Positions 1-64,000 of a DNA stretch of 64,000 nucleotides are shown piece by piece (the stretch's first letter is position 1; each line of letters begins with the position of its first letter). The DNA is from Methanobacteriota archaeon. GTDB taxonomy: Archaea; Thermoplasmatota; Poseidoniia; Poseidoniales; Poseidoniaceae. The notes under the pieces are model-generated. The model was not told the origin of the DNA, did not search any database, and saw only the letters and a program-made list of their open reading frames with translations. The stretch lies in the NCBI GenBank assembly GCA_002720095.2, contig PBGP02000022.1, forward strand, positions 62,001 to 126,000, written 5' to 3'. The position numbers and the translations under genes were made by a program.

Positions 1-735
1 TGGGCCCTCCACGGTATCTTTCTCTGTAATTTCAGCTAAAAATATAAATTCTGCGTGTGCAGGCACCAATACACCGTTTTCTAGCTCAACAACTTCTAAT
101 CTTTTTCCATATCCTTTTTCGTGTAGTGAAGATGCTACATGCAATTCCTCTGAATCAAAATCAAATGAAATTGCGGCACTAAGCAGAACAAAAGGATCTG
201 CACCTATTACTATTCCAACTTTTGTAGGTTTGCCTAGAGAGCGATTTTTGGTCATTATTTTATGCAAATGTCTTGGAACAATTCTTATTGCCATTTCGTT
301 ATCATTTAAGATAAGCATCCTGTGAAATGATGCATTAGATACGCCTTCATCCATAACAAAAACCATTGCCGACGTTAGATATTTCCCTGCATCAACGGGG
401 AAGTATTGTGGTACAGGAAGTTCTGATAATTTCACATCTTCTATAGTATTCTCGAGGGTGGTTGAAAGTTCCCTATTCACCACAACAGGTTCAACGGGTT
501 CTGAAATTCCTTCTCCAATTAAATCAATTAATTCGTTTTCGGTGGTATTCAATGTACCAGCAATAACAGAAATCTGGCATACATCTAGTGCAATTTTGCA
601 GTTTAAATCCGACTCAAATCCGCTTAATATAACTGGTTTTTCTGAGTGGTATTTTGAAATAGATGGCAGATTATTAAAATTCTCCAATTTTCTCGTATCA
701 ATTTTAACGTTATTTAGGTGGTCTCTGAAAGCCAT
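1..735 (-). CDS. UbiD-family decarboxylase (3' end beyond window)
   Basis: The reading frame opens at ATG 733-735 and runs 245 codons without a stop to the window edge, so the C-terminal half is missing. The translated protein carries the UbiD prenyl-FMN decarboxylase core: [15 protein letters not shown], then [16 protein letters not shown] and a [15 protein letters not shown] segment, ending at VEGP where the family continues FGE. UbiD enzymes decarboxylate unsaturated acids using prenylated FMN. In many archaea the homologue acts on trans-anhydromevalonate 5-phosphate in the modified mevalonate pathway; the IPK, IDI and GGPP synthase genes about 3-5 kb away make that role attractive here, but this is inference. 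Quinone or aromatic-acid decarboxylation is the alternative. Divergent from rps12. Confidence 0.85.
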
Positions 736-755
736 TGAACGACTCTATGCAGTTC

Positions 756-769
756 AACCTTTGAAGGTT
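756..769. repeat. 14-bp inverted repeat between divergent UbiD and rps12 genes
   Basis: AACCTT-TG-AAGGTT is a perfect inverted repeat with a 2-base spacer, 20 bases upstream of the UbiD-family start. It could be an operator or chance; nothing else in the 133-base gap is recognisable apart from an AT-rich GATATAAA at 823-830, a possible TATA box for rps12. Confidence 0.25.
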
Positions 770-868
770 CGTACACATTCGTGGTCAAATCTACATGATT
801 TAGATGATATACTTGCCGCTACGGATATAAAGGAAGGGTTTGTGGGCCACTTGCTTCAAGGTGAATAT

Positions 869-1297
869 ATGGGTCGAGGACTTTATGCAGGACGTAAAAT
901 GAAGACAGATCGGCAGAAGTTTAGATGGAGTGACAGATACTATAAGAAGCGAGTTTCTGGCACTAGAAAAAAACACGATCCGTTAGGAGGGGCTACTCAA
1001 GCCAAAGGTATAGTTATTGAGAAAGTTGGAATTGAAGCTAAGCAACCTAATTCAGGGATAAGAAAGGCTGTCAAAATTTCGTTAATCAAAAGCGGTAACA
1101 AATTAACTGCATTCGCTCCAGGGGATGGAGCAATAAGTTTCATCGATGAACATGACGAGGTCATGGTAGAAGGTATTGGAGGAAGAATGGGCAGATCTTA
1201 CGGTGATATTCCTGGTGTTCGTTACAAAGTGATTCAAGTCAATGGAGTAAGTTTGGATGAAATGGTTAGAGGACGTAAAGAAAAACCAGTTAGATGA
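869..1297 (+). CDS. rps12: Small ribosomal subunit protein uS12
   Basis: Decoding-centre protein of the 30S subunit. The 142-residue product begins [10 protein letters not shown] and contains the archaeal uS12 hallmarks [18 protein letters not shown]-like [29 protein letters not shown] and the C-terminal [10 protein letters not shown]. The frame stays open further upstream (to 458), but the family N-terminus and an AGGTGA Shine-Dalgarno at 858-863 fix the start at ATG 869. First gene of a str-type cluster with rps7 and EF-2; the gap to rps7 is 9 bases. The usual archaeal upstream partners (L30e, NusA) are not present; a divergent UbiD gene lies there instead. Confidence 0.97.
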
Positions 1298-1306
1298 GGA
1301 ATTACA

Positions 1307-1942
1307 ATGGTGGATGAAACTACAGATGAGAATAACCAAGAGGTTGAAGAAGTAAAAAATGAATCACCAATCGCAGGGTTAGGAACTCTAGTTTTTGGAA
1401 AATGGGATACTACAGAAATAACTTGTGCAGACCCCGGGCTCTCCAAATATATCAATCTAAAGCAAGTGGGAACACCCCATACTGGAGGCAAGCATGCTAA
1501 CACTTGGTTTGGCAAATCCAAACTATCTCTTTCTGAAAGATACATTAACAATCTAATGAGAACTGGTAAGTATACTGGAAAAAAACAAAGTGCTGCTAAA
1601 GCATTTATGGCTGCCTTAGATGACATCAATAAGAAAACAAAAATGAATCCATTGCAAATTTTTGTTGATGCGATAATAAATTCCGCTCAACGGGAAGAAA
1701 TAACAAGAATACGATTTGGTGCTGTTTCGCAGCCTAAAGCTGTTGATTCATCGCCCAGTAGGAGACTAGATACTGCAATCAGAAATCTTGCTAAAGGCGC
1801 CACACAAGGAACATCTAAATCAAAAAGAAGCTTGAAAGATTGCATTGTGAATGAATTAATTAAAGCGAGTAACGGAGATTCTACGTCATTTGCAATATCA
1901 AAAAAAGAAGAAATCGAACGTATTGCTGCATCTGCTAGATAG
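1307..1942 (+). CDS. rps7: Small ribosomal subunit protein uS7
   Basis: Head protein of the 30S subunit that nucleates assembly of the 3' domain of 16S rRNA. At 211 residues it fits archaeal uS7. After an acidic N-terminal extension (about residues 1-20) it shows GKHANTWFGK, the NLMRTGKYTGKK region, NPLQIFVDAIINSAQREE and the conserved C-terminal KKEEIERIAASAR. GAGGAATTAC just before ATG 1307 is a plausible ribosome-binding site. It lies between rps12 and EF-2, the standard archaeal order. Confidence 0.97.
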   Translation: MVDETTDENNQEVEEVKNESPIAGLGTLVFGKWDTTEITCADPGLSKYINLKQVGTPHTGGKHANTWFGKSKLSLSERYINNLMRTGKYTGKKQSAAKAFMAALDDINKKTKMNPLQIFVDAIINSAQREEITRIRFGAVSQPKAVDSSPSRRLDTAIRNLAKGATQGTSKSKRSLKDCIVNELIKASNGDSTSFAISKKEEIERIAASAR

Positions 1943-2023
1943 GCTTGATTATTAGTCAATTCATACGTCGGATTTATGAACTCCAATTAAGTCGCATTAG
2001 TATTAGACATATTGGTGTTGCAA

Positions 2024-4231
2024 ATGGGTAGAAAAGAAGACAATATTAAAAGAGCAACTGAAGTAATGCACGAACTTGATCAAATACGTAATCTATGTAT
2101 TGCTGCGCATATCGATCATGGAAAAACTACGCTCTCCGACAATCTGATTGCTGGAGCCGGTATGATGAGTGAAGAGTTAGCTGGAAAAAGTAGAGTTTTA
2201 GATTTTGACGAGCAAGAGAGCGCAAGAGGAATTACGATTAATGCTGCAAGTGCATCCATGGTTCATGCAGTAGAAGGAGATGATTACTTAATTAATTTGA
2301 TTGATACTCCTGGGCATGTAGATTTTGGTGGTGATGTCACTAGAGCCATGAGAGCGGTAGATGGTTGCTTTATACTTACGTGTGCTGTTGAAGGGGCCAT
2401 GCCACAAACAGAAACAGTCGTTAGGCAAGCACTGAAAGAAAAGGTTAAGCCTGTTTTATTTATTAACAAAGTTGACCGTTTGATCAACGAATTACAAGTT
2501 ACTCCTGAAGACATGATGAGTAGATTTCAGGAACAAATTACGAGAGTCAATAAACTAATTAGGCAATTTGCACCAGAGGAACATAAAAAAGATTGGCAGG
2601 TCAATGTCGGAGACGGAACCGTAGCTTTTGGTTCTGCATATCACAATTGGGGCATCACCGTACCATACATGAAAAAATCAGGAATTAATTTCAAGGATAT
2701 TTTTGAATATTGCAATAATGAACAGCAAAAAGAATTAGCCAAAAAAGCGCCAGTTCATGAAGTTCTATTAGATATGGCGGTTTCTGAATTACCCAGCCCT
2801 AAGCAAGCACAACCTTACAGGATACCTAATATTTGGACTGGGGATTTAGAAAGCGAAATTGGAAAGTCTATGATCTCATGTAATCCTGAAGGTGACCTTG
2901 CAATGATGATTACCAAAATTTGGATGGATCCACATGCGGGAGAGGTTGCGGTCGGAAGATTGTACTCAGGATCAATAAATCATGGCGAGTCAGTATGGGC
3001 AATTGGTGCTGCTAAAGCTGAAAGAGTTCAACAAGTATCTATGATGGTAGGAGGTGACAGGATACCTGTTCCCTCAGTAGTCGCAGGAAATATTGCTGCA
3101 GTAACTGGAATTAGATCTGCCGCTGCAGGAGTTACTGTGGTAAGAGACCCAGAAACAACACCTTTTGAGGCAATTAGACATTATTCAGAACCAGTTGTCA
3201 CAGTAGCTGTTGAACCCAAAAACATGAAAGACCTACCTAAATTTATTGATGCACTTAGATCATTAGCTAAATCTGATGCTTCATTAGAAGTTTCCACTAA
3301 TCAAGAAACAGGTGAAGCACTATTGGCTGGAATGGGAGAACTTCATTTAGAAATTACAACTTACAGAATCGAAGAAGAACAGGGGATTCAGGTTAAGGTG
3401 TCTCCACCGATTGTTGTCTATAGAGAATCTGTAGAAGGTAATAATCATGGTAGAGCTTTCGAAGGAAAATCCCCAAATAGGCATAACAGGTTTTATGTGG
3501 AAGTAGAACCATTGCCAGAGGAAGTAATCAAAGCATTAAGGAATGGAGAATTTGGTGACGGCACAGTTAGACAAGGAGATAGAAAAGAAGTAGGTAATAA
3601 ATTCGCAGAATATGGTTTAGATAAAGACATGATGAGAAATATTTATTCTATCAAAGGTACAAATGTTTTAATTAATGCAACTAAAGGTATTCAAAATCTT
3701 CATGAAACTCGAGAATTAATTATTGAGGCATTCAACGAAGTATGCAAAAAAGGTCCATTAGCTGAAGAACCTGTAATGGGTATGATGGTAAGACTCGTAG
3801 ATGCAAAACTTCATGAAGATGCCATCCACAGAGGTCCCGCACAAACTATTCCTGCAGTTAGAAACTCCATAAGAGGAGCCATGTTAAGAGCTAAGGCGGT
3901 GATGATGGAACCAATGCAAAAAACACATGTTAGCGTTCCTAATGATTGGCTAGGAGGGGTGACTAGTGAATTAACACAAAGAAGAGGCATTATTGAAGAC
4001 ATGCCGTCAGAAGGTGAGACGACTACTGTAATAGGTACACTACCTGTCGCTGAAACTTTCGGTTTTTCCAATGATATTAGAGCAGCGAGTCAAGGTCGAG
4101 CTATTTGGAATTCTGAAAATAGAGGTTTTGACATGGTTCCGCCACAACTTATTGAAAAGGTAATTGGAAGTATCAGAGAAAGAAAAGGTTTGAAGGCAGA
4201 GAAACCAACTGAATCATATTACACCGATTAA
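2024..4231 (+). CDS. fusA: Translation elongation factor EF-2
   Basis: Ribosomal translocase GTPase of 735 residues. GTPase motifs are visible: AAHIDHGKTT (P-loop), RGITI switch I, DTPGHVDFGGDV and NKVD. Domain IV carries HEDAIHRGPAQ; the His encoded at 3827-3829 (about residue 602) is the diphthamide acceptor. An in-frame TTG at 2012 exists, but the archaeal family start MGRKEDNIK matches ATG 2024. AT-rich TATTAGACATATTGG directly upstream suggests a short or absent leader. Ends with a 4-base tail-to-tail overlap with the GGPP synthase gene. Confidence 0.97.
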   Translation: MGRKEDNIKRATEVMHELDQIRNLCIAAHIDHGKTTLSDNLIAGAGMMSEELAGKSRVLDFDEQESARGITINAASASMVHAVEGDDYLINLIDTPGHVDFGGDVTRAMRAVDGCFILTCAVEGAMPQTETVVRQALKEKVKPVLFINKVDRLINELQVTPEDMMSRFQEQITRVNKLIRQFAPEEHKKDWQVNVGDGTVAFGSAYHNWGITVPYMKKSGINFKDIFEYCNNEQQKELAKKAPVHEVLLDMAVSELPSPKQAQPYRIPNIWTGDLESEIGKSMISCNPEGDLAMMITKIWMDPHAGEVAVGRLYSGSINHGESVWAIGAAKAERVQQVSMMVGGDRIPVPSVVAGNIAAVTGIRSAAAGVTVVRDPETTPFEAIRHYSEPVVTVAVEPKNMKDLPKFIDALRSLAKSDASLEVSTNQETGEALLAGMGELHLEITTYRIEEEQGIQVKVSPPIVVYRESVEGNNHGRAFEGKSPNRHNRFYVEVEPLPEEVIKALRNGEFGDGTVRQGDRKEVGNKFAEYGLDKDMMRNIYSIKGTNVLINATKGIQNLHETRELIIEAFNEVCKKGPLAEEPVMGMMVRLVDAKLHEDAIHRGPAQTIPAVRNSIRGAMLRAKAVMMEPMQKTHVSVPNDWLGGVTSELTQRRGIIEDMPSEGETTTVIGTLPVAETFGFSNDIRAASQGRAIWNSENRGFDMVPPQLIEKVIGSIRERKGLKAEKPTESYYTD

Positions 4232-5226
4232 GTAATTCTACTAATATGATATTCAGTTAGTTCAGACAGTACATCATATCCTGGATTATCACAGAAATAA
4301 TCTAGTGATTTCTTAGATTTATTGTAATATTCTGTAGCTAGATCAATACAATATTGAATACTTCCAGTATTCTCTAATTCATTAATCGCAGAAATTATTT
4401 CTTCTTCTTTAACTGACGTACCTCTTCCAAGTATTGAATTTACATATTTTAAATCATTTTCCTTGTTGCTCATTGCGTGAATGACCATACAAGTCATTTT
4501 TCCTTGAACTAAATCACTTCCAAGCGGTTTACCAGAAAGTTCGGTGTCTGAAATGAGATCAATTAGATCATCTACAATTTGAAAGCACAACCCTAAGTTT
4601 AACCCCCATTCGCCTATTAAATTTATTTCTTCGTCTGTAGCTCCAGATAAAATTGCTCCACATTTAGCACAAGTTTCGAACATTACAGCTGTTTTCCCTT
4701 CAATCATTTCCAAATAATCATCAATCAAAATACCTCTTCTATTTTCATTATCAATATCCAATTGTTGGCCTTCTGAAACTCTGCGAACCATACTCCCGAT
4801 AATATTTACTAATTTTGGAATATTTGAAACTTCTATTTCCTTAGATGAGGATATTACTTCAAAAGCAACAGCTAACATTGCGTCTCCAGCATTAATTGCT
4901 GTAGGAATATCATATTCCATATGTACGGATGGTCTACCTCTTCTTATGGCATCGTCATCCATAATATCATCATGTATTAATGTGAAATTATGAATGATTT
5001 CAATAGCTGCCCCCAAATCATAATGAGATTCTCCAGCATTACTGAATAACTCTCCAACTAAAAAAGGTAAAGATGCCCTAAGTCTTTTACCCCCACTTTT
5101 TAGCAAATATAACATCGCTGATTTTAATTTATCTTGTTTACTCTTAGAAAGAGCATCAATAATCTTAAATTCTATTTTTTCTGAATGCTTAGATAAAGCA
5201 GTTGTAACTTCTTTAGGTAAACTCAA
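4228..5226 (-). CDS. Geranylgeranyl (polyprenyl) diphosphate synthase
   Basis: Elongates dimethylallyl diphosphate with IPP to supply the side chains of archaeal ether lipids. The 332-residue protein has GGKRLRASLP (IPP binding, about residue 45), the first Asp-rich motif HDDIMDDD at 85-92 and a second QIVDDLIDL near 215-225. An aromatic residue (F81) sits five positions before the first Asp-rich motif, as in archaeal GGPP synthases, so a C20 product is likely. The start is TTG 5226, which overlaps the stop of the upstream IDI gene (TTGA) and is preceded by GGGAGTGAT; translation is probably coupled. Confidence 0.93.
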   Translation of the reverse strand: MSLPKEVTTALSKHSEKIEFKIIDALSKSKQDKLKSAMLYLLKSGGKRLRASLPFLVGELFSNAGESHYDLGAAIEIIHNFTLIHDDIMDDDAIRRGRPSVHMEYDIPTAINAGDAMLAVAFEVISSSKEIEVSNIPKLVNIIGSMVRRVSEGQQLDIDNENRRGILIDDYLEMIEGKTAVMFETCAKCGAILSGATDEEINLIGEWGLNLGLCFQIVDDLIDLISDTELSGKPLGSDLVQGKMTCMVIHAMSNKENDLKYVNSILGRGTSVKEEEIISAINELENTGSIQYCIDLATEYYNKSKKSLDYFCDNPGYDVLSELTEYHISRIT

Positions 5227-5897
5227 GTAATCACTCCCGCCTTAATGATTATAGAGTTGTAGTCTGGGTAATCGGTAGAATTTTCAGGCCACCAATCTTT
5301 CAGGTATATATCTATAATAGTCGAAAACCAAGGTGCAATTTTGTTATCATTGTTGGTAACGAACTCAAATAATTCATTTCTTGATACCCATTTATATTCC
5401 ATTACCTCATTAATATTTATATTTGGTTCTGAATCATTGTGAATTCCAATCACATAATCTATCTCATGTTCAATCCACTCCGTATCGTCAGTAGCTTTAT
5501 ACTGAAACCTACCAATTAAATTGAAATCATTATGTTTAAATTCATCAGTATTAATACCTAATTCTTGTGGGATTTTTCTTATTGCTGCTCTAGCGACTCC
5601 GTCAACAACACCAGAAAATGTCTCACCCTTGTCGAATAAAGGATGACTACAACAACTATTTGCCCAAAAACCAGGGAATGTAATCTTATCCATTGATCTC
5701 TGTTGTATCAATAGTTTATTCTCGGAGTTAAAAATTAGAACACTAAATGCTCTGTGTAAAATTCCAATACCTCTGTGGGCAATATATTTAGAAATTGAGC
5801 CAATTATAGAATCATCTTCATTTACTTGAATACATAATTCTTCCATCATTTTAGCTTGATGTGAATCATAAGTACTCAACACTCCATTTTCGCTCAT
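5223..5897 (-). CDS. idi: Isopentenyl-diphosphate delta-isomerase, type I (eukaryote-like Nudix)
   Basis: Interconverts IPP and DMAPP. The 224-residue sequence is closer in pattern to eukaryotic IDI1 than to the FMN-dependent type II enzyme common in archaea: GILHRAFSVLIFNSENKLL, KITFPGFW.NSCCSHPL with the catalytic Cys at about residue 83, WIEHEIDYVIG with the catalytic Glu near 148, and APWFSTIIDIYLKDWW at the C-terminus. It overlaps the GGPP synthase gene by 4 bases and follows IPK by 45 bases, forming an IPK-IDI-GGPPS isoprenoid unit. Eukaryote-like similarity is judged from remembered family motifs, not from a search. Confidence 0.92.
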   Translation of the reverse strand: MSENGVLSTYDSHQAKMMEELCIQVNEDDSIIGSISKYIAHRGIGILHRAFSVLIFNSENKLLIQQRSMDKITFPGFWANSCCSHPLFDKGETFSGVVDGVARAAIRKIPQELGINTDEFKHNDFNLIGRFQYKATDDTEWIEHEIDYVIGIHNDSEPNININEVMEYKWVSRNELFEFVTNNDNKIAPWFSTIIDIYLKDWWPENSTDYPDYNSIIIKAGVIT

Positions 5898-5942
5898 CTG
5901 GTCCAGACATGCTAGTACAATAAAGCATATAAATTTACAAAA

Positions 5943-6731
5943 CTAAATAAATTCTGTACCTAAGTATTCAACCCCCATCACAGCCTTTAATATCATTTCA
6001 GTATTGTTCCCATTTATTATAGATACTCTTGATCCCTGTCTAAAACAATTAACACCTCTCTTAATTTTCAAATTCATCCCCCCTGTAACATCAAATTCTA
6101 GCTTGTTCACCACAACGGGATGGTGTGAAGAAAACTGCTTAATTAATTTGCCACCACTTTTTGAGTTTGGATTATCGATAATTCCATCAGCACCATCTAT
6201 AGCAAAAATCACATGTGATATTTTTAGTCTTTTACAAAGGATTTCGCATATATCATCACCTGATAAAATTCCGAATTCCTTATCTCCATCTATGTCTACC
6301 ACATCACCATAAATAACTGGAATCTTGTTTGATTTTATGATCTCATCAATCTTATTTGAAAAAACATAATTCATTCCACTGCCTTTACCTTCCAAATGAG
6401 GAATGTATGTCTCTGGTTTCAATTTATATTTTAGCATCATATCAATTATTTTCTCATTTAAGGACAACATGTCACTTCTTATTTTTTCTATCCCCAAAAT
6501 TTGTTTTTCATATATTGATATTATCTTGCCCTCGAAAATTTTTAATTCTTTAGCCTTAATATGTCCAAAACTTCCTGCACCATGTACAATAATTAATTTT
6601 TTATTCAATGACGTAATATTGACGCATATTTTAGCCAATTTATCTATAATATCAATCCTCTCCGAACAAACTTTGCTTTTGTTAGTGATGAGACTCCCGC
6701 CAAATTTGATTAGTACGACCTCTTCGGGCAT
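5943..6731 (-). CDS. Isopentenyl phosphate kinase
   Basis: Amino-acid-kinase-family enzyme that phosphorylates isopentenyl phosphate to IPP, the last step of archaeal mevalonate routes. The 262-residue protein starts with the substrate/ATP segment LIKFGGSLITNKS and has IIVHGAGSFGH, whose last His (about residue 57) is the hallmark catalytic residue of isopentenyl phosphate kinases. IYGDVV and ILSGDDI are the nucleotide-side motifs, followed by FAIDGADGI. First gene of the IPK-IDI-GGPPS run. It implies that isopentenyl phosphate is made here, so an IP-forming decarboxylase must exist. Confidence 0.92.
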   Translation of the reverse strand: MPEEVVLIKFGGSLITNKSKVCSERIDIIDKLAKICVNITSLNKKLIIVHGAGSFGHIKAKELKIFEGKIISIYEKQILGIEKIRSDMLSLNEKIIDMMLKYKLKPETYIPHLEGKGSGMNYVFSNKIDEIIKSNKIPVIYGDVVDIDGDKEFGILSGDDICEILCKRLKISHVIFAIDGADGIIDNPNSKSGGKLIKQFSSHHPVVVNKLEFDVTGGMNLKIKRGVNCFRQGSRVSIINGNNTEMILKAVMGVEYLGTEFI

Positions 6732-6785
6732 TATGTACGCGTCTAACGCGACATATATTAATGTGCCAAAATTGGGGATGATATC

Positions 6786-7124
6786 TTGTCAAATGAAAAC
6801 GAAATAGATCAATTTATAAGGCACTTACAAGCAGAATTAGAGGATTGTAGTTCAATTGTAGATTTACAGTTAAGAGAACAGAGACAGTGGCAAATAGAAA
6901 TTGCGATACAGGAAGGTTTGAAATATCTAAAAAAAATAGATGAAAGAAAACTTATTGGAGACTCTAAAATATTCAGAGAAATAGACCCTGTCAGGATTAT
7001 TAAAAAGAAATCTGACTTAGTCGTAAAAAAAGTAAATCCTGATTCGGAGTCAGATTGCCCCAAGTGCGATGAGGGAGTAATTGGAGACCTAGGATTTTGC
7101 GAATCTTGTGGATATAGGAATTAA
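6786..7124 (+). CDS. Small zinc-ribbon protein of unknown function
   Basis: The 112-residue protein is not recognised as a named family. Residues 1-60 look helical and charged, then a basic stretch, and the C-terminus holds a four-Cys zinc ribbon, CPKC...CESCGYRN. No Met occurs inside the frame, so the start is TTG 6786, preceded by GGGGATGAT (6774-6782) and an AT-rich ACATATATTA at 6751-6760. It lies divergent from IPK and abuts kptA tail-to-tail with no gap. A nucleic-acid or protein-interaction role is possible but unsupported. Confidence 0.7.
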   Translation: MSNENEIDQFIRHLQAELEDCSSIVDLQLREQRQWQIEIAIQEGLKYLKKIDERKLIGDSKIFREIDPVRIIKKKSDLVVKKVNPDSESDCPKCDEGVIGDLGFCESCGYRN

Positions 7125-7802
7125 CTATTCTTCCTCTAATTTTTCTAAAATTTCGATTAAATCGGGGTCATCCGCAGAAATTTTGAATAAATATTGCGGA
7201 GGGATTTCTTCTGCTAAGAAGACTAATTTTCCAGCTCTAAAAATTTCAACTCCATCTGCTATGGCTCTAACAGAATCAACTTCTACTATTGAAGGTGATT
7301 TGATTCTAACACTGCCTGCTTCATATGCTTTAGCAATGGATTTTGAGAGGTGAACATGCCTTCTATCCCCACCTTTAATACCCAATTTGATAATATCCTC
7401 AACTTCATCAGGATTAACTGGATAAAAAAGGACATCGGGAATATCATCTGTAGGTAGGTCTATTTCGATTTCTATGCTATGCCCATATGTAGCTCTAATT
7501 CGCTCTCCCTCAACTTCGTATCTGCCTTTTTCTTCAGTGATTGCAACCGCTTCAAAATGCCATGGCTTCAACCAATGGAAATCACGTCTTTGACCTTTGA
7601 TTCCGTCACATAGTGAATCAACGGCAACCCATCCATTAATATCCATTTCTACATTAAATTTTTCTGGTGCATGTCTTAACACCAGTGCCAGGATACGCCC
7701 TAACTTATCTGATTCTTTATCACTCATGATAAATTTTCCTTCTTCGTTACTAACTGGGCAATTGGAACCCCGGAAATATCCGTGTTTACTTTTCCTCAAC
7801 AT
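7125..7802 (-). CDS. kptA: RNA 2'-phosphotransferase (Tpt1/KptA)
   Basis: Tpt1/KptA transfers an RNA 2'-phosphate to NAD+, known from tRNA splicing in fungi; archaeal roles are unclear. The sequence shows an N-terminal HGYFRGSNCPV segment resembling the zinc-finger-like head of archaeal KptA, then LGRILALVLRHAPE with the catalytic Arg-His, DINGWVAVDSL, RATYGHSIEIE, DVLFYPV, RRHVHLSKS, and the GKLVFLAEEIPPQYL C-terminus. A TTG at 7817 would add five residues; ATG 7802 (MLRKSKHGYF) matches the family better. Only two Cys-type ligands are not obvious in the head (one Cys seen), so that zinc site is probably degraded. Confidence 0.9.
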   Translation of the reverse strand: MLRKSKHGYFRGSNCPVSNEEGKFIMSDKESDKLGRILALVLRHAPEKFNVEMDINGWVAVDSLCDGIKGQRRDFHWLKPWHFEAVAITEEKGRYEVEGERIRATYGHSIEIEIDLPTDDIPDVLFYPVNPDEVEDIIKLGIKGGDRRHVHLSKSIAKAYEAGSVRIKSPSIVEVDSVRAIADGVEIFRAGKLVFLAEEIPPQYLFKISADDPDLIEILEKLEEE

Positions 7803-7889
7803 ATAACCACGCGACAATGGACTTATTCATAATCGATGCGGTTACAATTTGACCGAGGGGTTCACAAATATGATGCTTCTCCGACATTT

Positions 7890-9035
7890 ATGGGCATACC
7901 AGTAATTGCAGGTTTTTTACGTACACCATTTGCAAGAGCGCATAAAGGAATGTTGAAAGAAGTTCGTCCAGATGACTTTGGATCAGAAGTCATAAAAAAA
8001 TTAATTGATAGATTCCCGATGATTTGTTCTGATTTAGAAGATATTCTTGTTGGATGTGCTTATCCAGAGGGTGAACAGGGTAATAATATTGCAAGAATCA
8101 TTACATATCTATCTGGGTTGCCTGTTAACATTCCTGCATCTACTACCAACAGGCTTTGTGGGTCATCTATGCAAACAATACATATGGCAGCAGGCTCAAT
8201 TTCAATGGGCTCTGGTGAATTATTCATTTCAGGGGGTTTAGAGTCAATGACAAGAATTAAAAGAGGCGGTTTTAATTTTTCTCCGAACCCCAAATTCGAA
8301 AATAATTTGAAATATCCAGACGCATATATTTCCATGGGTATGACTGCTGAGAATGTAGCGAAAAAATACTCAATTGGCAGAGAAGAGCAAGAATTGTTCG
8401 CATTGGAAAGTCACCAAAAGGCGGCAGAAGCTCAAATGAACGGGAATCTTAATGATGAAATAGTACCTTTAAACATTGGAAATAATATTTTTAACAAAGA
8501 TGAATGCATTAGAAGTAATTCCACTTTAGAACAAATGAGTAGATTAAATCCAGCATTCACTGAGGGGGGGTCTGTAACAGCGGCAACTTCATCACCTCTT
8601 ACAGATGGCGCAGCATTTACTCTAATATGCTCAGAAGATTACGCCTTGAGGAATGATATTAATCCAATTGCTAAAATCATTGGTACCTCTGTAACTGGCT
8701 GTGAACCAGAGTTGATGGGTCTGGGGCCTGTAAAATCTGTAAAAAATATCTTAAAAAGAACAGGACTTGATTTAGAAGATGTGGATTTAATTGAATTAAA
8801 TGAAGCTTTCTCGGCCCAATCATTGGGTGTAATTAAAGAATTAAATCTAGATCAGGATATTATTAATCTAGACGGTGGAGCCTTATCAATAGGTCACCCA
8901 TTAGGTGCAAGCGGTGCTAGAATAGTTGGAAAAGCTGCAAATCTACTTAAAAGAAATGATGATAAATACGCTCTATCAACAATGTGTGTCGGAGGAGGAA
9001 TGGGCATCTCAACATTATTAGAAAATTATGATTAA
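7890..9035 (+). CDS. Thiolase (acetyl-CoA acyltransferase)
   Basis: Condensing or degradative thiolase of 381 residues. Active-site Cys lies in NRLCGSSMQ, at residue 90 if ATG 7890 is used, which agrees with the usual position near 89-90 and supports this start over ATG 7836. Further motifs are ELNEAFSAQ, GGALSIGHPLGASGARI with the active His, and the second Cys in STMCVGGGMG. It resembles the bacterial-type degradative/biosynthetic thiolase rather than the archaeal SCP2-like thiolase that pairs with a DUF35 protein. It could serve acetoacetyl-CoA formation or fatty-acid beta-oxidation. Divergent from kptA. Confidence 0.93.
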   Translation: MGIPVIAGFLRTPFARAHKGMLKEVRPDDFGSEVIKKLIDRFPMICSDLEDILVGCAYPEGEQGNNIARIITYLSGLPVNIPASTTNRLCGSSMQTIHMAAGSISMGSGELFISGGLESMTRIKRGGFNFSPNPKFENNLKYPDAYISMGMTAENVAKKYSIGREEQELFALESHQKAAEAQMNGNLNDEIVPLNIGNNIFNKDECIRSNSTLEQMSRLNPAFTEGGSVTAATSSPLTDGAAFTLICSEDYALRNDINPIAKIIGTSVTGCEPELMGLGPVKSVKNILKRTGLDLEDVDLIELNEAFSAQSLGVIKELNLDQDIINLDGGALSIGHPLGASGARIVGKAANLLKRNDDKYALSTMCVGGGMGISTLLENYD

Positions 9036-9094
9036 TGCTTTTTTACCGAATTAACTACGATAATATCTTAATAGATAAATAATTAAAGCCTAAC

Positions 9095-10033
9095 ATGCCA
9101 ATCCGCAGAGGTCGCAAAGAGTCCAAAGAAAATCTGGAAAATCATGACTCGATAAGTAATGCTTTCGAGGAACGTAGAGCCTTGATGGAGTCTGAAGGGC
9201 AGTTACCTCAAAGAATCAAAAGAAGTGATGATATAGATCAAGAGCGAATTCGCCGAGAACTAGAGGAAGGCGGTGATTTGCAAAAAATGTTAGGCATCGA
9301 ACAAAATCTTTCAAATCAACAACAAGAGAGTTTGCAAAGATTGGAATCTAAATGGATGTCTGGATTACAAGGTACATACAATGCTGCGGAAGAAGAGAGA
9401 AAACCATTAATGATTTCTTTTGATGATGAAGACAACTTACAACATACAGATATTGGAAGTGTGTCGATTCTAGGAAACGATTTTGATGGTGGTGAGGAAA
9501 TTAGACTAGAATACCCTGGAAAAGGAACTGAATTTTACACACTAGATTATGAAGATGATTCGGGTTGGAGAAAAGGAAAAACTCCTGAACACACTGCTAG
9601 AAATATAGCATCAATAATCAATAAAAGAAGTTCATTAGTACATGCATTTTCTGAATCACATAAAATTATTTTTGAATTACGGGATTCGTCATTAAATCCA
9701 GATTCACTCGTAATTTATGTCGATGACCCAGGAGGCAAGGATATGATTGCAGAAAAACAAGGAATTCAGTTAGATTCCAGAGGAATAACTCTCCAAGATT
9801 ATCAAGAGGTGATTAAACTAGCGCTTGCAGACGGAATAATTACTCCTAGTGAAGATCAAATGCTGTGGTCAATGAGAGAAGTTTTAGGAATTTCTGAGGA
9901 CGAGCATGTGCATATTGTTAGGGCTATGTTTGGTGACGATGTTTTGAAAGAGTGCACTTATTGTAACTCAATGGCTTCACTATATCCAGAACATAAGGCT
10001 TGGTTCTGTGATAGTTGTCAGAATTGGGTTTAA
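9095..10033 (+). CDS. TerB-like domain protein with C-terminal zinc ribbon
   Basis: No named family recognised for the whole 312-residue protein. Residues 1-100 are charged and helical (coiled-coil-like, rich in Glu, Arg, Gln). Residues about 105-220 look like a beta-rich domain. About 225-280 (YQEVIKLALADGIITPSED...LGISEDEH) has the spacing of the TerB-like helical domain, a protein-interaction fold. The C-terminus carries CTYC and CDSC, a zinc ribbon. It precedes the MamK-like actin by 69 bases on the same strand, so a filament-associated role is a testable guess. An AT-rich stretch precedes ATG 9095, suggesting a short leader. Confidence 0.65.
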   Translation: MPIRRGRKESKENLENHDSISNAFEERRALMESEGQLPQRIKRSDDIDQERIRRELEEGGDLQKMLGIEQNLSNQQQESLQRLESKWMSGLQGTYNAAEEERKPLMISFDDEDNLQHTDIGSVSILGNDFDGGEEIRLEYPGKGTEFYTLDYEDDSGWRKGKTPEHTARNIASIINKRSSLVHAFSESHKIIFELRDSSLNPDSLVIYVDDPGGKDMIAEKQGIQLDSRGITLQDYQEVIKLALADGIITPSEDQMLWSMREVLGISEDEHVHIVRAMFGDDVLKECTYCNSMASLYPEHKAWFCDSCQNWV

Positions 10034-10102
10034 TCTGTAAATTTAAAATTTTAATATTTGAGCAAGTTGATAAACCTACACCGTTAGGAGCGTACGGTAG
10101 AG

Positions 10103-11131
10103 ATGGCGAAAGAAGAAACATTGTACATTGGTGTAGATTTAGGTACGTTTCGTTCAGTAATGGTTTCAAGTGCTGGACACGAAGAAGAATTATTAACTGT
10201 TATTGGGACACCAAAAGATGCTATTGCTAGAAATTTTTTAAGAAGAGATGTGCTATTTGGCGAAGAAGCACTCAAAAATAGATTGGCCTTGAACTTATAT
10301 CGCCCATTACAACATGGTGTCATTAAAGATAGTCAAGAAGATAAAAAATTCATTGCTCACTTTATACACCACATGATTGAGTTGGCTAACCCAGAAGAAT
10401 ATGACAATGTAGTGGCCGTTATAGGTGCTCCAGCTGAAGCTAGTTTTGTAGATAAAACAGCAATTTTTGATGCAGCTGCTGGTTCTGTGAATGCTTGTAT
10501 GATAATTTCAGAACCTTTCGCTGTAGCATATGCTTTAGATATGATAGAACATACATTAGTTATAGACATTGGAGCTGGAACAACAGATATCTGTAGAGTA
10601 TATGGTACAATTCCCGAACCAGATGATCAACTTCACATGTCTTATGCTGGAGATTATATTGATGATCAACTCATCAAAGAAATTCAAAAGAAGTATAACG
10701 GTGCTCAAATTACAAAGGACATGGCTCGCAGATGGAAGGAAGAACATAGTTTTACTAAAATTGCAATGCCGAAAAAACCTGTTTTAGTCGATTTTAGTGT
10801 CGAGGGGAAAGCCATGCGATTAGATATTACCGATTGTATAGCTATTGCTTGTGAAACCATAATTGAGCCCATTGTATCTAATGTCAAATCATTAATCAGT
10901 TCTGCAAACCCAGAATATCATGACCAATTCAGACAGAATATGATACTAGGTGGGGGCGGCAGCGGAATTAAAGGACTAGGTGCTATGATAGAATCAAAAC
11001 TGTCTGATTTAGGTGATGTTAAAGTACATACTGTTGACGACCCAATTAAACTAGGAGCCTTAGGTGGTTTAAGATTAAGTATGGAAGTCCCACAAGATTT
11101 ATGGAAAAATTTAACATTATCTTCCAGATAG
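10103..11131 (+). CDS. MamK/MreB-like actin-family filament ATPase
   Basis: The 342-residue protein has the complete actin/HSP70 ATPase signature: phosphate-1 YIGVDLGTFRS (8-18), connect-1 ISEPFAVAYALD (135-146), phosphate-2 VIDIGAGTTDIC (153-164), adenosine motif LGGGGSGIKGLG (near 288) and connect-2 GALGGLRL. The detail resembles MamK, the magnetosome filament, more than MreB or crenactin: VIGTPKD near 33, the GTIPEPDDQ...AGDYIDDQL block after phosphate-2, and a C-terminus like LPxxxWxxL. It lacks HSP70 substrate domains. Nothing magnetosome-like is nearby, so the function is open: cell shape, organelle or plasmid positioning. Follows a TerB-like protein on the same strand. Confidence 0.85.
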   Translation: MAKEETLYIGVDLGTFRSVMVSSAGHEEELLTVIGTPKDAIARNFLRRDVLFGEEALKNRLALNLYRPLQHGVIKDSQEDKKFIAHFIHHMIELANPEEYDNVVAVIGAPAEASFVDKTAIFDAAAGSVNACMIISEPFAVAYALDMIEHTLVIDIGAGTTDICRVYGTIPEPDDQLHMSYAGDYIDDQLIKEIQKKYNGAQITKDMARRWKEEHSFTKIAMPKKPVLVDFSVEGKAMRLDITDCIAIACETIIEPIVSNVKSLISSANPEYHDQFRQNMILGGGGSGIKGLGAMIESKLSDLGDVKVHTVDDPIKLGALGGLRLSMEVPQDLWKNLTLSSR

Positions 11132-11134
11132 TTA

Positions 11135-11734
11135 CTATTCTTCTTCAGTAAATGAATTTATTGTTAATTCCGAAACGAGGTAATCGTTACAAGTGGGACA
11201 TTTTAAATCAATACCAAATTTTGTTACATCTATTGCTAAAATTGATTCACAATTGTGACAACTAACAACAGTCTCTCTGTTTAATCTCATCGCCTCATAA
11301 TTAATTTTGAGTCCTTGATACCAACCTTTAAAGATTGGATCTCTTAAAATCCTGAGTCTTTTCCAGCTAGAAGACGTTGCTAATAAAAATAGCACACCAG
11401 AAAGTAAATATGAAAAATCACCAAATGATAAGCCGAGAGCTAGACAAAATACAGACATTGAACCAAACAGAACAGAGCAAATTAGTAAATTCAACATAGC
11501 TGGCATAATTGCATTTTTTGACTTCTTTTTGAATGATGACCACACAGTTAATTGTGTGGCAATGAAGAAATATACGATTCCAAGAATAATCATAGAGTTT
11601 ATGTTCAAAATCAAAGTCAAAATTATGAATAGAATTGCGGTAAAAACTAGCGAAAAAGATATTTGTCTATGCAAACTTTCCATAGGACCTTCCCATTGAT
11701 GTGGATTAGTCCCTGCTGGAATTAGTTCTTCCAT
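11135..11734 (-). CDS. Membrane protein with C-terminal zinc ribbon
   Basis: Function unknown. Four hydrophobic segments are visible (FSLVFTAILFIILTL, IILGIVYFFIATQL, LLICSVLFGSMSVFCLAL, YLLSGVLFLLATS), then a soluble tail with CHNC...CPTC, a zinc ribbon facing presumably the cytoplasm. The start is taken as ATG 11734 (MEELIPAGTN), about 25 bases below an AT-rich GAAAGTATGACA on the coding strand; an in-frame ATG at 11770 would add 12 residues. Tail-to-tail with the actin gene, 3 bases apart. Confidence 0.7.
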   Translation of the reverse strand: MEELIPAGTNPHQWEGPMESLHRQISFSLVFTAILFIILTLILNINSMIILGIVYFFIATQLTVWSSFKKKSKNAIMPAMLNLLICSVLFGSMSVFCLALGLSFGDFSYLLSGVLFLLATSSSWKRLRILRDPIFKGWYQGLKINYEAMRLNRETVVSCHNCESILAIDVTKFGIDLKCPTCNDYLVSELTINSFTEEE

Positions 11735-11822
11735 ACTACACACCCAAAATGTCATACTTTCTGAACCCATCGAGAGTTATGTAGACCGTTTTGCTTTTGA
11801 TAGATGATAATCACGCTAGTGC

Positions 11823-13019
11823 ATGCGCGATAATGATGACCTTGCTGTTGACATAAAAGGAGATTGTTTTAGCGGTAAAAAAATTTTATTTGGTATTACA
11901 GGCGGTATTGCAGCTTCTGAGAGTATCAAGTTAATACGAGAATTGAGGAGATTTCAACCAAATATCACCATTATTATGACGAAATCCGCTCAAAAAATAA
12001 TCACACCATTAGCAGTTTCTTGGGCTGGAGATTGTGAAATTATTACAGATTGGGAACATCAAATGTCCGGATTATCAAACTATGACGGTATTCTTGTTTC
12101 ACCTTGCACAAGAAATTTTTTATCAAAATTAGTATCTGGTGTTATCGACTCACCGCTGATGATGGCTATTGCAGCAGCCGAGTACAATAACATACCTGTA
12201 ATGATCGTCCCGAGCATGCACCAATCACTTGCAGATAATGAAAAAACTCAACATTTATGCAATCAAATAGAAGGGAGATATTCAAAAATTCTATGGGGCG
12301 AAAAAACAGAAAATAAGTATAAACAACCAAATTCTATAGAAATTGTCGCTAACTTTGCTAACCATGTCAATTCTTACTTAAAAAATAGAAAAAATATTGT
12401 TGTTACACTTGGGTCTACAACTACTATGATTGATGACATAAGATATGTTAAAAATACGTCAAGCGGTGAAACTGGTTATGAAATTGCCTCAAGATTATTC
12501 AGATGGGGGCATGATGTAACAATCGTGGCTGGGGAGACAAATCATAAACCTGAATTCAACATACCACTAGAAATAAAATGCCCTAATCCAGAAGAGATGC
12601 TAAAAGAACTGATTGCTCTGTCTAAATGCTCGATTGATGTTTGGATTCATGCTGCTGCCGTTCTCGACTACATACACAATGAACCAATTATTGGAAAAAT
12701 AGCAAGTGGTAGTGACAATATTACTTTTTCATTAACTAAGTACAAAAAACATTTAATTGAATTAGAGAAAATAGTTAAAAAATCCTTTAGGGTTGCATTT
12801 AAGTTAGAGTCTAATATTACATTAAAACAACTAATTTCAAAGTCATCATCGTTCGTAGTGAAGAATAACCTAGATGCTGTAATTGCCAATAGGCTAGAAG
12901 ATTTAAATCAAACAGACAAGAATAGAGCCCATTTAATTTTGAGAAATGGTGATCACTTCGCCATCCCTAACTTAAAAGAATTATCTAATGCAATCAGGCA
13001 ACTTATAGATAACAATTAA
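11823..13019 (+). CDS. coaBC: Phosphopantothenoylcysteine decarboxylase / phosphopantothenate-cysteine ligase
   Basis: Bifunctional CoA-biosynthesis enzyme of normal length (398 residues). The N-terminal flavin-dependent CoaC half begins GKKILFGITGGIAASES and holds LVSPCTRNFLSKLVSGV and VPSMHQSL. The C-terminal CoaB ligase starts near residue 190 with VVTLGSTTTMIDDIRYVKNTSSG, includes the NxSSGxxG nucleotide motif, and continues with AAAVLDY and a VANRLED segment. It makes 4'-phosphopantetheine from phosphopantothenate and cysteine. UbiX-type flavin prenyltransferases share the CoaC fold, but the fused CoaB domain rules that out. Upstream of ProRS on the same strand, 36 bases apart. Confidence 0.95.
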   Translation: MRDNDDLAVDIKGDCFSGKKILFGITGGIAASESIKLIRELRRFQPNITIIMTKSAQKIITPLAVSWAGDCEIITDWEHQMSGLSNYDGILVSPCTRNFLSKLVSGVIDSPLMMAIAAAEYNNIPVMIVPSMHQSLADNEKTQHLCNQIEGRYSKILWGEKTENKYKQPNSIEIVANFANHVNSYLKNRKNIVVTLGSTTTMIDDIRYVKNTSSGETGYEIASRLFRWGHDVTIVAGETNHKPEFNIPLEIKCPNPEEMLKELIALSKCSIDVWIHAAAVLDYIHNEPIIGKIASGSDNITFSLTKYKKHLIELEKIVKKSFRVAFKLESNITLKQLISKSSSFVVKNNLDAVIANRLEDLNQTDKNRAHLILRNGDHFAIPNLKELSNAIRQLIDNN

Positions 13020-13055
13020 AATAAATTCAATTGAAGGTACATATGAGGGAATCGA

Positions 13056-14582
13056 ATGGTAAACCAAAAAAATAAAGCCAAGAGTGGAATCCCTCCTAAG
13101 TCTGACTTTAATGACTGGTATCCATTCATTGTTGAAGCATCAGGCATGATAGACAAAAGGTATCCTATTAAAGGAATGGATGTATGGAGGCCATTCGGAT
13201 GGAAAACAATGAAACTAATAGACAGTCACACACACAAGGAAATGGAGGATACAAATCATGGTGAATGCAACTTTCCATTGTTAATTCCCGAGGATTTATT
13301 AGAAAAAGAAAATAGATTAGTATCATTACTTAAGAGGGCAAGGGAGCAAGGTGTAAATCCTGAAGATTTAAGAAATGACGAAGAAGAAGCAGGTTTCAAA
13401 AAAGAAGTTTATTGGGTTAAACATGCTGGAGAGAATAAATTAGATATCCCCATGTTTCTAAGGCCGACCTCAGAAACCGCAATGTATACAATGTTTCCAT
13501 TGTGGATAAGGAGTCATGCAGATTTACCATTAAAAATTTACCAAATTGTTAACACGTTTAGATACGAAACAAAACAAACAAGGTCATTCATTAGGGTAAG
13601 AGAAATTCATTTCTTCGAAGCTCATACTGCACACGTTGATGAAGAGGATGCGACAAAACAAATTAATGAAGATTTAGAAATAGTGTCTAGATTAATGGAA
13701 AAATTTGCTCTCCCCACAATTATCTCACGCAGACCAACTTGGGACACATTTCCTGGTGCATGGTACACTATTGCAATAGACGTTATTATGCCCAATGGTA
13801 GAACTCTGCAGGTTGCTAGTGTTCACCACTATCGTGATCAATGGGCTAAAGCATTCAATATTAGATATGAAAATATTGAAGGTGGACAATCTTACGTTCA
13901 CCAAACAACTTATGGGATGTCGGAAAGGCTATTGGGAGCAATTATTGGTGTCCATGGAGATGACTCTGGATTAGTTCTTCCCCCCGACGTTAGCCCATTT
14001 CAAATTGTACTAATTCCTATTATTTCAAAAGACAATTCAGAAATAATCATGAATAAGATAAACGACATCTCAAATAAACTGCGATCAGTAGGATTAAGGA
14101 CACATTTAGATGAAAGAAAAATCAGACCAGGTCAAAAATATTACGATTGGGAGTTAAAGGGAATACCACTAAGACTAGATTTCGGAGGTAGAGATCTCAA
14201 GGCTAATACAATTATGTGTACCACCAGATTAGGTGATAAAGAAATAATATCACTCGACAATCTAGAAGACAAAGTTATTGAAATAATAGAAGATTTTAAA
14301 CAAAAACTTATCATAAACTCTAAAATTAAAAATGAGAAGGCTATAATTCGTTTACCCTCACTAGAGCATAGTTCTGGTAAATGGAAATTAACAGACGAAA
14401 TTAGCGCAAATAAAGTATATTGGGCTCCTTTCGAAGGCAATGATTCAGATGCAGAAATTGTAGAGAAAATGACTTCATTGACATTCTTAGGTGAATCTCT
14501 TGAAGAACTATCAAACGAAATGGAGTGTTGTATTACTGGAAAATTAACTAAGAAGAAGGTATTTCTAGCTAAAACTTACTAA
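13056..14582 (+). CDS. proS: Prolyl-tRNA synthetase (archaeal/eukaryotic type)
   Basis: Class II synthetase of 508 residues charging tRNA-Pro. Visible motifs are FNDWYPFIVEASGMID, the motif-1 region MDVWRPFGWK, LRPTSETAMYTMF, the motif-2 loop NTFRYETKQTRSFIRVREIHF.EAHTAH, HQTTYGMSERLLGAII (motif 3) and the anticodon-binding domain with HLDERKIRPGQKYYDWE. The C-terminal extra domain of the archaeal type is present and ends in a KTY sequence close to the typical terminal Tyr. GAGGGAAT precedes ATG 13056. It overlaps the convergent membrane-protein gene by 4 bases. Confidence 0.97.
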   Translation: MVNQKNKAKSGIPPKSDFNDWYPFIVEASGMIDKRYPIKGMDVWRPFGWKTMKLIDSHTHKEMEDTNHGECNFPLLIPEDLLEKENRLVSLLKRAREQGVNPEDLRNDEEEAGFKKEVYWVKHAGENKLDIPMFLRPTSETAMYTMFPLWIRSHADLPLKIYQIVNTFRYETKQTRSFIRVREIHFFEAHTAHVDEEDATKQINEDLEIVSRLMEKFALPTIISRRPTWDTFPGAWYTIAIDVIMPNGRTLQVASVHHYRDQWAKAFNIRYENIEGGQSYVHQTTYGMSERLLGAIIGVHGDDSGLVLPPDVSPFQIVLIPIISKDNSEIIMNKINDISNKLRSVGLRTHLDERKIRPGQKYYDWELKGIPLRLDFGGRDLKANTIMCTTRLGDKEIISLDNLEDKVIEIIEDFKQKLIINSKIKNEKAIIRLPSLEHSSGKWKLTDEISANKVYWAPFEGNDSDAEIVEKMTSLTFLGESLEELSNEMECCITGKLTKKKVFLAKTY

Positions 14583-15151
14583 TTTTTACTGTACATTCTC
14601 AATTGAATTCCAATGAATAATAATATAACTCCAAATATTATTAATATTATAGTCGGAATACCAAAGCTACCAGAATAAACCCACCCTTCTGTGTGATTTA
14701 ACCTACCAATTGCTAACCAGCTTAATCGATCAGCACCTTCGATACATACCCCATTATTTGCTACTATTTTTTCGCATGATTTCAAGAATTTAAAAAATCC
14801 GAAAATATTTAACAGACCACATAAGCTAATAACAGGCCCAGATATCATCATTATTAGTACACTGATTTTTAGCGTTTTGGGTGTTTCATTTATTTCATCG
14901 GGTTTGGGTATCTCAAGAGGAGGTAATTCAGGTAATTCAATTTTTAAAGCATCAGGACTGTCAGAGTGATGTAGTTCAAATGCCAAATTAGATTTTTCTA
15001 ACACCTCTTTATTGTTATCTTCAGCAGGTTCGACTTCAGACATATCAATATTATAAATTCTTGATGCTAAACTGGATAGAATAGGATCATTTGCTGCCTC
15101 GGATAAATCTAACTCGCCATCTAATAGTTTTCTCAATTTTTCATTAGACAT
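14579..15151 (-). CDS. Two-TM membrane protein of unknown function
   Basis: Not recognised. Residues 1-100 are soluble and acidic (MSNEKLRKLLDGELDLSE..., a PELPPLEIPKP linker), followed by TM1 (LKISVLIMMISGPVISLCGLL), an extracytoplasmic loop with two Cys that could form a disulfide, and TM2 near the end (IPTIILIIFGVILLFIGIQL). ATG 15151 is preferred over a GTG-like upstream extension to 15175 because the helical N-terminus starts there. Sits between ProRS and the pentose phosphate operon with 58 bases to tal. Confidence 0.65.
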   Translation of the reverse strand: MSNEKLRKLLDGELDLSEAANDPILSSLASRIYNIDMSEVEPAEDNNKEVLEKSNLAFELHHSDSPDALKIELPELPPLEIPKPDEINETPKTLKISVLIMMISGPVISLCGLLNIFGFFKFLKSCEKIVANNGVCIEGADRLSWLAIGRLNHTEGWVYSGSFGIPTIILIIFGVILLFIGIQLRMYSKN

Positions 15152-15209
15152 TGCTCTCCCCCTATTCACTCCCAATCAATCATTACTGAATAACTTATCA
15201 CATCAAAAA

Positions 15210-15872
15210 TTAGGCGTTCCCAGCATCTTCAACATCAGCCCAATCAGATAAAAACCTTTCAATACCACTATCTGTCAGAGGGTGTTTCATTAATTGTCTA
15301 AAAATATTAGTTGGCATAGTGGCTGTGTGTGTTCCTAATTGTAAACATTGTAAAACATGCGTTGGATGCCTTATAGATGCTGCTAAAACTTTAGTTTTAA
15401 TTTCGGGATAACCAGACCAAATCTGCATTATTTGTGAAATGAGATCAATGCCTTCATGCCCAATATCGTCTAATCTACCCACAAAAGGTGAGACGTACAT
15501 AGCTCCGGCCTTTGCAGCCATTAATGCTTGTGATGCGTTAAAAATTAGTGTTACATTCACTCCTATACCCATGCTAGATAGTTCTTTAGTTGCTATCAAA
15601 CCCTGTGGTGTACAGGGTACCTTAATTATTACATTTTTTGGCAATGCATCTTTTAATTCAATACCTTCTTCAATCATTCCTTTTGCATCCATTGCAGTAA
15701 CTTCTGCTGAAATTGGCCCATCACAAATCTCAGCAATTTCTTTAATTACCTTTTTGAAGTCTCTACCTGATTTCTTTATCAATGATGGGTTTGTTGTAAC
15801 ACCATCTAAAATTCCCCAAGACGCAATTTCTCTTACTTCTTCAACTTCTGCCGTATCTAAAAATAGTTCCAT
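15210..15872 (-). CDS. tal: Transaldolase (TalC/fructose-6-phosphate aldolase type)
   Basis: Transfers dihydroxyacetone units in the non-oxidative pentose phosphate pathway. The 220-residue sequence is the short TalC class: [25 protein letters not shown], the Schiff-base Lys in NVIIKVPCT (residue 84), [32 protein letters not shown] and the C-terminal [12 protein letters not shown]. Whether it is a true transaldolase or an F6P aldolase cannot be told from sequence alone; the adjoining transketolase genes favour transaldolase. It overlaps the transketolase C-subunit gene by one base and is third in the tktN-tktC-tal operon. Confidence 0.95.
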
Positions 15873-16810
15873 TATTTCACCTCACTAATCACTTCGACAA
15901 CTGTATCTACTATGTCATTTGTGGAAATATTCAACAATTTTAACATTTCTTCTGCCTGTCCCGATTCTCCAAATCTATCCTTTACACCAATTCTTCTAAG
16001 GATCGTATTCGATTTTTGAGACAGATATTCTGCCACAGAACCTCCAAGCCCACCTATAATGTTATGATCTTCGACTGTGATGAGTGCCTTATATCTACTC
16101 GACAACTTGTCTAATAAGTCAGTATCTATTGGTTTAATTGTATGCATGTCAACAACTGCAACATCGTAACCTATAGAATTCAACAATTCTGCAGCTTCAA
16201 TTGATTTGGAAACCATTACGCCACAAGCGATAATTGCAATGTCACCTCCTTCACGTAAGATAACACCTTTGCCTATTTCTAAACGACTGTCATTTATTTC
16301 ATATATCCTAGGAGTTTTATTTCTTGCAGTTCTGGTATAAGAGGGTGAGTCCTGTTTTAGTAGTTGAATCGTCAATTGTTCAGTACTATTATCATCACAA
16401 GGATGCATTACAATCATGTTTGGTAGGGAACGATAGATAGCAATATCTTCTATAGATTGGGCACTCGATCCATCTGTGCCAGTATGAGTCCCCCCATGAC
16501 TACCGCATATGTGTACAGGCAAATTTGGTCTAGCTATTCCGTTTCGTACTTGTTCGAAAGCCCTCTCTGTAAATATTGCAAATGTACTAGCGAATGGTCT
16601 GTATCCGCTTGATGCTAATCCAGCAGCTACTAGCATCATATTTTGTTCTCCAATACCACAGGAAATTGTTCTATTTGGATACTTCTCTCTAAACCAGCAA
16701 GATTTTGTAGACTTTCCTAAATCTGCTTCGAGAACTATAACTTTCTCATCTGTAGCCATTGAAAGTAGTGCTTTTCCATAACCATCTCTGGACGCTGCGA
16801 GTTCAGTCAA
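15872..16810 (-). CDS. Transketolase, C-terminal subunit
   Basis: Pyrimidine-binding and C-terminal domains of a split thiamine-diphosphate transketolase (312 residues). Seen are [13 protein letters not shown], the conserved Glu region [34 protein letters not shown]-like pattern, [19 protein letters not shown], and [18 protein letters not shown]. The gene starts at TTG 16810 inside the stop of the N-subunit gene (TTGA overlap) with a GGGGGTGG ribosome-binding site, so the two halves are translationally coupled and should form a heterotetramer. Split transketolases are usual in archaea. 1-deoxyxylulose synthase is less likely because the archaeon uses mevalonate-type IPK. Confidence 0.93.
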
Positions 16811-17670
16811 TTATCCACCCCCAATTCAATTAGTGCTGACTTATACTGCTCTTCATTTGGAGCAGCTCCATGAAATTTAGGATTATTTTCCATAAATGAA
16901 ATCCCTTTACCTTTAACAGTATTTGCAATTAATACAGAGGGTAAATTATTATTATTTTTCAACCAATTAAGTCCATCCAGTATTTCATTCATATTATGGC
17001 CATCAATTTCCTTAACTTCCCAACCAAAACTTGACCATTTCTTAGGAATATCGAACAGTCTCATCTGAGTATTGACGAAATCGTCATTTTGTATTCTGTT
17101 ACAATCTAAAATTACCTTCAAATTACCAACTTCATGGTGCCGAGAAGCCATGATAGCCTCCCAAACTGATCCTTCTTGTATTTCCCCATCACCAAGCATA
17201 ACGTAACAATTTCTTGTGGAATTGTCCAATCTTGCTGCCAGTGCACACCCTAATCCAAAAGACAAGCCCATGCCAAGTGAACCCGCACTAAAATCAACTC
17301 CAGGGGTGAATTTCATATCTACATGACCTTGGCAAATACCACCAAGTTCCCTGTATGAAAGTAAATCTTTTTCTTTGATAAAACCAACTTTTGATAGTAT
17401 GGAGTACAGTCCTGGGCTAGCATGACCTTTAGACAAAATAAAACGATCTCTGTCTGACCACTCAGGGTCATCAACCCTAAATCTTAATTGTGTACAGTAT
17501 AATGCAACTAAAAGATCAATTTCTGATAATGATCCACCAGGATGGCCAGCTTGTGCCCTGTAAACCATTTTGAGAATGTCAATTCTACATTTTCTAGATA
17601 TTTCCTCTAATTCGACTACTAAATCTGATACGTCAAGTTTCTTCAACTGGCTTAAATCCATAACAAACAT
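16807..17670 (-). CDS. Transketolase, N-terminal (ThDP-binding) subunit
   Basis: Thiamine-diphosphate domain of the split transketolase, 287 residues. Diagnostic are YRAQAGHPGGSLSEIDLL, LSKGHASPGLYS, the SAGSLGMGLSFGLGCALAAR segment and the ThDP motif MLGDGEIQEGSVWEA...LDCNRIQND, with KGKGISFMENN near the C-terminus. ATG 17670 has AAGGATG just upstream; an alternative ATG lies at 17661. First gene of the tktN-tktC-tal unit, which would interconvert hexose, pentose and tetrose phosphates without an oxidative branch being visible in the window. Confidence 0.94.
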   Translation of the reverse strand: MFVMDLSQLKKLDVSDLVVELEEISRKCRIDILKMVYRAQAGHPGGSLSEIDLLVALYCTQLRFRVDDPEWSDRDRFILSKGHASPGLYSILSKVGFIKEKDLLSYRELGGICQGHVDMKFTPGVDFSAGSLGMGLSFGLGCALAARLDNSTRNCYVMLGDGEIQEGSVWEAIMASRHHEVGNLKVILDCNRIQNDDFVNTQMRLFDIPKKWSSFGWEVKEIDGHNMNEILDGLNWLKNNNNLPSVLIANTVKGKGISFMENNPKFHGAAPNEEQYKSALIELGVDN

Positions 17671-17726
17671 TACATCCTTGACTGTAGAGCCTTTGATTCT
17701 TTCTTGAATGCATTTTGATTTGAATT

Positions 17727-19823
17727 CTATTTTTTAGCGATTAGATTATCTTTTATTTGCTTCATGGATGAATTAATTACCGTTAATATTTCTTTACCAG
17801 TGGATAGTATTCTTTTGGGTAGTGTAAGTGTAGTTAAAAATATGAAGACTCCAACAAACCATAGGAAAAATATGATGGTAAAACCTTGACTCAGTCCAGT
17901 AATTGTAAACCAGTCAGACGGTTCTCCAACGGTTACAATTAACAAAGCAATTAGAACTCCTATCAAAGATTCACCAGCAATGAATCCAGCGCCAATTAAC
18001 ACTCCACGAGATGTTACGTCATCTGCTGCTCTTAGAGCTTTTTTTGAAGGTCTTTTTATTAACTTTCCATCGGTCCTCAGAATGGCCACATTTGTAACAT
18101 AATAATGAATTAAACCGCCAGCAAATATTGGAGCTGATAATTCCAAAGGCAAATAAATTCCAATTGCAACGGACATGACAGGTAACTTCCTCCAAACTAG
18201 AAGTGAAGCTATGATTCCGCCTAGAATTAGCATTTCAACATTAGCTCCACCACCGAATATACTTTCTATTATTGTTCCTATTAAATCAGCTTGTGGCGCA
18301 AGCAATGCATTAGAACAGTCTATTAATTCATCACCCGAATCTGCTAGTTTAACATTAGATGCCTCACAATGTTTAACTGTAATCTTAAATGCCCTGTTCA
18401 ATAAAAGTAATACTGGACCTATTACTGCTGCACCCACAATCACACCTATAGTTTCTGCAATTTGTTGTCTCCAAGGCGTGGCTCCTACCATATTCCCGGT
18501 TTTTAGATCCTGCATCACATCACCTGCGATTGCAGCATTGACTGCTACAACTGATGCAATAATTAAGGTAGCAAACATCATTGTAGAATTATCAATTCCT
18601 GCAATTGTTCCAACAATATAAACCAATGCCGCCGTAAACATCAATGTTGCAATAGTCATACCTGAAACGGGAGAATTGCTAGATCCAACCACGCCTGCTA
18701 TATATCCTGCGACAGCTGAAAAGAAAAAAGCAACTGCAGCAATAAATAAAGTACCTGCAATAGCTAATAAGAAACCTAAATTAGATACAAAATATAAGAA
18801 AGATAAAACTAAAATAGTCGCACAAACAATTAACACTAACTTCATATTGGTATCCTTATCAGTTCTCAGAACTGATTCTTCATCCGATGTATTTCCAAAA
18901 CTTAGAGCTTTTGAGAAACCTGTAAAAATAGTATTCCTCATTGACCATAAAGTCCATACTCCTCCTACAACCATAGCTCCAGCCCCAATATATCGTACTT
19001 GAGCACTCCAAACAGCGTAGTATGAAGGCCCCGAGTGCCATTCCCCCATTGTTAATGAATCCCAATTACTTGGTTCAGGAGGAAAACCATGTAGAAGTCC
19101 ATAAATTGGCACTAAGAAACCAAAACCCAAAATACCTCCGATAAATATGAAAGAAGCAATTCTTAGGCCAACAATATATCCTACAGACAGTAACGCAAGA
19201 GACATTTCACTACCAGCATAAAATTTTGTACCCAGAAAATCTGCTACAACATGAACTCCCTTTTTAGTCACTTTCAATCCTTCAACTACCCAACCATACA
19301 TAGCTCCAATAATTAGGGCGTAGATTATAGCAACTAACCCAGAACCTCCTTTTTCTCCAGCAATTAAGACCTCTGTGCACGCCACTCCTTCTGGATATGG
19401 TAATGCCTCTTCAACAATGAACACTCTTCTTAATGCGATAGTAAACATTGTTCCCAAAATACCACCCAAAAACGCTATTATGAAAGTTTGAAGTGGGTCT
19501 ATGTCTTCCCAAATCCCCATCACTAATAAAGCAGGAACTGTAAAAATAACTCCAGCTGCTAAGCTTTCTCCAGCAGAAGCCATAGTTTGAACTGCATTAT
19601 TTTCAAGTATAGATACGTCCTTAAATCTCAATCCCCTTAATATTAACATTGACATTACTGCAGCAGGAATTGAAGCGGATACAGTCATACCAACTTTCAT
19701 ACCCAGATAAGCATTTGCAGCGGTCATCACAATTCCAAGAAAAATTCCTATAATTATGACCCTGAGTGTTAATTCTGGCAGTTCTTTGTTGTGTGGTATG
19801 TAGGGCCATTTTTGTGCTGCCAT
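17727..19823 (-). CDS. OPT-family oligopeptide/metal transporter
   Basis: Polytopic membrane transporter of 698 residues. The N-terminus PYIPHNKELPELTLRVIIIG and following TM helices with GMTVSASIPAAVMSM and NNAVQTMASAGESLAAGVIF are typical of the OPT superfamily, as are the GVVGSSNSPVSGMTIA loop and ALAYPEGVAC-like LPYPEGVACTEVL. About 15 hydrophobic segments are apparent. Family members import oligopeptides or metal-siderophore complexes by proton symport. It is divergent from the P-type ATPase, with a shared 98-base gap containing an inverted repeat, so joint metal or ion control is conceivable. Confidence 0.92.
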   Translation of the reverse strand: MAAQKWPYIPHNKELPELTLRVIIIGIFLGIVMTAANAYLGMKVGMTVSASIPAAVMSMLILRGLRFKDVSILENNAVQTMASAGESLAAGVIFTVPALLVMGIWEDIDPLQTFIIAFLGGILGTMFTIALRRVFIVEEALPYPEGVACTEVLIAGEKGGSGLVAIIYALIIGAMYGWVVEGLKVTKKGVHVVADFLGTKFYAGSEMSLALLSVGYIVGLRIASFIFIGGILGFGFLVPIYGLLHGFPPEPSNWDSLTMGEWHSGPSYYAVWSAQVRYIGAGAMVVGGVWTLWSMRNTIFTGFSKALSFGNTSDEESVLRTDKDTNMKLVLIVCATILVLSFLYFVSNLGFLLAIAGTLFIAAVAFFFSAVAGYIAGVVGSSNSPVSGMTIATLMFTAALVYIVGTIAGIDNSTMMFATLIIASVVAVNAAIAGDVMQDLKTGNMVGATPWRQQIAETIGVIVGAAVIGPVLLLLNRAFKITVKHCEASNVKLADSGDELIDCSNALLAPQADLIGTIIESIFGGGANVEMLILGGIIASLLVWRKLPVMSVAIGIYLPLELSAPIFAGGLIHYYVTNVAILRTDGKLIKRPSKKALRAADDVTSRGVLIGAGFIAGESLIGVLIALLIVTVGEPSDWFTITGLSQGFTIIFFLWFVGVFIFLTTLTLPKRILSTGKEILTVINSSMKQIKDNLIAKK

Positions 19824-19892
19824 GCATACCCGTTAAAGTTTTGATTTGTGAAGTTTTGGAAAAATGAGGTAAGTGAACTATTCATATATTGA

Positions 19893-19915
19893 ATCCCTGT
19901 CCGGTGGATAGGGGT
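19893..19915. promoter_or_regulatory. Imperfect inverted repeat over the P-type ATPase start region
   Basis: CCCTGTCC (19895-19902) and GGATAGGG (19906-19913) pair around a GGT loop with one G-T wobble; two more flanking pairs extend it to 19893-19915. It holds the GGGGTG (19911-19916) that best serves as ribosome-binding site. A TATA-like TCATATATT at 19882-19890 would place the transcription start within it, so it may be a DNA operator; if the mRNA starts earlier it is a hairpin hiding the ribosome-binding site. Confidence 0.4.
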
Positions 19916-19921
19916 GTTTAA

Positions 19922-22717
19922 ATCAAGGATTGGTATAATACTGATATTGATGATGTGTTAGTAGAATTAAGAACATCTCTTCAAGGATTATCGGAAGATG
20001 AAGTCGAATATAGATTAAACCGCGACGGGAAAAATAAATTAATCGAACCACCGACTACACCAGAATGGAAAAGATTCCTGAAGCAGTTCTTGGATCCGAT
20101 GGTATATTTGTTGATGGCAGCCGCAGTTATTGCAATTACTGTCGTTAATGAAATTGGGGATGGTGTGTTTATAATCTTCGTTATCACCATTAACTCAGTC
20201 ATGGGTTGGTGGATGGAAAGACAGGCAGATCAGGCTATGACGGCACTTAAAAAAATGAATGTTGATACTTGTGTAGTAATCCGAGATGAACATGAAGTAA
20301 TCGTAAATAGCGAAGATATCGTTGTGGGAGAATTAATCAAGCTAGAAGATGGAGATAATATTCCCGCAGACGTCCGTATAATATCTAGCTATCAGTTTTA
20401 TACTAATGAATCTTCGATGACAGGAGAATCCAAACAAAGAAAGAAAATCTCTGATACAATCAGCAGTAAAAGAGTTCTCGCCGAAAGAGATAATATGTGT
20501 TATATGGGCACTGTTGCCACCAATGGTAGGGCTTTAGGGGTTGTAGTAGAAACTGGGATGAGTACAGAACTTGGTAAAATTGCTGACAATATAACTTCAG
20601 TTGAAACACCTAAAACACCTCTTGAAATTAAGTTGGAATCCTTAGGTAAATTCTTAGGAGGTATAGCCTTATCAGTAGCCATACTACTACTAACACTAAC
20701 ATTACTCTTCTCTTACATCGATGGAGAATTTAATACACAGGATGGAAGTGGTTTGGCTTTTGAACCAATAAAAGAAGCTTTAGTCGCTCAATTTACAATA
20801 GCCCTGGCAATTTTTGTAGCAATAGTTCCAGAGGGTCTACCCATCATACTAGTTATCACTTTAGGTCTTGGTATGAGAAATATGGCACGACATAGGGCTA
20901 TCATCAGGAGAATGAAGGCTGTAGAAACACTTGGCTCAACAACTGTAATCTGCACAGATAAAACTGGAACCCTAACTAGAAATGAAATGACTGTAGTTCA
21001 ATATTTCTCAAATGAAATCAGATATAATATTAAAGGAAGGGGTTATGATCCAACAATTAAAGGAGTGACTATCAAATCCTCTAACAAGAAAATTGCTATT
21101 GAAAGCTTGCTAAACAATAAATCTGATAAAATGGCTTTCATGTGTTCATCTCTGTGTAGTAATAGCCAGGTTAGCAAAGAAGATGGTGCGTGGAGTGCCA
21201 TCGGAGATCCTACGTGTTCTGCTGCAGCCACATTTGGATGGAAAGCACTTGGTTCTTCTCAGGAATTGAATAAAAAACATGAAAGATTACACGAGTTCTT
21301 TTTTGATGCTGAACGTAAAAGAATGACTACTATAAATAACTTAGATGGTGAGAAATGGGCATTTACTAAAGGAGCTCTTGACCCAATAGAAGGAATAATT
21401 ACAAAGATTTATGAAAATGATGAGCTAGTTAATATTAATGACTCACACCTTGAAAAAATTAGAGAAGCAAACCATTCCATGGCTTCTGGGGCTCTAAGAG
21501 TTCTGGCTCTAACCTGTAAAAGAATAGAAGATGATGAAGATTACAATGACATAGCTGATGTTGAAAAAGATATGATTTTCTTGGGTCTAATAGGTATTAG
21601 AGATCCACCAAGAAGTGAAGCATACGAAGCAATTGCTACATGTCACGAAGCTGGTATTAGGGTGATAATGATTACTGGAGACCAAGAATATACAGCTAAA
21701 TCTGTAGGAATTGAATTAGAAATATGTGATGAAGACTCTGAAACAATAAGTGGATACGAATTAGACTCTATTGACGATTTCGCACTAATAGATATCGTAC
21801 AGCAGGTAAATATTTTTTGTAGAGTTACACCTGACCAGAAAATGAGAATAGTTCAAGCATTACAAAAAACTGGAGAAGTAGTCGCCATGACAGGTGATGG
21901 AGTTAATGATGCTCCAGCATTATCATCAGCTAATATAGGAATTGCAATGGGTATATCTGGGACCGATGTGGCCAGAGATGCAGCAGATATGGTATTACAA
22001 GATGATAACTTTGCTAATATAGTTCATTCCATAGAAGAAGGAAGAAAAATTTATTGGAATATAAGAAATTTCGTCAGGTACCAAGTTTCAACTAACGTTG
22101 CAGCTGTAATAATTATTGTTGTTTCATTCATGTTTGGATGGATTCCATTACCTCTAACTGCAACACAAATATTAGTGATAAATATCTTAATGGATGGCCC
22201 GCCTGCAGTGGCTTTAGGAATGGAGAAGAATCATGGTTCTGTTATGTCAAGAGCACCAAGGCCAGTAAAGGAAGGACTTCCGAATCTAATAGATACTGTT
22301 ATGATTGCATTTTTAGGGTCATTTATGGCTATAGGAAGTTTGATGGTTTTTTATGCGGTAAAAAGTCAAGCATCTGTTGAGGAAGCAATTACAGCTACAT
22401 TTGCAGTATTCGTGATGTTCCAACTTTTTAATGTAATGAATTGTAGAAGCATAGAAAAAAGCATATTTACTTTAGGAGTATTATCCAATAAAGCAGTTGC
22501 ATACTCATTCTTAATCTGTACGACATTACTACTAATTATTATTGAGTTTTCAGCGTTTGAAATTCCTTTTACATCTCTGAACATTGGAGATTTCTTATCA
22601 GTTCAAAAATTCAGTAATTCATATGCATGGCCAGTGATTATGTTACTTGCTTCATCAGTTTTGATATTCGAAGAATTTAGAAAGTTCTTAATGAAGAATG
22701 CTAAGATATTTCACTAA
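19922..22717 (+). CDS. P-type cation-transporting ATPase (type II); probable AUC start
   Basis: About 931 residues with TGES in the actuator (near 20420), PEGLP in TM4, phosphorylation motif CTDKTGTLTRNEM (Asp at 20957-20959), KGALDP in the nucleotide domain, and TGDGVNDAPAL hinge. C-terminal helices make ten TMs in total. This is the Ca2+/Na+-type P2 family; the ion cannot be fixed. The first ordinary start codon is GTG 19955, but the family N-terminal signature (W-x7-VxxxLxTSxxGLSxxE) begins 24 bases earlier at W 19931, in frame and directly after a TAA stop and ATC 19922, with GGGGTG five bases upstream. Either AUC is the start, or one base is missing in the AAA run at 19920-19922 and GTG 19914 starts the protein. 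Confidence 0.9.
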   Translation: MKDWYNTDIDDVLVELRTSLQGLSEDEVEYRLNRDGKNKLIEPPTTPEWKRFLKQFLDPMVYLLMAAAVIAITVVNEIGDGVFIIFVITINSVMGWWMERQADQAMTALKKMNVDTCVVIRDEHEVIVNSEDIVVGELIKLEDGDNIPADVRIISSYQFYTNESSMTGESKQRKKISDTISSKRVLAERDNMCYMGTVATNGRALGVVVETGMSTELGKIADNITSVETPKTPLEIKLESLGKFLGGIALSVAILLLTLTLLFSYIDGEFNTQDGSGLAFEPIKEALVAQFTIALAIFVAIVPEGLPIILVITLGLGMRNMARHRAIIRRMKAVETLGSTTVICTDKTGTLTRNEMTVVQYFSNEIRYNIKGRGYDPTIKGVTIKSSNKKIAIESLLNNKSDKMAFMCSSLCSNSQVSKEDGAWSAIGDPTCSAAATFGWKALGSSQELNKKHERLHEFFFDAERKRMTTINNLDGEKWAFTKGALDPIEGIITKIYENDELVNINDSHLEKIREANHSMASGALRVLALTCKRIEDDEDYNDIADVEKDMIFLGLIGIRDPPRSEAYEAIATCHEAGIRVIMITGDQEYTAKSVGIELEICDEDSETISGYELDSIDDFALIDIVQQVNIFCRVTPDQKMRIVQALQKTGEVVAMTGDGVNDAPALSSANIGIAMGISGTDVARDAADMVLQDDNFANIVHSIEEGRKIYWNIRNFVRYQVSTNVAAVIIIVVSFMFGWIPLPLTATQILVINILMDGPPAVALGMEKNHGSVMSRAPRPVKEGLPNLIDTVMIAFLGSFMAIGSLMVFYAVKSQASVEEAITATFAVFVMFQLFNVMNCRSIEKSIFTLGVLSNKAVAYSFLICTTLLLIIIEFSAFEIPFTSLNIGDFLSVQKFSNSYAWPVIMLLASSVLIFEEFRKFLMKNAKIFH

Positions 22718-25132
22718 TCATTTTTTGAAAAATTTATCTAATGCTTTATCCATCATTTCTTCTTCTTCTAAGTCTGATACATCCGACTCTTGAGTATATT
22801 TTTCAAGCATCAGATTTTTAATTTGAGTTGATGAATCTAAATTGTTGACATTATCCAAATCATCCGTTTTATCTCCAACAACCTCTTCCACTTCAAGATT
22901 ATTAATGTTGGTAACTTCCGTAGATTGTTCACTGCTATTATTTTCTGATTTTTTTAATATCTCAGATTTATCCGTTTTCTTTCTGATGACCCTTCTTCTA
23001 TTCTGCCTATTTTCTACAGGTGTATCAGCTACATCTTTTTTAACCTTGACCTTACGAATTTTTACTGGGTTTTGGACAGAATCTGAGGCTTTTTTATAAT
23101 CTGTGTAAGTCTCTGAATAATAAAAACCTCCATCATCTCCATAATTCCAGTCACTTTTGGATCTTTTTCCAGGATTGTAATAATCGTATTCTTTTGATTT
23201 ATCTCTTCTTGAGGGGGGTGGCGATTTCTTTACAATTTGTTTTGATTCTATGGATGGAGGAGTTCTCTTAGTCTCTGGAGAATAATCTTCAATTTTAAAT
23301 CTGTTATTGTAACGACTAATGACTAATATAACTAATACTATTGCTGAAATTGAAACCATTACGTATGAGCTGTACTTTAAAAAATTAATTAGCGTATTAA
23401 TTTCAATAGCAGGTTCTTCTATTTCCCTGGTGAACTCTAGAGAGAATGGTGCAGTTGTATCAAACCAAGTGTCCACTGCATATGTCTTTATATCCTCTCC
23501 TGTAACCTTCAGATTAATTGGATAGCTGTGTACTAAATTTGCTGGGGATCCATATTTTAATGCAGGTGGTTGATTAATAGTTAAGTTATAACTATTTGAC
23601 GTTTCATGTGCTAACTCGAATGACATTTCCCAACCCAGACTCAATCTTTCAGCAGAGTCATGATTCAGATTTTTCAATCCATCACACCTAAATACAACAG
23701 ATGAAGATCCTGCTAAAATTGAATTGTTATCAAAACTAAAGACGGGATACCATGATTCAAAAATTAATGATTGATCAATTTTAGAGCAAAAAGAATTCTC
23801 GATTAGAATTCTTTCATCTGGTTCAATGTAACCGTTCTCATTAATTGCCTCGGAAGTAATCAATCTTAATGATTCACTAAATTCACTTGTGAAAAATATG
23901 TTTTCTGTTAAAATTAATCTATTATTTGTAATTTTAACATCAACATTTCTAATAAAGTTAGTGTCAGGTACTAAATTACATGGATTAGTAGATTCACAGT
24001 CAACGTCATAAACATTCAATATTCCATCTCCGTCTCTATCTTCATCTTCTTGATCGCTAATTCCATCGTGATCTAAATCATTTGTTGTAGAATCTGAGAT
24101 TCTAGGATCTAGCCATTCAGACGCATAAACAGCAACATATTGAGAATTGGTTGATGCTGCAATATCTCCATTAGCGGGATTAATCTCCAAATCATTAGTA
24201 GCATGCCCCAACAATAAACTATCTATTAAATCCCAACTTCCATTGGTCTCATAGGTTGCCAGTTCATTTCCTTCTTTATTAGTCAATAAATGCATTTTAT
24301 CTAGATTCTTATCAAAGATAATTTTTTTAGCAGATATACCATTTGGAAATGAATAAGAATGCAGAAAATCATGATTTGAGTCTCGAATTTTTACTCCATC
24401 TTGTGATGACCAAGCATAATAACCTTCTTTCGAGAATTTACAATCATAAATTTCCATACCAATTTCATCAATTTCTTCTACTAATTGTCCATTTACAGAA
24501 AATAATTGTACTTTTTCATTCGAACCAGATATAAACAAATTATTTACGGGGTCATAATCTAGACAAGATATTTTGGAAGTGTGATCTGTTTTAATTTTAA
24601 CCAAATGTTCATCGGTATTAGAGAATAAATATTGATTTATGTATTCATTGTTACCACTTCTAGTTGCGTAAGCAAAACTGTTACCTTCTAAATCGTTTAT
24701 TGTAATAATTGATGTTACGGAAACTCCATCTTCAGTCCAAGTATGCCCCCAGTTGGAAAGAGAATATATCGATACTGCAGGTGTATTAGTTAATTCGCTC
24801 TCCCGACCAACCAATAAGTAACCTGAGCCTTGGTTTGATGAATCTTCAGTAAATTCCAGACTGCGTACTTCATCATTAAGAACAATTGGTGAAATTTCTA
24901 ACTCTTCTCTTGTGATTGTATGAAATAGGTATACCTCATTCCTGTTTTCGTATGAAATCGCTAATAGATTTCCATCTCCAGAATACGCGATAAAAGATGA
25001 TCTATCCAATGTACCATCATTTTCAGGTTCAATTAACTCACTTAATGGAATCTCAGAAGATACAATTCCGAACATTGGTGATAATAATAGGCACAACAGA
25101 ACTAATGAGACTAAATTTACTATTTTTACCAT
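22718..25132 (-). CDS. Membrane-anchored surface protein with propeller-like repeats and Ca-binding type 3 repeat
   Basis: Starts at ATG 25132 with a signal peptide (MVKIVNLVSLVLLCLLLSP). Residues about 30-330 contain beta-propeller-like repeats of WD/quinoprotein type (YSGDGNLLAISYENRNEVYL, LDYDPVNNLFISGS, LEINPANGDIAAS). Near 345-375 lies an Asp-rich stretch DLDHDGISDQEDEDRDGDG followed by two Cys, a thrombospondin type 3 calcium-binding repeat. A single TM (YVMVSISAIVLVILVIS) near 590 is followed by a long charged cytoplasmic tail with basic KRTPPS and RRRVIRKK runs. Topology: outside propeller, inside tail. Function unknown; probably a cell-surface sensor or adhesion protein. Confidence 0.7.
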   Translation of the reverse strand: MVKIVNLVSLVLLCLLLSPMFGIVSSEIPLSELIEPENDGTLDRSSFIAYSGDGNLLAISYENRNEVYLFHTITREELEISPIVLNDEVRSLEFTEDSSNQGSGYLLVGRESELTNTPAVSIYSLSNWGHTWTEDGVSVTSIITINDLEGNSFAYATRSGNNEYINQYLFSNTDEHLVKIKTDHTSKISCLDYDPVNNLFISGSNEKVQLFSVNGQLVEEIDEIGMEIYDCKFSKEGYYAWSSQDGVKIRDSNHDFLHSYSFPNGISAKKIIFDKNLDKMHLLTNKEGNELATYETNGSWDLIDSLLLGHATNDLEINPANGDIAASTNSQYVAVYASEWLDPRISDSTTNDLDHDGISDQEDEDRDGDGILNVYDVDCESTNPCNLVPDTNFIRNVDVKITNNRLILTENIFFTSEFSESLRLITSEAINENGYIEPDERILIENSFCSKIDQSLIFESWYPVFSFDNNSILAGSSSVVFRCDGLKNLNHDSAERLSLGWEMSFELAHETSNSYNLTINQPPALKYGSPANLVHSYPINLKVTGEDIKTYAVDTWFDTTAPFSLEFTREIEEPAIEINTLINFLKYSSYVMVSISAIVLVILVISRYNNRFKIEDYSPETKRTPPSIESKQIVKKSPPPSRRDKSKEYDYYNPGKRSKSDWNYGDDGGFYYSETYTDYKKASDSVQNPVKIRKVKVKKDVADTPVENRQNRRRVIRKKTDKSEILKKSENNSSEQSTEVTNINNLEVEEVVGDKTDDLDNVNNLDSSTQIKNLMLEKYTQESDVSDLEEEEMMDKALDKFFKK

Positions 25133-25142
25133 ATTCTTCAAG

Positions 25143-25195
25143 CATCTGTAGAATTATTAGTATTAATAATATATGTTGAATTGTTCTACTAGATG
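25143..25195. promoter_or_regulatory. Bulged inverted repeat flanking a TATA box
   Basis: CATCTGTAGAA (25143-25153) and TTCTACTAGATG (25184-25195) are complementary over 11 pairs with one bulged base. An inner 7-bp repeat, ATTATTA/TAATAAT (25153-25159 and 25164-25170), lies between them, next to a minus-strand TATA-like CATATATTATT. It sits in the 157-base gap between the surface-protein gene and the divergent HEAT-repeat gene. Operator is the likeliest reading; no factor can be named. Confidence 0.35.
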
Positions 25196-25289
25196 TCTTT
25201 TTGGAGCGTTTTTAAAATATCGAATGTGTTTTACAATTACACAATAAGTAAATTTGAAAGACTGCCTCTTGGTAGAACATACTGTTAAT

Positions 25290-25742
25290 ATGAATAAGCC
25301 AGAAATAAGTGAATTCGGTTCAGTCGATCCTGCGCCAGCATCAAATCAAAAATCTGTAAAAATTCTTAATTCAATTCTAATAGATGAAAATGCAAAAATG
25401 TTCGAAAGAATGAGAGCTGTTTTTGCCTTAAGAAATGATGGTTCTGAGGAATCAGTTATAGCATTAAGTAATGGCTTTGAATCTAAATCTGCTTTATTAA
25501 AGCATGAAATTGCATATGTAATGGGACAAATGCAAAATCAAGCAGCTATTCCATATCTCATAAGTAGATTAGAGGATGAAAATGAAAATGTAATGGTACG
25601 CCATGAAGCTGCGGAAGCAATTGGCGCTATTGGAGATATTAATTGCAGAGTTATTTTAGAAAAATTTCTTGACCATCCCCTGCCAGAAATATCTGAATCT
25701 TGTGAAGTTGCACTAGACTTACTGTCTCATTACAATTCATAA
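25290..25742 (+). CDS. HEAT-repeat protein matching the C-terminal half of deoxyhypusine hydroxylase
   Basis: The 150-residue protein (ATG 25290; an in-frame TTG at 25254 is upstream) closely follows the second half of eukaryotic deoxyhypusine hydroxylase (DOHH): the linker SVDPAPAS (11-18), MFERMRAVFALRN (37-49), SALLKHEIAYVMGQMQ (67-82), MVRHEAAEAIGAIG (102-115) and ISESCEVALDLL (134-145). It retains two His-Glu iron-ligand pairs, H72-E73 and H105-E106, where full DOHH has four over two halves; a homodimer could rebuild the di-iron site. Expected role: hydroxylation of deoxyhypusine on aIF5A. A generic PBS-lyase HEAT protein is the alternative, but the linker and ESCEVALD match argue against it. 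Confidence 0.8.
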   Translation: MNKPEISEFGSVDPAPASNQKSVKILNSILIDENAKMFERMRAVFALRNDGSEESVIALSNGFESKSALLKHEIAYVMGQMQNQAAIPYLISRLEDENENVMVRHEAAEAIGAIGDINCRVILEKFLDHPLPEISESCEVALDLLSHYNS

Positions 25743-25793
25743 TCATCAAATTAAGTCATAAGACATAAATTAGTTGATTATTTAGACATCGAT

Positions 25794-25997
25794 ATGCCAC
25801 ACGAGCATGCGCCACTCGGGATTAACGAAAATGGAGAATTAGGGCCTATATGTCATTTCACTGGAAAAATTATGACATTTGGGGAAGCAATGGTTATCAA
25901 TCAGCATTATGTTTGCTGGGAATATTATCAAAAATTAACTGGTGCTAAACCTTCAAATAAGGTGTCCAAATCAAGTAAACCATTTTACAATAAGTAA
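25794..25997 (+). CDS. Small conserved-looking protein of unknown function
   Basis: A 67-residue soluble protein starting MPHEHAPLGINENGELG. It has CHFTGKIMTFGEAM and HYVCWEYY, with two Cys and several His that could bind metal, then a basic tail (KPSNKVSKSSKPFYNK). AT-rich sequence (TTAGTTGATTATTTAG) precedes ATG 25794 and suggests a short leader. It sits between the DOHH-like gene and priS on the same strand. No family recognised. Confidence 0.6.
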   Translation: MPHEHAPLGINENGELGPICHFTGKIMTFGEAMVINQHYVCWEYYQKLTGAKPSNKVSKSSKPFYNK

Positions 25998-26055
25998 TCA
26001 AAAAATTAACCAAAAATAGAACAAATTATTACAACCATCAAATGTAAGAATAAAT

Positions 26056-27270
26056 ATGGCATCTAGCGGATGGGCGAGATACGCTCTGAAGTTCAGTGAA
26101 TATTACAAGAATGCAGAATTATGGGTCCCCCCTAGAATTAAAATGAGAGAATGGATGCTAACTCCATTCGGAAATAATAAACCTTTGAGACATAAAAGTT
26201 TTTCATCAACCAAGGACTTAAGGGAATTTTTGGTAAAAAGAACACCTTCAAGCGTATTTTACAGTACTGCATATTGGAATGATCCGAATCAATTGAAAAT
26301 GTTCGACAAAGGTTGGAAAGGAGCGGATTTAATATTTGATTTAGATGGAGACCACCTACCAAATATTAACCCATACGATTTCCCTGAAATGCTTGAGATA
26401 ATAAGGACATACGCCTGGGATTTATGGAATGATTTTTTAGAACCAGATTTTGGGTTCAAAGAAAAATATTTGCAGGTTACCTTTTCAGGACACAGAGGAT
26501 ATCATCTTCATTACAGAGATCCAAATATTTTTCATCTAGATTCATCCTCTAGAAGAGAGCTTGTTAATCATATCAGAGGTAATACTGTAGATGTTGGTAG
26601 GTTTGTAACAGGAGACGGGAAAGATGGTTGGATTAAATCTAAAGGATGGGGAGAAAGGGTGAAGGAAGGATGTAAGAATCTGATAGAAAAGATTGATTAT
26701 ATAAATAAAAACAAAGGTACAGAAGATTCTAAAAAACTCTCAAATGAATTATTAGAAAGTATGGGTAAAGAATACATAAGAAAAAATCGCCAGCCAAAAA
26801 AGAAATTTGAAGATTTATTGAAACGTTTTGAGGTAAAAGGAATGAAGGAACAAGTAATGCTTGGTAAATTTACAAGACTTGGGAAGTCTGAGTCGGCATT
26901 CCATGATTTGATAAAAGCAGATCAAAATATAATTCTCTCAGGAAGTGGAGAAACAGATGAACCTGTTACAGTTGATGTTAGAAGGGTAATAAGGTACCCA
27001 ACGAGTCTTCATGGGAAATCGGGACTAAAAGTAACAGAAATGCCGCTTAGCAGGTTAGATCCCGATAATCCAAAAAAATTTGACCCATTGAGCGAAGCGG
27101 TGGTCTTTTCTAAAGGGAGAAATGTAGAATTAGAAATAGTTATTGACGAAGGATACATTAGGATTAAAGACCAAGAATTAGCATTTGAAAGAGGTGATGT
27201 TCTAACCACAAGTGAGGATGTAGCTTCATTCTTAATTTTAAAGAATTGGGCCGTATTAAATAGCAAGTAA
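26056..27270 (+). CDS. priS: DNA primase small (catalytic) subunit
   Basis: Catalytic subunit of the archaeal/eukaryotic primase that makes RNA/DNA primers with PriL. The 404-residue sequence has the AEP catalytic pair in GADLIFDLDGDH (D95, D97), the SGHRGYHLHYRD motif near 150-160, VDVGRFVTGDGKDG and the nucleotide-binding region VDVRRVIRYPTSLHGKSGLKV near 315-335. Length and order fit archaeal PriS. An AT-rich promoter-like stretch lies just before ATG 26056. PriL is not in the window. The frame contains an insertion of charged helices at about 210-260, as often seen in this family. Confidence 0.94.
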   Translation: MASSGWARYALKFSEYYKNAELWVPPRIKMREWMLTPFGNNKPLRHKSFSSTKDLREFLVKRTPSSVFYSTAYWNDPNQLKMFDKGWKGADLIFDLDGDHLPNINPYDFPEMLEIIRTYAWDLWNDFLEPDFGFKEKYLQVTFSGHRGYHLHYRDPNIFHLDSSSRRELVNHIRGNTVDVGRFVTGDGKDGWIKSKGWGERVKEGCKNLIEKIDYINKNKGTEDSKKLSNELLESMGKEYIRKNRQPKKKFEDLLKRFEVKGMKEQVMLGKFTRLGKSESAFHDLIKADQNIILSGSGETDEPVTVDVRRVIRYPTSLHGKSGLKVTEMPLSRLDPDNPKKFDPLSEAVVFSKGRNVELEIVIDEGYIRIKDQELAFERGDVLTTSEDVASFLILKNWAVLNSK

Positions 27271-27343
27271 TTTGTTCAAGATAGAGGTTTGCTTTAGCCA
27301 AGATTATAGGAAAGATACGATTCACGTATACTGGTGGAATCAA

Positions 27344-28591
27344 ATGGGTGAGTCTCCCGAGAGCAAAAAAGAAGGGAAAATTCAGAATTCTGACTTAGTA
27401 GATTTAGTTCAATGGGGAAATAAACCTAGTTTAGAAACAGAAATGAATCCTAAATCTACAGTAAATACAGATTTACCACCCCTACCACCTCCGCCAAAGG
27501 TAGAAAATAACATCCCTTCACCACCTCCAATTAACAATCTTGAACTAGAGATTCCCCCACCACCAAATAATAATTCCGCTGTTGAGATTCCTCCCCCGCC
27601 ACCAATGACAAATGAAAATGTGGAACAACCCACCATAGAGATTCCTCCTCCGCCCTTAGACAATACCAATCTTTTGACGAGTCTGCCGCCACTACCACCA
27701 CCCAAAAAAGAAAACTCACCATTTGCTATTCCAGAACAACTAAGTGAAAAAATTGAAGAGGTCATTGACGTTACCGAAGTTGAAGAAAACGATTACAGAC
27801 AACTATGGAAAAGAACTAGTGATAAACCTCTGCAGCAAGTTTATGGACATATAGATAGGATTGGAACGGGTGAAGTTGGTAGTCTTCTGGATCGTTATGC
27901 AGATAGGTTCGGTTCAGATTTGGATAGGGAAATAATTGTACTTAGACAGCAAGAAAGGCAACAAAAAATGCAGGAATTAAACCAAGTGCCGATTGTTGAA
28001 TTAATTGAAGAGCATGAAGTAGTTACCGACAATGAAGAAATGATTAAAGATGAAACTGTAACAGAAACCAAAACAGAATCATTAAGTGAAGATGATGCCA
28101 ATAAACTTGAAGACGAGTTAGATTCTATAGAAGATGACATATCTAAGTTGGAAAAGTTATACAAAAAAGCGAAGAAAAAGAAAAAAGAAAAAGACATAAA
28201 CAAATATTCCTTAGAACTAAATTCATTATTTGAAAGGAGAGACTCTATTAACTCATTATTAGATGGTGAAGAAGAATTCGAAGTATCTTCTGAGACTGAA
28301 GTAGCAATAACAGTTGAAGAAAATTTATTCAAAAAATTTGTATTAATTGTAGATGATTTACTTGGCAAATTGCCTGAAAAAGAATTGAATTCATTCGTTA
28401 ACAGCGGGGAATTTAAGATTTATGAAAATATTGCATCTAATCCTAAATCAGCTGATGAAACAGAAAAAAGTACGTTCTTTAAATTGGTTAATGATAAATT
28501 AGCTCAGTTACCAGAAGAAGTAATTAATGAATTTATAGCTTCTAGTGACTGGCCATTGTATGAAGAGATTGGAGAATTATATAGTAGATAA
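27344..28591 (+). CDS. Polyproline and coiled-coil protein with tandem C-terminal repeat
   Basis: Unknown function, 415 residues, no signal peptide or TM. Residues about 45-125 are dense in PPPP runs (LPPLPPPPK, EIPPPP repeated four times), resembling profilin/SH3-type ligand tracts. Residues about 160-200 form a soluble segment, 230-295 a long charged coiled coil with a lysine cluster, and the C-terminus repeats a 45-residue unit twice (FVLIVDDLLGKLPEKELNSF and FKLVNDKLAQLPEEVINEF, each ending with a Y-E-x-I helix). ATG 27344 has GGTGGA seven bases upstream. Followed after 15 bases by the RDD-like gene, with which it likely forms an operon. Confidence 0.7.
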   Translation: MGESPESKKEGKIQNSDLVDLVQWGNKPSLETEMNPKSTVNTDLPPLPPPPKVENNIPSPPPINNLELEIPPPPNNNSAVEIPPPPPMTNENVEQPTIEIPPPPLDNTNLLTSLPPLPPPKKENSPFAIPEQLSEKIEEVIDVTEVEENDYRQLWKRTSDKPLQQVYGHIDRIGTGEVGSLLDRYADRFGSDLDREIIVLRQQERQQKMQELNQVPIVELIEEHEVVTDNEEMIKDETVTETKTESLSEDDANKLEDELDSIEDDISKLEKLYKKAKKKKKEKDINKYSLELNSLFERRDSINSLLDGEEEFEVSSETEVAITVEENLFKKFVLIVDDLLGKLPEKELNSFVNSGEFKIYENIASNPKSADETEKSTFFKLVNDKLAQLPEEVINEFIASSDWPLYEEIGELYSR

Positions 28592-28606
28592 TGAGGAGGA
28601 AAAAAA

Positions 28607-29365
28607 ATGGGATTACTTGACAAGGCGGCTGAAAAAAAAGCAGAACCAGCAACTAAAGAAATTGAAAAACCTAAAAGACAAAGAAAAGAGAAAGTAAAAT
28701 CTTCAAATGTAGAAGTAGCTGAAACCATTGCGAAAGCGAAGCCAAAGAGGCAAAGAAGACAGCGAAAAAAGAAAGAACCTAGCGAACCAAAGGTAATTCC
28801 ACCTGAATTTGAATTAGCAGGAAGATTAAACAGATTTGCAGTAGGACTTGCAAATTTCGTTATTAATTGGGGAATTATTGTTGCAGGGATCATCATGAGT
28901 GCATTTCTAGGTGCTAACCCTACTTGGATTTTAATTGGTGGAATTCTACTCGCACTAACAAACATCGTTGTTCTTCCAATCTTCATGGGTAGAAATTTAG
29001 GCCAATTCATATCTAGAACTAAATACATTAATAGTAAATCACAAAAACCACTATTTCTGCATGCGCTGATGAATAACCTTAATTTTCCGTTATTTCTAAT
29101 AGGATTAGTATTAATTTTAATGGGTTCAGGCGATCAGGATATTGCATTTGTAATAGCTGGTATAATATTTGCGTCGATACTGTTAATTGATAGTTGGCTT
29201 TGTAAGAGATATCTGTTTCAAGAAACGAAACAAGGTGTTTGGGATATTATTTTTAATGCGTATTTAGTAAAACATGTTCCATCTGGTGATGAGACTGGTT
29301 GGTTAGCAAAATTAGAGGGCCTAGGAGATTTTGCTGAGCAAAAATTTAAGATGAATAAAGAGTAA
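28607..29365 (+). CDS. RDD-like membrane protein with basic N-terminal tail
   Basis: The first ~65 residues are Lys/Arg/Glu-rich (KPKRQRKEK, KPKRQRRQRKKK) and would lie in the cytoplasm. Then come TM segments: LAGRLNRFAVGLANFVINW, WILIGGILLALTNIVVLPI, FPLFLIGLVLILMG and IAFVIAGIIFASILLI. The AGRLxRxxAxL, GxNLGQFxxxxKxI and GVWDIIFNAYLV segments resemble the three conserved blocks of RDD membrane proteins, although the first Asp is Asn. RDD proteins are implicated in ion or lipid handling, unproven here. A strong GAGGAGG lies at 28592-28598 before ATG 28607, the clearest Shine-Dalgarno of the window. Confidence 0.65.
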   Translation: MGLLDKAAEKKAEPATKEIEKPKRQRKEKVKSSNVEVAETIAKAKPKRQRRQRKKKEPSEPKVIPPEFELAGRLNRFAVGLANFVINWGIIVAGIIMSAFLGANPTWILIGGILLALTNIVVLPIFMGRNLGQFISRTKYINSKSQKPLFLHALMNNLNFPLFLIGLVLILMGSGDQDIAFVIAGIIFASILLIDSWLCKRYLFQETKQGVWDIIFNAYLVKHVPSGDETGWLAKLEGLGDFAEQKFKMNKE

Positions 29366-29366
29366 A

Positions 29367-31601
29367 TCATCTAACCCTGGAACCTGTTGCCATAGAACTG
29401 TCAACAGTCAAAAGTTTTACGTTTCCCGACTCATCATCGGCAGCTAGAAGCATTCCCTGTGAGAATATTCCTCTTAATTTCCTTGGTTCTAAGTTTGATA
29501 CAAAGATTACATGCATTCCTTGAAGTTGTTCTGCAGTATAGTAATTTTTTAACCCTGCGCAAATTATTCTTCCAGTTTCTGTTCCGTCATCAATAGTAAT
29601 CACCAATAATTTATCCGCATTAGGGTGTTCATCGACAGTGATTACCTTACCAACTTTCAATTCTACTTTCATAAATGTTTCAAAATCCACATAGGAAATT
29701 CCTTCAATTTTTTCTTTCATTTTTTTCACCTTTTTAATCCCCTTAAGAGAGTCTGATTTGTTATTCTTTGTCGCATTTTCATCTAAAATAAACGATTTTT
29801 CATCTTCTAATATCTCCTTCAAATCAAGTCTTTCAAATAATGGTATAGCTTTTTTATCGTTCCATTTTAATTCACAATTCCAATTAACCGCTGAATCCCA
29901 TTTTTGTTCTGATACTTCGCCTGATTCACCAAGCATATTCCAAAGCTTTTGAGCACTAAAAGGAAGAAATGGATGAGTTGTAATTGCCAGAAATCTAGAA
30001 ATCCTCCAACAGAAAGCTAATTTTGATAGTGATTTTGATTTCTCGTCAGAATCATCAAGTTTCATAAATTTCCAAGGTTCTGCAGATTGTAAAAGCTGAT
30101 TCCCAAATTGTGCTACATTCATTACAGACCTCAAAGCCTCTTTGTAGCGATGATTAATCAATGAATTTTTTATTGATGAATGAATTTTTTCTAATTCAAG
30201 ATAATATTTAGAGTTTATTTCTTTAATTTCTAAACCACTAAATGGCCCATCTCCAGTATTTTCTAATCTACCACCCAAAGTCAATACTCTGTGAACAAAA
30301 TTGCCGTAAGCTGCAATTAATTCCGAATTTATTTTTTCTACGAAATCTGGCCAATTAAAATCAGTATCATGTTTTTCTGGCATATTTATACACAAGTAAT
30401 AGCGTAAAAAATCGGGATTGTATTTTTCTAAAAAAGAAGGCAACCAAATAGCATGTTTTCTACTTTTAGAAAATTGTCCACCCGATAGCATGAGATATTC
30501 CATTGCTGGAACATTAGTTTCTAAAGATAATTCTTTAATATCGGGCAATTGCACTACATCTGTATCACTTAATCCTTTATTTGCATGATTAAGTCCGCAA
30601 ATTATAGCTGGCCAAATTACAGTATGAAATGGAATATTATCTTTACCCAAGAAATAAAAATGAGTGGGTTTTTTACCGTTTTTATCAATTTTCCACCATT
30701 TTTCCCAATCAGATTCATTTGCGTATTTTTTAGACCAAATTCGAGCACAGGTATAGTAGCCTTGCACTGCTTCGAACCAGACATAAACACATTTCCCATC
30801 CCATTTTGATTCATCTAATGGAAGATTAATTCCCCAATCTAAATCTCTCGTAACCGCTCTTGGTCTTAGCCCCATGTCTAACCATTGCTTAGTCATCGCT
30901 TTTACATTGGGTTTCCAAATTTTTTCCTGTTGATTTGCATGTTTTTCCAAAGTATTTTGAAATAAATCTAATCTGTAGAAAAAGTGCTCTGTATCTCTAA
31001 TTTCAATTTCTGAAGAAGGATTCATCTTAGATTTAGGATTAATTAGTTCGTGAGCTTCGTAAGTACTTCCGCATTCATCACATTGATCCCCTCTAGCACC
31101 ATCAGCACCACAGTTTGGACATGTTCCTTCGACATAACGGTCAGGCAAGAATCTACCTTTATTATCACTCAACTCATAGTATTGTTGCATAGTTTTTTGC
31201 TCAAATAATCCAGACTTTAATAATTTTAAAAAATTTTCTTGAACCATAATCTTATGTTCTGGATCGCTAGTTCTGTTGAATAAGGCGCCTCCAAATTCTG
31301 CGCCTCTTGAATCAATGTTTTTTCCCCATGAACATCCTAAATCAATTAGAGCTTTCTTATTCATTGAATGGTACTTATTTACAACATCTTGTGGTTGAAT
31401 CCCATATTGCTCTGCGGTCACGGTTATTGGTGTCCCATGTTCATCACTCCCTGAAACCATTAGGACTTTTTTATCTAGAGCTCTCTGAAATTTATATTGT
31501 ATATCTGGTGGCAAATAACACCCTGCAACGTGACCTAGATGTAATGGTCCATTAGCATAAGGCCAAGCAACGCAAATCATTACGTATTCACTTTCTTCCA
31601 T
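29367..31601 (-). CDS. metG: Methionyl-tRNA synthetase with C-terminal tRNA-binding domain
   Basis: Class I synthetase charging tRNA-Met, 744 residues. HIGH motif is PYANGPLHLGH near residue 15; a zinc knuckle CPNC...CDEC lies near 165; KMSKS equivalent is GGQFSKSRKHAIW near 390. After an anticodon helical domain and a Lys-rich linker, residues about 635-744 form an EMAP/Trbp111-like OB domain (FMKVELKVGKV, HPNADKLLVI, GMHVIFVSNLEPRKLRG). ATG 31601 gives the usual short N-terminus; an extension to 31634 is unlikely. Divergent from the CNNM gene. Confidence 0.96.
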   Translation of the reverse strand: MEESEYVMICVAWPYANGPLHLGHVAGCYLPPDIQYKFQRALDKKVLMVSGSDEHGTPITVTAEQYGIQPQDVVNKYHSMNKKALIDLGCSWGKNIDSRGAEFGGALFNRTSDPEHKIMVQENFLKLLKSGLFEQKTMQQYYELSDNKGRFLPDRYVEGTCPNCGADGARGDQCDECGSTYEAHELINPKSKMNPSSEIEIRDTEHFFYRLDLFQNTLEKHANQQEKIWKPNVKAMTKQWLDMGLRPRAVTRDLDWGINLPLDESKWDGKCVYVWFEAVQGYYTCARIWSKKYANESDWEKWWKIDKNGKKPTHFYFLGKDNIPFHTVIWPAIICGLNHANKGLSDTDVVQLPDIKELSLETNVPAMEYLMLSGGQFSKSRKHAIWLPSFLEKYNPDFLRYYLCINMPEKHDTDFNWPDFVEKINSELIAAYGNFVHRVLTLGGRLENTGDGPFSGLEIKEINSKYYLELEKIHSSIKNSLINHRYKEALRSVMNVAQFGNQLLQSAEPWKFMKLDDSDEKSKSLSKLAFCWRISRFLAITTHPFLPFSAQKLWNMLGESGEVSEQKWDSAVNWNCELKWNDKKAIPLFERLDLKEILEDEKSFILDENATKNNKSDSLKGIKKVKKMKEKIEGISYVDFETFMKVELKVGKVITVDEHPNADKLLVITIDDGTETGRIICAGLKNYYTAEQLQGMHVIFVSNLEPRKLRGIFSQGMLLAADDESGNVKLLTVDSSMATGSRVR

Positions 31602-31719
31602 GTCAACATGTACATGCAAATCGAATTCATTCATGAAAAGTTCCCTAGATTATAACCATAATTCATTAAACCTCAATAACCAGTTCCCTCTAAGGTTGCA
31701 TAGCGGGGGACACAAAAGT

Positions 31720-32757
31720 TTGGCGTATACCTTACTTATCATCTATGCTAGCCTTGCTTTAGGTGTATCATTTTTGTGCTCTATAATGGAGTCTGTGCTC
31801 TTATCAATATCTCCGAGTCACATAAGCGTGCTAGAATCAAAAAATCATCGATCAGGAAGAATTTGGTCTGACTTGAAAAAAGATGATGCAGTTAGGCCCC
31901 TAACAGCTATATTGACACTAAATACAATAGCACATACGGTTGGAGCTCTAGGTGTAGGTGTTGAGGTTGAAAAATTAAATCCTGGTGAGTATGGAATGGC
32001 TATTGCATCAGCAATTCTTACAATTTTCGTACTATTATTCAGTGAAATTCTTCCTAAGACATTAGGGTCTGCATTCTGGAAAGAATTATCTAATTCAATG
32101 GCTTTTATGATCCATTTTGTAACATTATCATTAATTTTTATAGTGACACCTATCGAATTATTCAAGAAACTACTTCCTGGAGGTAAACAATCTACTGTAA
32201 CCAGAGATGAGCTGGCTGTCTTAGCAGACATCGGAGAAGAAGAAGGTGAGATTGAGGAAGATGAAGAAAAAGTAATTAAAAACTTACTAAGACTGAGAGA
32301 TATAAACGTAGAATCTATTATGACTCCTAGAGTGGTTATTTCCCATGTTGATAAAAATGAAAGCGTTAGTGATGTCATGGAAAGAATACCGATAATGACT
32401 TACGGTAGAATGCCACTAATAGATACCGATATCGATAATGTGATTGGATATGTGTTGAGAAGTGAAATACTTAGGAGAGCTGCAGTGGACGAATTCAAGA
32501 TCCGTATGTCAGAAATTTCAAGAGATGTTCACAAATGTAAGCATGACGATTCTGTAGACAAAGCTCTAGACATTTTGCTAGATACAAAAGAGCAAATTCT
32601 AATTGTTCAAGATGACTTCGGAGGGACTGTAGGTCTAGTCACAATGGAGGATGTTATTGAAACATTACTAGGTGTTGAAATAGTTGATGAGTCTGATGAA
32701 GTTGAGGATATGAGGGAATTAGCAAAGAAATTGAATTCTGAAAACATAGAAGATTAA
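31720..32757 (+). CDS. CNNM/CorC-type membrane protein with CBS domain pair
   Basis: About 345 residues: an N-terminal DUF21/CNNM membrane domain with TMs (AYTLLIIYASLALGVSFLC, TILTLNTIAHTVGALGVG, AIASAILTIFVLLFSEILPKTLG, MAFMIHFVTLSLIFIVTPIE) and a C-terminal CBS pair with IMTPRVVI, VSDVMERI and VGLVTMEDVIE. Family members are linked to Mg2+ efflux or homeostasis. The open frame extends to ATG 31600, overlapping metG, but the family starts right at TM1; TTG 31720 with GGGGGA upstream fits and an AT-rich GATTATAACC at 31648-31657 could be its TATA box. The start is inferred. Confidence 0.88.
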   Translation: MAYTLLIIYASLALGVSFLCSIMESVLLSISPSHISVLESKNHRSGRIWSDLKKDDAVRPLTAILTLNTIAHTVGALGVGVEVEKLNPGEYGMAIASAILTIFVLLFSEILPKTLGSAFWKELSNSMAFMIHFVTLSLIFIVTPIELFKKLLPGGKQSTVTRDELAVLADIGEEEGEIEEDEEKVIKNLLRLRDINVESIMTPRVVISHVDKNESVSDVMERIPIMTYGRMPLIDTDIDNVIGYVLRSEILRRAAVDEFKIRMSEISRDVHKCKHDDSVDKALDILLDTKEQILIVQDDFGGTVGLVTMEDVIETLLGVEIVDESDEVEDMRELAKKLNSENIED

Positions 32758-33305
32758 TCAAAAAAATCAAATTGCATTTTCACCAATTCATCACTTGTTG
32801 AAGCAGATGCATATTCATCTAAAGGCTCTTTATTTAATGTAAAAAACTGAGACCCCCAATTAAAAATTGATAAAATTTCTTCAGCATGATCATGATCACC
32901 AGTGAGGTATAACGTTGCCGCTATTGCTTCTGCTGTGGTTAACTTAGTCGGCTTACCCCAATTAACTGGGTTGGCAGCCAAAAGTATTGGAAGAGTACGA
33001 TGGATTAACTTTGTTTTTTTAGAAATTGATGACAAGCTGTCATCAATTTGTTTCCAACTACAATCTAACGCAACTAGAGGATTTCTTTTTTTTAGTATTA
33101 GGTGGTCTTCAGGACCAAAAATTTTACCACATAATGGATCTAATAAAATTCCTTTCCTTGGAATACGCCTAAAATTCTCATGTAACGTGATTTTGGACTT
33201 TTTAGATAGTTTTACGGCAGTATTCTTTTTTCTATCATCTTGTGCTAGATAGATAGCATGCACCCTTATTCTATCCTTATTACTCAAACTAATATTACCC
33301 ACCAT
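32754..33305 (-). CDS. tsr3: 16S/18S rRNA aminocarboxypropyltransferase Tsr3
   Basis: SPOUT-like enzyme (DUF367) transferring the aminocarboxypropyl group of SAM to N1-methylpseudouridine of small-subunit rRNA. The 183-residue protein has RVHAIYLAQDD, GILLDPLCGKIFGPED, ALDCSWKQID, HRTLPILLAANPVNWGKP and TTAEAIAATLYL with the DHAEEILSIFNWG...LNKEPLDEY C-terminus, all family signatures. ATG 33305 overlaps the end of the MBF1 gene; a GTG at 33320 is an alternative. Cotranscribed with MBF1. It overlaps the CNNM gene tail-to-tail by 4 bases. Confidence 0.93.
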   Translation of the reverse strand: MVGNISLSNKDRIRVHAIYLAQDDRKKNTAVKLSKKSKITLHENFRRIPRKGILLDPLCGKIFGPEDHLILKKRNPLVALDCSWKQIDDSLSSISKKTKLIHRTLPILLAANPVNWGKPTKLTTAEAIAATLYLTGDHDHAEEILSIFNWGSQFFTLNKEPLDEYASASTSDELVKMQFDFFD

Positions 33306-33780
33306 TATCCAAAAAGTCACCCAGAGTCATTCCACTATGCTCAGATTTTTTCAATCTCCTATTATCTAATGGAGAATCTTCGGTGAATAAATCTACAACC
33401 AGTGCCTTTTCAATTTTTTGAACAACTTTGTCTTCTAATATCTTACCAGATTCAATATTTTGGATATCTATTAATCTGACTCCTGCAATTTTAGCTAGTT
33501 CTAATTTAGACAAATCTTTTTCTCCTCTTTTTTTGGTAATAATTCTTGAAAAATTATCGATTAGCGTCTTTGAATTACTTAAATTCTTTTTTCTGCTGTG
33601 TAATTTATTACTCTTAACACTTAGAGACCTTGCTGTAGACCTAGTATTCACCCTCTGGGGTACTAAATTCATTTTCTGAATACAAATATTACATGATTCT
33701 ATAATTGATTTATGATATCTAGCTTTGACAGTGTTTACAGACATTTTTCCGCACAACTCACAATCTCCCATAGCACTCAT
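33295..33780 (-). CDS. mbf1: Multiprotein bridging factor MBF1-like transcription/translation factor
   Basis: Archaeal aMBF1: an N-terminal zinc ribbon (CELCGK...CNICIQK), a basic linker rich in Arg/Lys/Ser, and a Cro-type helix-turn-helix at about 80-140 (LSKLELAKIAGVRLIDIQNIESGK). The protein binds ribosomes or basal transcription factors in other archaea. ATG 33780 lies about 25-30 bases below a TATA-like GGATATACT, suggesting leaderless mRNA; ATG 33771 is three codons further in. Overlaps tsr3 by 11 bases, so an mbf1-tsr3 operon is likely. Confidence 0.9.
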   Translation of the reverse strand: MSAMGDCELCGKMSVNTVKARYHKSIIESCNICIQKMNLVPQRVNTRSTARSLSVKSNKLHSRKKNLSNSKTLIDNFSRIITKKRGEKDLSKLELAKIAGVRLIDIQNIESGKILEDKVVQKIEKALVVDLFTEDSPLDNRRLKKSEHSGMTLGDFLDNGG

Positions 33781-33881
33781 CAAGACTAGGGCATTTGGCT
33801 TTTCAGTATATCCCCTAAAAACTTAGATTTAGTAATATTTTAGAGAACAACTTGAAGTAGGTTAAGAAATTCAACACTCCA

Positions 33882-35108
33882 ATGACGTCAGATGGTGATG
33901 TGCTGCGGCCGAGCAAAAGAGAAAATACCCGCAAAGCTGAAGACGAAATGATAAAATTACAATCAGAGTTTAGGGAACTACACGAAAAGGTGCAAAGACT
34001 AACTACAGAAAAAATGCAACTTGAAAGAGATCTAGACGGAGTGAGGAAAATTGCACACAGATTGGAAGATGAAGTTAATTCTTTAAGAAGTCCTCCTCTA
34101 ATAATTGGGCATCTCCAGGATATGATTTCTGACACGAATGGAATCGTGAGGAGTAGTAATGGAACCGTATTCAAGGTTTCAGTGAATCCATCAATCCCTG
34201 AGGAAAAGTTAAAACCTGGTGCGAGAGTTACTCTCAATCAGGATACGCTAGCCATTATTGATGTACTTCAGGACGGATGGGATCCACTGGTCACAAGTGC
34301 TGAAGTATCCGATAAACCTACAATAACATTTGATCAAATAGGAGGATTAGACTTACAAATTAAATTACTTAGAGAAGCAATTGAACTACCTCTGCAAAAA
34401 CCAGAATTATTCAAAAAAGTAGGTATTACACCACCTAAAGGTGTATTATTGACAGGACCACCTGGATGCGGTAAAACAATGATCGCAAAAGCTGTTGCTG
34501 CTAACGCAGAAGCTACATTCATACAATTGGTGGGAAGTGAATTAGCACAAAAATACATTGGAGAGGGAGGTAGGATGGTTAGAGAACTATTTGCTTTAGC
34601 TCAGGAAAAATCACCTTCTATTATTTTCATAGATGAAATTGACGCCATAGGTGCCAAAAGGCTAGATACTGCCACTAGCGGTGACAGAGAAGTACAAAGA
34701 ACACTCATGCAGTTATTATCAGAATTAGATGGTTTCAACCCTATTGATTCGGTTAAAATTATTGCAGCAACAAACAGACCTGACATACTCGATGACGCAT
34801 TATTGAGACCAGGTAGATTTGACAGAATTATCGAAATTCCTCTTCCGAATGAAGAGGCCAGAAAAGGAATTCTTGATATCAATATAAAAAATATGTCCAC
34901 GTCTAAGATAAAAATGAATATGTTAATATCTTCTACAGATGGATACAGTGGCGCAGACATCAAGGCAATGTGTGTTGAAGCCGGCATGGAAGCAATTAGA
35001 GACGGGCGAGATAAAATAATTAGTAAAGACTTCAATGAAGCTCTTAAAATTACAGAGAAAATGAGGAAAAACTCTGAAAGTGATAAAATAAATTCACTTT
35101 ATGCTTAA
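33882..35108 (+). CDS. pan: Proteasome-activating nucleotidase (PAN), AAA ATPase
   Basis: Hexameric unfoldase feeding the 20S proteasome. The 408-residue protein has an N-terminal coiled coil (residues ~15-65), an OB domain (~70-130) and an AAA module: GGLDLQIKLLREAIELPL, Walker A GPPGCGKT, the pore loop KYIGEGG, Walker B IIFIDEIDAIG, arginine fingers in LRPGRFDR, sensor ATNRPD and a winged C-domain SGADIKAMCVEAGMEAIR. The C-terminus SLYA keeps the HbYX motif (Leu-Tyr-X) that opens the proteasome gate. ATG 33882 fits the family length. Divergent from MBF1. Confidence 0.96.
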   Translation: MTSDGDVLRPSKRENTRKAEDEMIKLQSEFRELHEKVQRLTTEKMQLERDLDGVRKIAHRLEDEVNSLRSPPLIIGHLQDMISDTNGIVRSSNGTVFKVSVNPSIPEEKLKPGARVTLNQDTLAIIDVLQDGWDPLVTSAEVSDKPTITFDQIGGLDLQIKLLREAIELPLQKPELFKKVGITPPKGVLLTGPPGCGKTMIAKAVAANAEATFIQLVGSELAQKYIGEGGRMVRELFALAQEKSPSIIFIDEIDAIGAKRLDTATSGDREVQRTLMQLLSELDGFNPIDSVKIIAATNRPDILDDALLRPGRFDRIIEIPLPNEEARKGILDINIKNMSTSKIKMNMLISSTDGYSGADIKAMCVEAGMEAIRDGRDKIISKDFNEALKITEKMRKNSESDKINSLYA

Positions 35109-35144
35109 CAAATAATTCAAAGACTAATTCTTTGACCATATATC

Positions 35145-36179
35145 ATGGGCGAAGGATTGATAGAATGCGTACCAAACTTTAGTGAAGGTAGAGATAAAAT
35201 AATTATTGAAAAAATAGCTGAGTCTATAAATACTGTTGAAGGAGTTAAGTTACTCGATATTGACTCTAGCGAAGATTTTAATAGAACTGTGTTCTCTTTT
35301 GTTGGGGAAAAAGAAAGCGTTCTAAAAGCTGCCATAAATTGTACTAAGACTGGACTTAATATGATTGATATGAGGAAACAAAAAGGCGAACATGCCAGAA
35401 TAGGAGCTGTAGATGTTGTTCCATTCATCCCAATTAGTGGATATTCTATAGAAGATTGTATAGAGTTGGCAAATAGATATGGAGAATCTGTAGGTAAGGA
35501 AATGTCTATTCCAGTATTCTTATATGCTAAAGCTGCAAAATTAAAAGATAGGATATCACTACCAAATATAAGGAAAGGCGAGTATGAAGGGTTAGAAAAG
35601 AAAATAATGTTAAAAGAGTGGATTCCTGATTATGGGCCCCAAAAATTTATTGCTAAAAGTGGGGCTATTTCATCTGGAGCAAGATCGGTTTTAATCGCTT
35701 TCAATGTTAATTTAAGTACAAATGATAAGTTTTTGGCTAATTCTATTGCTGGAAAAATTAGAACAAGTGGAATAATTAGTAGAAATGAAAAAGGTGAAAA
35801 AATTTATGATAAAGAAGGGAAGGTCGTTAGAATAAAAGGAAAATTTTCTGAATTGCAAGCGGCTGGTTGGATGTATGATAAATCTACTGCGCAGGTTTCA
35901 ATGAATTTATTAGATTACAATTTTACAGGAATGCATCACGTTATGGAAGAAATTAAACTAGAAGCAATTAATTTAGGGCTGAGTGTAACTGCTGGTGAAT
36001 TAGTTGGATTAGTACCTTTAAATGCTATTGTTAGTTCTGGAAAATTTTATCATTCTAATCCTAGTAAAGCGTCTGAAAACGAATTGGTTGATGCAGCAAT
36101 TGAAGGTTTAATGCTAGATAAATTAAATATATTTGACCCTGAAAAGAGAATCATAGAATGGGCTGCTAAAGGGGGCTGA
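35145..36179 (+). CDS. Glutamate formiminotransferase
   Basis: Transfers the formimino group of N-formimino-glutamate to tetrahydrofolate (or formyl group in reverse). The 344-residue protein corresponds to the N-terminal domain of bifunctional FTCD: ECVPNFSEGRD, KQKGEHARIGAVDVVPFIPI (catalytic His), SGARSVLIAFNVNL, and the folate side HHVMEEIKLEAINLGL with GELVGLVPLNA. It is separated by one base from the cyclodeaminase gene, giving a split two-gene version. Points to histidine degradation or folate-linked C1 recycling. A TATA-like CATATATC precedes ATG 35145 closely, so the mRNA may be leaderless. Confidence 0.93.
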   Translation: MGEGLIECVPNFSEGRDKIIIEKIAESINTVEGVKLLDIDSSEDFNRTVFSFVGEKESVLKAAINCTKTGLNMIDMRKQKGEHARIGAVDVVPFIPISGYSIEDCIELANRYGESVGKEMSIPVFLYAKAAKLKDRISLPNIRKGEYEGLEKKIMLKEWIPDYGPQKFIAKSGAISSGARSVLIAFNVNLSTNDKFLANSIAGKIRTSGIISRNEKGEKIYDKEGKVVRIKGKFSELQAAGWMYDKSTAQVSMNLLDYNFTGMHHVMEEIKLEAINLGLSVTAGELVGLVPLNAIVSSGKFYHSNPSKASENELVDAAIEGLMLDKLNIFDPEKRIIEWAAKGG

Positions 36180-36180
36180 A

Positions 36181-36813
36181 ATGGTGGAAGATTTTGGAAG
36201 AATGACAGTTAAACAATTTCAAACTGCTTTATCAAGCAGTTCACCCACACCAGGTGGAGGATCTGCATCTGGATTAGTACTTGGTAATGCTGCTGCACTA
36301 ACATGCATGGTTTGCGATTTAACAACCAGTAATCCTAAATGGAAAGACGGATGGGCTGCTGCTGAAAAAATACAGAGTATAGCAATACCAATATTATTAG
36401 ATTCAATTGAATTAGCAAATGCAGATTCATTAGCATTTGAAGATGTAATGAAATCTTGGAAATTACCTAAGAATAACAAAGAAGAAGAGGAGTTAAGAAA
36501 AGAAAAAATCGAAGAGGCTTCTTTAAATGCAGCGTTAGCACCACTTGAAATTGCAATTAAGTCCGCAGAAATACTTGAATTATTACCAGAGCTAGCTGAA
36601 AAGGGAAATCCTAATGCTATAACAGATGTTGCAGTCGCAGCGCTACTATCCCATGCCTCATCTAGAGGAGCACTCTATAATGTGAGGATTAACCTACTCG
36701 ACTTGGAACGTCCAGACTTAAATAAAAAAATTAATAAAATTAATACCCAAATAGATTCAAATTTAGAAAAAACATTGAGTATAGTCGAAAAATCACTAAA
36801 CTCCGTTGATTAA
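36181..36813 (+). CDS. Formiminotetrahydrofolate cyclodeaminase
   Basis: Releases ammonia from 5-formimino-THF to give 5,10-methenyl-THF, the second step of formiminoglutamate use. The 210-residue protein has the hallmark SSPTPGGGSASGLVLGNAAALTCM near residue 20 (folate-binding loop) and the helical cyclodeaminase body, with DSLAFEDVM and the C-terminal NPNAITDVAVAA segment. Follows the formiminotransferase gene immediately; the pair equals FTCD of animals split in two. It overlaps the convergent dehydrogenase gene by 18 bases. Confidence 0.92.
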   Translation: MVEDFGRMTVKQFQTALSSSSPTPGGGSASGLVLGNAAALTCMVCDLTTSNPKWKDGWAAAEKIQSIAIPILLDSIELANADSLAFEDVMKSWKLPKNNKEEEELRKEKIEEASLNAALAPLEIAIKSAEILELLPELAEKGNPNAITDVAVAALLSHASSRGALYNVRINLLDLERPDLNKKINKINTQIDSNLEKTLSIVEKSLNSVD

Positions 36814-37767
36814 ATTAGTGGGAAGTTCTCCGTCTAAGGCCATAATTATCTGAGTGGCTGATTCAAGACCAACTCTAATCTGAGCTTCTAGAGTTGATGC
36901 TGCAATATGAGGCGTGCCAACAAAATTTTCACAATTGATTAAGTCATTTTTTAATGCTGGCTCCAATTCAAAAACATCTAGCCCAAGGCTTGTTAATTTG
37001 CCATTATTTAGACAAACAAGTAATTCTTTTTCGTTAACAATTCCACCTCTTGATAGATTGACTATATGATTTCCGCAATTAGAACCATCAGCTCCGGTTT
37101 TTGGCATTAAATTAATCAAATCTTCTCCGATCAAATTTTTAGTTTCTTGACTTAGATTACAATGTATGCTGATATGGGTACAGTTTGAAAATAATTTTTC
37201 TATTGAAGTATAACTAATTGTATTTCCGAATAAATCATGACTCAAATACGGATCATAAGCATGAACAATCATTCCGAATGCTTCTGCTATTTTGGCTACC
37301 TTCCTGGCAATTCTGCCGTAACCAACTAAACCAAGGTTTTTACCGTTCAATTCACTACCCCTCAGATTTTTTTTAGCCCAGATTTTTTTCCGCAAATTTC
37401 TATCTGCTTCTGGTATTCTTCTTACACATGAAATGAGATGCCCGACTGTTAATTCTGCAACACTTTGAGTTGTAGATGATGGAGCGTTCATTACCATAAT
37501 ATCGAATTTATTAGCCACTCTAATATCAATGTTATCTACTCCAACTCCAGCTCTACAAATAAATTTTAAATTACCACCAGAGTTAGCTATTATTGCATTT
37601 TTATCTAAGATTGTAGCGCTTCGGATTATCACTGCATGATATTTACGCAAAGCACCATCAAGAATTTCATCTCTAGTAAAACTAATTTCATCTACGCTAT
37701 AACCTTCCGATTTCAATTTATCTATTGCCACGGCAGCCAATCCATCGGTAACAACAACTCTGTACAT
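36796..37767 (-). CDS. D-3-phosphoglycerate dehydrogenase-like 2-hydroxyacid dehydrogenase
   Basis: NAD-dependent D-2-hydroxyacid dehydrogenase of 323 residues. The substrate domain starts MYRVVVTDGLAAVAID; RAGVGVDNID, the Rossmann segment NLGLVGYGRIARKVAK, catalytic Arg in VNLSRGGIVNE and His in GTPHIAASTLEA are all present. It ends soon after the catalytic core and lacks the ACT regulatory domain of full SerA, so it is a short-form phosphoglycerate dehydrogenase or a related reductase. ATG 37767 is chosen because the family starts there and a TATA-like TCAAAATATTC lies about 25-30 bases upstream; 18 extra residues are possible. An insertion around GADGSNCGN before the VNLSRGG motif is unusual. 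Confidence 0.88.
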   Translation of the reverse strand: MYRVVVTDGLAAVAIDKLKSEGYSVDEISFTRDEILDGALRKYHAVIIRSATILDKNAIIANSGGNLKFICRAGVGVDNIDIRVANKFDIMVMNAPSSTTQSVAELTVGHLISCVRRIPEADRNLRKKIWAKKNLRGSELNGKNLGLVGYGRIARKVAKIAEAFGMIVHAYDPYLSHDLFGNTISYTSIEKLFSNCTHISIHCNLSQETKNLIGEDLINLMPKTGADGSNCGNHIVNLSRGGIVNEKELLVCLNNGKLTSLGLDVFELEPALKNDLINCENFVGTPHIAASTLEAQIRVGLESATQIIMALDGELPTNLINGV

Positions 37768-37845
37768 ATTATTACACGGTAGAACTAACATCATGAATAT
37801 TTTGATAACACTAATATTCAAAAACTAGTTGTTACAGGGTATTTT

Positions 37846-38307
37846 ATGCGAAGATTAACTAAAGCCATAATTAACAATTTAAAGACTGCTGACGCTCATT
37901 GTGATGGGCCTTGTGGAGTTTATGATCCTGCAAGTGCCAGAATTGCAGGTGAGGCTGTACAATCAATGACAAAGAAGATGCTAGAATTAGATCAAAACCA
38001 TAAAGACGATTATAATTCTGCAGCTTATATCAATACAATGAGTAGGTATGCAGCAATTAAGGAAGAAGAAGCACAAAAATGCAAAGATGAATTATTGGTT
38101 CTGTGGACAGATTTTTTTAAGCCTCAACATTTAGAAAACTATCCAAACCTACACGAAACATTTTGGAAAGCCGCTAAACTTTGTAGTGCATGTAAAGTAG
38201 AAGTTTCATCCGAACATGCAAAAGAATTAATGGATTCAATTGAAGAGATTCACAATATTTTTTGGGCCACCAAAGGTAAAGATATTCCTTGGATTAGGGC
38301 ATCTTAG
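37846..38307 (+). CDS. sodN: Nickel superoxide dismutase precursor
   Basis: Ni-containing SOD of 153 residues. After a 17-residue prepeptide (MRRLTKAIINNLKTADA) comes HCDGPCGVY: after cleavage His18 becomes the N-terminus, and Cys19 and Cys23 (positions 2 and 6 of the mature protein) form the Ni-hook, with Tyr26 at position 9. The rest matches the four-helix bundle (DPASARIAGEAVQSM, AYINTMSRYAAIKEEEA, LWTDFFKP). NiSOD occurs in marine bacteria and cyanobacteria and appears in planktonic marine archaea probably by transfer. The sodX-like peptidase follows 7 bases downstream. Confidence 0.96.
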   Translation: MRRLTKAIINNLKTADAHCDGPCGVYDPASARIAGEAVQSMTKKMLELDQNHKDDYNSAAYINTMSRYAAIKEEEAQKCKDELLVLWTDFFKPQHLENYPNLHETFWKAAKLCSACKVEVSSEHAKELMDSIEEIHNIFWATKGKDIPWIRAS

Positions 38308-38314
38308 TGATAAA

Positions 38315-38650
38315 ATGTATGATTTTAGAAAAATATCTAAAATTTTAAGATTCAAAATTCGACCAATCATTGTTAAAGGTCGAAGCATGAATCCTGCAAT
38401 CCAAGACGGCCAAATTGTATGGGTAGATTATAGTAAAGAAGGTTTAATTAAAATTAACATTGGAGATATATTGTTATTCAAAAATCCACAAGGCAAGAAT
38501 CTAATTATAAAGAGAGTATCTAAAATAGATCCCAATAAAGGATACTGGATGACTGGAGATAATAATTTCCCATTGGAAAGTACTGATTCAAACAAATTTG
38601 GTTATGTTAAAAGTGAATATTTGAGGGGTAAAATTTTGTTTCATAATTGA
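38315..38650 (+). CDS. sodX: NiSOD maturation peptidase, S26 type
   Basis: A 111-residue S26-family peptidase lacking a clear TM segment, as expected for the SodX class that trims the NiSOD prepeptide. It has the nucleophile Ser in VKGRSMNPAIQDGQ and the general-base Lys in LIIKRVSKIDP, followed by the GYWMTGDN and LRGKI blocks of signal peptidases. ATG 38315 is chosen; the frame continues upstream through sodN but those residues do not match the family. Operon with sodN. Confidence 0.92.
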   Translation: MYDFRKISKILRFKIRPIIVKGRSMNPAIQDGQIVWVDYSKEGLIKINIGDILLFKNPQGKNLIIKRVSKIDPNKGYWMTGDNNFPLESTDSNKFGYVKSEYLRGKILFHN

Positions 38651-38705
38651 CAATTTTATAGAGAATTAACCTTATTGATTAATGAACTAATGCGTGTCGC
38701 AGTAT

Positions 38706-39809
38706 ATGGCAACTGATATTGAACTTATTCAAATTTTATCAGCGATAGGAATTTTGCTAATTCCGATATTAGTTGCTATTCCGATAAGGATAATCTGGAA
38801 AAGGTACGTAGGTGGAGCATATCAACACGAAGAATATAGAAGATTACTGAGTCTAGTTGTCAATGCTGGGCATTCTCTATCACAATTTAGAGATCAACTT
38901 GATGAAGCTGCTAGGCGAAGGAGGATACCAAAGGAGCGGCAAAAATTAATTGAAACTGACTTCTTATTCCCACTGAAAACACCACATTTTATTCTTCTTC
39001 CAAGTTTATTTTTCACACCAATTGTATTACTTTTTGCAACTCCTCTATTTCTATTAGCATTACCATTATTAGCACTAGCTGAGTACATTTTGATTAGGAA
39101 AGGCTTACTCACTTACATTATTCTACAATTTTTACATATATCTAAATGGCAGTTAATTCATATTCCTAGAGCTAGACATAATGAAGATGAACTAAGAGGA
39201 GATATCGTAGCATTTAGTAAAATGTTAATGACAGTATACCTAGGATTATTTGCATGGTTGATTGTACACTGGATTTTCCGAGGTTTAGATTATTGGGTGA
39301 TTATTCTGATTTCAGGAACATCCTACTTAATTTTATTATCTACACTGGGAGTAATTAAAACTGCAATAGACACAGAGTTCGTATTTGCTGACCCGGCAGG
39401 TACAGCAATAATTCCAATTGAAAGATTCTTTAGAGAACTATTGGAGCCGCTTGTAGGTATTGGCTTACTATTTTTATTAATTAGAGATTTAACTGCATTA
39501 TTTCGTGAAGGAGGTGATTTAATTTTATTTTCTTTATCGATTCTGATTGTTCTATTTAGTGTTACACTAGTTGGCATTGGTGTCGAAGTTGGACATGCCA
39601 CAAGGAGAAAAAAATCAATACACTCAGAATTTAGTGAAAAATTAATTAAATCATGTAAACCAAAAACATACTTTTTTTTAAGAGAAAAAGGTCTGATTAA
39701 GTTTATTGAATATGGTCCGACTCCATTGGATATAAATCTAAGAAATAATTTAAGAAAGGAAGCTCCATTTACTAAATCAAAAATAGGTACAGTTGATTCT
39801 ATAGATTAA
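38706..39809 (+). CDS. Polytopic membrane protein of unknown function
   Basis: About 367 residues with roughly seven hydrophobic segments: ILSAIGILLIPILVAIPI at the start, IVLLFATPLFLLALPLLAL, MLMTVYLGLFAWLIVHWIF, VIILISGTSYLILLSTLGVI, LVGIGLLFLLI and LILFSLSILIVLFSVTLVGIGV. A charged helical loop of about 60 residues (EEYRRLLSL...EAARRRRIPKE) lies between TM1 and TM2. ATG 38706 is preferred to GTG 38694. No family recognised; tail abuts the IscA-like gene. Confidence 0.7.
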   Translation: MATDIELIQILSAIGILLIPILVAIPIRIIWKRYVGGAYQHEEYRRLLSLVVNAGHSLSQFRDQLDEAARRRRIPKERQKLIETDFLFPLKTPHFILLPSLFFTPIVLLFATPLFLLALPLLALAEYILIRKGLLTYIILQFLHISKWQLIHIPRARHNEDELRGDIVAFSKMLMTVYLGLFAWLIVHWIFRGLDYWVIILISGTSYLILLSTLGVIKTAIDTEFVFADPAGTAIIPIERFFRELLEPLVGIGLLFLLIRDLTALFREGGDLILFSLSILIVLFSVTLVGIGVEVGHATRRKKSIHSEFSEKLIKSCKPKTYFFLREKGLIKFIEYGPTPLDINLRNNLRKEAPFTKSKIGTVDSID

Positions 39810-40202
39810 TTACCTAAAGCTTTCTCCACATCCACAACTCTTAGACGCATTGGGGTTGTTTAACTTGAAACCACCACCCATTAATTTTTCTTCATAATCT
39901 ATTTCTACACCATCGAGTAAACTCGAAGCTGTTTTTGGTACAAAAATTTGAATTCCTCCATACATCAACTCAAAGTGCTCTTCACCATTGACTGGCTCTA
40001 TAATTTGTAAATCGTACTTATATCCAGAACATCCGCCTGATAATACATCCACAAGCAAAGCGGAGTTAGAATCACTACCCATAACATCAAAAAGCATTTT
40101 TTGAGCTTTATCTGTTAATGTTAATGTTATGTCTTTAATTTCTGGGGTTACTACCTGTAAAGGTGAAGTTGAAGGGCAAGTCCCGCAGTCTACGTCTGCC
40201 AT
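39810..40202 (-). CDS. A-type iron-sulfur carrier protein (IscA/ErpA/HesB)
   Basis: Delivers [Fe-S] clusters to target proteins. The 130-residue protein has a CGTC-containing N-terminal extension (MADVDCGTCPS), then LLVDVLSGGCSGYKYDL with the first conserved Cys and NPNASKSCGCGESFR with the CxC pair at the C-terminus. The core begins at ITLTLTDKAQKM. The extra Cys in the N-terminal extension is unusual for this family but not diagnostic. Divergently placed relative to no near partner; it precedes the molybdoenzyme by 53 bases. Confidence 0.93.
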   Translation of the reverse strand: MADVDCGTCPSTSPLQVVTPEIKDITLTLTDKAQKMLFDVMGSDSNSALLVDVLSGGCSGYKYDLQIIEPVNGEEHFELMYGGIQIFVPKTASSLLDGVEIDYEEKLMGGGFKLNNPNASKSCGCGESFR

Positions 40203-40255
40203 GATAGTTGTATTAATAAGACATTTAAAAATCCTTCATCACACCGATTGAAGTT

Positions 40256-42541
40256 TTATTGATTCGAAGCTTCTAATCTCACGGGGATACTTTTTGAGGC
40301 TGGTGTATTAGACTTTCTAGCAACATGACCAATTGGAACTAATGGATTAGCCTCTGGAAAATATGTGGCAATACATCCATTTGGAATTTCATATTTCATG
40401 ATTTTAAATCCATCAACGACCCTTGCTACTCCGTCGGAATCACTAATAATTTTAACCATTTGCGAGTTCTTGAAACCTAATTTGTTGATGTCATTTTCGT
40501 TCATTAATACAACATATCTATTTCCCTTAATACCTCTGTATCTATCATCTAAACCGTAAACAGTAGTGTTATATTGATCATGGCTTCTTATTGTCATCAT
40601 TGTCAAATAACCATCTTTATTGATGTTATTTGGTATCTCTGTAATACTAAAACAAGCTTTGTTTTCAGATGTTAAAAATTCTTGTCTATCTTTTGGAGGG
40701 TTAGGTAAATAAAATCCTAAATTCTGTTTAATTCTATTATTATAATCTTCAAATCCAGGAATACAATCTTCAATATTATCTCGAATATTATCATAATCAC
40801 TAATTAAAAAATCCCAATCAATTTTACTGTCAATTAGAGTGCTTTTGGCCATATTACCGACAATGCTAACCTCGCTCATTAGTCTATTAGATGCTGGTTT
40901 TAGCCTTCCCTCGGATTTATGAACATAACCCATCGAATTTTCCACAGTTACAAACTGTTTCTTACCATGAATAATATCCTCTTCTGTTCTTCCTAAACAA
41001 GGTAAAATAAGTGCTTTTTTACCCGTAATGAGATGAGAGCGATTTAATTTGGTAGATATTTGCACACTTAGAGTAGTTTTTCTGATAGATTCTGCAGTAT
41101 AATCTGTATCTGGAGTAGCAGAAATAAAATTTCCTCCCAGTCCAATAAAAATTTTTACTACACCTTCATTCATAGCCTTAATTGAATCTACCGTATCATA
41201 TCCATGTTTATATGGTGGTTTGAAACCAAACTTTTTACCTATATTATCTAGAAAGTCTTTTTTTGGCTTTTCCCATATTCCCATTGTCCGATCACCTTGG
41301 ACGTTTGAATGACCTCTAACTGGGCAAACCCCAGAACCTTCTTTACCAATATTACCACCTAAAAGCAGTAAGTTAACCGCTTCCTTAACATTATCGACTC
41401 CATTAACATGTTGTGTTAAACCCATTGCCCAACAAATAATAATCGATTCTGAAATTGAGAATAATTCTCCGACTTCTTCAATTAATTCTCTGTTAATGCC
41501 AGAACTAGCTACTATTTCTTCCCAAGATATTTTTTTGATTGAATTTGAGTATAATTCAAAATTAATTGTTTTGTTCTTGATAAATTTATCATCAAAAACT
41601 TGAATGCCATTTGCATTTTTTTTGAGTAAGTATTTACCTATTCCCTTCATTAATGCTACATCACCATTTATTTTAACAGGTAAATGTAAATCAGCTAGTT
41701 TTGTAGACTTAAATGATAATTTCATATAATCTTGAGGATGCTTAAATCTCACTAATCCAGCTTCAGGAAGTGGATTTATGTGAATAATTTTACCACCATT
41801 TTTCTTAGTCTTTTCCAAAGCTGACAGCATACGAGGATGATTTGTACCTGGATTTTGACCCATAACTACAACTAAAGAGCTTTTTTCAAAATCATCCAAC
41901 CTTACAGTACCCTTTCCGATACCAATTGTTTCTGTTAAACCAGATCCACTTGATTCATGACACATATTAGAACAATCTGGCAAATTATTTGTCCCAAATG
42001 ATCTTACAAAAAGTTGGTATAAAAATGCTGCTTCATTACTAGTTCTGCCAGAAGTATAAAATATTGCTTCATCTGGAGAATTTAAACTATTTAATTCTTC
42101 AGAGATCAACATAAAGGCATCATCCCAAGATATTTCTTCGTAATAATCAGACCCTTCTTTTTTGTACATCGGATTAGTTAGTCTACCTTGATTATTCAGC
42201 CAATAATCAGATTTATTAGATAATTCAGATATAGAGTATTTTTTGAAAAATTTAGTTGTAATCGATTTTTTCATTGCTTCATCTGCCACTGCTTTAGCTC
42301 CATTTTCACAGAATTCAAACATTGTCCTCTCATCATCAGGATCTGGCCAAGCGCATCCTGGGCAATCAAATCCTTCCTTTTGATTTACTAATGTAAGTGT
42401 CTTAATTGTTCTGAGAATACCCATTTTTTTAATGCCGTGTTTAGAAGTTGAAATAATGGCAGGTATTCCAGCTGCTTTTTTTTTAATTTTCCGCTGGCGT
42501 GATTTAACTTTATCAGCTGGTGCTCTATGTGACTCTTTCAC
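40256..42541 (-). CDS. Molybdopterin oxidoreductase, formate dehydrogenase alpha-like (YdeP/FdhF2 type)
   Basis: 761-residue member of the molybdopterin oxidoreductase family called formate dehydrogenase-like alpha. N-terminal cysteines CPGC and FEFC fit the Fe-S binding region; the molybdenum-ligand Cys lies in SNMCHESSGSGLTETIGIGKG, then GQNPGTNHPRML, GNIGKEGSGVCPVRGHSNVQGDR and the guanine-dinucleotide domain with YNTTVYGLDDRYRGIKG. Starts at GTG 42541, with no upstream ATG. FdhD follows upstream on the same strand. Physiological substrate is unknown in this clade; formate is one option, and no electron-transfer subunit is adjacent. Confidence 0.88.
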   Translation of the reverse strand: MKESHRAPADKVKSRQRKIKKKAAGIPAIISTSKHGIKKMGILRTIKTLTLVNQKEGFDCPGCAWPDPDDERTMFEFCENGAKAVADEAMKKSITTKFFKKYSISELSNKSDYWLNNQGRLTNPMYKKEGSDYYEEISWDDAFMLISEELNSLNSPDEAIFYTSGRTSNEAAFLYQLFVRSFGTNNLPDCSNMCHESSGSGLTETIGIGKGTVRLDDFEKSSLVVVMGQNPGTNHPRMLSALEKTKKNGGKIIHINPLPEAGLVRFKHPQDYMKLSFKSTKLADLHLPVKINGDVALMKGIGKYLLKKNANGIQVFDDKFIKNKTINFELYSNSIKKISWEEIVASSGINRELIEEVGELFSISESIIICWAMGLTQHVNGVDNVKEAVNLLLLGGNIGKEGSGVCPVRGHSNVQGDRTMGIWEKPKKDFLDNIGKKFGFKPPYKHGYDTVDSIKAMNEGVVKIFIGLGGNFISATPDTDYTAESIRKTTLSVQISTKLNRSHLITGKKALILPCLGRTEEDIIHGKKQFVTVENSMGYVHKSEGRLKPASNRLMSEVSIVGNMAKSTLIDSKIDWDFLISDYDNIRDNIEDCIPGFEDYNNRIKQNLGFYLPNPPKDRQEFLTSENKACFSITEIPNNINKDGYLTMMTIRSHDQYNTTVYGLDDRYRGIKGNRYVVLMNENDINKLGFKNSQMVKIISDSDGVARVVDGFKIMKYEIPNGCIATYFPEANPLVPIGHVARKSNTPASKSIPVRLEASNQ

Positions 42542-42561
42542 GTACTGACGTAAAAGTCACA

Positions 42562-43395
42562 TTAGTTAATGTTTGAGAATATTATTGCTTCATTAGTGTA
42601 AATATTATATCCATTTTTACTTACAAATCCGATTAAAGCAATTGATGAAGAAGCAGCTAAATCAATCGCAAGAGATGTGGGCGCTCCCACGCTAATCATT
42701 ATTTGAATTCCTGCCATTGCAGCTTTCTGAACCATCTCATAACTGGCTCTTCCAGAAAGGCATGCCCCCAATATTTCTGAATAACGGTTCTCTAGATAGA
42801 TTGAACCTATTGCCTTATCCAAAGCATTATGCCTGCCTACATCTTCTTCTACTAATATTATATCTCCATATTTATCAAATAAACCAATTCCATGAACTCC
42901 ACCAGTTTTCGAAAATAGCTTCTGTTTTTCTCTCATTTTTTGACATATTATTTTAATTTGATTTGGTTCAATCATTGAATTTCTGGTAAAACTTACAGGA
43001 GGAATTTTCTTGAGTACATCGTCTAAGCTATTTTTTCCGCAGATTCCGCAACTAGAATTTGACACAAAGTTTCTGCTAATATCTGAAATTTCTGGCATTT
43101 CATCTGAAGCGAAGATAAATTCTATTTTATTTTCCGAAGACTCATAATTTAACTTACTAACAGAATTCTTGTGAATAATTCCTTCTGTAATTAGAAAACC
43201 AACAGCTAATTTTAAATCATCTCCTGGAGTTCTCATTAAAATTGTAATATTAGTTGATTCACCTTTATCATTTTTAAAAGATATTTCCAGTGGTAACTCG
43301 ACTGCAACATGATCAGTTTTTAATTTTATACTATTTTTATTAAATCTTCTAGAAATAATAGTACTAAATTTTTTTTCATTTCCCATAACAATCAT
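42562..43395 (-). CDS. fdhD: FdhD sulfurtransferase for formate dehydrogenase
   Basis: Passes sulfur from a cysteine desulfurase to the molybdenum cofactor of formate dehydrogenase-like enzymes. The 277-residue protein has the catalytic SCGICGK (C116, C119), PLEISF, the GDDLKLAVGFLITEGII segment, TGGVHGIGLF, EEDVGRHNALDKAIG and LSGRASYEMVQKAAMAGI. Head of the fdhD-oxidoreductase pair; the gap is 20 bases. An in-frame ATG at 43386 is a second start option. Confidence 0.95.
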   Translation of the reverse strand: MIVMGNEKKFSTIISRRFNKNSIKLKTDHVAVELPLEISFKNDKGESTNITILMRTPGDDLKLAVGFLITEGIIHKNSVSKLNYESSENKIEFIFASDEMPEISDISRNFVSNSSCGICGKNSLDDVLKKIPPVSFTRNSMIEPNQIKIICQKMREKQKLFSKTGGVHGIGLFDKYGDIILVEEDVGRHNALDKAIGSIYLENRYSEILGACLSGRASYEMVQKAAMAGIQIMISVGAPTSLAIDLAASSSIALIGFVSKNGYNIYTNEAIIFSNIN

Positions 43396-43396
43396 T

Positions 43397-45421
43397 TTAA
43401 TTTTTATGTAACTTTTTACATATTTTTATTTGACTTTTTACACGAGAAATTGTTTCACTATCAGAAAGCCTTGGGATTGCCTGTTCAAAACAATTAATTG
43501 CATCTTGATAAGATTTTAATTCTGCATAGGACACTCCAAGATTGTATAATACTAAACCTGAAACACTGGAAGGGTCTAACATCATTGCTTCATGATAAGA
43601 ATTTATACTCTCAGCGTACATCTTCATACCATAAAATGCACTTCCTTTACCATTTATTATTTTTATTTTTAGATTTAAATCCTCAGATACTTGAGTTAGT
43701 GATTTATCATAACAACTTATTGCCTCAGAAAATTTATTTTCTGACATTAACAATAAACCTTTGTTGTACCATTCAACAGCATTATCTCCTAAATCATGAA
43801 TTTCATTAGATAATTTGGGAAGGTTGCTCGCAGCAGATTGTAAATCAACGAAATTTTTATTATGGTCCTCATCGGATTCAGATTTTTGATTGATTCGATC
43901 TGGATTTAGTAAATTTTCAAAACTTTCACTGGTACTTGATAGTTCTTCGGCTTTAATTTTACACTTTTCTGATTTATCATACTCACCAATTCGTTCCAAA
44001 GAACGAGAAAGTCCTGACCAAATTCTAGATTCCTTAGGGTTTTCAACAATTAATTTCTTCCATTGCTCGACAGATTCAACATGTTGATCGGCAAAAAACA
44101 TAGCTTCGGCAATTAAAATTGATTCATCTAGTGACATATCATCTTTCAAATGGAGTAATGCTTCTTTTGCTAATGAAGGCCCTTCTTTTATGGTTAGTGG
44201 TTGTTCAATTGTTCCTAACACGCTCGACTCTGACTTTGCTAGGGACAACAATAATCTGACAAATTCTAAACGGTTTGGATGAGAGCTATTCTCTCTAAGT
44301 AATGTTCTATATCCTTTTAATTCTAAATCAGACCTACCTAATTCTTTTGCAGTATTAACTAGATTGTTTGCCGCTTTTAGATAATCAGAATCTATTTCAA
44401 GAGCCTTTTCGAAGTAAAATAAAGATTCTTCTAATTTTGATGATTTTTTCAACATAACTCCTAAATTATGATTTGCTGTAGATGAAAATGGATTCAATTC
44501 AATTGATTTTTTAAGGTCAATTATTGCAGAGTTTAAATCATTCATCTTAGCTTTAGCTCCCCCAGACAAAGCCCATATCGGTGCAAATTCAGCTTGATTC
44601 TTTAATTGAGGTTTAGCCAATTCAACAGCCTTCTCATAATCTCCGTTTTTAATTAATTCTTTTAATTCAGCTTCTAATGTAACAACATCCACACTAATTG
44701 ATTCAGCTTCCTTTGGTATTTTTGAATCAATAAACTTTACTGTTCTTGCTGCATTTTCTAATTCACCCCTGTCAAGAAATAAATTTGTATCTCTATCATG
44801 AAGTGTTGCTTCTCGTAGCAGCTGTTCTTTACTTTCTAAATTGTGTATCTCCATAATCTCATTTAAATCATCAGCATCAAATTCATATGAACTAATTTCT
44901 TTTGGGCCCCCCTCAAAATTAATTTCTTCTCCTTTTTGAGGAGGTATAATTATTGCAGCGTTAGGGGCTTTACCAGATTTTGATGAACCCCAACCGCTAA
45001 CTTCTTTCCAATCTTTTGCAGGTGATTTTTGAACCACTCCTGCCGACTTATCAACAATAGCTTTTAGGAGTGGATGGCTATCAAAAGTGCTCATTGCATT
45101 TAAAGCCCATTTGGTAGCTTCAGAGTTGTCACCAATCCTGTCAAGTAAAACTGCTAAATTTGCTGCAGCAGGAGCAAATGATGAATCTAAGTCCAAAGAT
45201 ATCTCAAATGATTGCTGAGCTCCTTTTAGATCCCCTTTAGTTTCTAACAGTACACCCCTGTTGAACCAAGCCAAACTTTGACTTGGATCCAAGCTTATTA
45301 CATGGTTGAAAACCCTAAGTGATTCGGCATAGCGTCCTTTTCTATAGAAATATTCTCCCTCTGAAATTAATTTATCAATGCCTTGCTCAGCATTTCCATC
45401 TATTATTTCATCAACGCTCAT
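43397..45421 (-). CDS. TPR-repeat scaffold protein
   Basis: A 674-residue soluble protein built mainly of tetratricopeptide repeats. Clear repeats include AESLRVFNHVISLDPSQSLA (near 35-70), FEISLDLDSSFAPAAANLAV, LKKSIELNPFSSTANHNLGV, FEKALEIDSDYLKAANNL, and C-terminal units near 550-670 such as EAISCYDKSL and ESINSYHEAMMLDPSSVSG. A Ser/Gly/Pro-rich linker lies at about 135-175. No catalytic domain seen. Its stop lies 1 base after the FdhD start region but on the same strand, so cotranscription with fdhD is possible. Confidence 0.88.
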   Translation of the reverse strand: MSVDEIIDGNAEQGIDKLISEGEYFYRKGRYAESLRVFNHVISLDPSQSLAWFNRGVLLETKGDLKGAQQSFEISLDLDSSFAPAAANLAVLLDRIGDNSEATKWALNAMSTFDSHPLLKAIVDKSAGVVQKSPAKDWKEVSGWGSSKSGKAPNAAIIIPPQKGEEINFEGGPKEISSYEFDADDLNEIMEIHNLESKEQLLREATLHDRDTNLFLDRGELENAARTVKFIDSKIPKEAESISVDVVTLEAELKELIKNGDYEKAVELAKPQLKNQAEFAPIWALSGGAKAKMNDLNSAIIDLKKSIELNPFSSTANHNLGVMLKKSSKLEESLFYFEKALEIDSDYLKAANNLVNTAKELGRSDLELKGYRTLLRENSSHPNRLEFVRLLLSLAKSESSVLGTIEQPLTIKEGPSLAKEALLHLKDDMSLDESILIAEAMFFADQHVESVEQWKKLIVENPKESRIWSGLSRSLERIGEYDKSEKCKIKAEELSSTSESFENLLNPDRINQKSESDEDHNKNFVDLQSAASNLPKLSNEIHDLGDNAVEWYNKGLLLMSENKFSEAISCYDKSLTQVSEDLNLKIKIINGKGSAFYGMKMYAESINSYHEAMMLDPSSVSGLVLYNLGVSYAELKSYQDAINCFEQAIPRLSDSETISRVKSQIKICKKLHKN

Positions 45422-45536
45422 TTATTATCCCTGAACGTTTACCCGTAATTATCATTTGGTATAGAATCATCTCTGAGATATAATTTAACAATAAAAATAT
45501 AAAAACATTAAATAATACTATATCGCCAATTAAATT

Positions 45537-46082
45537 ATGAGCGCAATTAAAGTACTAGGGATTTCTGGAAGTTACGGTTTAAACTCTAATAATTCTAAGT
45601 TGGTTAAATTAGGTTTAGATATTTTGAAGGAATTGGGCGCAGAAACTATTTTTTGGGATCTTAATGAAAAACCATTACCACTTGTCGGTGAAGAAGGAAG
45701 TTGGGAAAATAAGAATGTAAATGAATTCCAAAATTTAGCCACAGAAGTTAATTCATACTTACTTTCATCTCCTGAGTATCACGGTTGTATGTCTGGAGTA
45801 ATGAAAAATCAGCTAGATTGGATATACAGCAAACATGTTAGCGGTAAACCATTCGGGTTAATGTCAACCTTAGGAGGACAATCTAATTCCAACACACTTA
45901 ATCAAATGAGAATTGCCGTAAGATGGATACATGGTTGGGCAATTCCAGAACAAATTGCAGTTCCCAGCATTAAAGATGCCTTTAATGAAGACGGATTGTT
46001 AAAAAATGAATTACTAATGGAAAGGTTAGAGAATATGATGGAATCATTATTTCAAACCACATTGCTTTTTAAAAACAAGTAA
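45537..46082 (+). CDS. NADPH-dependent FMN reductase family protein
   Basis: Flavodoxin-fold flavin reductase of 181 residues. The phosphate-binding loop VLGISGSYGLNSNNSKL opens the protein and SSPEYHGCMSGVMKNQLDW is the family fingerprint (Pro-Glu-Tyr). It probably reduces flavins or quinones; ArsH and SsuE share the family. Divergent from the TPR gene; a TATA-like ATACTATATC about 22-27 bases before ATG 45537 suggests leaderless mRNA. Confidence 0.9.
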   Translation: MSAIKVLGISGSYGLNSNNSKLVKLGLDILKELGAETIFWDLNEKPLPLVGEEGSWENKNVNEFQNLATEVNSYLLSSPEYHGCMSGVMKNQLDWIYSKHVSGKPFGLMSTLGGQSNSNTLNQMRIAVRWIHGWAIPEQIAVPSIKDAFNEDGLLKNELLMERLENMMESLFQTTLLFKNK

Positions 46083-46092
46083 TATTTTCTAT

Positions 46093-46596
46093 TTACTCTT
46101 CCAATGGCGACCAGTCCAACCCCAACTTAGGATCTGGGTCTGGCAAAGGGTTTTCCAAATTATTTAATCCTGGTCCGTTAAGCCAACTTTGATCAAACTT
46201 TTCTTTTAACATAACAATAAACCCTAATGACTCAAATTGTCTTAATGCCATAGCAGTTCTCTCTTCAACAGGGTGAATATGTTCAGCAAAAACATCATCC
46301 AATATTTTACAAATTTCTCGAAATGTTCTGAAACCATTGGATAATTCCCAAAGTAAACTATTCATATCATCTAGAGGTCTTCTTAGGACTTTAGGACCGC
46401 CTGTGATTTTAAACATTAATTTTTCAAGGTTCTGGAATATTTTTCGAAACCCCCTCAAATTGTGAAATTCTTTCCAGATTCTAATCACTATTAACCTCCC
46501 TGTAACTCCGGGCTCATCTAAATCTAATTCCACTAGACCTCTACGTGCCCACCAGACAGGTGTTCTAGTAGGATAAAATTCACTTAAATCGTTAAT
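46093..46596 (-). CDS. PqqD-like winged-helix protein, probable AUU start
   Basis: Unknown function. The C-terminal half (DMNSLLWELSNGFRTFREI to RQFESLGFIVML) has the pattern of the PqqD/peptide-chaperone fold: a short hydrophobic-plus-gene ...WEL-xxG-xRT-xxEI... The N-terminal half (TPVWWARRGLVELDLDEPG) is not recognised. The frame is open to ATG 46710, but that region is the coding strand of the overlapping microprotein gene in another frame. A perfect GGAGGTG lies at 46608-46602, five bases before in-frame ATT at 46596, making AUU the likely start. The downstream ATG near residue 60 would remove most of the protein. Fourth gene of the surface cassette. Confidence 0.6.
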   Translation of the reverse strand: MNDLSEFYPTRTPVWWARRGLVELDLDEPGVTGRLIVIRIWKEFHNLRGFRKIFQNLEKLMFKITGGPKVLRRPLDDMNSLLWELSNGFRTFREICKILDDVFAEHIHPVEERTAMALRQFESLGFIVMLKEKFDQSWLNGPGLNNLENPLPDPDPKLGLDWSPLEE

Positions 46597-46598
46597 TT

Positions 46599-46772
46599 TT
46601 ACACCTCCATTCCTAGAGTCCAAAACAATAAGGTTAACATTGAAATTATACCTAAAGTGGATGTTAATCTTAATAATTCTTCTTTTTGTGTATAATTCCT
46701 CAAATACCAAGATGTCACTCCAAAAAAACTAACAAAGAAAAGAAGAAAATACCACAAAGGAGGAAATACCAT
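46599..46772 (-). CDS. 57-residue two-TM microprotein
   Basis: A 58-codon frame from ATG 46772 to TAA at 46599-46601. The product has two hydrophobic helices, PPLWYFLLFFVSFFGVTSWYL and STLGIISMLTLLFWTLGM, separated by a basic/acidic loop (RNYTQKEELLRL). It starts 16 bases after the stop of the 1207-residue surface protein and ends inside the GGAGGTG site of the next gene (GGAGGTGTAA), a typical operon junction. It replaces the overlapping, poorly supported N-terminal extension of the PqqD-like frame. No family recognised. Confidence 0.6.
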   Translation of the reverse strand: MVFPPLWYFLLFFVSFFGVTSWYLRNYTQKEELLRLTSTLGIISMLTLLFWTLGMEV

Positions 46773-46788
46773 TTAACCACAACTAACA

Positions 46789-49700
46789 TTATTTTTCATT
46801 ACCTAATAAAGATCCAAAAGCATCTTCAAGAGATAAACTATTATCTGATTCAGGGGGTCTAGATTTAGGAAGTATAAATTTAGTGGGTTGTAAATAATCT
46901 GTATCATTGTTAATTTTCAAGTTATTACTTGGTGCCAATGAATTATTCAAATTCATAGCATCTTGATTCTGCAAATTATAATTTCGCATATGTAAATTAT
47001 TTGAATTATCTAAGGCAATAATATCCAAAGTGTCATCAAAAACAATACTACTTTTCTGTCTAACAAATATAGCTAATAAAATTATTATCATCACTGTAAA
47101 TAATGTAAACAAGGCAGTAAAACCAGCATTCTCTGAAAAAAGTAAATGCAGTCTATTTTTTGAATCAGAATCCATTATATCGATTTCTACACCTAAAGAT
47201 GATAATAAATTACCGTATTTGTCAACCACTCTAAAATCAACCTCTTTCAATCCAGGAGTATTAAAAACGAGGCTACAATCCAGTCTGGATATTTTTTCTA
47301 TTCTATAGTTTGACGCTGGAATAATCACTTTAAATTCACCATCTTTAGAAGGGTCATCACAACTTAATTCACCACCCTCAGATATAACATTTTTAAGCTC
47401 CAATTCCTCAATAACTGTTGAGCTACTCACTAAATCTATAGAAAAATAAATCCTTTCATTCAAATCAAAAGAGTAGACGTCAAAATTAAAGTCAGCGAAT
47501 ACATTTCTATAAATTGAGATATCAATCTTTGTAATATTGCTCAAATTCTTTGATATGCCTAATTGGTTACTTCCTCCTTGTACAATCCATTTCAAATTTA
47601 AATCTGTAGGTACAATAGTTTCAGCAGGAATTATCACTAAAATTTCTATATTTGCAAATTGCTGTTTTCCCAAAGGAATAGATGCCCATTCACTTTCAGA
47701 ATAATATTCGTCACTGTACATTGGAACTTTTAAAAAAACATTAATATCAGATATATCATTATTAGACTCCAATTCGAATTTTACTTTCAGATTTTTGTCT
47801 ACGCTATTGCCTAAATTTGCTAACGTAGCATTTAATCTTATTTCCTCACCAGCTGCTGTTGATATCTGATTAATTGGACTAATCACCCATTCTGGTAAAA
47901 ATAGCATTGCAGTCTCTCCAGAATACTCTATCAAATTATTAGATAAATTAATTTCATTATCATTCTGAATGGATACCACAGAAATATAGAAATCAATGAA
48001 TTTTTGACTTTCAACTTCTTGAGGAACAAGTACATGTAGATTGATTTTAATATTGCTTCCGCCATCGTAAATGGGTGATATTTGGTAATTTTCAATTACT
48101 TCTACCCCGTCTGTAAACCAATACTCCCAATCATAATCGAGATTCTCTACATTAAAGTTTACAATGTCTGCACCATTTCCAAAATTATTAATTTCAAAAG
48201 TAAGTATATTTTGACTTCCAGGATTCATGTAATAATTACTCTCTAAATTTGAAATCGTTAGATTGCTAACCATCCTCACCGAAAAATGATTGAATTCTAT
48301 CGATGGAATAGTTTCACCACTTCTCAAACTTTTTATTACTGGAATTAAACTGGGCCCAGAATCACTTTTTTGTGCATTTTCAGGTACATGTATTGAAAGT
48401 TTAATCTCCCTGCTACTAAGTCCTTGGACTTCAAAAACATGTGGATTAGCGCAATCTTCTCCGTCAACTATAATTGATTCTGAAAATTCTGATTCAATAA
48501 CCCAACTTCGAAAACCTTGTCGTATGAAACAAAGTTCAAAAATATCAAAAGCTGATGCATTATTCCATATTTTAAATGGAAGTTCAACTGTTGAGCCAGG
48601 TATAGGCTCTTTTACTGTACTGTCTAATCCAATAATATCCACAGCCATGAATGCATTAGACACCATTCCGGCTGTAGCATTGACTCTGAACTTAACTTCA
48701 ACATCTGGTCTCTCGTTGCTTGTAGCAGTTAAGATAATACTACTAAATTGTCCAGCAATTGCATTAGTTGGAACATCCACAACCATCTGAATGAATGCCG
48801 AATCACCAGGACTCAATTCTAATGATTGTACCTGATTCCAAGCTATTCCAAAAGTCCATTCATTTCTAATCAAAAAATTTTCAGATGATATTGAAAATAT
48901 ATCATCTGCATCCCCAGCATTAATCAAAGAAACATTGAATTCACAAACATTACCCGGCCTACAATATCCAGATTCTTCTTCAAATTGGAATTTTGGAAGG
49001 TATGTTGGGAGAACATCTAGTTTAAATTCTTTCGAATCCTTAGAGATTCCTGGAGAATTAAAAGATATAACACTGATACTTAAATCTTCAATTCCAATGT
49101 TTGAATCATCAGCAGGTCTAATTTTAAGTTCAAGAGATCGAGATTCACCCTTAGGTATTTCTATTCCAATTTGATTATCAACAGGACCGCCATTAAGATA
49201 GTTTATAGACCAAAGCCAATTATCAGGTAAATCCTTCATCTCAAAATATACTCTATCCTCTAAGTTACCTTGATTAATAATTTGAAGTTGATGTGTGGAC
49301 CATTCCTCAGCAGAGGCCTCTCCGTTAGATAAAGTTGCAATTTTAGGGCTATATTCTATGTTTTTAGCTGCTTGATCATATACCATTACAAAATCATCTA
49401 TCCAGTAACCAACATCTGTATTTACTGCATTTGAGTCAAAATTGAATCGGATTTTAGAATTGGAATTCATTTCTTGTGGGTCTAAAAAATAATTAAATAA
49501 ATTCCAATTCTCACCATTAGGATCTATAACATTACTTAATGAACCTAGTGTTTTCCAGCTGTTTTGAGAATTAAGTATCTGTAGGTTCAAATAATCACCT
49601 GACCTACTTGCTCCAGAAGCCAAAAAAGATATTTGAAATGGTTTCTGCGGAGAATTTACCCTGTCACTAAAATCAATAAATGAGGTTTCCATATTTTCGT

Positions 49701-50412
49701 CCCAATTATTACCGTATGCATTAATTGAAGTATCACCAACATAAAATGAGTTTTTACTAAATGATGAAAAATCATGTGGACTGATACCAGTATCTTGATC
49801 TATAGACCAATAGTTAGACATTGTAGACCAGACACCGACATTATCAGCATTTTCGTAAATATTCCCTATAGTATAATGCCTTGAAAGAACATCGTTTGCA
49901 ATATCAGAATCCTGAGGATGTGACGTGATTGCTCTAATAGTATGATTTCCAGAATAATCTGGAATCCATTTTATTTCAACAATTTTTGAACTTGTGGCTG
50001 TTATGCTATCAACTTGTATTAATTGTTCAAATAAAACAAAATCACTATACTCATTATGCTCTACTAAAACTCTTAAATCAAACTGCCCACTGTCAACAAT
50101 TCCTCTGTTCTCTATTGTTACAGATATTTTTTGTTCTTTATTTAGCATACCATCAACTACCCAAAGAGTGTCTGGACGATCCACGGTATCGCAACAGTCA
50201 TAACTTGATAATAATCCATATGCTAGATAATCTGTGTCGCTGACATACTGAAAATCAAATAATGATGGAGATAAGTCAATACCTGATGACTTATGAACTA
50301 CATTATTAACTTGTAAAGAATTTGACAGTTGGATAGAATCTATATTGTCAAATAATGAAACAGAATTAAACATCAACAAAGTAAGAATACACACCATGAA
50401 GCGAGATGCCAC
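46789..50412 (-). CDS. Very large membrane-anchored surface protein with CARDB/NEW3-like modules
   Basis: 1207 residues. Signal peptide at the N-terminus (MASRFMVCILTLLMFNSV; GTG 50412, or ATG 50397). The ectodomain consists of repeated beta-sandwich modules typical of CARDB/NEW3 domains: ENRGIVDSGQFDLRVLV, TIRAITSHP, INQGNLEDRVYFEM, NAGDADDIFSISSEN, NFGNGADIVNFNVENL, and LSPGDSAFIQMVVDVP patterns. A lectin-like segment with GYWIDDFVMVYD lies at about 330. One TM (FTALFTLFTVMIIILLAIFV) near 1120 and a cytoplasmic tail of about 80 residues follow. It should be exposed on the cell surface. Second gene of the surface cassette. Confidence 0.75.
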   Translation of the reverse strand: MASRFMVCILTLLMFNSVSLFDNIDSIQLSNSLQVNNVVHKSSGIDLSPSLFDFQYVSDTDYLAYGLLSSYDCCDTVDRPDTLWVVDGMLNKEQKISVTIENRGIVDSGQFDLRVLVEHNEYSDFVLFEQLIQVDSITATSSKIVEIKWIPDYSGNHTIRAITSHPQDSDIANDVLSRHYTIGNIYENADNVGVWSTMSNYWSIDQDTGISPHDFSSFSKNSFYVGDTSINAYGNNWDENMETSFIDFSDRVNSPQKPFQISFLASGASRSGDYLNLQILNSQNSWKTLGSLSNVIDPNGENWNLFNYFLDPQEMNSNSKIRFNFDSNAVNTDVGYWIDDFVMVYDQAAKNIEYSPKIATLSNGEASAEEWSTHQLQIINQGNLEDRVYFEMKDLPDNWLWSINYLNGGPVDNQIGIEIPKGESRSLELKIRPADDSNIGIEDLSISVISFNSPGISKDSKEFKLDVLPTYLPKFQFEEESGYCRPGNVCEFNVSLINAGDADDIFSISSENFLIRNEWTFGIAWNQVQSLELSPGDSAFIQMVVDVPTNAIAGQFSSIILTATSNERPDVEVKFRVNATAGMVSNAFMAVDIIGLDSTVKEPIPGSTVELPFKIWNNASAFDIFELCFIRQGFRSWVIESEFSESIIVDGEDCANPHVFEVQGLSSREIKLSIHVPENAQKSDSGPSLIPVIKSLRSGETIPSIEFNHFSVRMVSNLTISNLESNYYMNPGSQNILTFEINNFGNGADIVNFNVENLDYDWEYWFTDGVEVIENYQISPIYDGGSNIKINLHVLVPQEVESQKFIDFYISVVSIQNDNEINLSNNLIEYSGETAMLFLPEWVISPINQISTAAGEEIRLNATLANLGNSVDKNLKVKFELESNNDISDINVFLKVPMYSDEYYSESEWASIPLGKQQFANIEILVIIPAETIVPTDLNLKWIVQGGSNQLGISKNLSNITKIDISIYRNVFADFNFDVYSFDLNERIYFSIDLVSSSTVIEELELKNVISEGGELSCDDPSKDGEFKVIIPASNYRIEKISRLDCSLVFNTPGLKEVDFRVVDKYGNLLSSLGVEIDIMDSDSKNRLHLLFSENAGFTALFTLFTVMIIILLAIFVRQKSSIVFDDTLDIIALDNSNNLHMRNYNLQNQDAMNLNNSLAPSNNLKINNDTDYLQPTKFILPKSRPPESDNSLSLEDAFGSLLGNEK

Positions 50413-50454
50413 GATTAAAGAGTATGAGAGATTACTATTTCAAACCATTGACAT

Positions 50455-51297
50455 TCAGGTTTCGTCATCTTCTATTGCTAATAGTAATTCTTCTCTTTCT
50501 TTTTTATCAGATTGCCTAGAAATGAAATAAATTAAGAAAGCAGGAACTAACAAAATCATGAAACATCCAATCAATGCAGCCATGGACCATAGCATCTCGG
50601 TAGCTGCATCTATTGTAAATAATTCTATGCTAATTATTTCTTCATTTACGTAATTGACGCTCAGTGTTGGATCTAAATGAGACTGATTTCCTTCTGATTC
50701 TATAGAAATTTGCCATAATCCTGATTCATGTGTGTTGTTGAATATAGTATTTGAAATGTTTAATGCAGAGTAAAAATCGTCGGCTCTAACAGTGCCTCCA
50801 TCTCGGATAGCTGGATTAGGATGTGTTAATGACACGAAGACTCCATTTCCTTCGTCTAGTAACATAGTATGGGTTGAACCAGTTTGACAATCCACAACAA
50901 CCCATATATCTTCACCGTCTTTACTTACTCGATCGGCGCAGTTAAAGTCTGAATTAATATCTCCAAGTTCAGGGTGTGACCAGAATGAACCGTCCACATT
51001 AATCACTTTCAAGTTTGAATTTTCATGGGCCCCACTAACAGTAACATTGACCCAAGTTAAATTTGTGGTACTGGTTTCAAATTCCCATATCCAAACCGTC
51101 TTTCCGTTTTGAAATACGGGGGTATTTCCAATGGTAGTTAACTCAGCATCGGAGTTAATTTTTGATGATTTGTATAGATAATAACCAGAATTATTTGAAG
51201 CCCCGTAAACAGCGTATGCAAGTATAAATATTAGCGTAAAAGAGAGGATTAATACAGTACGAATCATATTTGGATTTTGCTTCATCGCTTCCCGCAT
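50455..51297 (-). CDS. Single-pass surface protein with signal anchor and C-terminal TM
   Basis: About 280 residues from ATG 51297. Near the N-terminus a hydrophobic segment (MIRTVLILSFTLIFILAYAVYG), then an ectodomain of about 190 residues with several N-glycosylation sequons (NNS, NLT, NVT, NIS, NQS), two Cys that could pair, and near the C-terminus a TM (MLWSMAALIGCFMILLVPAFLIYFIS) with a charged tail. Function unknown. Head of a four-gene minus-strand series followed 42 bases later by the 1207-residue surface protein. It is divergent from rps19e. Confidence 0.7.
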   Translation of the reverse strand: MREAMKQNPNMIRTVLILSFTLIFILAYAVYGASNNSGYYLYKSSKINSDAELTTIGNTPVFQNGKTVWIWEFETSTTNLTWVNVTVSGAHENSNLKVINVDGSFWSHPELGDINSDFNCADRVSKDGEDIWVVVDCQTGSTHTMLLDEGNGVFVSLTHPNPAIRDGGTVRADDFYSALNISNTIFNNTHESGLWQISIESEGNQSHLDPTLSVNYVNEEIISIELFTIDAATEMLWSMAALIGCFMILLVPAFLIYFISRQSDKKEREELLLAIEDDET

Positions 51298-51407
51298 GAT
51301 TATCGCAATAATTCTACTCGTTTCAAGGTTCGTAGTGTAATTGTGAACAAAATATGCCCATCGTAGTTTTATACGGGAAGTTTGTGGGCAGGACGCTCGG
51401 TGATACA

Positions 51408-51902
51408 ATGACTACGCACTATGACGTTCCTGCATCATTATTACTGCCCTCTTTAGCATCAAAATTAAGTGAAATGGAAGCCATTAACAGGCCTGAATGG
51501 TCTGATGATGTTAAAACAGGTTCTAACAGAGAAAGGCCACCCGTTCAAGATGATTGGTGGGAAATGCGGTGTGCAGCTATACTTAGAAAAGTAGCAAGAT
51601 TGGGGCCAATTGGAGTTAAGCATTTGGCAGACGAATTTGGCGGTCCTAGGAACAGAAATGTAAAACCTAACAGAGCTAAATCAGGATCAAGGCACATTAT
51701 TAGGACCGCATTAATTCAACTTGAAAATGCTGGATTAGTCGAAAAAAGTTTAGTCAAATCAATTGAAAATGTCTATGGAGAAAATGTAGAAATTACCAGA
51801 GGTAGAAAATTAACTAGTGAAGGTCAGAAATTTTTAGATAATTGTTCGCATTCTGTCAGAAAAGAGGCAAATGAAAATAACATTGGTTTAGATAAATATT
51901 AG
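51408..51902 (+). CDS. rps19e: Ribosomal protein eS19
   Basis: Small-subunit protein with winged-helix fold, 164 residues. The N-terminus [20 protein letters not shown] and [23 protein letters not shown] followed by [33 protein letters not shown] are family-diagnostic. ATG 51408 is preceded by GGTGAT; the frame is open to 51354 but those residues do not match. First gene of a eS19-eL39-eL31-eS17 series. Confidence 0.96.
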
Positions 51903-51910
51903 GTGATATC

Positions 51911-52066
51911 ATGGCAAAACACAAACCTTTGGCTAAAAAACTTAGACTTCAAAAAGTCACTAAACAAAACCGTAGAGTACCTGTTTGGGTCACACTTAAG
52001 ACTTCAAGAAAGATGAATACACATCCAAAAAGACACATGTGGAGAAGAAGTAAATTGCAAAGGTGA
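51911..52066 (+). CDS. rpl39e: Ribosomal protein eL39
   Basis: The 51-codon protein starts [20 protein letters not shown] and contains [12 protein letters not shown], the [17 protein letters not shown]-terminus: full match with archaeal/eukaryal L39, which lines the exit tunnel. ATG 51911 follows AGGTGATATC. The stop (TGA 52064-52066) overlaps the ribosome-binding site of the L31e gene. Confidence 0.95.
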
Positions 52067-52070
52067 TTAT

Positions 52071-52346
52071 TTGGCAAGAGGAGCGATAAGTGAATTAACA
52101 GTACCACTCAGAGCAGCATGGAATGTTCCAAGAAATAAGCGAGCATCTAGGGCCATATCTGAAATTAGAAATCAAGTTCAAAGGCATTTAAAAGTTGGAA
52201 TAGATGAATCTGTTTGGATTGACCCTAGAGTAAATGAGCATATCTGGAAAAATGGAATTGAAAACCCGCCCAGAAGAGTCAGGCTACAGATTACCAGACA
52301 TGATGAAGAAGATATTCCTATTGAAGTTAAATTAATGGAGGATTAA
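52071..52346 (+). CDS. rpl31e: Ribosomal protein eL31
   Basis: A 91-residue large-subunit protein near the tunnel exit. It has VPLRAAWNVPRNKRASRAI, KVGIDESVWIDPRVNEHIWKNG and PPRRVRLQITRHDEE, typical of archaeal L31e. TTG 52071 with AGGTGAT upstream is the start. Placed between eL39 and eS17. In many archaea aIF6 follows here; it does not. Confidence 0.95.
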   Translation: MARGAISELTVPLRAAWNVPRNKRASRAISEIRNQVQRHLKVGIDESVWIDPRVNEHIWKNGIENPPRRVRLQITRHDEEDIPIEVKLMED

Positions 52347-52348
52347 AA

Positions 52349-52540
52349 TTGGGACGAATTAGACCATCGTTTGTTAAAATAAGAGCAATTAAATTAGTAA
52401 ATGAATACCCTGGTGAGTTTACACCAGATTTCGAAAATAATAAGAATTTAGTAGAAAAATACACAGAAGGAGCCAATAAAAGAATGAGAAATTGGATTGC
52501 TGGATATATTACAAGATACGTTCAAAGAAGAACAGATTGA
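52349..52540 (+). CDS. rps17e: Ribosomal protein eS17
   Basis: A 63-residue small-subunit protein. MGRIRPSFVKIRAIKLVNEYP, DFENNKNLVEK and RMRNWIAGYITRYVQRR match archaeal S17e. Start is TTG 52349 with GGAGGATT eight bases upstream. It overlaps no other gene but ends at the base before the next start region. Confidence 0.94.
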   Translation: MGRIRPSFVKIRAIKLVNEYPGEFTPDFENNKNLVEKYTEGANKRMRNWIAGYITRYVQRRTD

Positions 52541-52545
52541 GTAAA

Positions 52546-52716
52546 ATGGCAATTATTGTTGATTGGTACTCTTCACCGATTGTTGCTAAAAGTAATGATA
52601 AAATAGAGTTGTCAGAATTTTTAGATTTTTTAAAAAAGAGAGGTATTCACAGACATAGCATAATAATGAAAGACAGAGATTCAGACGGTTTCTTATTTTT
52701 CATTTATTCAATATGA
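52546..52716 (+). CDS. 56-residue microprotein in the ribosomal cluster
   Basis: ATG 52546 (or TTG 52537, overlapping the eS17 stop) gives a 56-residue alpha/beta-looking protein with VDWYSSPIVAKSNDK, ELSEFLDFLKKRGI and DRDSDGFLFFIYSI. It is not a named ribosomal protein that I recognise. Tight spacing between eS17 and the TrmJ-like gene suggests cotranscription and a translation-related role. Confidence 0.5.
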   Translation: MAIIVDWYSSPIVAKSNDKIELSEFLDFLKKRGIHRHSIIMKDRDSDGFLFFIYSI

Positions 52717-52739
52717 GATTATAGTTGTGGGGTTTGAAG

Positions 52740-53564
52740 ATGGGTGAATATCAAAAAATACCTTTACCCTCATATCCATACCAAATGAAAATAATATTAG
52801 TTAGACCATCTATCGAAGGAAATTTAGGTGCAATTGCGAGAAATATGATGAATTTCGGTTTTAATAATTTACATTTAGTATCGCCTGATTTATCAATTGG
52901 GGAGGAAGCCAGAAAAAGAGCGAAACATGCCCGTATTATTTTAGAAAATTGTGTCATACACAGTAAATTGAGTGACGCTGTAAAAGATTGTTCATTAGTA
53001 ATTGGAACGAGTGGAAAAAGAGAATTCGGAAAAAGAATTATGACCAGACATTTTATTAGCCCTGAAGAAATTTCAAAAAAAATATATCTCAATTCAGGAA
53101 GAATTGCTATTGTTTTCGGCCCAGAAGGTAAAGGCCTAACTCAAAATGAGTTAATTATGTGCGACCTATTAACTAGTATTCCAACTTGGGAAGGTTATCC
53201 AATTATGAATTTATCACATTCAGTGTCTGTAGTCTTGTATGAACTACACAAATATCATTTAAAGAACTGTGATTCTGAGGACCCTGGAATTAAGAAAAAT
53301 TCTATTTCTAAGGAGAGAAATTTAGATCCGAAAATTAGAAATTTACTTAGAACTCAATTACAAAAACTCGAGGAATCTCTACCATGGCCATCTGAAAGAA
53401 AACACTCAATCGCTAAAACATTTATAAGAACAATAATGAGAGGAAATCCTACAGATTTAGAAGTCCAGCAAATGCTAGGAGTTTTAATAGATTCCACGAC
53501 TGCAATACAGTTTCTAAATAAGAATGAAGATTGGAAGAGAAATAGAAAGAGAAGAGTAGAATAA
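52740..53564 (+). CDS. trmJ: TrmJ-like SPOUT tRNA (Cm32/Um32) 2'-O-methyltransferase
   Basis: 274 residues. SPOUT/SpoU motifs are visible: motif 1 GNLGAIARNMMNFG, LVIGTSGKR, motif 2 FGPEGKGLTQNELIMCD and motif 3 IPTWEGYPIMNLSHSVSVVLYE. A C-terminal helical extension follows. TrmJ methylates the ribose at position 32 of tRNAs. ATG 52740 is chosen over 52725. Last gene of the ribosomal cluster, convergent with queD. Confidence 0.9.
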   Translation: MGEYQKIPLPSYPYQMKIILVRPSIEGNLGAIARNMMNFGFNNLHLVSPDLSIGEEARKRAKHARIILENCVIHSKLSDAVKDCSLVIGTSGKREFGKRIMTRHFISPEEISKKIYLNSGRIAIVFGPEGKGLTQNELIMCDLLTSIPTWEGYPIMNLSHSVSVVLYELHKYHLKNCDSEDPGIKKNSISKERNLDPKIRNLLRTQLQKLEESLPWPSERKHSIAKTFIRTIMRGNPTDLEVQQMLGVLIDSTTAIQFLNKNEDWKRNRKRRVE

Positions 53565-53567
53565 AAG

Positions 53568-54017
53568 TCATTCATCTGGTTGGTAAATTGCAGAATTTTT
53601 ATCATTCTCTCTCACTTCAACTCTGTAACACCATGCCCTTTTATTTGTGAAATTAGCAATTAATTCGTTAGCAAATTCATATACAAATTTTGCTGAAAAT
53701 TCGATTGAAGCAGAATCAAGAACTCTTATGTCACAGGCACCTTTCAATTCTAGTTCCCTAAATTCTGAAAGAAGTGGATCATCTCTAGCTAATAGTAGGG
53801 TATGATCAAACCAATGCTCTAAAAATTTCTTTAATTCTTTTAGGCCACCAAAATCGACTACCCATCCATGTTTATCTAATTCTTCACAAGCGAAATGAAA
53901 AATAAATTCACGAGAATACCCATGAACATATGAACAATGACCTTCATTTTTCCATTGTCTATGGGCACAAGGTAGATTTCTGTACGTTTTGGTAGACGAA
54001 TATGATTTAGCAGTCAT
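53568..54017 (-). CDS. queD: 6-carboxytetrahydropterin synthase QueD
   Basis: Second step of preQ0 formation: dihydroneopterin triphosphate to 6-carboxy-tetrahydropterin. The 149-residue protein has the Cys/His substrate cluster CAHRQWKNEGHCSYVHGYSREF (three zinc His, catalytic Cys), VVDFGGLKELKKFLEHWFDHTLLL and the C-terminal ValExxE-like VEVRENDKNSA. It overlaps queC by one base. Last gene of the operon. A simple PTPS could look the same; operon context decides for QueD. Confidence 0.93.
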   Translation of the reverse strand: MTAKSYSSTKTYRNLPCAHRQWKNEGHCSYVHGYSREFIFHFACEELDKHGWVVDFGGLKELKKFLEHWFDHTLLLARDDPLLSEFRELELKGACDIRVLDSASIEFSAKFVYEFANELIANFTNKRAWCYRVEVRENDKNSAIYQPDE

Positions 54018-54802
54018 TATTTCCCCTCAATATAATTTTTCTCTGTGATTTTAGCTTCACTTAATATTTCATTCCATTCTTTAACATATTCAATCGGATC
54101 TCTCCTACCAATGGAGTCAAAAGCAAGAATTCTTTCAATATCTGCACCCGATCTACCTGATGAACGACCTGAAGCATCTGGGTTATAAGAGGTAATAGTA
54201 TTCGAAAAAACATAATCAAAATCTAAATCAAGTTTTCTACAAGAATCTAATGCTCTCCTTAAGATGTAGCTTTTATCATATTCAACATAAGGTAAATATA
54301 AACTTACTCTATCTGAATTCCAATTTCCAATAGTGAATGAATGATTTAAGGAATTATAAAACTCTGCTCTACAGTCAGGATATATTGCGTGATCACCTGA
54401 ATGCACCCCTAAAGCAATAATAATGTCACATTTGAATTTAATAGAGTCAGATAATGCACAGCCATAAATAATTGAAGAAAATATAGCATTCCTATTAGGG
54501 ACTACAGTAGATTTCATTTGCTCTTCTTCATAATGACCCTCGGGAACATTTAATTCAGAACTGGTTAAGGAACTGTGTAATAATTTTGTAATTGATTCAA
54601 GATTAACTATTTCATGCTCCACTTGAATCCCATTCGAGAATAAATATTGAATATTTTTTCTAGCTTTATCAATTTCAATTTCGTGTTTTTGACCATAATT
54701 AAAAGAAATCGCTTTTACATTATAACCTTGTGACAATAAATCTAATAATAGACCAGTAGAATCCATCCCACCTGAAAAAGCTATAACAGCTCTTTTCCCC
54801 AT
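54017..54802 (-). CDS. queC: 7-cyano-7-deazaguanine (preQ0) synthase QueC, lacking canonical zinc cysteines
   Basis: Converts 7-carboxy-7-deazaguanine to preQ0 with ATP and ammonia. The PP-loop SGGMDSTGLLLDLLSQGY (10-27), FNYGQKHEIEI, VPNRNAIFSSI and IALGVHSGDHAIYPDCR identify it. Where the family has a four-Cys zinc site (CY...CGxCxxC), this protein reads SYNPDASGRSSGRSGADIER: none of the four cysteines is present. Length (261) is normal, so this is not a truncation. Either a zinc-independent subfamily or altered activity. Overlaps queE and queD by one base each. Confidence 0.9.
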   Translation of the reverse strand: MGKRAVIAFSGGMDSTGLLLDLLSQGYNVKAISFNYGQKHEIEIDKARKNIQYLFSNGIQVEHEIVNLESITKLLHSSLTSSELNVPEGHYEEEQMKSTVVPNRNAIFSSIIYGCALSDSIKFKCDIIIALGVHSGDHAIYPDCRAEFYNSLNHSFTIGNWNSDRVSLYLPYVEYDKSYILRRALDSCRKLDLDFDYVFSNTITSYNPDASGRSSGRSGADIERILAFDSIGRRDPIEYVKEWNEILSEAKITEKNYIEGK

Positions 54803-55398
54803 TAGTCAACACCCAACCATTTATGAGTTTGTAATGACAATGTCCATTCTGGATTCTCTTTTACTACATCTACGGTTTCTCTAAATAACATTCCGTTTGA
54901 AGCTATATCATTCTTTTCATTGTAGCAAGGTTGTAAATATAAATGCTCAAAACCATCTTTTAAACCATCGTACATCGAAAGATCCTGTCCAACATAAACA
55001 CACTTCAGTTCGTTTCCAGTTCTTTGTTTTATTGAAAGGTTAGGGTATAGTTGATCTTTAGGACTGACACATATCCAATCTAACAGACCATCTTCTAACT
55101 CAACAGTACCATTAGTTTCTATAGAAAATTTATACCCTTTTGGTCTTAAATTACTTATAATTGGTTCTAAATCTTGAAGTGCTGGTTCACCTCCAGTAAA
55201 AATAATATTTTTACAATCAAATTCTGAAATAATTTCTACAACCTCGTCAAGTGTTTTGTAATCAAATTTGTTAAAATCTGTATCACACCATTCACATCTC
55301 AAATTACATCTTCCGAATCTAACAAAAATACTTGACACACCTGAATGATAACCTTCACCCTGCACGCTGTGAAAAATTTCTACTATTGGATAATTCAT
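54802..55398 (-). CDS. queE: 7-carboxy-7-deazaguanine synthase QueE (radical SAM)
   Basis: Radical SAM enzyme making CDG from carboxytetrahydropterin. The cluster motif FGRCNLRCEWCDT (C31, C35, C38) is at the usual position; FHSVQGEGYHSG, TGGEPALQDL, FSIETNGT and SPKD complete it. 198 residues. One-base overlap with queC. Confidence 0.95.
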   Translation of the reverse strand: MNYPIVEIFHSVQGEGYHSGVSSIFVRFGRCNLRCEWCDTDFNKFDYKTLDEVVEIISEFDCKNIIFTGGEPALQDLEPIISNLRPKGYKFSIETNGTVELEDGLLDWICVSPKDQLYPNLSIKQRTGNELKCVYVGQDLSMYDGLKDGFEHLYLQPCYNEKNDIASNGMLFRETVDVVKENPEWTLSLQTHKWLGVD

Positions 55399-55407
55399 AT
55401 TAATCAG

Positions 55408-55980
55408 TTAATTTCCTTGAATTAGTTGCATTAGCTCTGCCCTAGCTTGTGACTTATCAAAAAATACTCCCCTCATTGAACTAGTAGTCATTATCGCATT
55501 TTGCTTTTTAACACCTCGACAACTCATGCAACCGTGGCTTCCTTCAATAATTACCGCACATCCTAGTGGTTTAAGATGTTCTTCGATATCGTCTGCAATT
55601 AACTTTGTAATTCTTTCTTGATTTTGTAATTTTCTGGTATGTAAATCTACTAGCCTAGCCAATTTACTTATTCCCACAATGCGTTCTATAGGTATATAGG
55701 CCACATGTGCTTTACCAGTAAATGGCTGTAAATGATGCTCACAAGTAGAATTATATTCTATATTTTTAAGAAGTACAATTCCATCATATCCTTCAGCATT
55801 AAACGTGGATTCCAAGATGTCTTTTGAATCTAATGAATACCCAGAATATATTTCCTCCCAAGATTTCAATACCCTTTCTGGAGTATCTATCAAACCTTCC
55901 CTCAATACATCTTTTTCAGATTCAAGGTATCTTACAATTACTTCAATAGCCTTCTTCGCTCCATCTCTAGAAATATCCAT
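55408..55980 (-). CDS. folE: GTP cyclohydrolase I (FolE)
   Basis: Type IA GTP cyclohydrolase of 190 residues; provides dihydroneopterin triphosphate for preQ0. DTPERVLKSWEEIYSGY, CEHHLQPFTGKAHVAYIP (zinc Cys and His), GISKLARLVDL, QERIT and the second zinc Cys in SHGCMSCRGVKKQNA are present. ATG 55980 follows directly after the stop of the RHH gene (TGAATG). In many archaea the MptA-type enzyme does this job; here the bacterial-type FolE is used in the archaeosine operon, so folate/pterin supply may share it. Confidence 0.95.
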   Translation of the reverse strand: MDISRDGAKKAIEVIVRYLESEKDVLREGLIDTPERVLKSWEEIYSGYSLDSKDILESTFNAEGYDGIVLLKNIEYNSTCEHHLQPFTGKAHVAYIPIERIVGISKLARLVDLHTRKLQNQERITKLIADDIEEHLKPLGCAVIIEGSHGCMSCRGVKKQNAIMTTSSMRGVFFDKSQARAELMQLIQGN

Positions 55981-56154
55981 TCAATCACTACCCATTCTAC
56001 CATGCCTAGCATCAATTTCATCTAACCGATCTAATAACTTCCTACAAGCAGTTCTAATTGCATCTGCAACACTAACAAATTTATGATCATCTCCTACATG
56101 TTCTTTGAGATCAGAAAGTAATTCCGCAGGCATATCCAAACTTACTTTAGGCAT
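55981..56154 (-). CDS. Ribbon-helix-helix (CopG/NikR-like) regulator heading the preQ0 operon
   Basis: A 57-residue frame from ATG 56154 to TGA 55981-55983. MPKVSLDMPAELLSDLKEHV gives the ribbon, followed by two helices FVSVADAIRTACRKLLDRLDEI: a classic RHH DNA-binding fold. Its stop abuts folE ATG (TGAATG), so it is cotranscribed with folE-queE-queC-queD. A TATA box lies 20-28 bases upstream, indicating leaderless mRNA. It is a candidate autoregulator of deazaguanine synthesis; the ligand is unknown. Confidence 0.75.
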   Translation of the reverse strand: MPKVSLDMPAELLSDLKEHVGDDHKFVSVADAIRTACRKLLDRLDEIDARHGRMGSD

Positions 56155-56173
56155 GATTTAGCCTAACAAACAA

Positions 56174-56182
56174 TATTTATAA
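56174..56182 (-). promoter_or_regulatory. TATA box of the preQ0 operon
   Basis: TTATAAATA on the minus strand, centred about 24 bases upstream of ATG 56154, the normal distance of an archaeal TATA box to the transcription start; transcription would start at or next to the ATG. Confidence 0.6.
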
Positions 56183-56190
56183 TATTACCT

Positions 56191-56201
56191 GAGTATTACT
56201 C
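56191..56201. promoter_or_regulatory. Candidate RHH operator
   Basis: GAGTA-T-TACTC is a perfect palindrome around one central base, about 10 bases upstream of the TATA box of the preQ0 operon. RHH dimers bind short palindromes of this sort. Chance is not excluded. Confidence 0.35.
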
Positions 56202-56305
56202 TGCTATTATATGTGAATAAAATGGTTTTATTAGTCTTAAATTGTGAAATAATTAAATATTATTATTTTAAGAATTTTTAAATTTTTACATCATTTATAA
56301 CTTTG

Positions 56306-57214
56306 TTATTCAGAACTTTGTGCTAATGAAACACCACCCACAATTAGTACAAAAGCAACTAATAACGAATAACCAAGTTGCTCCCCAATTAATAACCAAC
56401 CAGCAAAAATACCGAAAGGTGGTACCAAATATACGTATAAAGCTGCACGATTAGCTCCAATTATTTTTACCCCTTCAGCAAACCAAACATATGACAATAC
56501 TGTGGAAAATACAGCCAGGAATACTATTGATGATACTACCTCTATGCTGAATTTAGGCCATCCTGTGGTAATCAATTCTATCCCAGCCCAAGGAGTTAAA
56601 ATTAGTAACCCTATTACAGACGACCAAACTGTTAGCTGGAGTGGCGAGAGGGGTTCTTTTGAATCAATTGTTGTTGAAGTCATGGCCTTTTTCTTTAAAA
56701 TTGTAGATGATGCCCATGACAAAGCTGCAAGGATTATTAATATATTTCCAAATATTCTTTCTGGAGTTGGAATACTAACATTTGGAGAATAAATAAACAA
56801 TACCGTAACACCACATAAAGCAAGAAAAAGACCAAAACCTAGTTTTTTAGTCATTTTTTCACCCAATAATGGAATTGCCAATAACGCAGTAATAATTGGA
56901 TTAAATGTTATCATCAAAGATGCGTCTCCTGCAGCAGTGAACATCATCCCAAACATAAAGAATAACTGATAAAAAAAAGTCGAACATAAACCTATGTAGA
57001 ATAGTCTTTTCCACTCCCCAAAAGTTGGGAATCTGTAATTTTTAGAGTAATTAATCCAAATCAGAAAGATTGACACAGCTAGAATATAGCGCAGCCATGC
57101 CGCAGTAATTGGAGGGAAATTGGTCGCAATTACTCTACCAGCAGTCCAACCTAAACCCCAAACAAATGCTACAAAAAGCAGTCTAGCATGAACAATCATC
57201 AAACCCATAATCAT
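56306..57214 (-). CDS. EamA/DMT-family permease
   Basis: About 302 residues with ten hydrophobic segments in two EamA repeats: WGLGWTAGRVIATNFPPITAAWLRY in the first, ALSWASSTILKKKAM and SYVWFAEGVKIIGANRAALYVYLVPPFG in the second. Drug/metabolite or amino-acid exporter family; substrate unknown. GTG 57217 or ATG 57214/57205 are possible starts. Upstream of it is a 130-base gap; downstream 150 bases carry the preQ0 promoter. Confidence 0.9.
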   Translation of the reverse strand: MIMGLMIVHARLLFVAFVWGLGWTAGRVIATNFPPITAAWLRYILAVSIFLIWINYSKNYRFPTFGEWKRLFYIGLCSTFFYQLFFMFGMMFTAAGDASLMITFNPIITALLAIPLLGEKMTKKLGFGLFLALCGVTVLFIYSPNVSIPTPERIFGNILIILAALSWASSTILKKKAMTSTTIDSKEPLSPLQLTVWSSVIGLLILTPWAGIELITTGWPKFSIEVVSSIVFLAVFSTVLSYVWFAEGVKIIGANRAALYVYLVPPFGIFAGWLLIGEQLGYSLLVAFVLIVGGVSLAQSSE

Positions 57215-57323
57215 CACTCAATTATTTGAAAATATGTTTTTCAAAAATTCAAGATTATAAATACAGATAATGTAGAAGATAAAATTTGCTTCGTAAATTT
57301 TAATCACATTTGTCCCTAGGATA

Positions 57324-57353
57324 AGTTAGTTATAATCTTAATTAAGACTAACT
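57324..57353 (-). terminator. Possible terminator or operator hairpin
   Basis: AGTTAGT (57324-57330) and ACTAACT (57347-57353) form an inverted repeat overlapping the end of the ABC permease gene, and a perfect 12-base palindrome TCTTAATTAAGA (57336-57347) lies inside. AT-rich sequence follows. A role in transcription end is plausible but archaeal terminators rarely need hairpins. Confidence 0.3.
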
Positions 57354-58583
57354 AATAGATTCAACCAAATCTTCTCTTAAAAATTGTCTCGAGGCATACC
57401 ATGTTGCACATCCTGCATAAAATAAACTCGATACAATCCATACTAAAACATGCATAAAATAAATTTCATTTTGAAGAAGCTCCCTCATAGCCAATAGAAC
57501 ATTTACGGCAGGAACCGCAAACCAGAATAGCTCAACTCCCTCTAAATTAATAAATTGAGCGAAAATTGCAGGTAAAAAGAAAAAAATCATCATTGGTCCC
57601 AGAATTGATCCGGCTTCTTTCACACTACGAGACCTCATAGAAACAGCCATCTCTAATGCTACGACCATAATACCAAATACGGAAACGGCAACCAAGAAAA
57701 GAAGAATAGATGTTAATGATAATTCAGGAGGTTCTAAGAAAGTGCCGCTCATTAAAAATGAAATAGCAAAAACTAATCCAGTTAATTGAAGAAAAATACT
57801 TACACCAACTATACAAGTCACTGCTAACCATTTACCTAATAATAATTCAAATCTTGTACAAGGAGAGCAAAGTAAAGATTCCAAGGTTCCCCTTTCTCTT
57901 TCACCTGCGGTCATGTCAATGGAAGGTTGAACTCCAGATGTGGCCGTCCAAATAGACACAAAAAGTGGTATTATGAAACTAAAAACAAATCCTGCTTGTT
58001 CACCAGCGGTTGCAATATCTCCTTGAGAAATTTCCCAAGGTTTGACTGGATTTAATATTGCTTCTTCATTGAGACCTTCGTTAGAAATTCGTTCTGAAGT
58101 TAGATTTTCCTCCCAGTCAGAAAGAATTTTTGAAATTCTAAGGTACGCTTCACCTGAACTTTCTTTAGTTGAATCGTATACTATGTAATATTCCCATATC
58201 GTAGTATTTGAATCATAAGTAAGCCTTAATACTGAACTATAATTTAAATTTTTAATTCCCTCCATCAACATTGAAGTATCATTAATATTGATATTTTCAT
58301 CCAACTCAAAAATTGAGTAATTTAGTAAATTCTCTGAAAAACCATCTAATAAAAATTGAATCTCAGAAGAATCTTGATTTGTTTCCACTCTAATATCTAA
58401 GTGTAAAGATTGACGTTCATCAAGTTCTGATTGTAACACAATTGGTAAAACAAAAAATATAGTCGGAAACATTAGTAAAGGAACCAATACGACTGCAAGT
58501 AAAGTCCTCCAATCCCTAATATAGTCAACGAGCTCTTTATTAGAAATTGTTAAAATATTCTTAAATTTGGAAGACAGATTCAT
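57348..58583 (-). CDS. NatB-like ABC-2 type permease
   Basis: 411 residues: TM1 (LLAVVLVPLLMFPTIFFVLPIVL) near 30-52, a large extracytoplasmic loop of about 140 residues, then five or six TMs (FVFSFIIPLFVSIWTATSG, WLAVTCIVGVSIFLQLTGLVF, ILLFLVAVSVFGIMVVAL, MIFFFLPAIFAQFI, VLVWIVSSLFYAGC). The motif AGERERGTLESLLCSPCTR is characteristic of NatB/CcmB-type ABC-2 exporters. It overlaps the ATPase gene by one base (TAATG) with GGAGGATGA as ribosome-binding site. Sodium or peptide efflux is possible. Confidence 0.9.
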   Translation of the reverse strand: MNLSSKFKNILTISNKELVDYIRDWRTLLAVVLVPLLMFPTIFFVLPIVLQSELDERQSLHLDIRVETNQDSSEIQFLLDGFSENLLNYSIFELDENININDTSMLMEGIKNLNYSSVLRLTYDSNTTIWEYYIVYDSTKESSGEAYLRISKILSDWEENLTSERISNEGLNEEAILNPVKPWEISQGDIATAGEQAGFVFSFIIPLFVSIWTATSGVQPSIDMTAGERERGTLESLLCSPCTRFELLLGKWLAVTCIVGVSIFLQLTGLVFAISFLMSGTFLEPPELSLTSILLFLVAVSVFGIMVVALEMAVSMRSRSVKEAGSILGPMMIFFFLPAIFAQFINLEGVELFWFAVPAVNVLLAMRELLQNEIYFMHVLVWIVSSLFYAGCATWYASRQFLREDLVESIS

Positions 58584-59413
58584 TATTCATCCTCCTGAAA
58601 TGCATATTCTATATTCCTAGTAAAAATCTGCCTCCATGTTTTTGCAAACCACCCCTCCTGCTCAACTTTATCCTTAATCCTAGCATCATCATTTGTTAAT
58701 TTAACATAAGCGTCCTCAAGAGATTTTGTGTCTGTTTCAGACAATAGATCTTCATTAGTACCATCAAATCTTAATTGCCCATTATGCATTATAATTATCC
58801 TATCACATACTTTCTCAGCTTCTGATAAATTGTGTGTTGAATAAATTACGGTTCCCCCTTCTTCCTTTAGTTGAAGTACTAATTTTCTAACTAGTCTAGC
58901 ACTAGTTACATCGAGACCTGCAGTAGGTTCGTCTAACAATAAAATCTCAGGCCCATGAGCTAAGGCTCTAAGTAATGCAGTTTTTTGTCGCATACCCCTA
59001 CTAAATCCTCTAGTGTGTCTCATTAAATCCTCATTTATGGATAGAGCTTTGGAAAAACGTAATGTGCGATTCCATGAAATTGTATCGTCTATTCCGTGTA
59101 ATCTAGAATGATACCTAATATTTTCCCATGCTGTTAATCTGTGATATAAACCCGTAGATTCAGGTAATACCCCAATAGACTTTCTAAATTTTTCAATATC
59201 GTCTTCAATTCCATCCTTAATAAAAACAACATTTCCACTGTTCGGACGATATAATCCACAAAGTAATCTAAGAAATGTTGTTTTTCCAGCGCCGTTACTT
59301 CCAACAAGACCAATTACCGCTCCTTTCTGAATATCGATACTTAAGTTTTCTAATGCATTAATCTTACCAAATGACTTGGTAACATTTTTTACGCTTAAAA
59401 GTAAACCTGACAC
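58583..59413 (-). CDS. NatA-like ABC transporter ATPase
   Basis: 276 residues, GTG 59413 start. Walker A GSNGAGKTTFLRLL, Q-loop, signature RGFSRGMRQKTALLRAL, Walker B EILLLDEPTAGLD and H-loop YSTHNLSEAEKVCD are all present. The C-terminus is longer than the core and acidic. Pairs with the ABC-2 permease downstream as a two-gene exporter (NatAB-like). Confidence 0.93.
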   Translation of the reverse strand: MSGLLLSVKNVTKSFGKINALENLSIDIQKGAVIGLVGSNGAGKTTFLRLLCGLYRPNSGNVVFIKDGIEDDIEKFRKSIGVLPESTGLYHRLTAWENIRYHSRLHGIDDTISWNRTLRFSKALSINEDLMRHTRGFSRGMRQKTALLRALAHGPEILLLDEPTAGLDVTSARLVRKLVLQLKEEGGTVIYSTHNLSEAEKVCDRIIIMHNGQLRFDGTNEDLLSETDTKSLEDAYVKLTNDDARIKDKVEQEGWFAKTWRQIFTRNIEYAFQEDE

Positions 59414-59461
59414 GTGCAGTCCAAAAGGTTGACTAATATCATGCTTTCATATAAATTATGA

Positions 59462-60445
59462 TTAAAATACACTGATAATAATAAATGTCGTAACGATTAC
59501 GGTTAAAGTTGTAATTGTTCCTACGTAAATTGCTGATGGTGCTGAATTTTTGAAACTACTCCAATTCGTGAAGAACCCTACTGAAACCATAACTGGAATT
59601 AGGAGTATTTTTCCAAATGAAAATAATAATTCGGAAATTTCTGATGGAAATAAAAAAGTACATGCAACAGAAGAAATAACAAACCCATATATGAAAATGG
59701 GGATGTTATAATTTGGCCGCCCACTAGATTTCTTTTCAATACCAGCATTGCCGATTATTGCACAGAGAGGCACCACTAATACTAGCAGCGTAACCCGAGA
59801 TAATTTCAATAATGTTGCAATGATTAATGCCTCTGAACCTATCGATTCTCCAGCTGCAATAGTTTGAGGAACCGCATGTACCACAGTACCTATCCAGATA
59901 CCTGCTTCCTGCTGTGTCATTCCAATTACATCAGATAAAATTGGAATTAAAATAAAACTTAAAAATCCGAGAATATTTATTGTAGCTATAATTACTGCAA
60001 CTTGATCTTCCTTCAATTTCAGTGATGGTGATACGGCCATAACAGCACTATTTCCACAAATCGCACAACCTGCCCCTAATGCTAGCGAAGATTTGGAATC
60101 CATTTTAAATAATCTTCCGATAAAAATAGATAGTACAAAACTAATTGTTGTAGATGCAAAAATCAATAAAATTCCAAGTAATCCTACATTTGGATTAAAT
60201 AATACCTCTAAATTAAGACCAAATCCAATTAATATAATTGAAACTGGTAATACGCGTTCAATAGTGTATTTACCTCCTGATTTTAAACCGATAAAGAATG
60301 GCCCAGATATTACCCCCAGTAAAAAGGCAATTGTTCCAGCACCTGGACTAAAAAAATTATTACTTCTCAAATAGCTGTTTATCAAGTAAGAAATCATTCC
60401 CAAAATAAATGAAAATAATATACCCTTTTTAATGTTTGAATCCAT
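59462..60445 (-). CDS. YeiH/UPF0324-family putative sulfate exporter
   Basis: 327 residues with about ten TMs. GAGTIAFLLGVISGPFFIGLKSG, LPVSIILIGFGLNLEVLF, LGAGCAICGNSAVMAVSPSLK (the CAICG fingerprint), IWIGTVVHAVPQTIAAGESIG and SFGKILLIPVMVSVGFFTNW match the PSE family. Some members export sulfate or taurine-derived sulfite; the substrate here is not fixed. Gap of 49 bases to the NatA gene. Confidence 0.9.
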   Translation of the reverse strand: MDSNIKKGILFSFILGMISYLINSYLRSNNFFSPGAGTIAFLLGVISGPFFIGLKSGGKYTIERVLPVSIILIGFGLNLEVLFNPNVGLLGILLIFASTTISFVLSIFIGRLFKMDSKSSLALGAGCAICGNSAVMAVSPSLKLKEDQVAVIIATINILGFLSFILIPILSDVIGMTQQEAGIWIGTVVHAVPQTIAAGESIGSEALIIATLLKLSRVTLLVLVVPLCAIIGNAGIEKKSSGRPNYNIPIFIYGFVISSVACTFLFPSEISELLFSFGKILLIPVMVSVGFFTNWSSFKNSAPSAIYVGTITTLTVIVTTFIIISVF

Positions 60446-60480
60446 GACTGGAATATAATAACAAGTTAATTTTTAATAAT

Positions 60481-61458
60481 TTAACTTGCTTCAATTAAGT
60501 ACTTAACTACCATTGGAAATTCAGTGGTTGAGTTAGTGGATGTAATTGCAATACAATAGTTATCTCTAGAAACTCTTTTTGGATCGAAAAATGAGCTCTT
60601 ATTCAAATCTGTCTTAGATAGCATTTCTGACTCAGTAAAAGAAAGTTTGTCTTCAAATTTCTCGCAATTGAAAGAGTCTAAGAATAAGACAGAATAAGAT
60701 GAGTTTTCCCCAGATTCGATAACTTTAGTCTGCCATGAAATTGTATGAACACTATCAAGTTTTACTAAATGACTTTCATCGCCTACTAATGTTACTGTTT
60801 CAGAATCTTCAAACCTATTATCTATTACTACAGCCCCTATCACTGTTAAGATATACATAAGCAATGTCAAAAATACAAGTATCTTTGAGGATTTAAATAT
60901 CTCATCTGTACCCTCACTGGCATTCTCTACTGCGACACCTTGAGAAAACAACTTGAACCCTCTTATCTGTAATTTTATAAATGTTAAAAACAAAAATAAT
61001 CCTGATAAAGCAAGTAAAATCACATCTTGTAGACTGATACTTCCAGCAAATTCCCAAGTTGGTCTAACTGCAGAGGAACTCTCAGGATAGGTTCCTATTA
61101 ATTTTTCAAAAAATACATAATAATAGAATTTATCACCGAAATTACTCTCACCTAATAAACCCCCTGGGAAGATTCCTAAGATCGCATTGAAATATACAAT
61201 AATTGATAGCAATGCTGAAAATAACAGACTTACGGAAATCGCTTTTCCGAATAAATTTAAACTCCATATTGGTTTTTTAATTTTCACTTTCTCTGGTGCT
61301 GAAGAAATTTCTTCAAGGCTCTGACTTAGTTTTTCCTTTAACTCAGAAGAAAAATCTTCAATACTTTGTGCTAACTTATCTTTTAATTCCTTACTTTTGT
61401 CATCATCTATTACAACTTCAGATTTTTCTTCTTCTTCTTCAACAATGGCGTTAAACAT
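60481..61458 (-). CDS. Membrane protein with charged N-terminal helix, unknown function
   Basis: 325 residues. An acidic amphipathic N-terminus with heptad-like repeats (KLAQSIEDFSSELKEKLSQSLEEI, about 30-55) precedes TM1 (AISVSLLFSALLSIIVYFNAIL), a loop, TM2 (VILLALSGLFLFLTFIKL), TM3 (KILVFLTLLMYILTVIGAVVI) and an ectodomain of about 110 residues with two Cys. No family recognised. Ribosome-binding site not clear; ATG 61458 is used. Confidence 0.65.
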   Translation of the reverse strand: MFNAIVEEEEEKSEVVIDDDKSKELKDKLAQSIEDFSSELKEKLSQSLEEISSAPEKVKIKKPIWSLNLFGKAISVSLLFSALLSIIVYFNAILGIFPGGLLGESNFGDKFYYYVFFEKLIGTYPESSSAVRPTWEFAGSISLQDVILLALSGLFLFLTFIKLQIRGFKLFSQGVAVENASEGTDEIFKSSKILVFLTLLMYILTVIGAVVIDNRFEDSETVTLVGDESHLVKLDSVHTISWQTKVIESGENSSYSVLFLDSFNCEKFEDKLSFTESEMLSKTDLNKSSFFDPKRVSRDNYCIAITSTNSTTEFPMVVKYLIEAS

Positions 61459-61559
61459 ACATCATCCACCTTTATTGGCCCTAATAATTAACATTTATAA
61501 TAACGCTTATAATTTTCAAACTAAAAAATCTATTTCAAATGATTTTCTAAATCACAATC

Positions 61560-61979
61560 TCAATATTCTGTTAATTCAACCAATACTCCACCAGTACTTC
61601 TAGGATGGACAAAAGCTATTTTGGAACCATGTGAACCAATTTTAGGTACTTCATCGATTAACTCTACTCCTGATTCAATTAAATCAGCTAAAAGTTCTTC
61701 TAAATTATTCACTTTCAAACATAATTGTTGTATTCCAGGACCATATTTAGACAAAAATTTTCCTATGGGAGTTTCTTCACCAGTGGGCTCTAAAAGCTCT
61801 ATTTTTGCGCTACTCTTTTTATTTGTAGATGAAAAATATCTAACCTTAACACCTTGTTCTTCGACAATTTCGTCTTCATAATCCTTAATAAATCCAATTT
61901 TCTCCCAAAAAAAACTTGATTGATCAATATCTTTTGTCGCAATCCCAATATGGTCTATTTCTACGTTCTTTTCATTCAT
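61560..61979 (-). CDS. mce: Methylmalonyl-CoA epimerase
   Basis: Vicinal-oxygen-chelate enzyme that interconverts the (R)/(S) forms of methylmalonyl-CoA. 139 residues with IDHIGIATKDID, VRYFSSTNKKSSAKIELLEP, PGIQQLCLKVNN (metal His replaced by Gln; family usually His) and IAFVHPRSTGGVLVELTEY with the metal Glu. The His/Gln substitution at HHI/QQL is worth noting. Operon with the mutase, 9 bases apart. Confidence 0.9.
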   Translation of the reverse strand: MNEKNVEIDHIGIATKDIDQSSFFWEKIGFIKDYEDEIVEEQGVKVRYFSSTNKKSSAKIELLEPTGEETPIGKFLSKYGPGIQQLCLKVNNLEELLADLIESGVELIDEVPKIGSHGSKIAFVHPRSTGGVLVELTEY

Positions 61980-61988
61980 ATTCTCACC

Positions 61989-63605
61989 TTAAAAACCACT
62001 TGGTGGCCGATATGTGCCAAATTCTTCTTTCATAGAATTAATTATTTCACCCAACGTACATCTAGCTCTAACAGCCTCTAAAACAATTGGAAAAATATTT
62101 TCATCGGTAGAAGAAATTTTATTAATTTCCCTTAAAATTGATTGACATATTTTTTCATTTCTATTGGATTTTAAATCCTTAATTTTTTTAATTTGATGTT
62201 CTCTAATTTTTGAGTTAATAGATTGAATAGAATATTCGTCATTTTCTTCTTCATTTTTCCCATAATTAACACCGATAATTTTTCTTATTCCAGATTCAAC
62301 TTCTTTCTGAAATCGAAAAGCTGCTTGATGAATCTCTCTCTGTTGGTATCCTGCCTCAATCGCTTTCATACTACCTCCAAGTTTATCAATCTTCAAAATT
62401 TCTTCCCTTGCTAAATCATATATCTTAGATGTCAGACCTTCAACCAGATATGAGCCTCCTAGCGGGTCAGCAACGTTAGCAACTCCTGATTCCTCTGCAA
62501 TGATTTGCTGAGTTCTGAGTGCGATTGTTGCACTCTTCTCAGTTGGCAATCCAATAGCTTCGTCGAATGAATTTGTATGTAATGACTGTGTGCCTCCACA
62601 AACAGAAGCAAGCGCCTGAATAGTCACTCTTGAAATATTATTTTGAGGTTGTTGTGCTGTTAATGAAACCCCTGCGACTTGTGTATGAAATCTTAGTAGG
62701 CAACTTTTTTTATTCTTTGGACTATATCTCTCATTAACTAAATCATACCACAATTTTCTGGAGGCTCTAAACTTAGAAACCTCTTCAAAGAAATCATTAT
62801 GACAATTGAAAAAAAATGAAATCTGTGGTGCAAATTCATCAATGTCCAAACCTTTACTAATTGCTGCATCTATATATGCTAAAGCATTGGATAATGTATA
62901 AGCGACCTCTTGAACTGCTGTAGAACCTGCTTCTCTTATATGGTATCCACTAACACTAATAGTATTCCAATTAGGTAAATTCATTGTACAATATTCAAAA
63001 ATGTCCGTTATCAAGCGAATACTAGGTGATGGTGGAAAAATATGAGTACCCCTAGCAATATATTCTTTTAAAATATCATTTTGAATAGTACCTCTTAATC
63101 CCCTAGTTTCGATATTTTTCTCTTCTGCACAAACTATATACATAGCCAACAAAACAATAGCAGGTGAGTTAATTGTCATTGAGGTTGAAACCAAATCTAA
63201 AGGTATTTCGTCAAATAGTTTTTTCATATCTTCAACAGAATCTATCGCTACTCCAACTTTTCCAACCTCACCCTCGGACATTGGATCATCTGAGTCTAAA
63301 CCCAATTGTGTTGGTAAATCAAAAGCAACTGACAGACCATTTTGTCCTAGCTCCATAAGCATTCTAAAACGTTTATTTGTTTCTTCGGCCGAGGAAAAAC
63401 CTGCATATTGCCTCATTGTCCAAGTCCTAGTTCTGTACATTTTTTCATGTATTCCCCTAGTATACGGAGTTTCACCAGCTGTCAAATTCTCATCCGCTGT
63501 AGACCCCATATCTTCAGACCATTTTTTAGTAGCTATGATAGGTACTTCTATTCCTCCGAGTGTCTTGCGGACTTCAGAATTACCTGAGTCATTTAATCCC
63601 GTCAT
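61989..63605 (-). CDS. mcmA: Methylmalonyl-CoA mutase large (catalytic) subunit
   Basis: 538 residues: only the TIM-barrel catalytic part, with the B12-binding domain expected as a separate gene not in the window. YTRGIHEKMYRTRTWTMRQYAGF, NGLSVAFDLPTQLGLDSD, STSMTINSPA, FEYCTMNLPNWNTISVSGYHIREAGS, SLTAQQPQNNISRV and GGTQSLHTNSFDEA are hallmark segments. It converts methylmalonyl-CoA to succinyl-CoA, in propionate or branched amino-acid degradation. Isobutyryl-CoA mutase is similar but the substrate loop favours methylmalonyl. The epimerase follows. Confidence 0.93.
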   Translation of the reverse strand: MTGLNDSGNSEVRKTLGGIEVPIIATKKWSEDMGSTADENLTAGETPYTRGIHEKMYRTRTWTMRQYAGFSSAEETNKRFRMLMELGQNGLSVAFDLPTQLGLDSDDPMSEGEVGKVGVAIDSVEDMKKLFDEIPLDLVSTSMTINSPAIVLLAMYIVCAEEKNIETRGLRGTIQNDILKEYIARGTHIFPPSPSIRLITDIFEYCTMNLPNWNTISVSGYHIREAGSTAVQEVAYTLSNALAYIDAAISKGLDIDEFAPQISFFFNCHNDFFEEVSKFRASRKLWYDLVNERYSPKNKKSCLLRFHTQVAGVSLTAQQPQNNISRVTIQALASVCGGTQSLHTNSFDEAIGLPTEKSATIALRTQQIIAEESGVANVADPLGGSYLVEGLTSKIYDLAREEILKIDKLGGSMKAIEAGYQQREIHQAAFRFQKEVESGIRKIIGVNYGKNEEENDEYSIQSINSKIREHQIKKIKDLKSNRNEKICQSILREINKISSTDENIFPIVLEAVRARCTLGEIINSMKEEFGTYRPPSGF

Positions 63606-63643
63606 GACAGTGCTTTATGGACCAAGTACAAGTTCTTTATTTA

Positions 63644-63659
63644 TCTAAATTAGTTTAGA
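63644..63659. repeat. 16-bp inverted repeat upstream of the mutase gene
   Basis: TCTAAA-TTAG-TTTAGA. On the minus strand it lies just upstream of a TATA-like GATAAATAAAG of the mutase gene and 8 bases after the FKBP stop. Operator or terminator hairpin; low certainty. Confidence 0.3.
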
Positions 63660-63666
63660 ATTAATA

Positions 63667-64000
63667 TCAGCAGCATCCATCACCGCTACAACCAGATGTT
63701 GACTCTTTAAGTTCGATAACTTCAACTTCAAATGTTAAATTTTTACCTGCCAACATATGATTAAAATCGACTGTCACTTCATCATCTCCGATTTCAGATA
63801 CTTTAAATGGTAACTGAACCCCATTTTCCATCTCAGCAGCCAAAACCATCCCGACCTCAATTTCTGGAGGGAATTGTGATCTAGGAACTTTCTGAATAGC
63901 TGTTGGATCTGGTTGACCGTAAGCTCTCTCAGGTTCCAGATTGAAAGTTCTTTTATCTCCTTTCACCGCACCCATTAATTCTTCTTCAAATCCTGGAATC
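63667..64000 (-). CDS. FKBP/SlyD-type peptidyl-prolyl isomerase (5' end beyond window)
   Basis: The frame runs from the window edge to TGA 63667-63669. It begins in the FKBP domain at IPGFEEELMG (family: IPGLE.AL.GM), goes through KRTFNLEPERAYG, an inserted flap-like domain (VPRSQFPPEIEVGMVLAAEMENG) and VDFNHMLAGKNLTFEVEVIEL, and ends with a Cys-rich tail CSGDGCC reminiscent of the metal-binding tail of SlyD. The Met at 63975 is internal, not the start. Confidence 0.88.
   Translation of the reverse strand, partial: IPGFEEELMGAVKGDKRTFNLEPERAYGQPDPTAIQKVPRSQFPPEIEVGMVLAAEMENGVQLPFKVSEIGDDEVTVDFNHMLAGKNLTFEVEVIELKESTSGCSGDGCC

Follow-up and report, generated by a model that had tools for sequence, protein, structure and literature searches.

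A MamK-like actin of Poseidoniales archaea, one of two paralogues with co-distributed partner genes

Introduction

What might a relative of MamK, the actin whose filaments position magnetosomes, be doing in an archaeon of the open sea? The question is raised by a gene, here called A, in a 64-kb stretch of DNA (the window; G000:C22:62001-126000) from a member of the Poseidoniales, an order that ranks with the most abundant archaea of the surface ocean. A first-pass annotation, made from the letters of the sequence alone, had read A as an actin recalling MamK more than MreB or crenactin, in a presumed archaeal host. That archaea have MamK-like actins is in itself not new: a tree published in 2009 already remarked on some archaeal sequences within the MamK and ParM branches (PMC2651865). 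In the open-access literature, we found nothing on MamK-like actins of Poseidoniales or on the partner genes described below, and the portions consulted of two Poseidoniales genome surveys held no mention of an actin cytoskeleton.

Results

Profile searches, a search of PDB sequences, a fold search and phylogenetic trees agree that MamK is a nearer relative of A than MreB or crenactin is, as the annotation had proposed. The top-ranked model is NCBIfam MamK (NF040964; 367.3 bits, E 6.7e-110, residues 7-338), and we call the protein MamK-like and do not file it as MamK because this score falls just short of the curated cut-off of 400 bits. The other NCBIfam models compared also score below their cut-offs, those for BeeR, in second rank, at 221 bits (cut-off 530), MreB at 89 (293), salactin at 53.5 (400) and crenactin at 15.8 (630); a ParM model gives 18.8 bits and Pfam HSP70 16.2 (cut-off 20.6), and the DnaK of the same genome is a separate gene (L002). 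Among solved structures the best match is MamK (5ljw, 4e-76) and the next is BeeR (8r2n, 7.5e-46). Likewise, the AlphaFold2 model of A (pLDDT 91.0, pTM 0.87) retrieves MamK at rank 1 with a TM-score of 0.88, BeeR being next among the other families. In the trees, which contained no salactin sequence, A lies outside the MreB clade with support of 100/100 and apart from the magnetosome MamKs tested. Neither of the two outcomes named beforehand as telling against the annotation, a place among MreB or Hsp70-like proteins or a lack of conservation in related genomes, was found.

It is informative to set A beside its nearest characterized relatives. With MamK (PDB 5ljv, 5ljw, 5jyg) it shares length, fold and ATPase residues, at 38-39% identity over the whole protein, but it differs in its separate clade, its score below the curated cut-off, its partners and its lack of magnetosome genes nearby; A is thus MamK-like, a member of the MamK superfamily, and not a magnetosomal MamK. 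BeeR, the three-stranded actin of Verrucomicrobiota, is the second-best family by both sequence and fold and likewise occurs outside magnetotactic bacteria, but A lacks the 30-50 aa N-terminal extension of BeeR, and the cross-strand residues E149, E153, R157 and N246 of BeeR are F, T, D and G in A. The salactin of haloarchaea is another archaeal actin and is reported to be closest to MamK (PMC10746226), but by profile score, the measure on which the two were compared, A is far from it.

The reading frame of A contains no internal stop, and all five actin ATPase motif regions that the annotation had listed as intact are present in the alignment (Table 1), connect-2 lying around residues 311-325. 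The catalytic residues E143 and D161 of MamK correspond to E137 and D155 of A, so the ATPase residues expected of a MamK are in place. The resemblance outside the motifs also holds up: VIGTPKD recalls VVGYPKD of MamK, GTIPEPDDQ recalls GTVPGPEDQ, AGDYIDDQL recalls AGNYVDERL, and the C-terminal EVPQDLWKNL recalls ELPPQYWRQL. Within the genus, dN/dS is 0.009-0.025, about 0.02, a rough value given that synonymous sites are near saturation, and A is under strong purifying selection. It is a working gene, real and intact, and not a chance frame; homologues at about 74% identity or more are found throughout those Poseidoniales genera that have it. In one Poseidoniales genome assembled as a single contig (G014), A is split over two frames (L050:7451-8469), which could reflect a frameshift, an error in sequencing or the recent loss of the gene.

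Table 1. Features of the actin locus, in window coordinates
Feature	Coordinates	Strand	Details and basis
Partner candidate of A	9095..10033	+	312 aa; same strand and adjacent in genera inspected; distribution
Gap between the two genes	10034..10102	+	69 bp; sequence read
A, MamK-like actin	10103..11131	+	342 aa (stop codon included), ATG start; NCBIfam, PDB, AF2 model, dN/dS
Phosphate-1 motif GVDLGT	10130..10147	+	residues 10-15; alignment with MamK, BeeR, MreB
Connect-1 region SEPFAVAYA	10508..10534	+	residues 136-144, contains E137; alignment with MamK, BeeR, MreB
Phosphate-2 motif DIGAGTTD	10565..10588	+	residues 155-162, contains D155; alignment with MamK, BeeR, MreB
GTIPEPDDQ, MamK-type segment past phosphate-2	10604..10630	+	residues 168-176; aligned with MamK GTVPGPEDQ
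Adenosine motif ILGGGGSGIKGL	10943..10978	+	residues 281-292; alignment with MamK, BeeR, MreB

The host is indeed archaeal and is assigned to the Poseidoniaceae (MGIIa); its assembly (1.8 Mb, 82% complete) contains a second paralogue, B (G000:C7:16086-17072), that is 47% identical to A. One or both of the two occur in 118 of 194 Poseidoniales genomes, and the family that we take to be Poseidoniaceae (f1) carries them without exception (97/97). In the other family, taken to be Thalassarchaeaceae (MGIIb; f2), they are confined to genera g15, g17, g19 and g22 (21/97 genomes) and are absent from the other 76; isolated absences of A or of B are in incomplete assemblies. Each paralogue is monophyletic, and the two jointly form one clade (support 100/99 and 98/99 in two tree runs), and since both families are represented in A and in B, the duplication, as judged from these sequences, predates the split of the two families. 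The annotation's suggestion of an archaeal cytoskeletal filament family stands as far as a conserved archaeal actin is concerned and is refined in that A belongs to an ancient pair of paralogues, each with a conserved partner. The genomes that carry the actins tend to be larger. It is also worth considering that their distribution seems to resemble that of algal-oligosaccharide degradation, which is reported for MGIIa and the basal MGIIb subclades (PMC6336850), the genus codes having been matched to MGIIb subclades by inference.

Each paralogue has a partner gene of almost the same distribution. The partner of A precedes it in the same direction in all genera inspected, and the 69-bp gap in the window is compatible with a single transcript of the two. 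A homologue is found in 114 of 194 Poseidoniales genomes. Co-occurrence of the two genes, which had been put forward as a check, is close: all 19 f2 genomes that carry the partner have an actin (19/19), and it is present in none of the 76 without one (0/76). Joint loss of adjacent genes in assembly gaps inflates this fit for single genomes, but such gaps do not explain the absence of the partner from 76 genomes. Full-length relatives are confined to Poseidoniales in a profile search of 293 Thermoplasmatota genomes, the matches outside that order being weak and to a short C-terminal segment alone. The product comprises a disordered or helical N-terminus, a predicted beta domain, a TerB-like helical segment (TerB/ENT matches weak and under the cut-off) and C-terminal zinc-ribbon-like CxxC pairs; a heptad score detected no coiled coil in it. 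Its predicted structure has a pLDDT of 73.6, falling below 50 in residues 1-44 and in a large part of 90-115, and the sole fold-search hit under 0.001 has a TM-score of 0.22, which is no usable match. Most relatives of this protein have an N-terminal CPRC...CxxC zinc-ribbon-like motif, which those of the window's genus lack.

The partner of B, here called Bp, is conserved, about 400 aa long and strongly heptad-patterned, the coiled-coil call being based on a simple home-made heptad score and weak Pfam hits. In other genera it lies 3′ of B; in the window's genus it is about 62 kb away on the same contig (G000:C7:79420-80607), and it has been retained though unlinked. With Bp displaced in the genome of the window, B is followed there by a methionine sulfoxide reductase-like gene (L040:8081-9637, L198). 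Bp occurs in 109 of 194 Poseidoniales genomes, and 17 of its 18 carriers in f2 have an actin. The Fisher values for co-occurrence ignore phylogeny, and a small number of losses may be all that the partner distributions reflect.

MamK-like actins are also present in other archaea. Among the 293 Thermoplasmatota genomes, the only strong match outside Poseidoniales is in G266, a 5-Mb assembly of family f33 with 7% contamination, in which the gene (L042:7128-8225) scores 435 bits, above the NCBIfam MamK cut-off, and has archaeal-looking flanks (Kae1/TsaD and others); the 618-aa protein that follows it is helical and charged in appearance, under the home-made heptad threshold. A weak match of 77 bits is found in G396. 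In the phylum to which a Methanoperedens record (G413) belongs, 16 of 295 genomes have a MamK-like match, and in the loci examined a protein with heptad-rich segments stands right after the actin, the heptad score covering eight of these proteins. In two Methanoperedens records, this gene carries an ArlD/E domain (PF04659), and in two other Halobacteriota records the gene in that position has a related N-terminal domain; one halobacteriotal example is a 1940-aa, mostly coiled-coil protein with the ArlD/E-related domain at its N-terminus (L190:2640-8462). The gene directly after the archaeal MamK-likes beyond Poseidoniales encodes a coiled-coil or probably coiled-coil protein, as does Bp, but these partners have no detectable sequence kinship to those of Poseidoniales. 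In the loci that we read as Methanosarcinales-like (L186, L187, L188, L191, L192, L193), the actin and its coiled-coil neighbour differ from the Poseidoniales arrangement in that most adjoin genes for polyphosphate kinase 1 and exopolyphosphatase, identities that were profile-tested for L187 only; chemotaxis genes (MCP, CheW, CheR) also adjoin the actin in L186 and L188. A single clade of all archaeal MamK-likes is not rejected (AU p 0.63), and the deep branching is unstable, Methanoperedens being sister of Poseidoniales in one tree run and within the Methanotecta group in the other.

The annotation had reported no magnetosome genes in the window, and this is borne out: MamM, MamB-type CDF, MamO, MamA, MamN and others were sought, and no credible match was found in the 64 kb, so that the setting in a magnetosome cluster by which a MamK is recognized is absent there. 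Magnetosome-cluster proteins were not found at the archaeal loci tested either. They were confirmed at three loci (L132, L081, L076), whose MamKs lie in other tree clades than A and B.

Discussion

Starting from the family, the catalytic residues, the predicted fold, the duplication, the conserved partners and their matching distribution, all of which are directly established, the reading that we favour, at a probability of roughly 0.55, is that A belongs to an ATP-driven scaffold or positioning filament coupled to a cargo or a cell site through partner proteins. By homology, A, and B with it, would bind and hydrolyse ATP, and by analogy it may assemble into double-stranded filaments resembling those of MamK. 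Such filaments could serve as an intracellular scaffold or positioning track, with the upstream gene product as putative adaptor for A and Bp for B, each presumably in physical contact with its actin; candidate cargoes include a cell-pole, archaellum or adhesion assembly, the nucleoid or a storage body. We favour positioning because a MamK-type actin accompanied by a coiled-coil partner recurs in archaeal lineages, as it does in a deep-branching magnetotactic bacterium in which MamK acts jointly with a coiled-coil protein network (PMC12748827). The retention of Bp even where it is unlinked from B also supports it. On the other side, similarity of fold among actins goes with very different functions, and the partner of A has neither a coiled coil nor a usable fold match.

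A different possibility is that A and B form dynamically unstable filaments that transport replicons, chromosomes included, in the manner established for ParM and proposed for salactin. The reported closeness of salactin, a DNA-linked haloarchaeal actin, to MamK (PMC10746226) invites this comparison, but A scores far under the salactin and ParM models, and no partition genes were seen beside A or B. Furthermore, the actins are dispensable for segregation in the f2 genomes without them, because they are absent from 76 of the 97, and we consider a segregation role unlikely.

Rather improbable, too, is a filament devoted in particular to the archaellum or a polar cap, one that would place the archaellum or the ArlCDE complex. 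The ArlD/E domain next to the Methanoperedens actins and the related domain in Halobacteriota point in this direction, as does the overlap of actins with ArlJ in 13 f2 genomes, which is above chance (Fisher 0.0015, without phylogenetic correction). Yet a DE-like domain was sought in the Poseidoniales partners and none was detected, and the actin genes of the window's genome are on other contigs than its archaellum cluster (L039). ArlJ, taken from that cluster, is present in 121 of 194 Poseidoniales genomes, and a strict co-occurrence with it is rejected because genera split both ways: the actins but not ArlJ occur in g17 and g22, and ArlJ but not the actins in g14 and g21.

A strict archaellum link is thus disfavoured, and so are MreB-type control of cell shape and magnetosomes. 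That A guides growth of the cell envelope would accord with its sharing a superfamily with MreB and with the reported correlation of archaeal actin homologues with elongated shape (PMC7613921), but its score of 89 bits against the MreB cut-off of 293 and its fully supported place outside the MreB clade make this unlikely. That A is a true magnetosome MamK and its host a cryptic magnetotactic archaeon, or that the gene was recently transferred or stems from contaminating bacterial DNA, is scarcely credible: its best solved match is a magnetosome MamK, but no magnetosome proteins were found in the window and the tested archaeal loci, A does not group with clades whose loci hold MamM, MamO, MamA or MamN, and its synteny is kept in many Poseidoniales assemblies, among them one that consists of a single contig.

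The two conserved MamK-like actins, together with the partners conserved alongside them, give an uncultured lineage a cytoskeleton that can be tested directly. More tentatively, and with the odds against it, one can imagine that the MamK-type actins of Poseidoniales, Methanotecta and another Thermoplasmatota family are one old archaeal branch whose members position cell structures by way of coiled-coil adaptors, magnetosome MamK then being one specialized use of a much older bacterial and archaeal positioning cytoskeleton. A positioning cytoskeleton may be older and more widespread than magnetosomes, and the coiled-coil neighbour that recurs across archaeal groups, parallel to the coiled-coil proteins that work with MamK in magnetosome formation's own setting, lets one ask how actin-based positioning arose before magnetosomes.

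Bacterial relatives of A are widespread, occurring in Planctomycetota, Desulfobulbaceae, Nitrospirota, Acidobacteriota and others. At least 16 bacterial MamK-likes have a gene of the N-acetylmuramoyl-L-alanine amidase (Amidase_3) type directly upstream (L061, L062, L063, L064, L066, L067, L069, L071, L073, L075, L078, L086, L088, L115, L121, L123), of which L061 has the Pfam match and the remaining 15 form its BLAST cluster, in a neighbour survey that missed 20 loci. This neighbourhood points to a function linked to the cell wall in that branch of bacteria.
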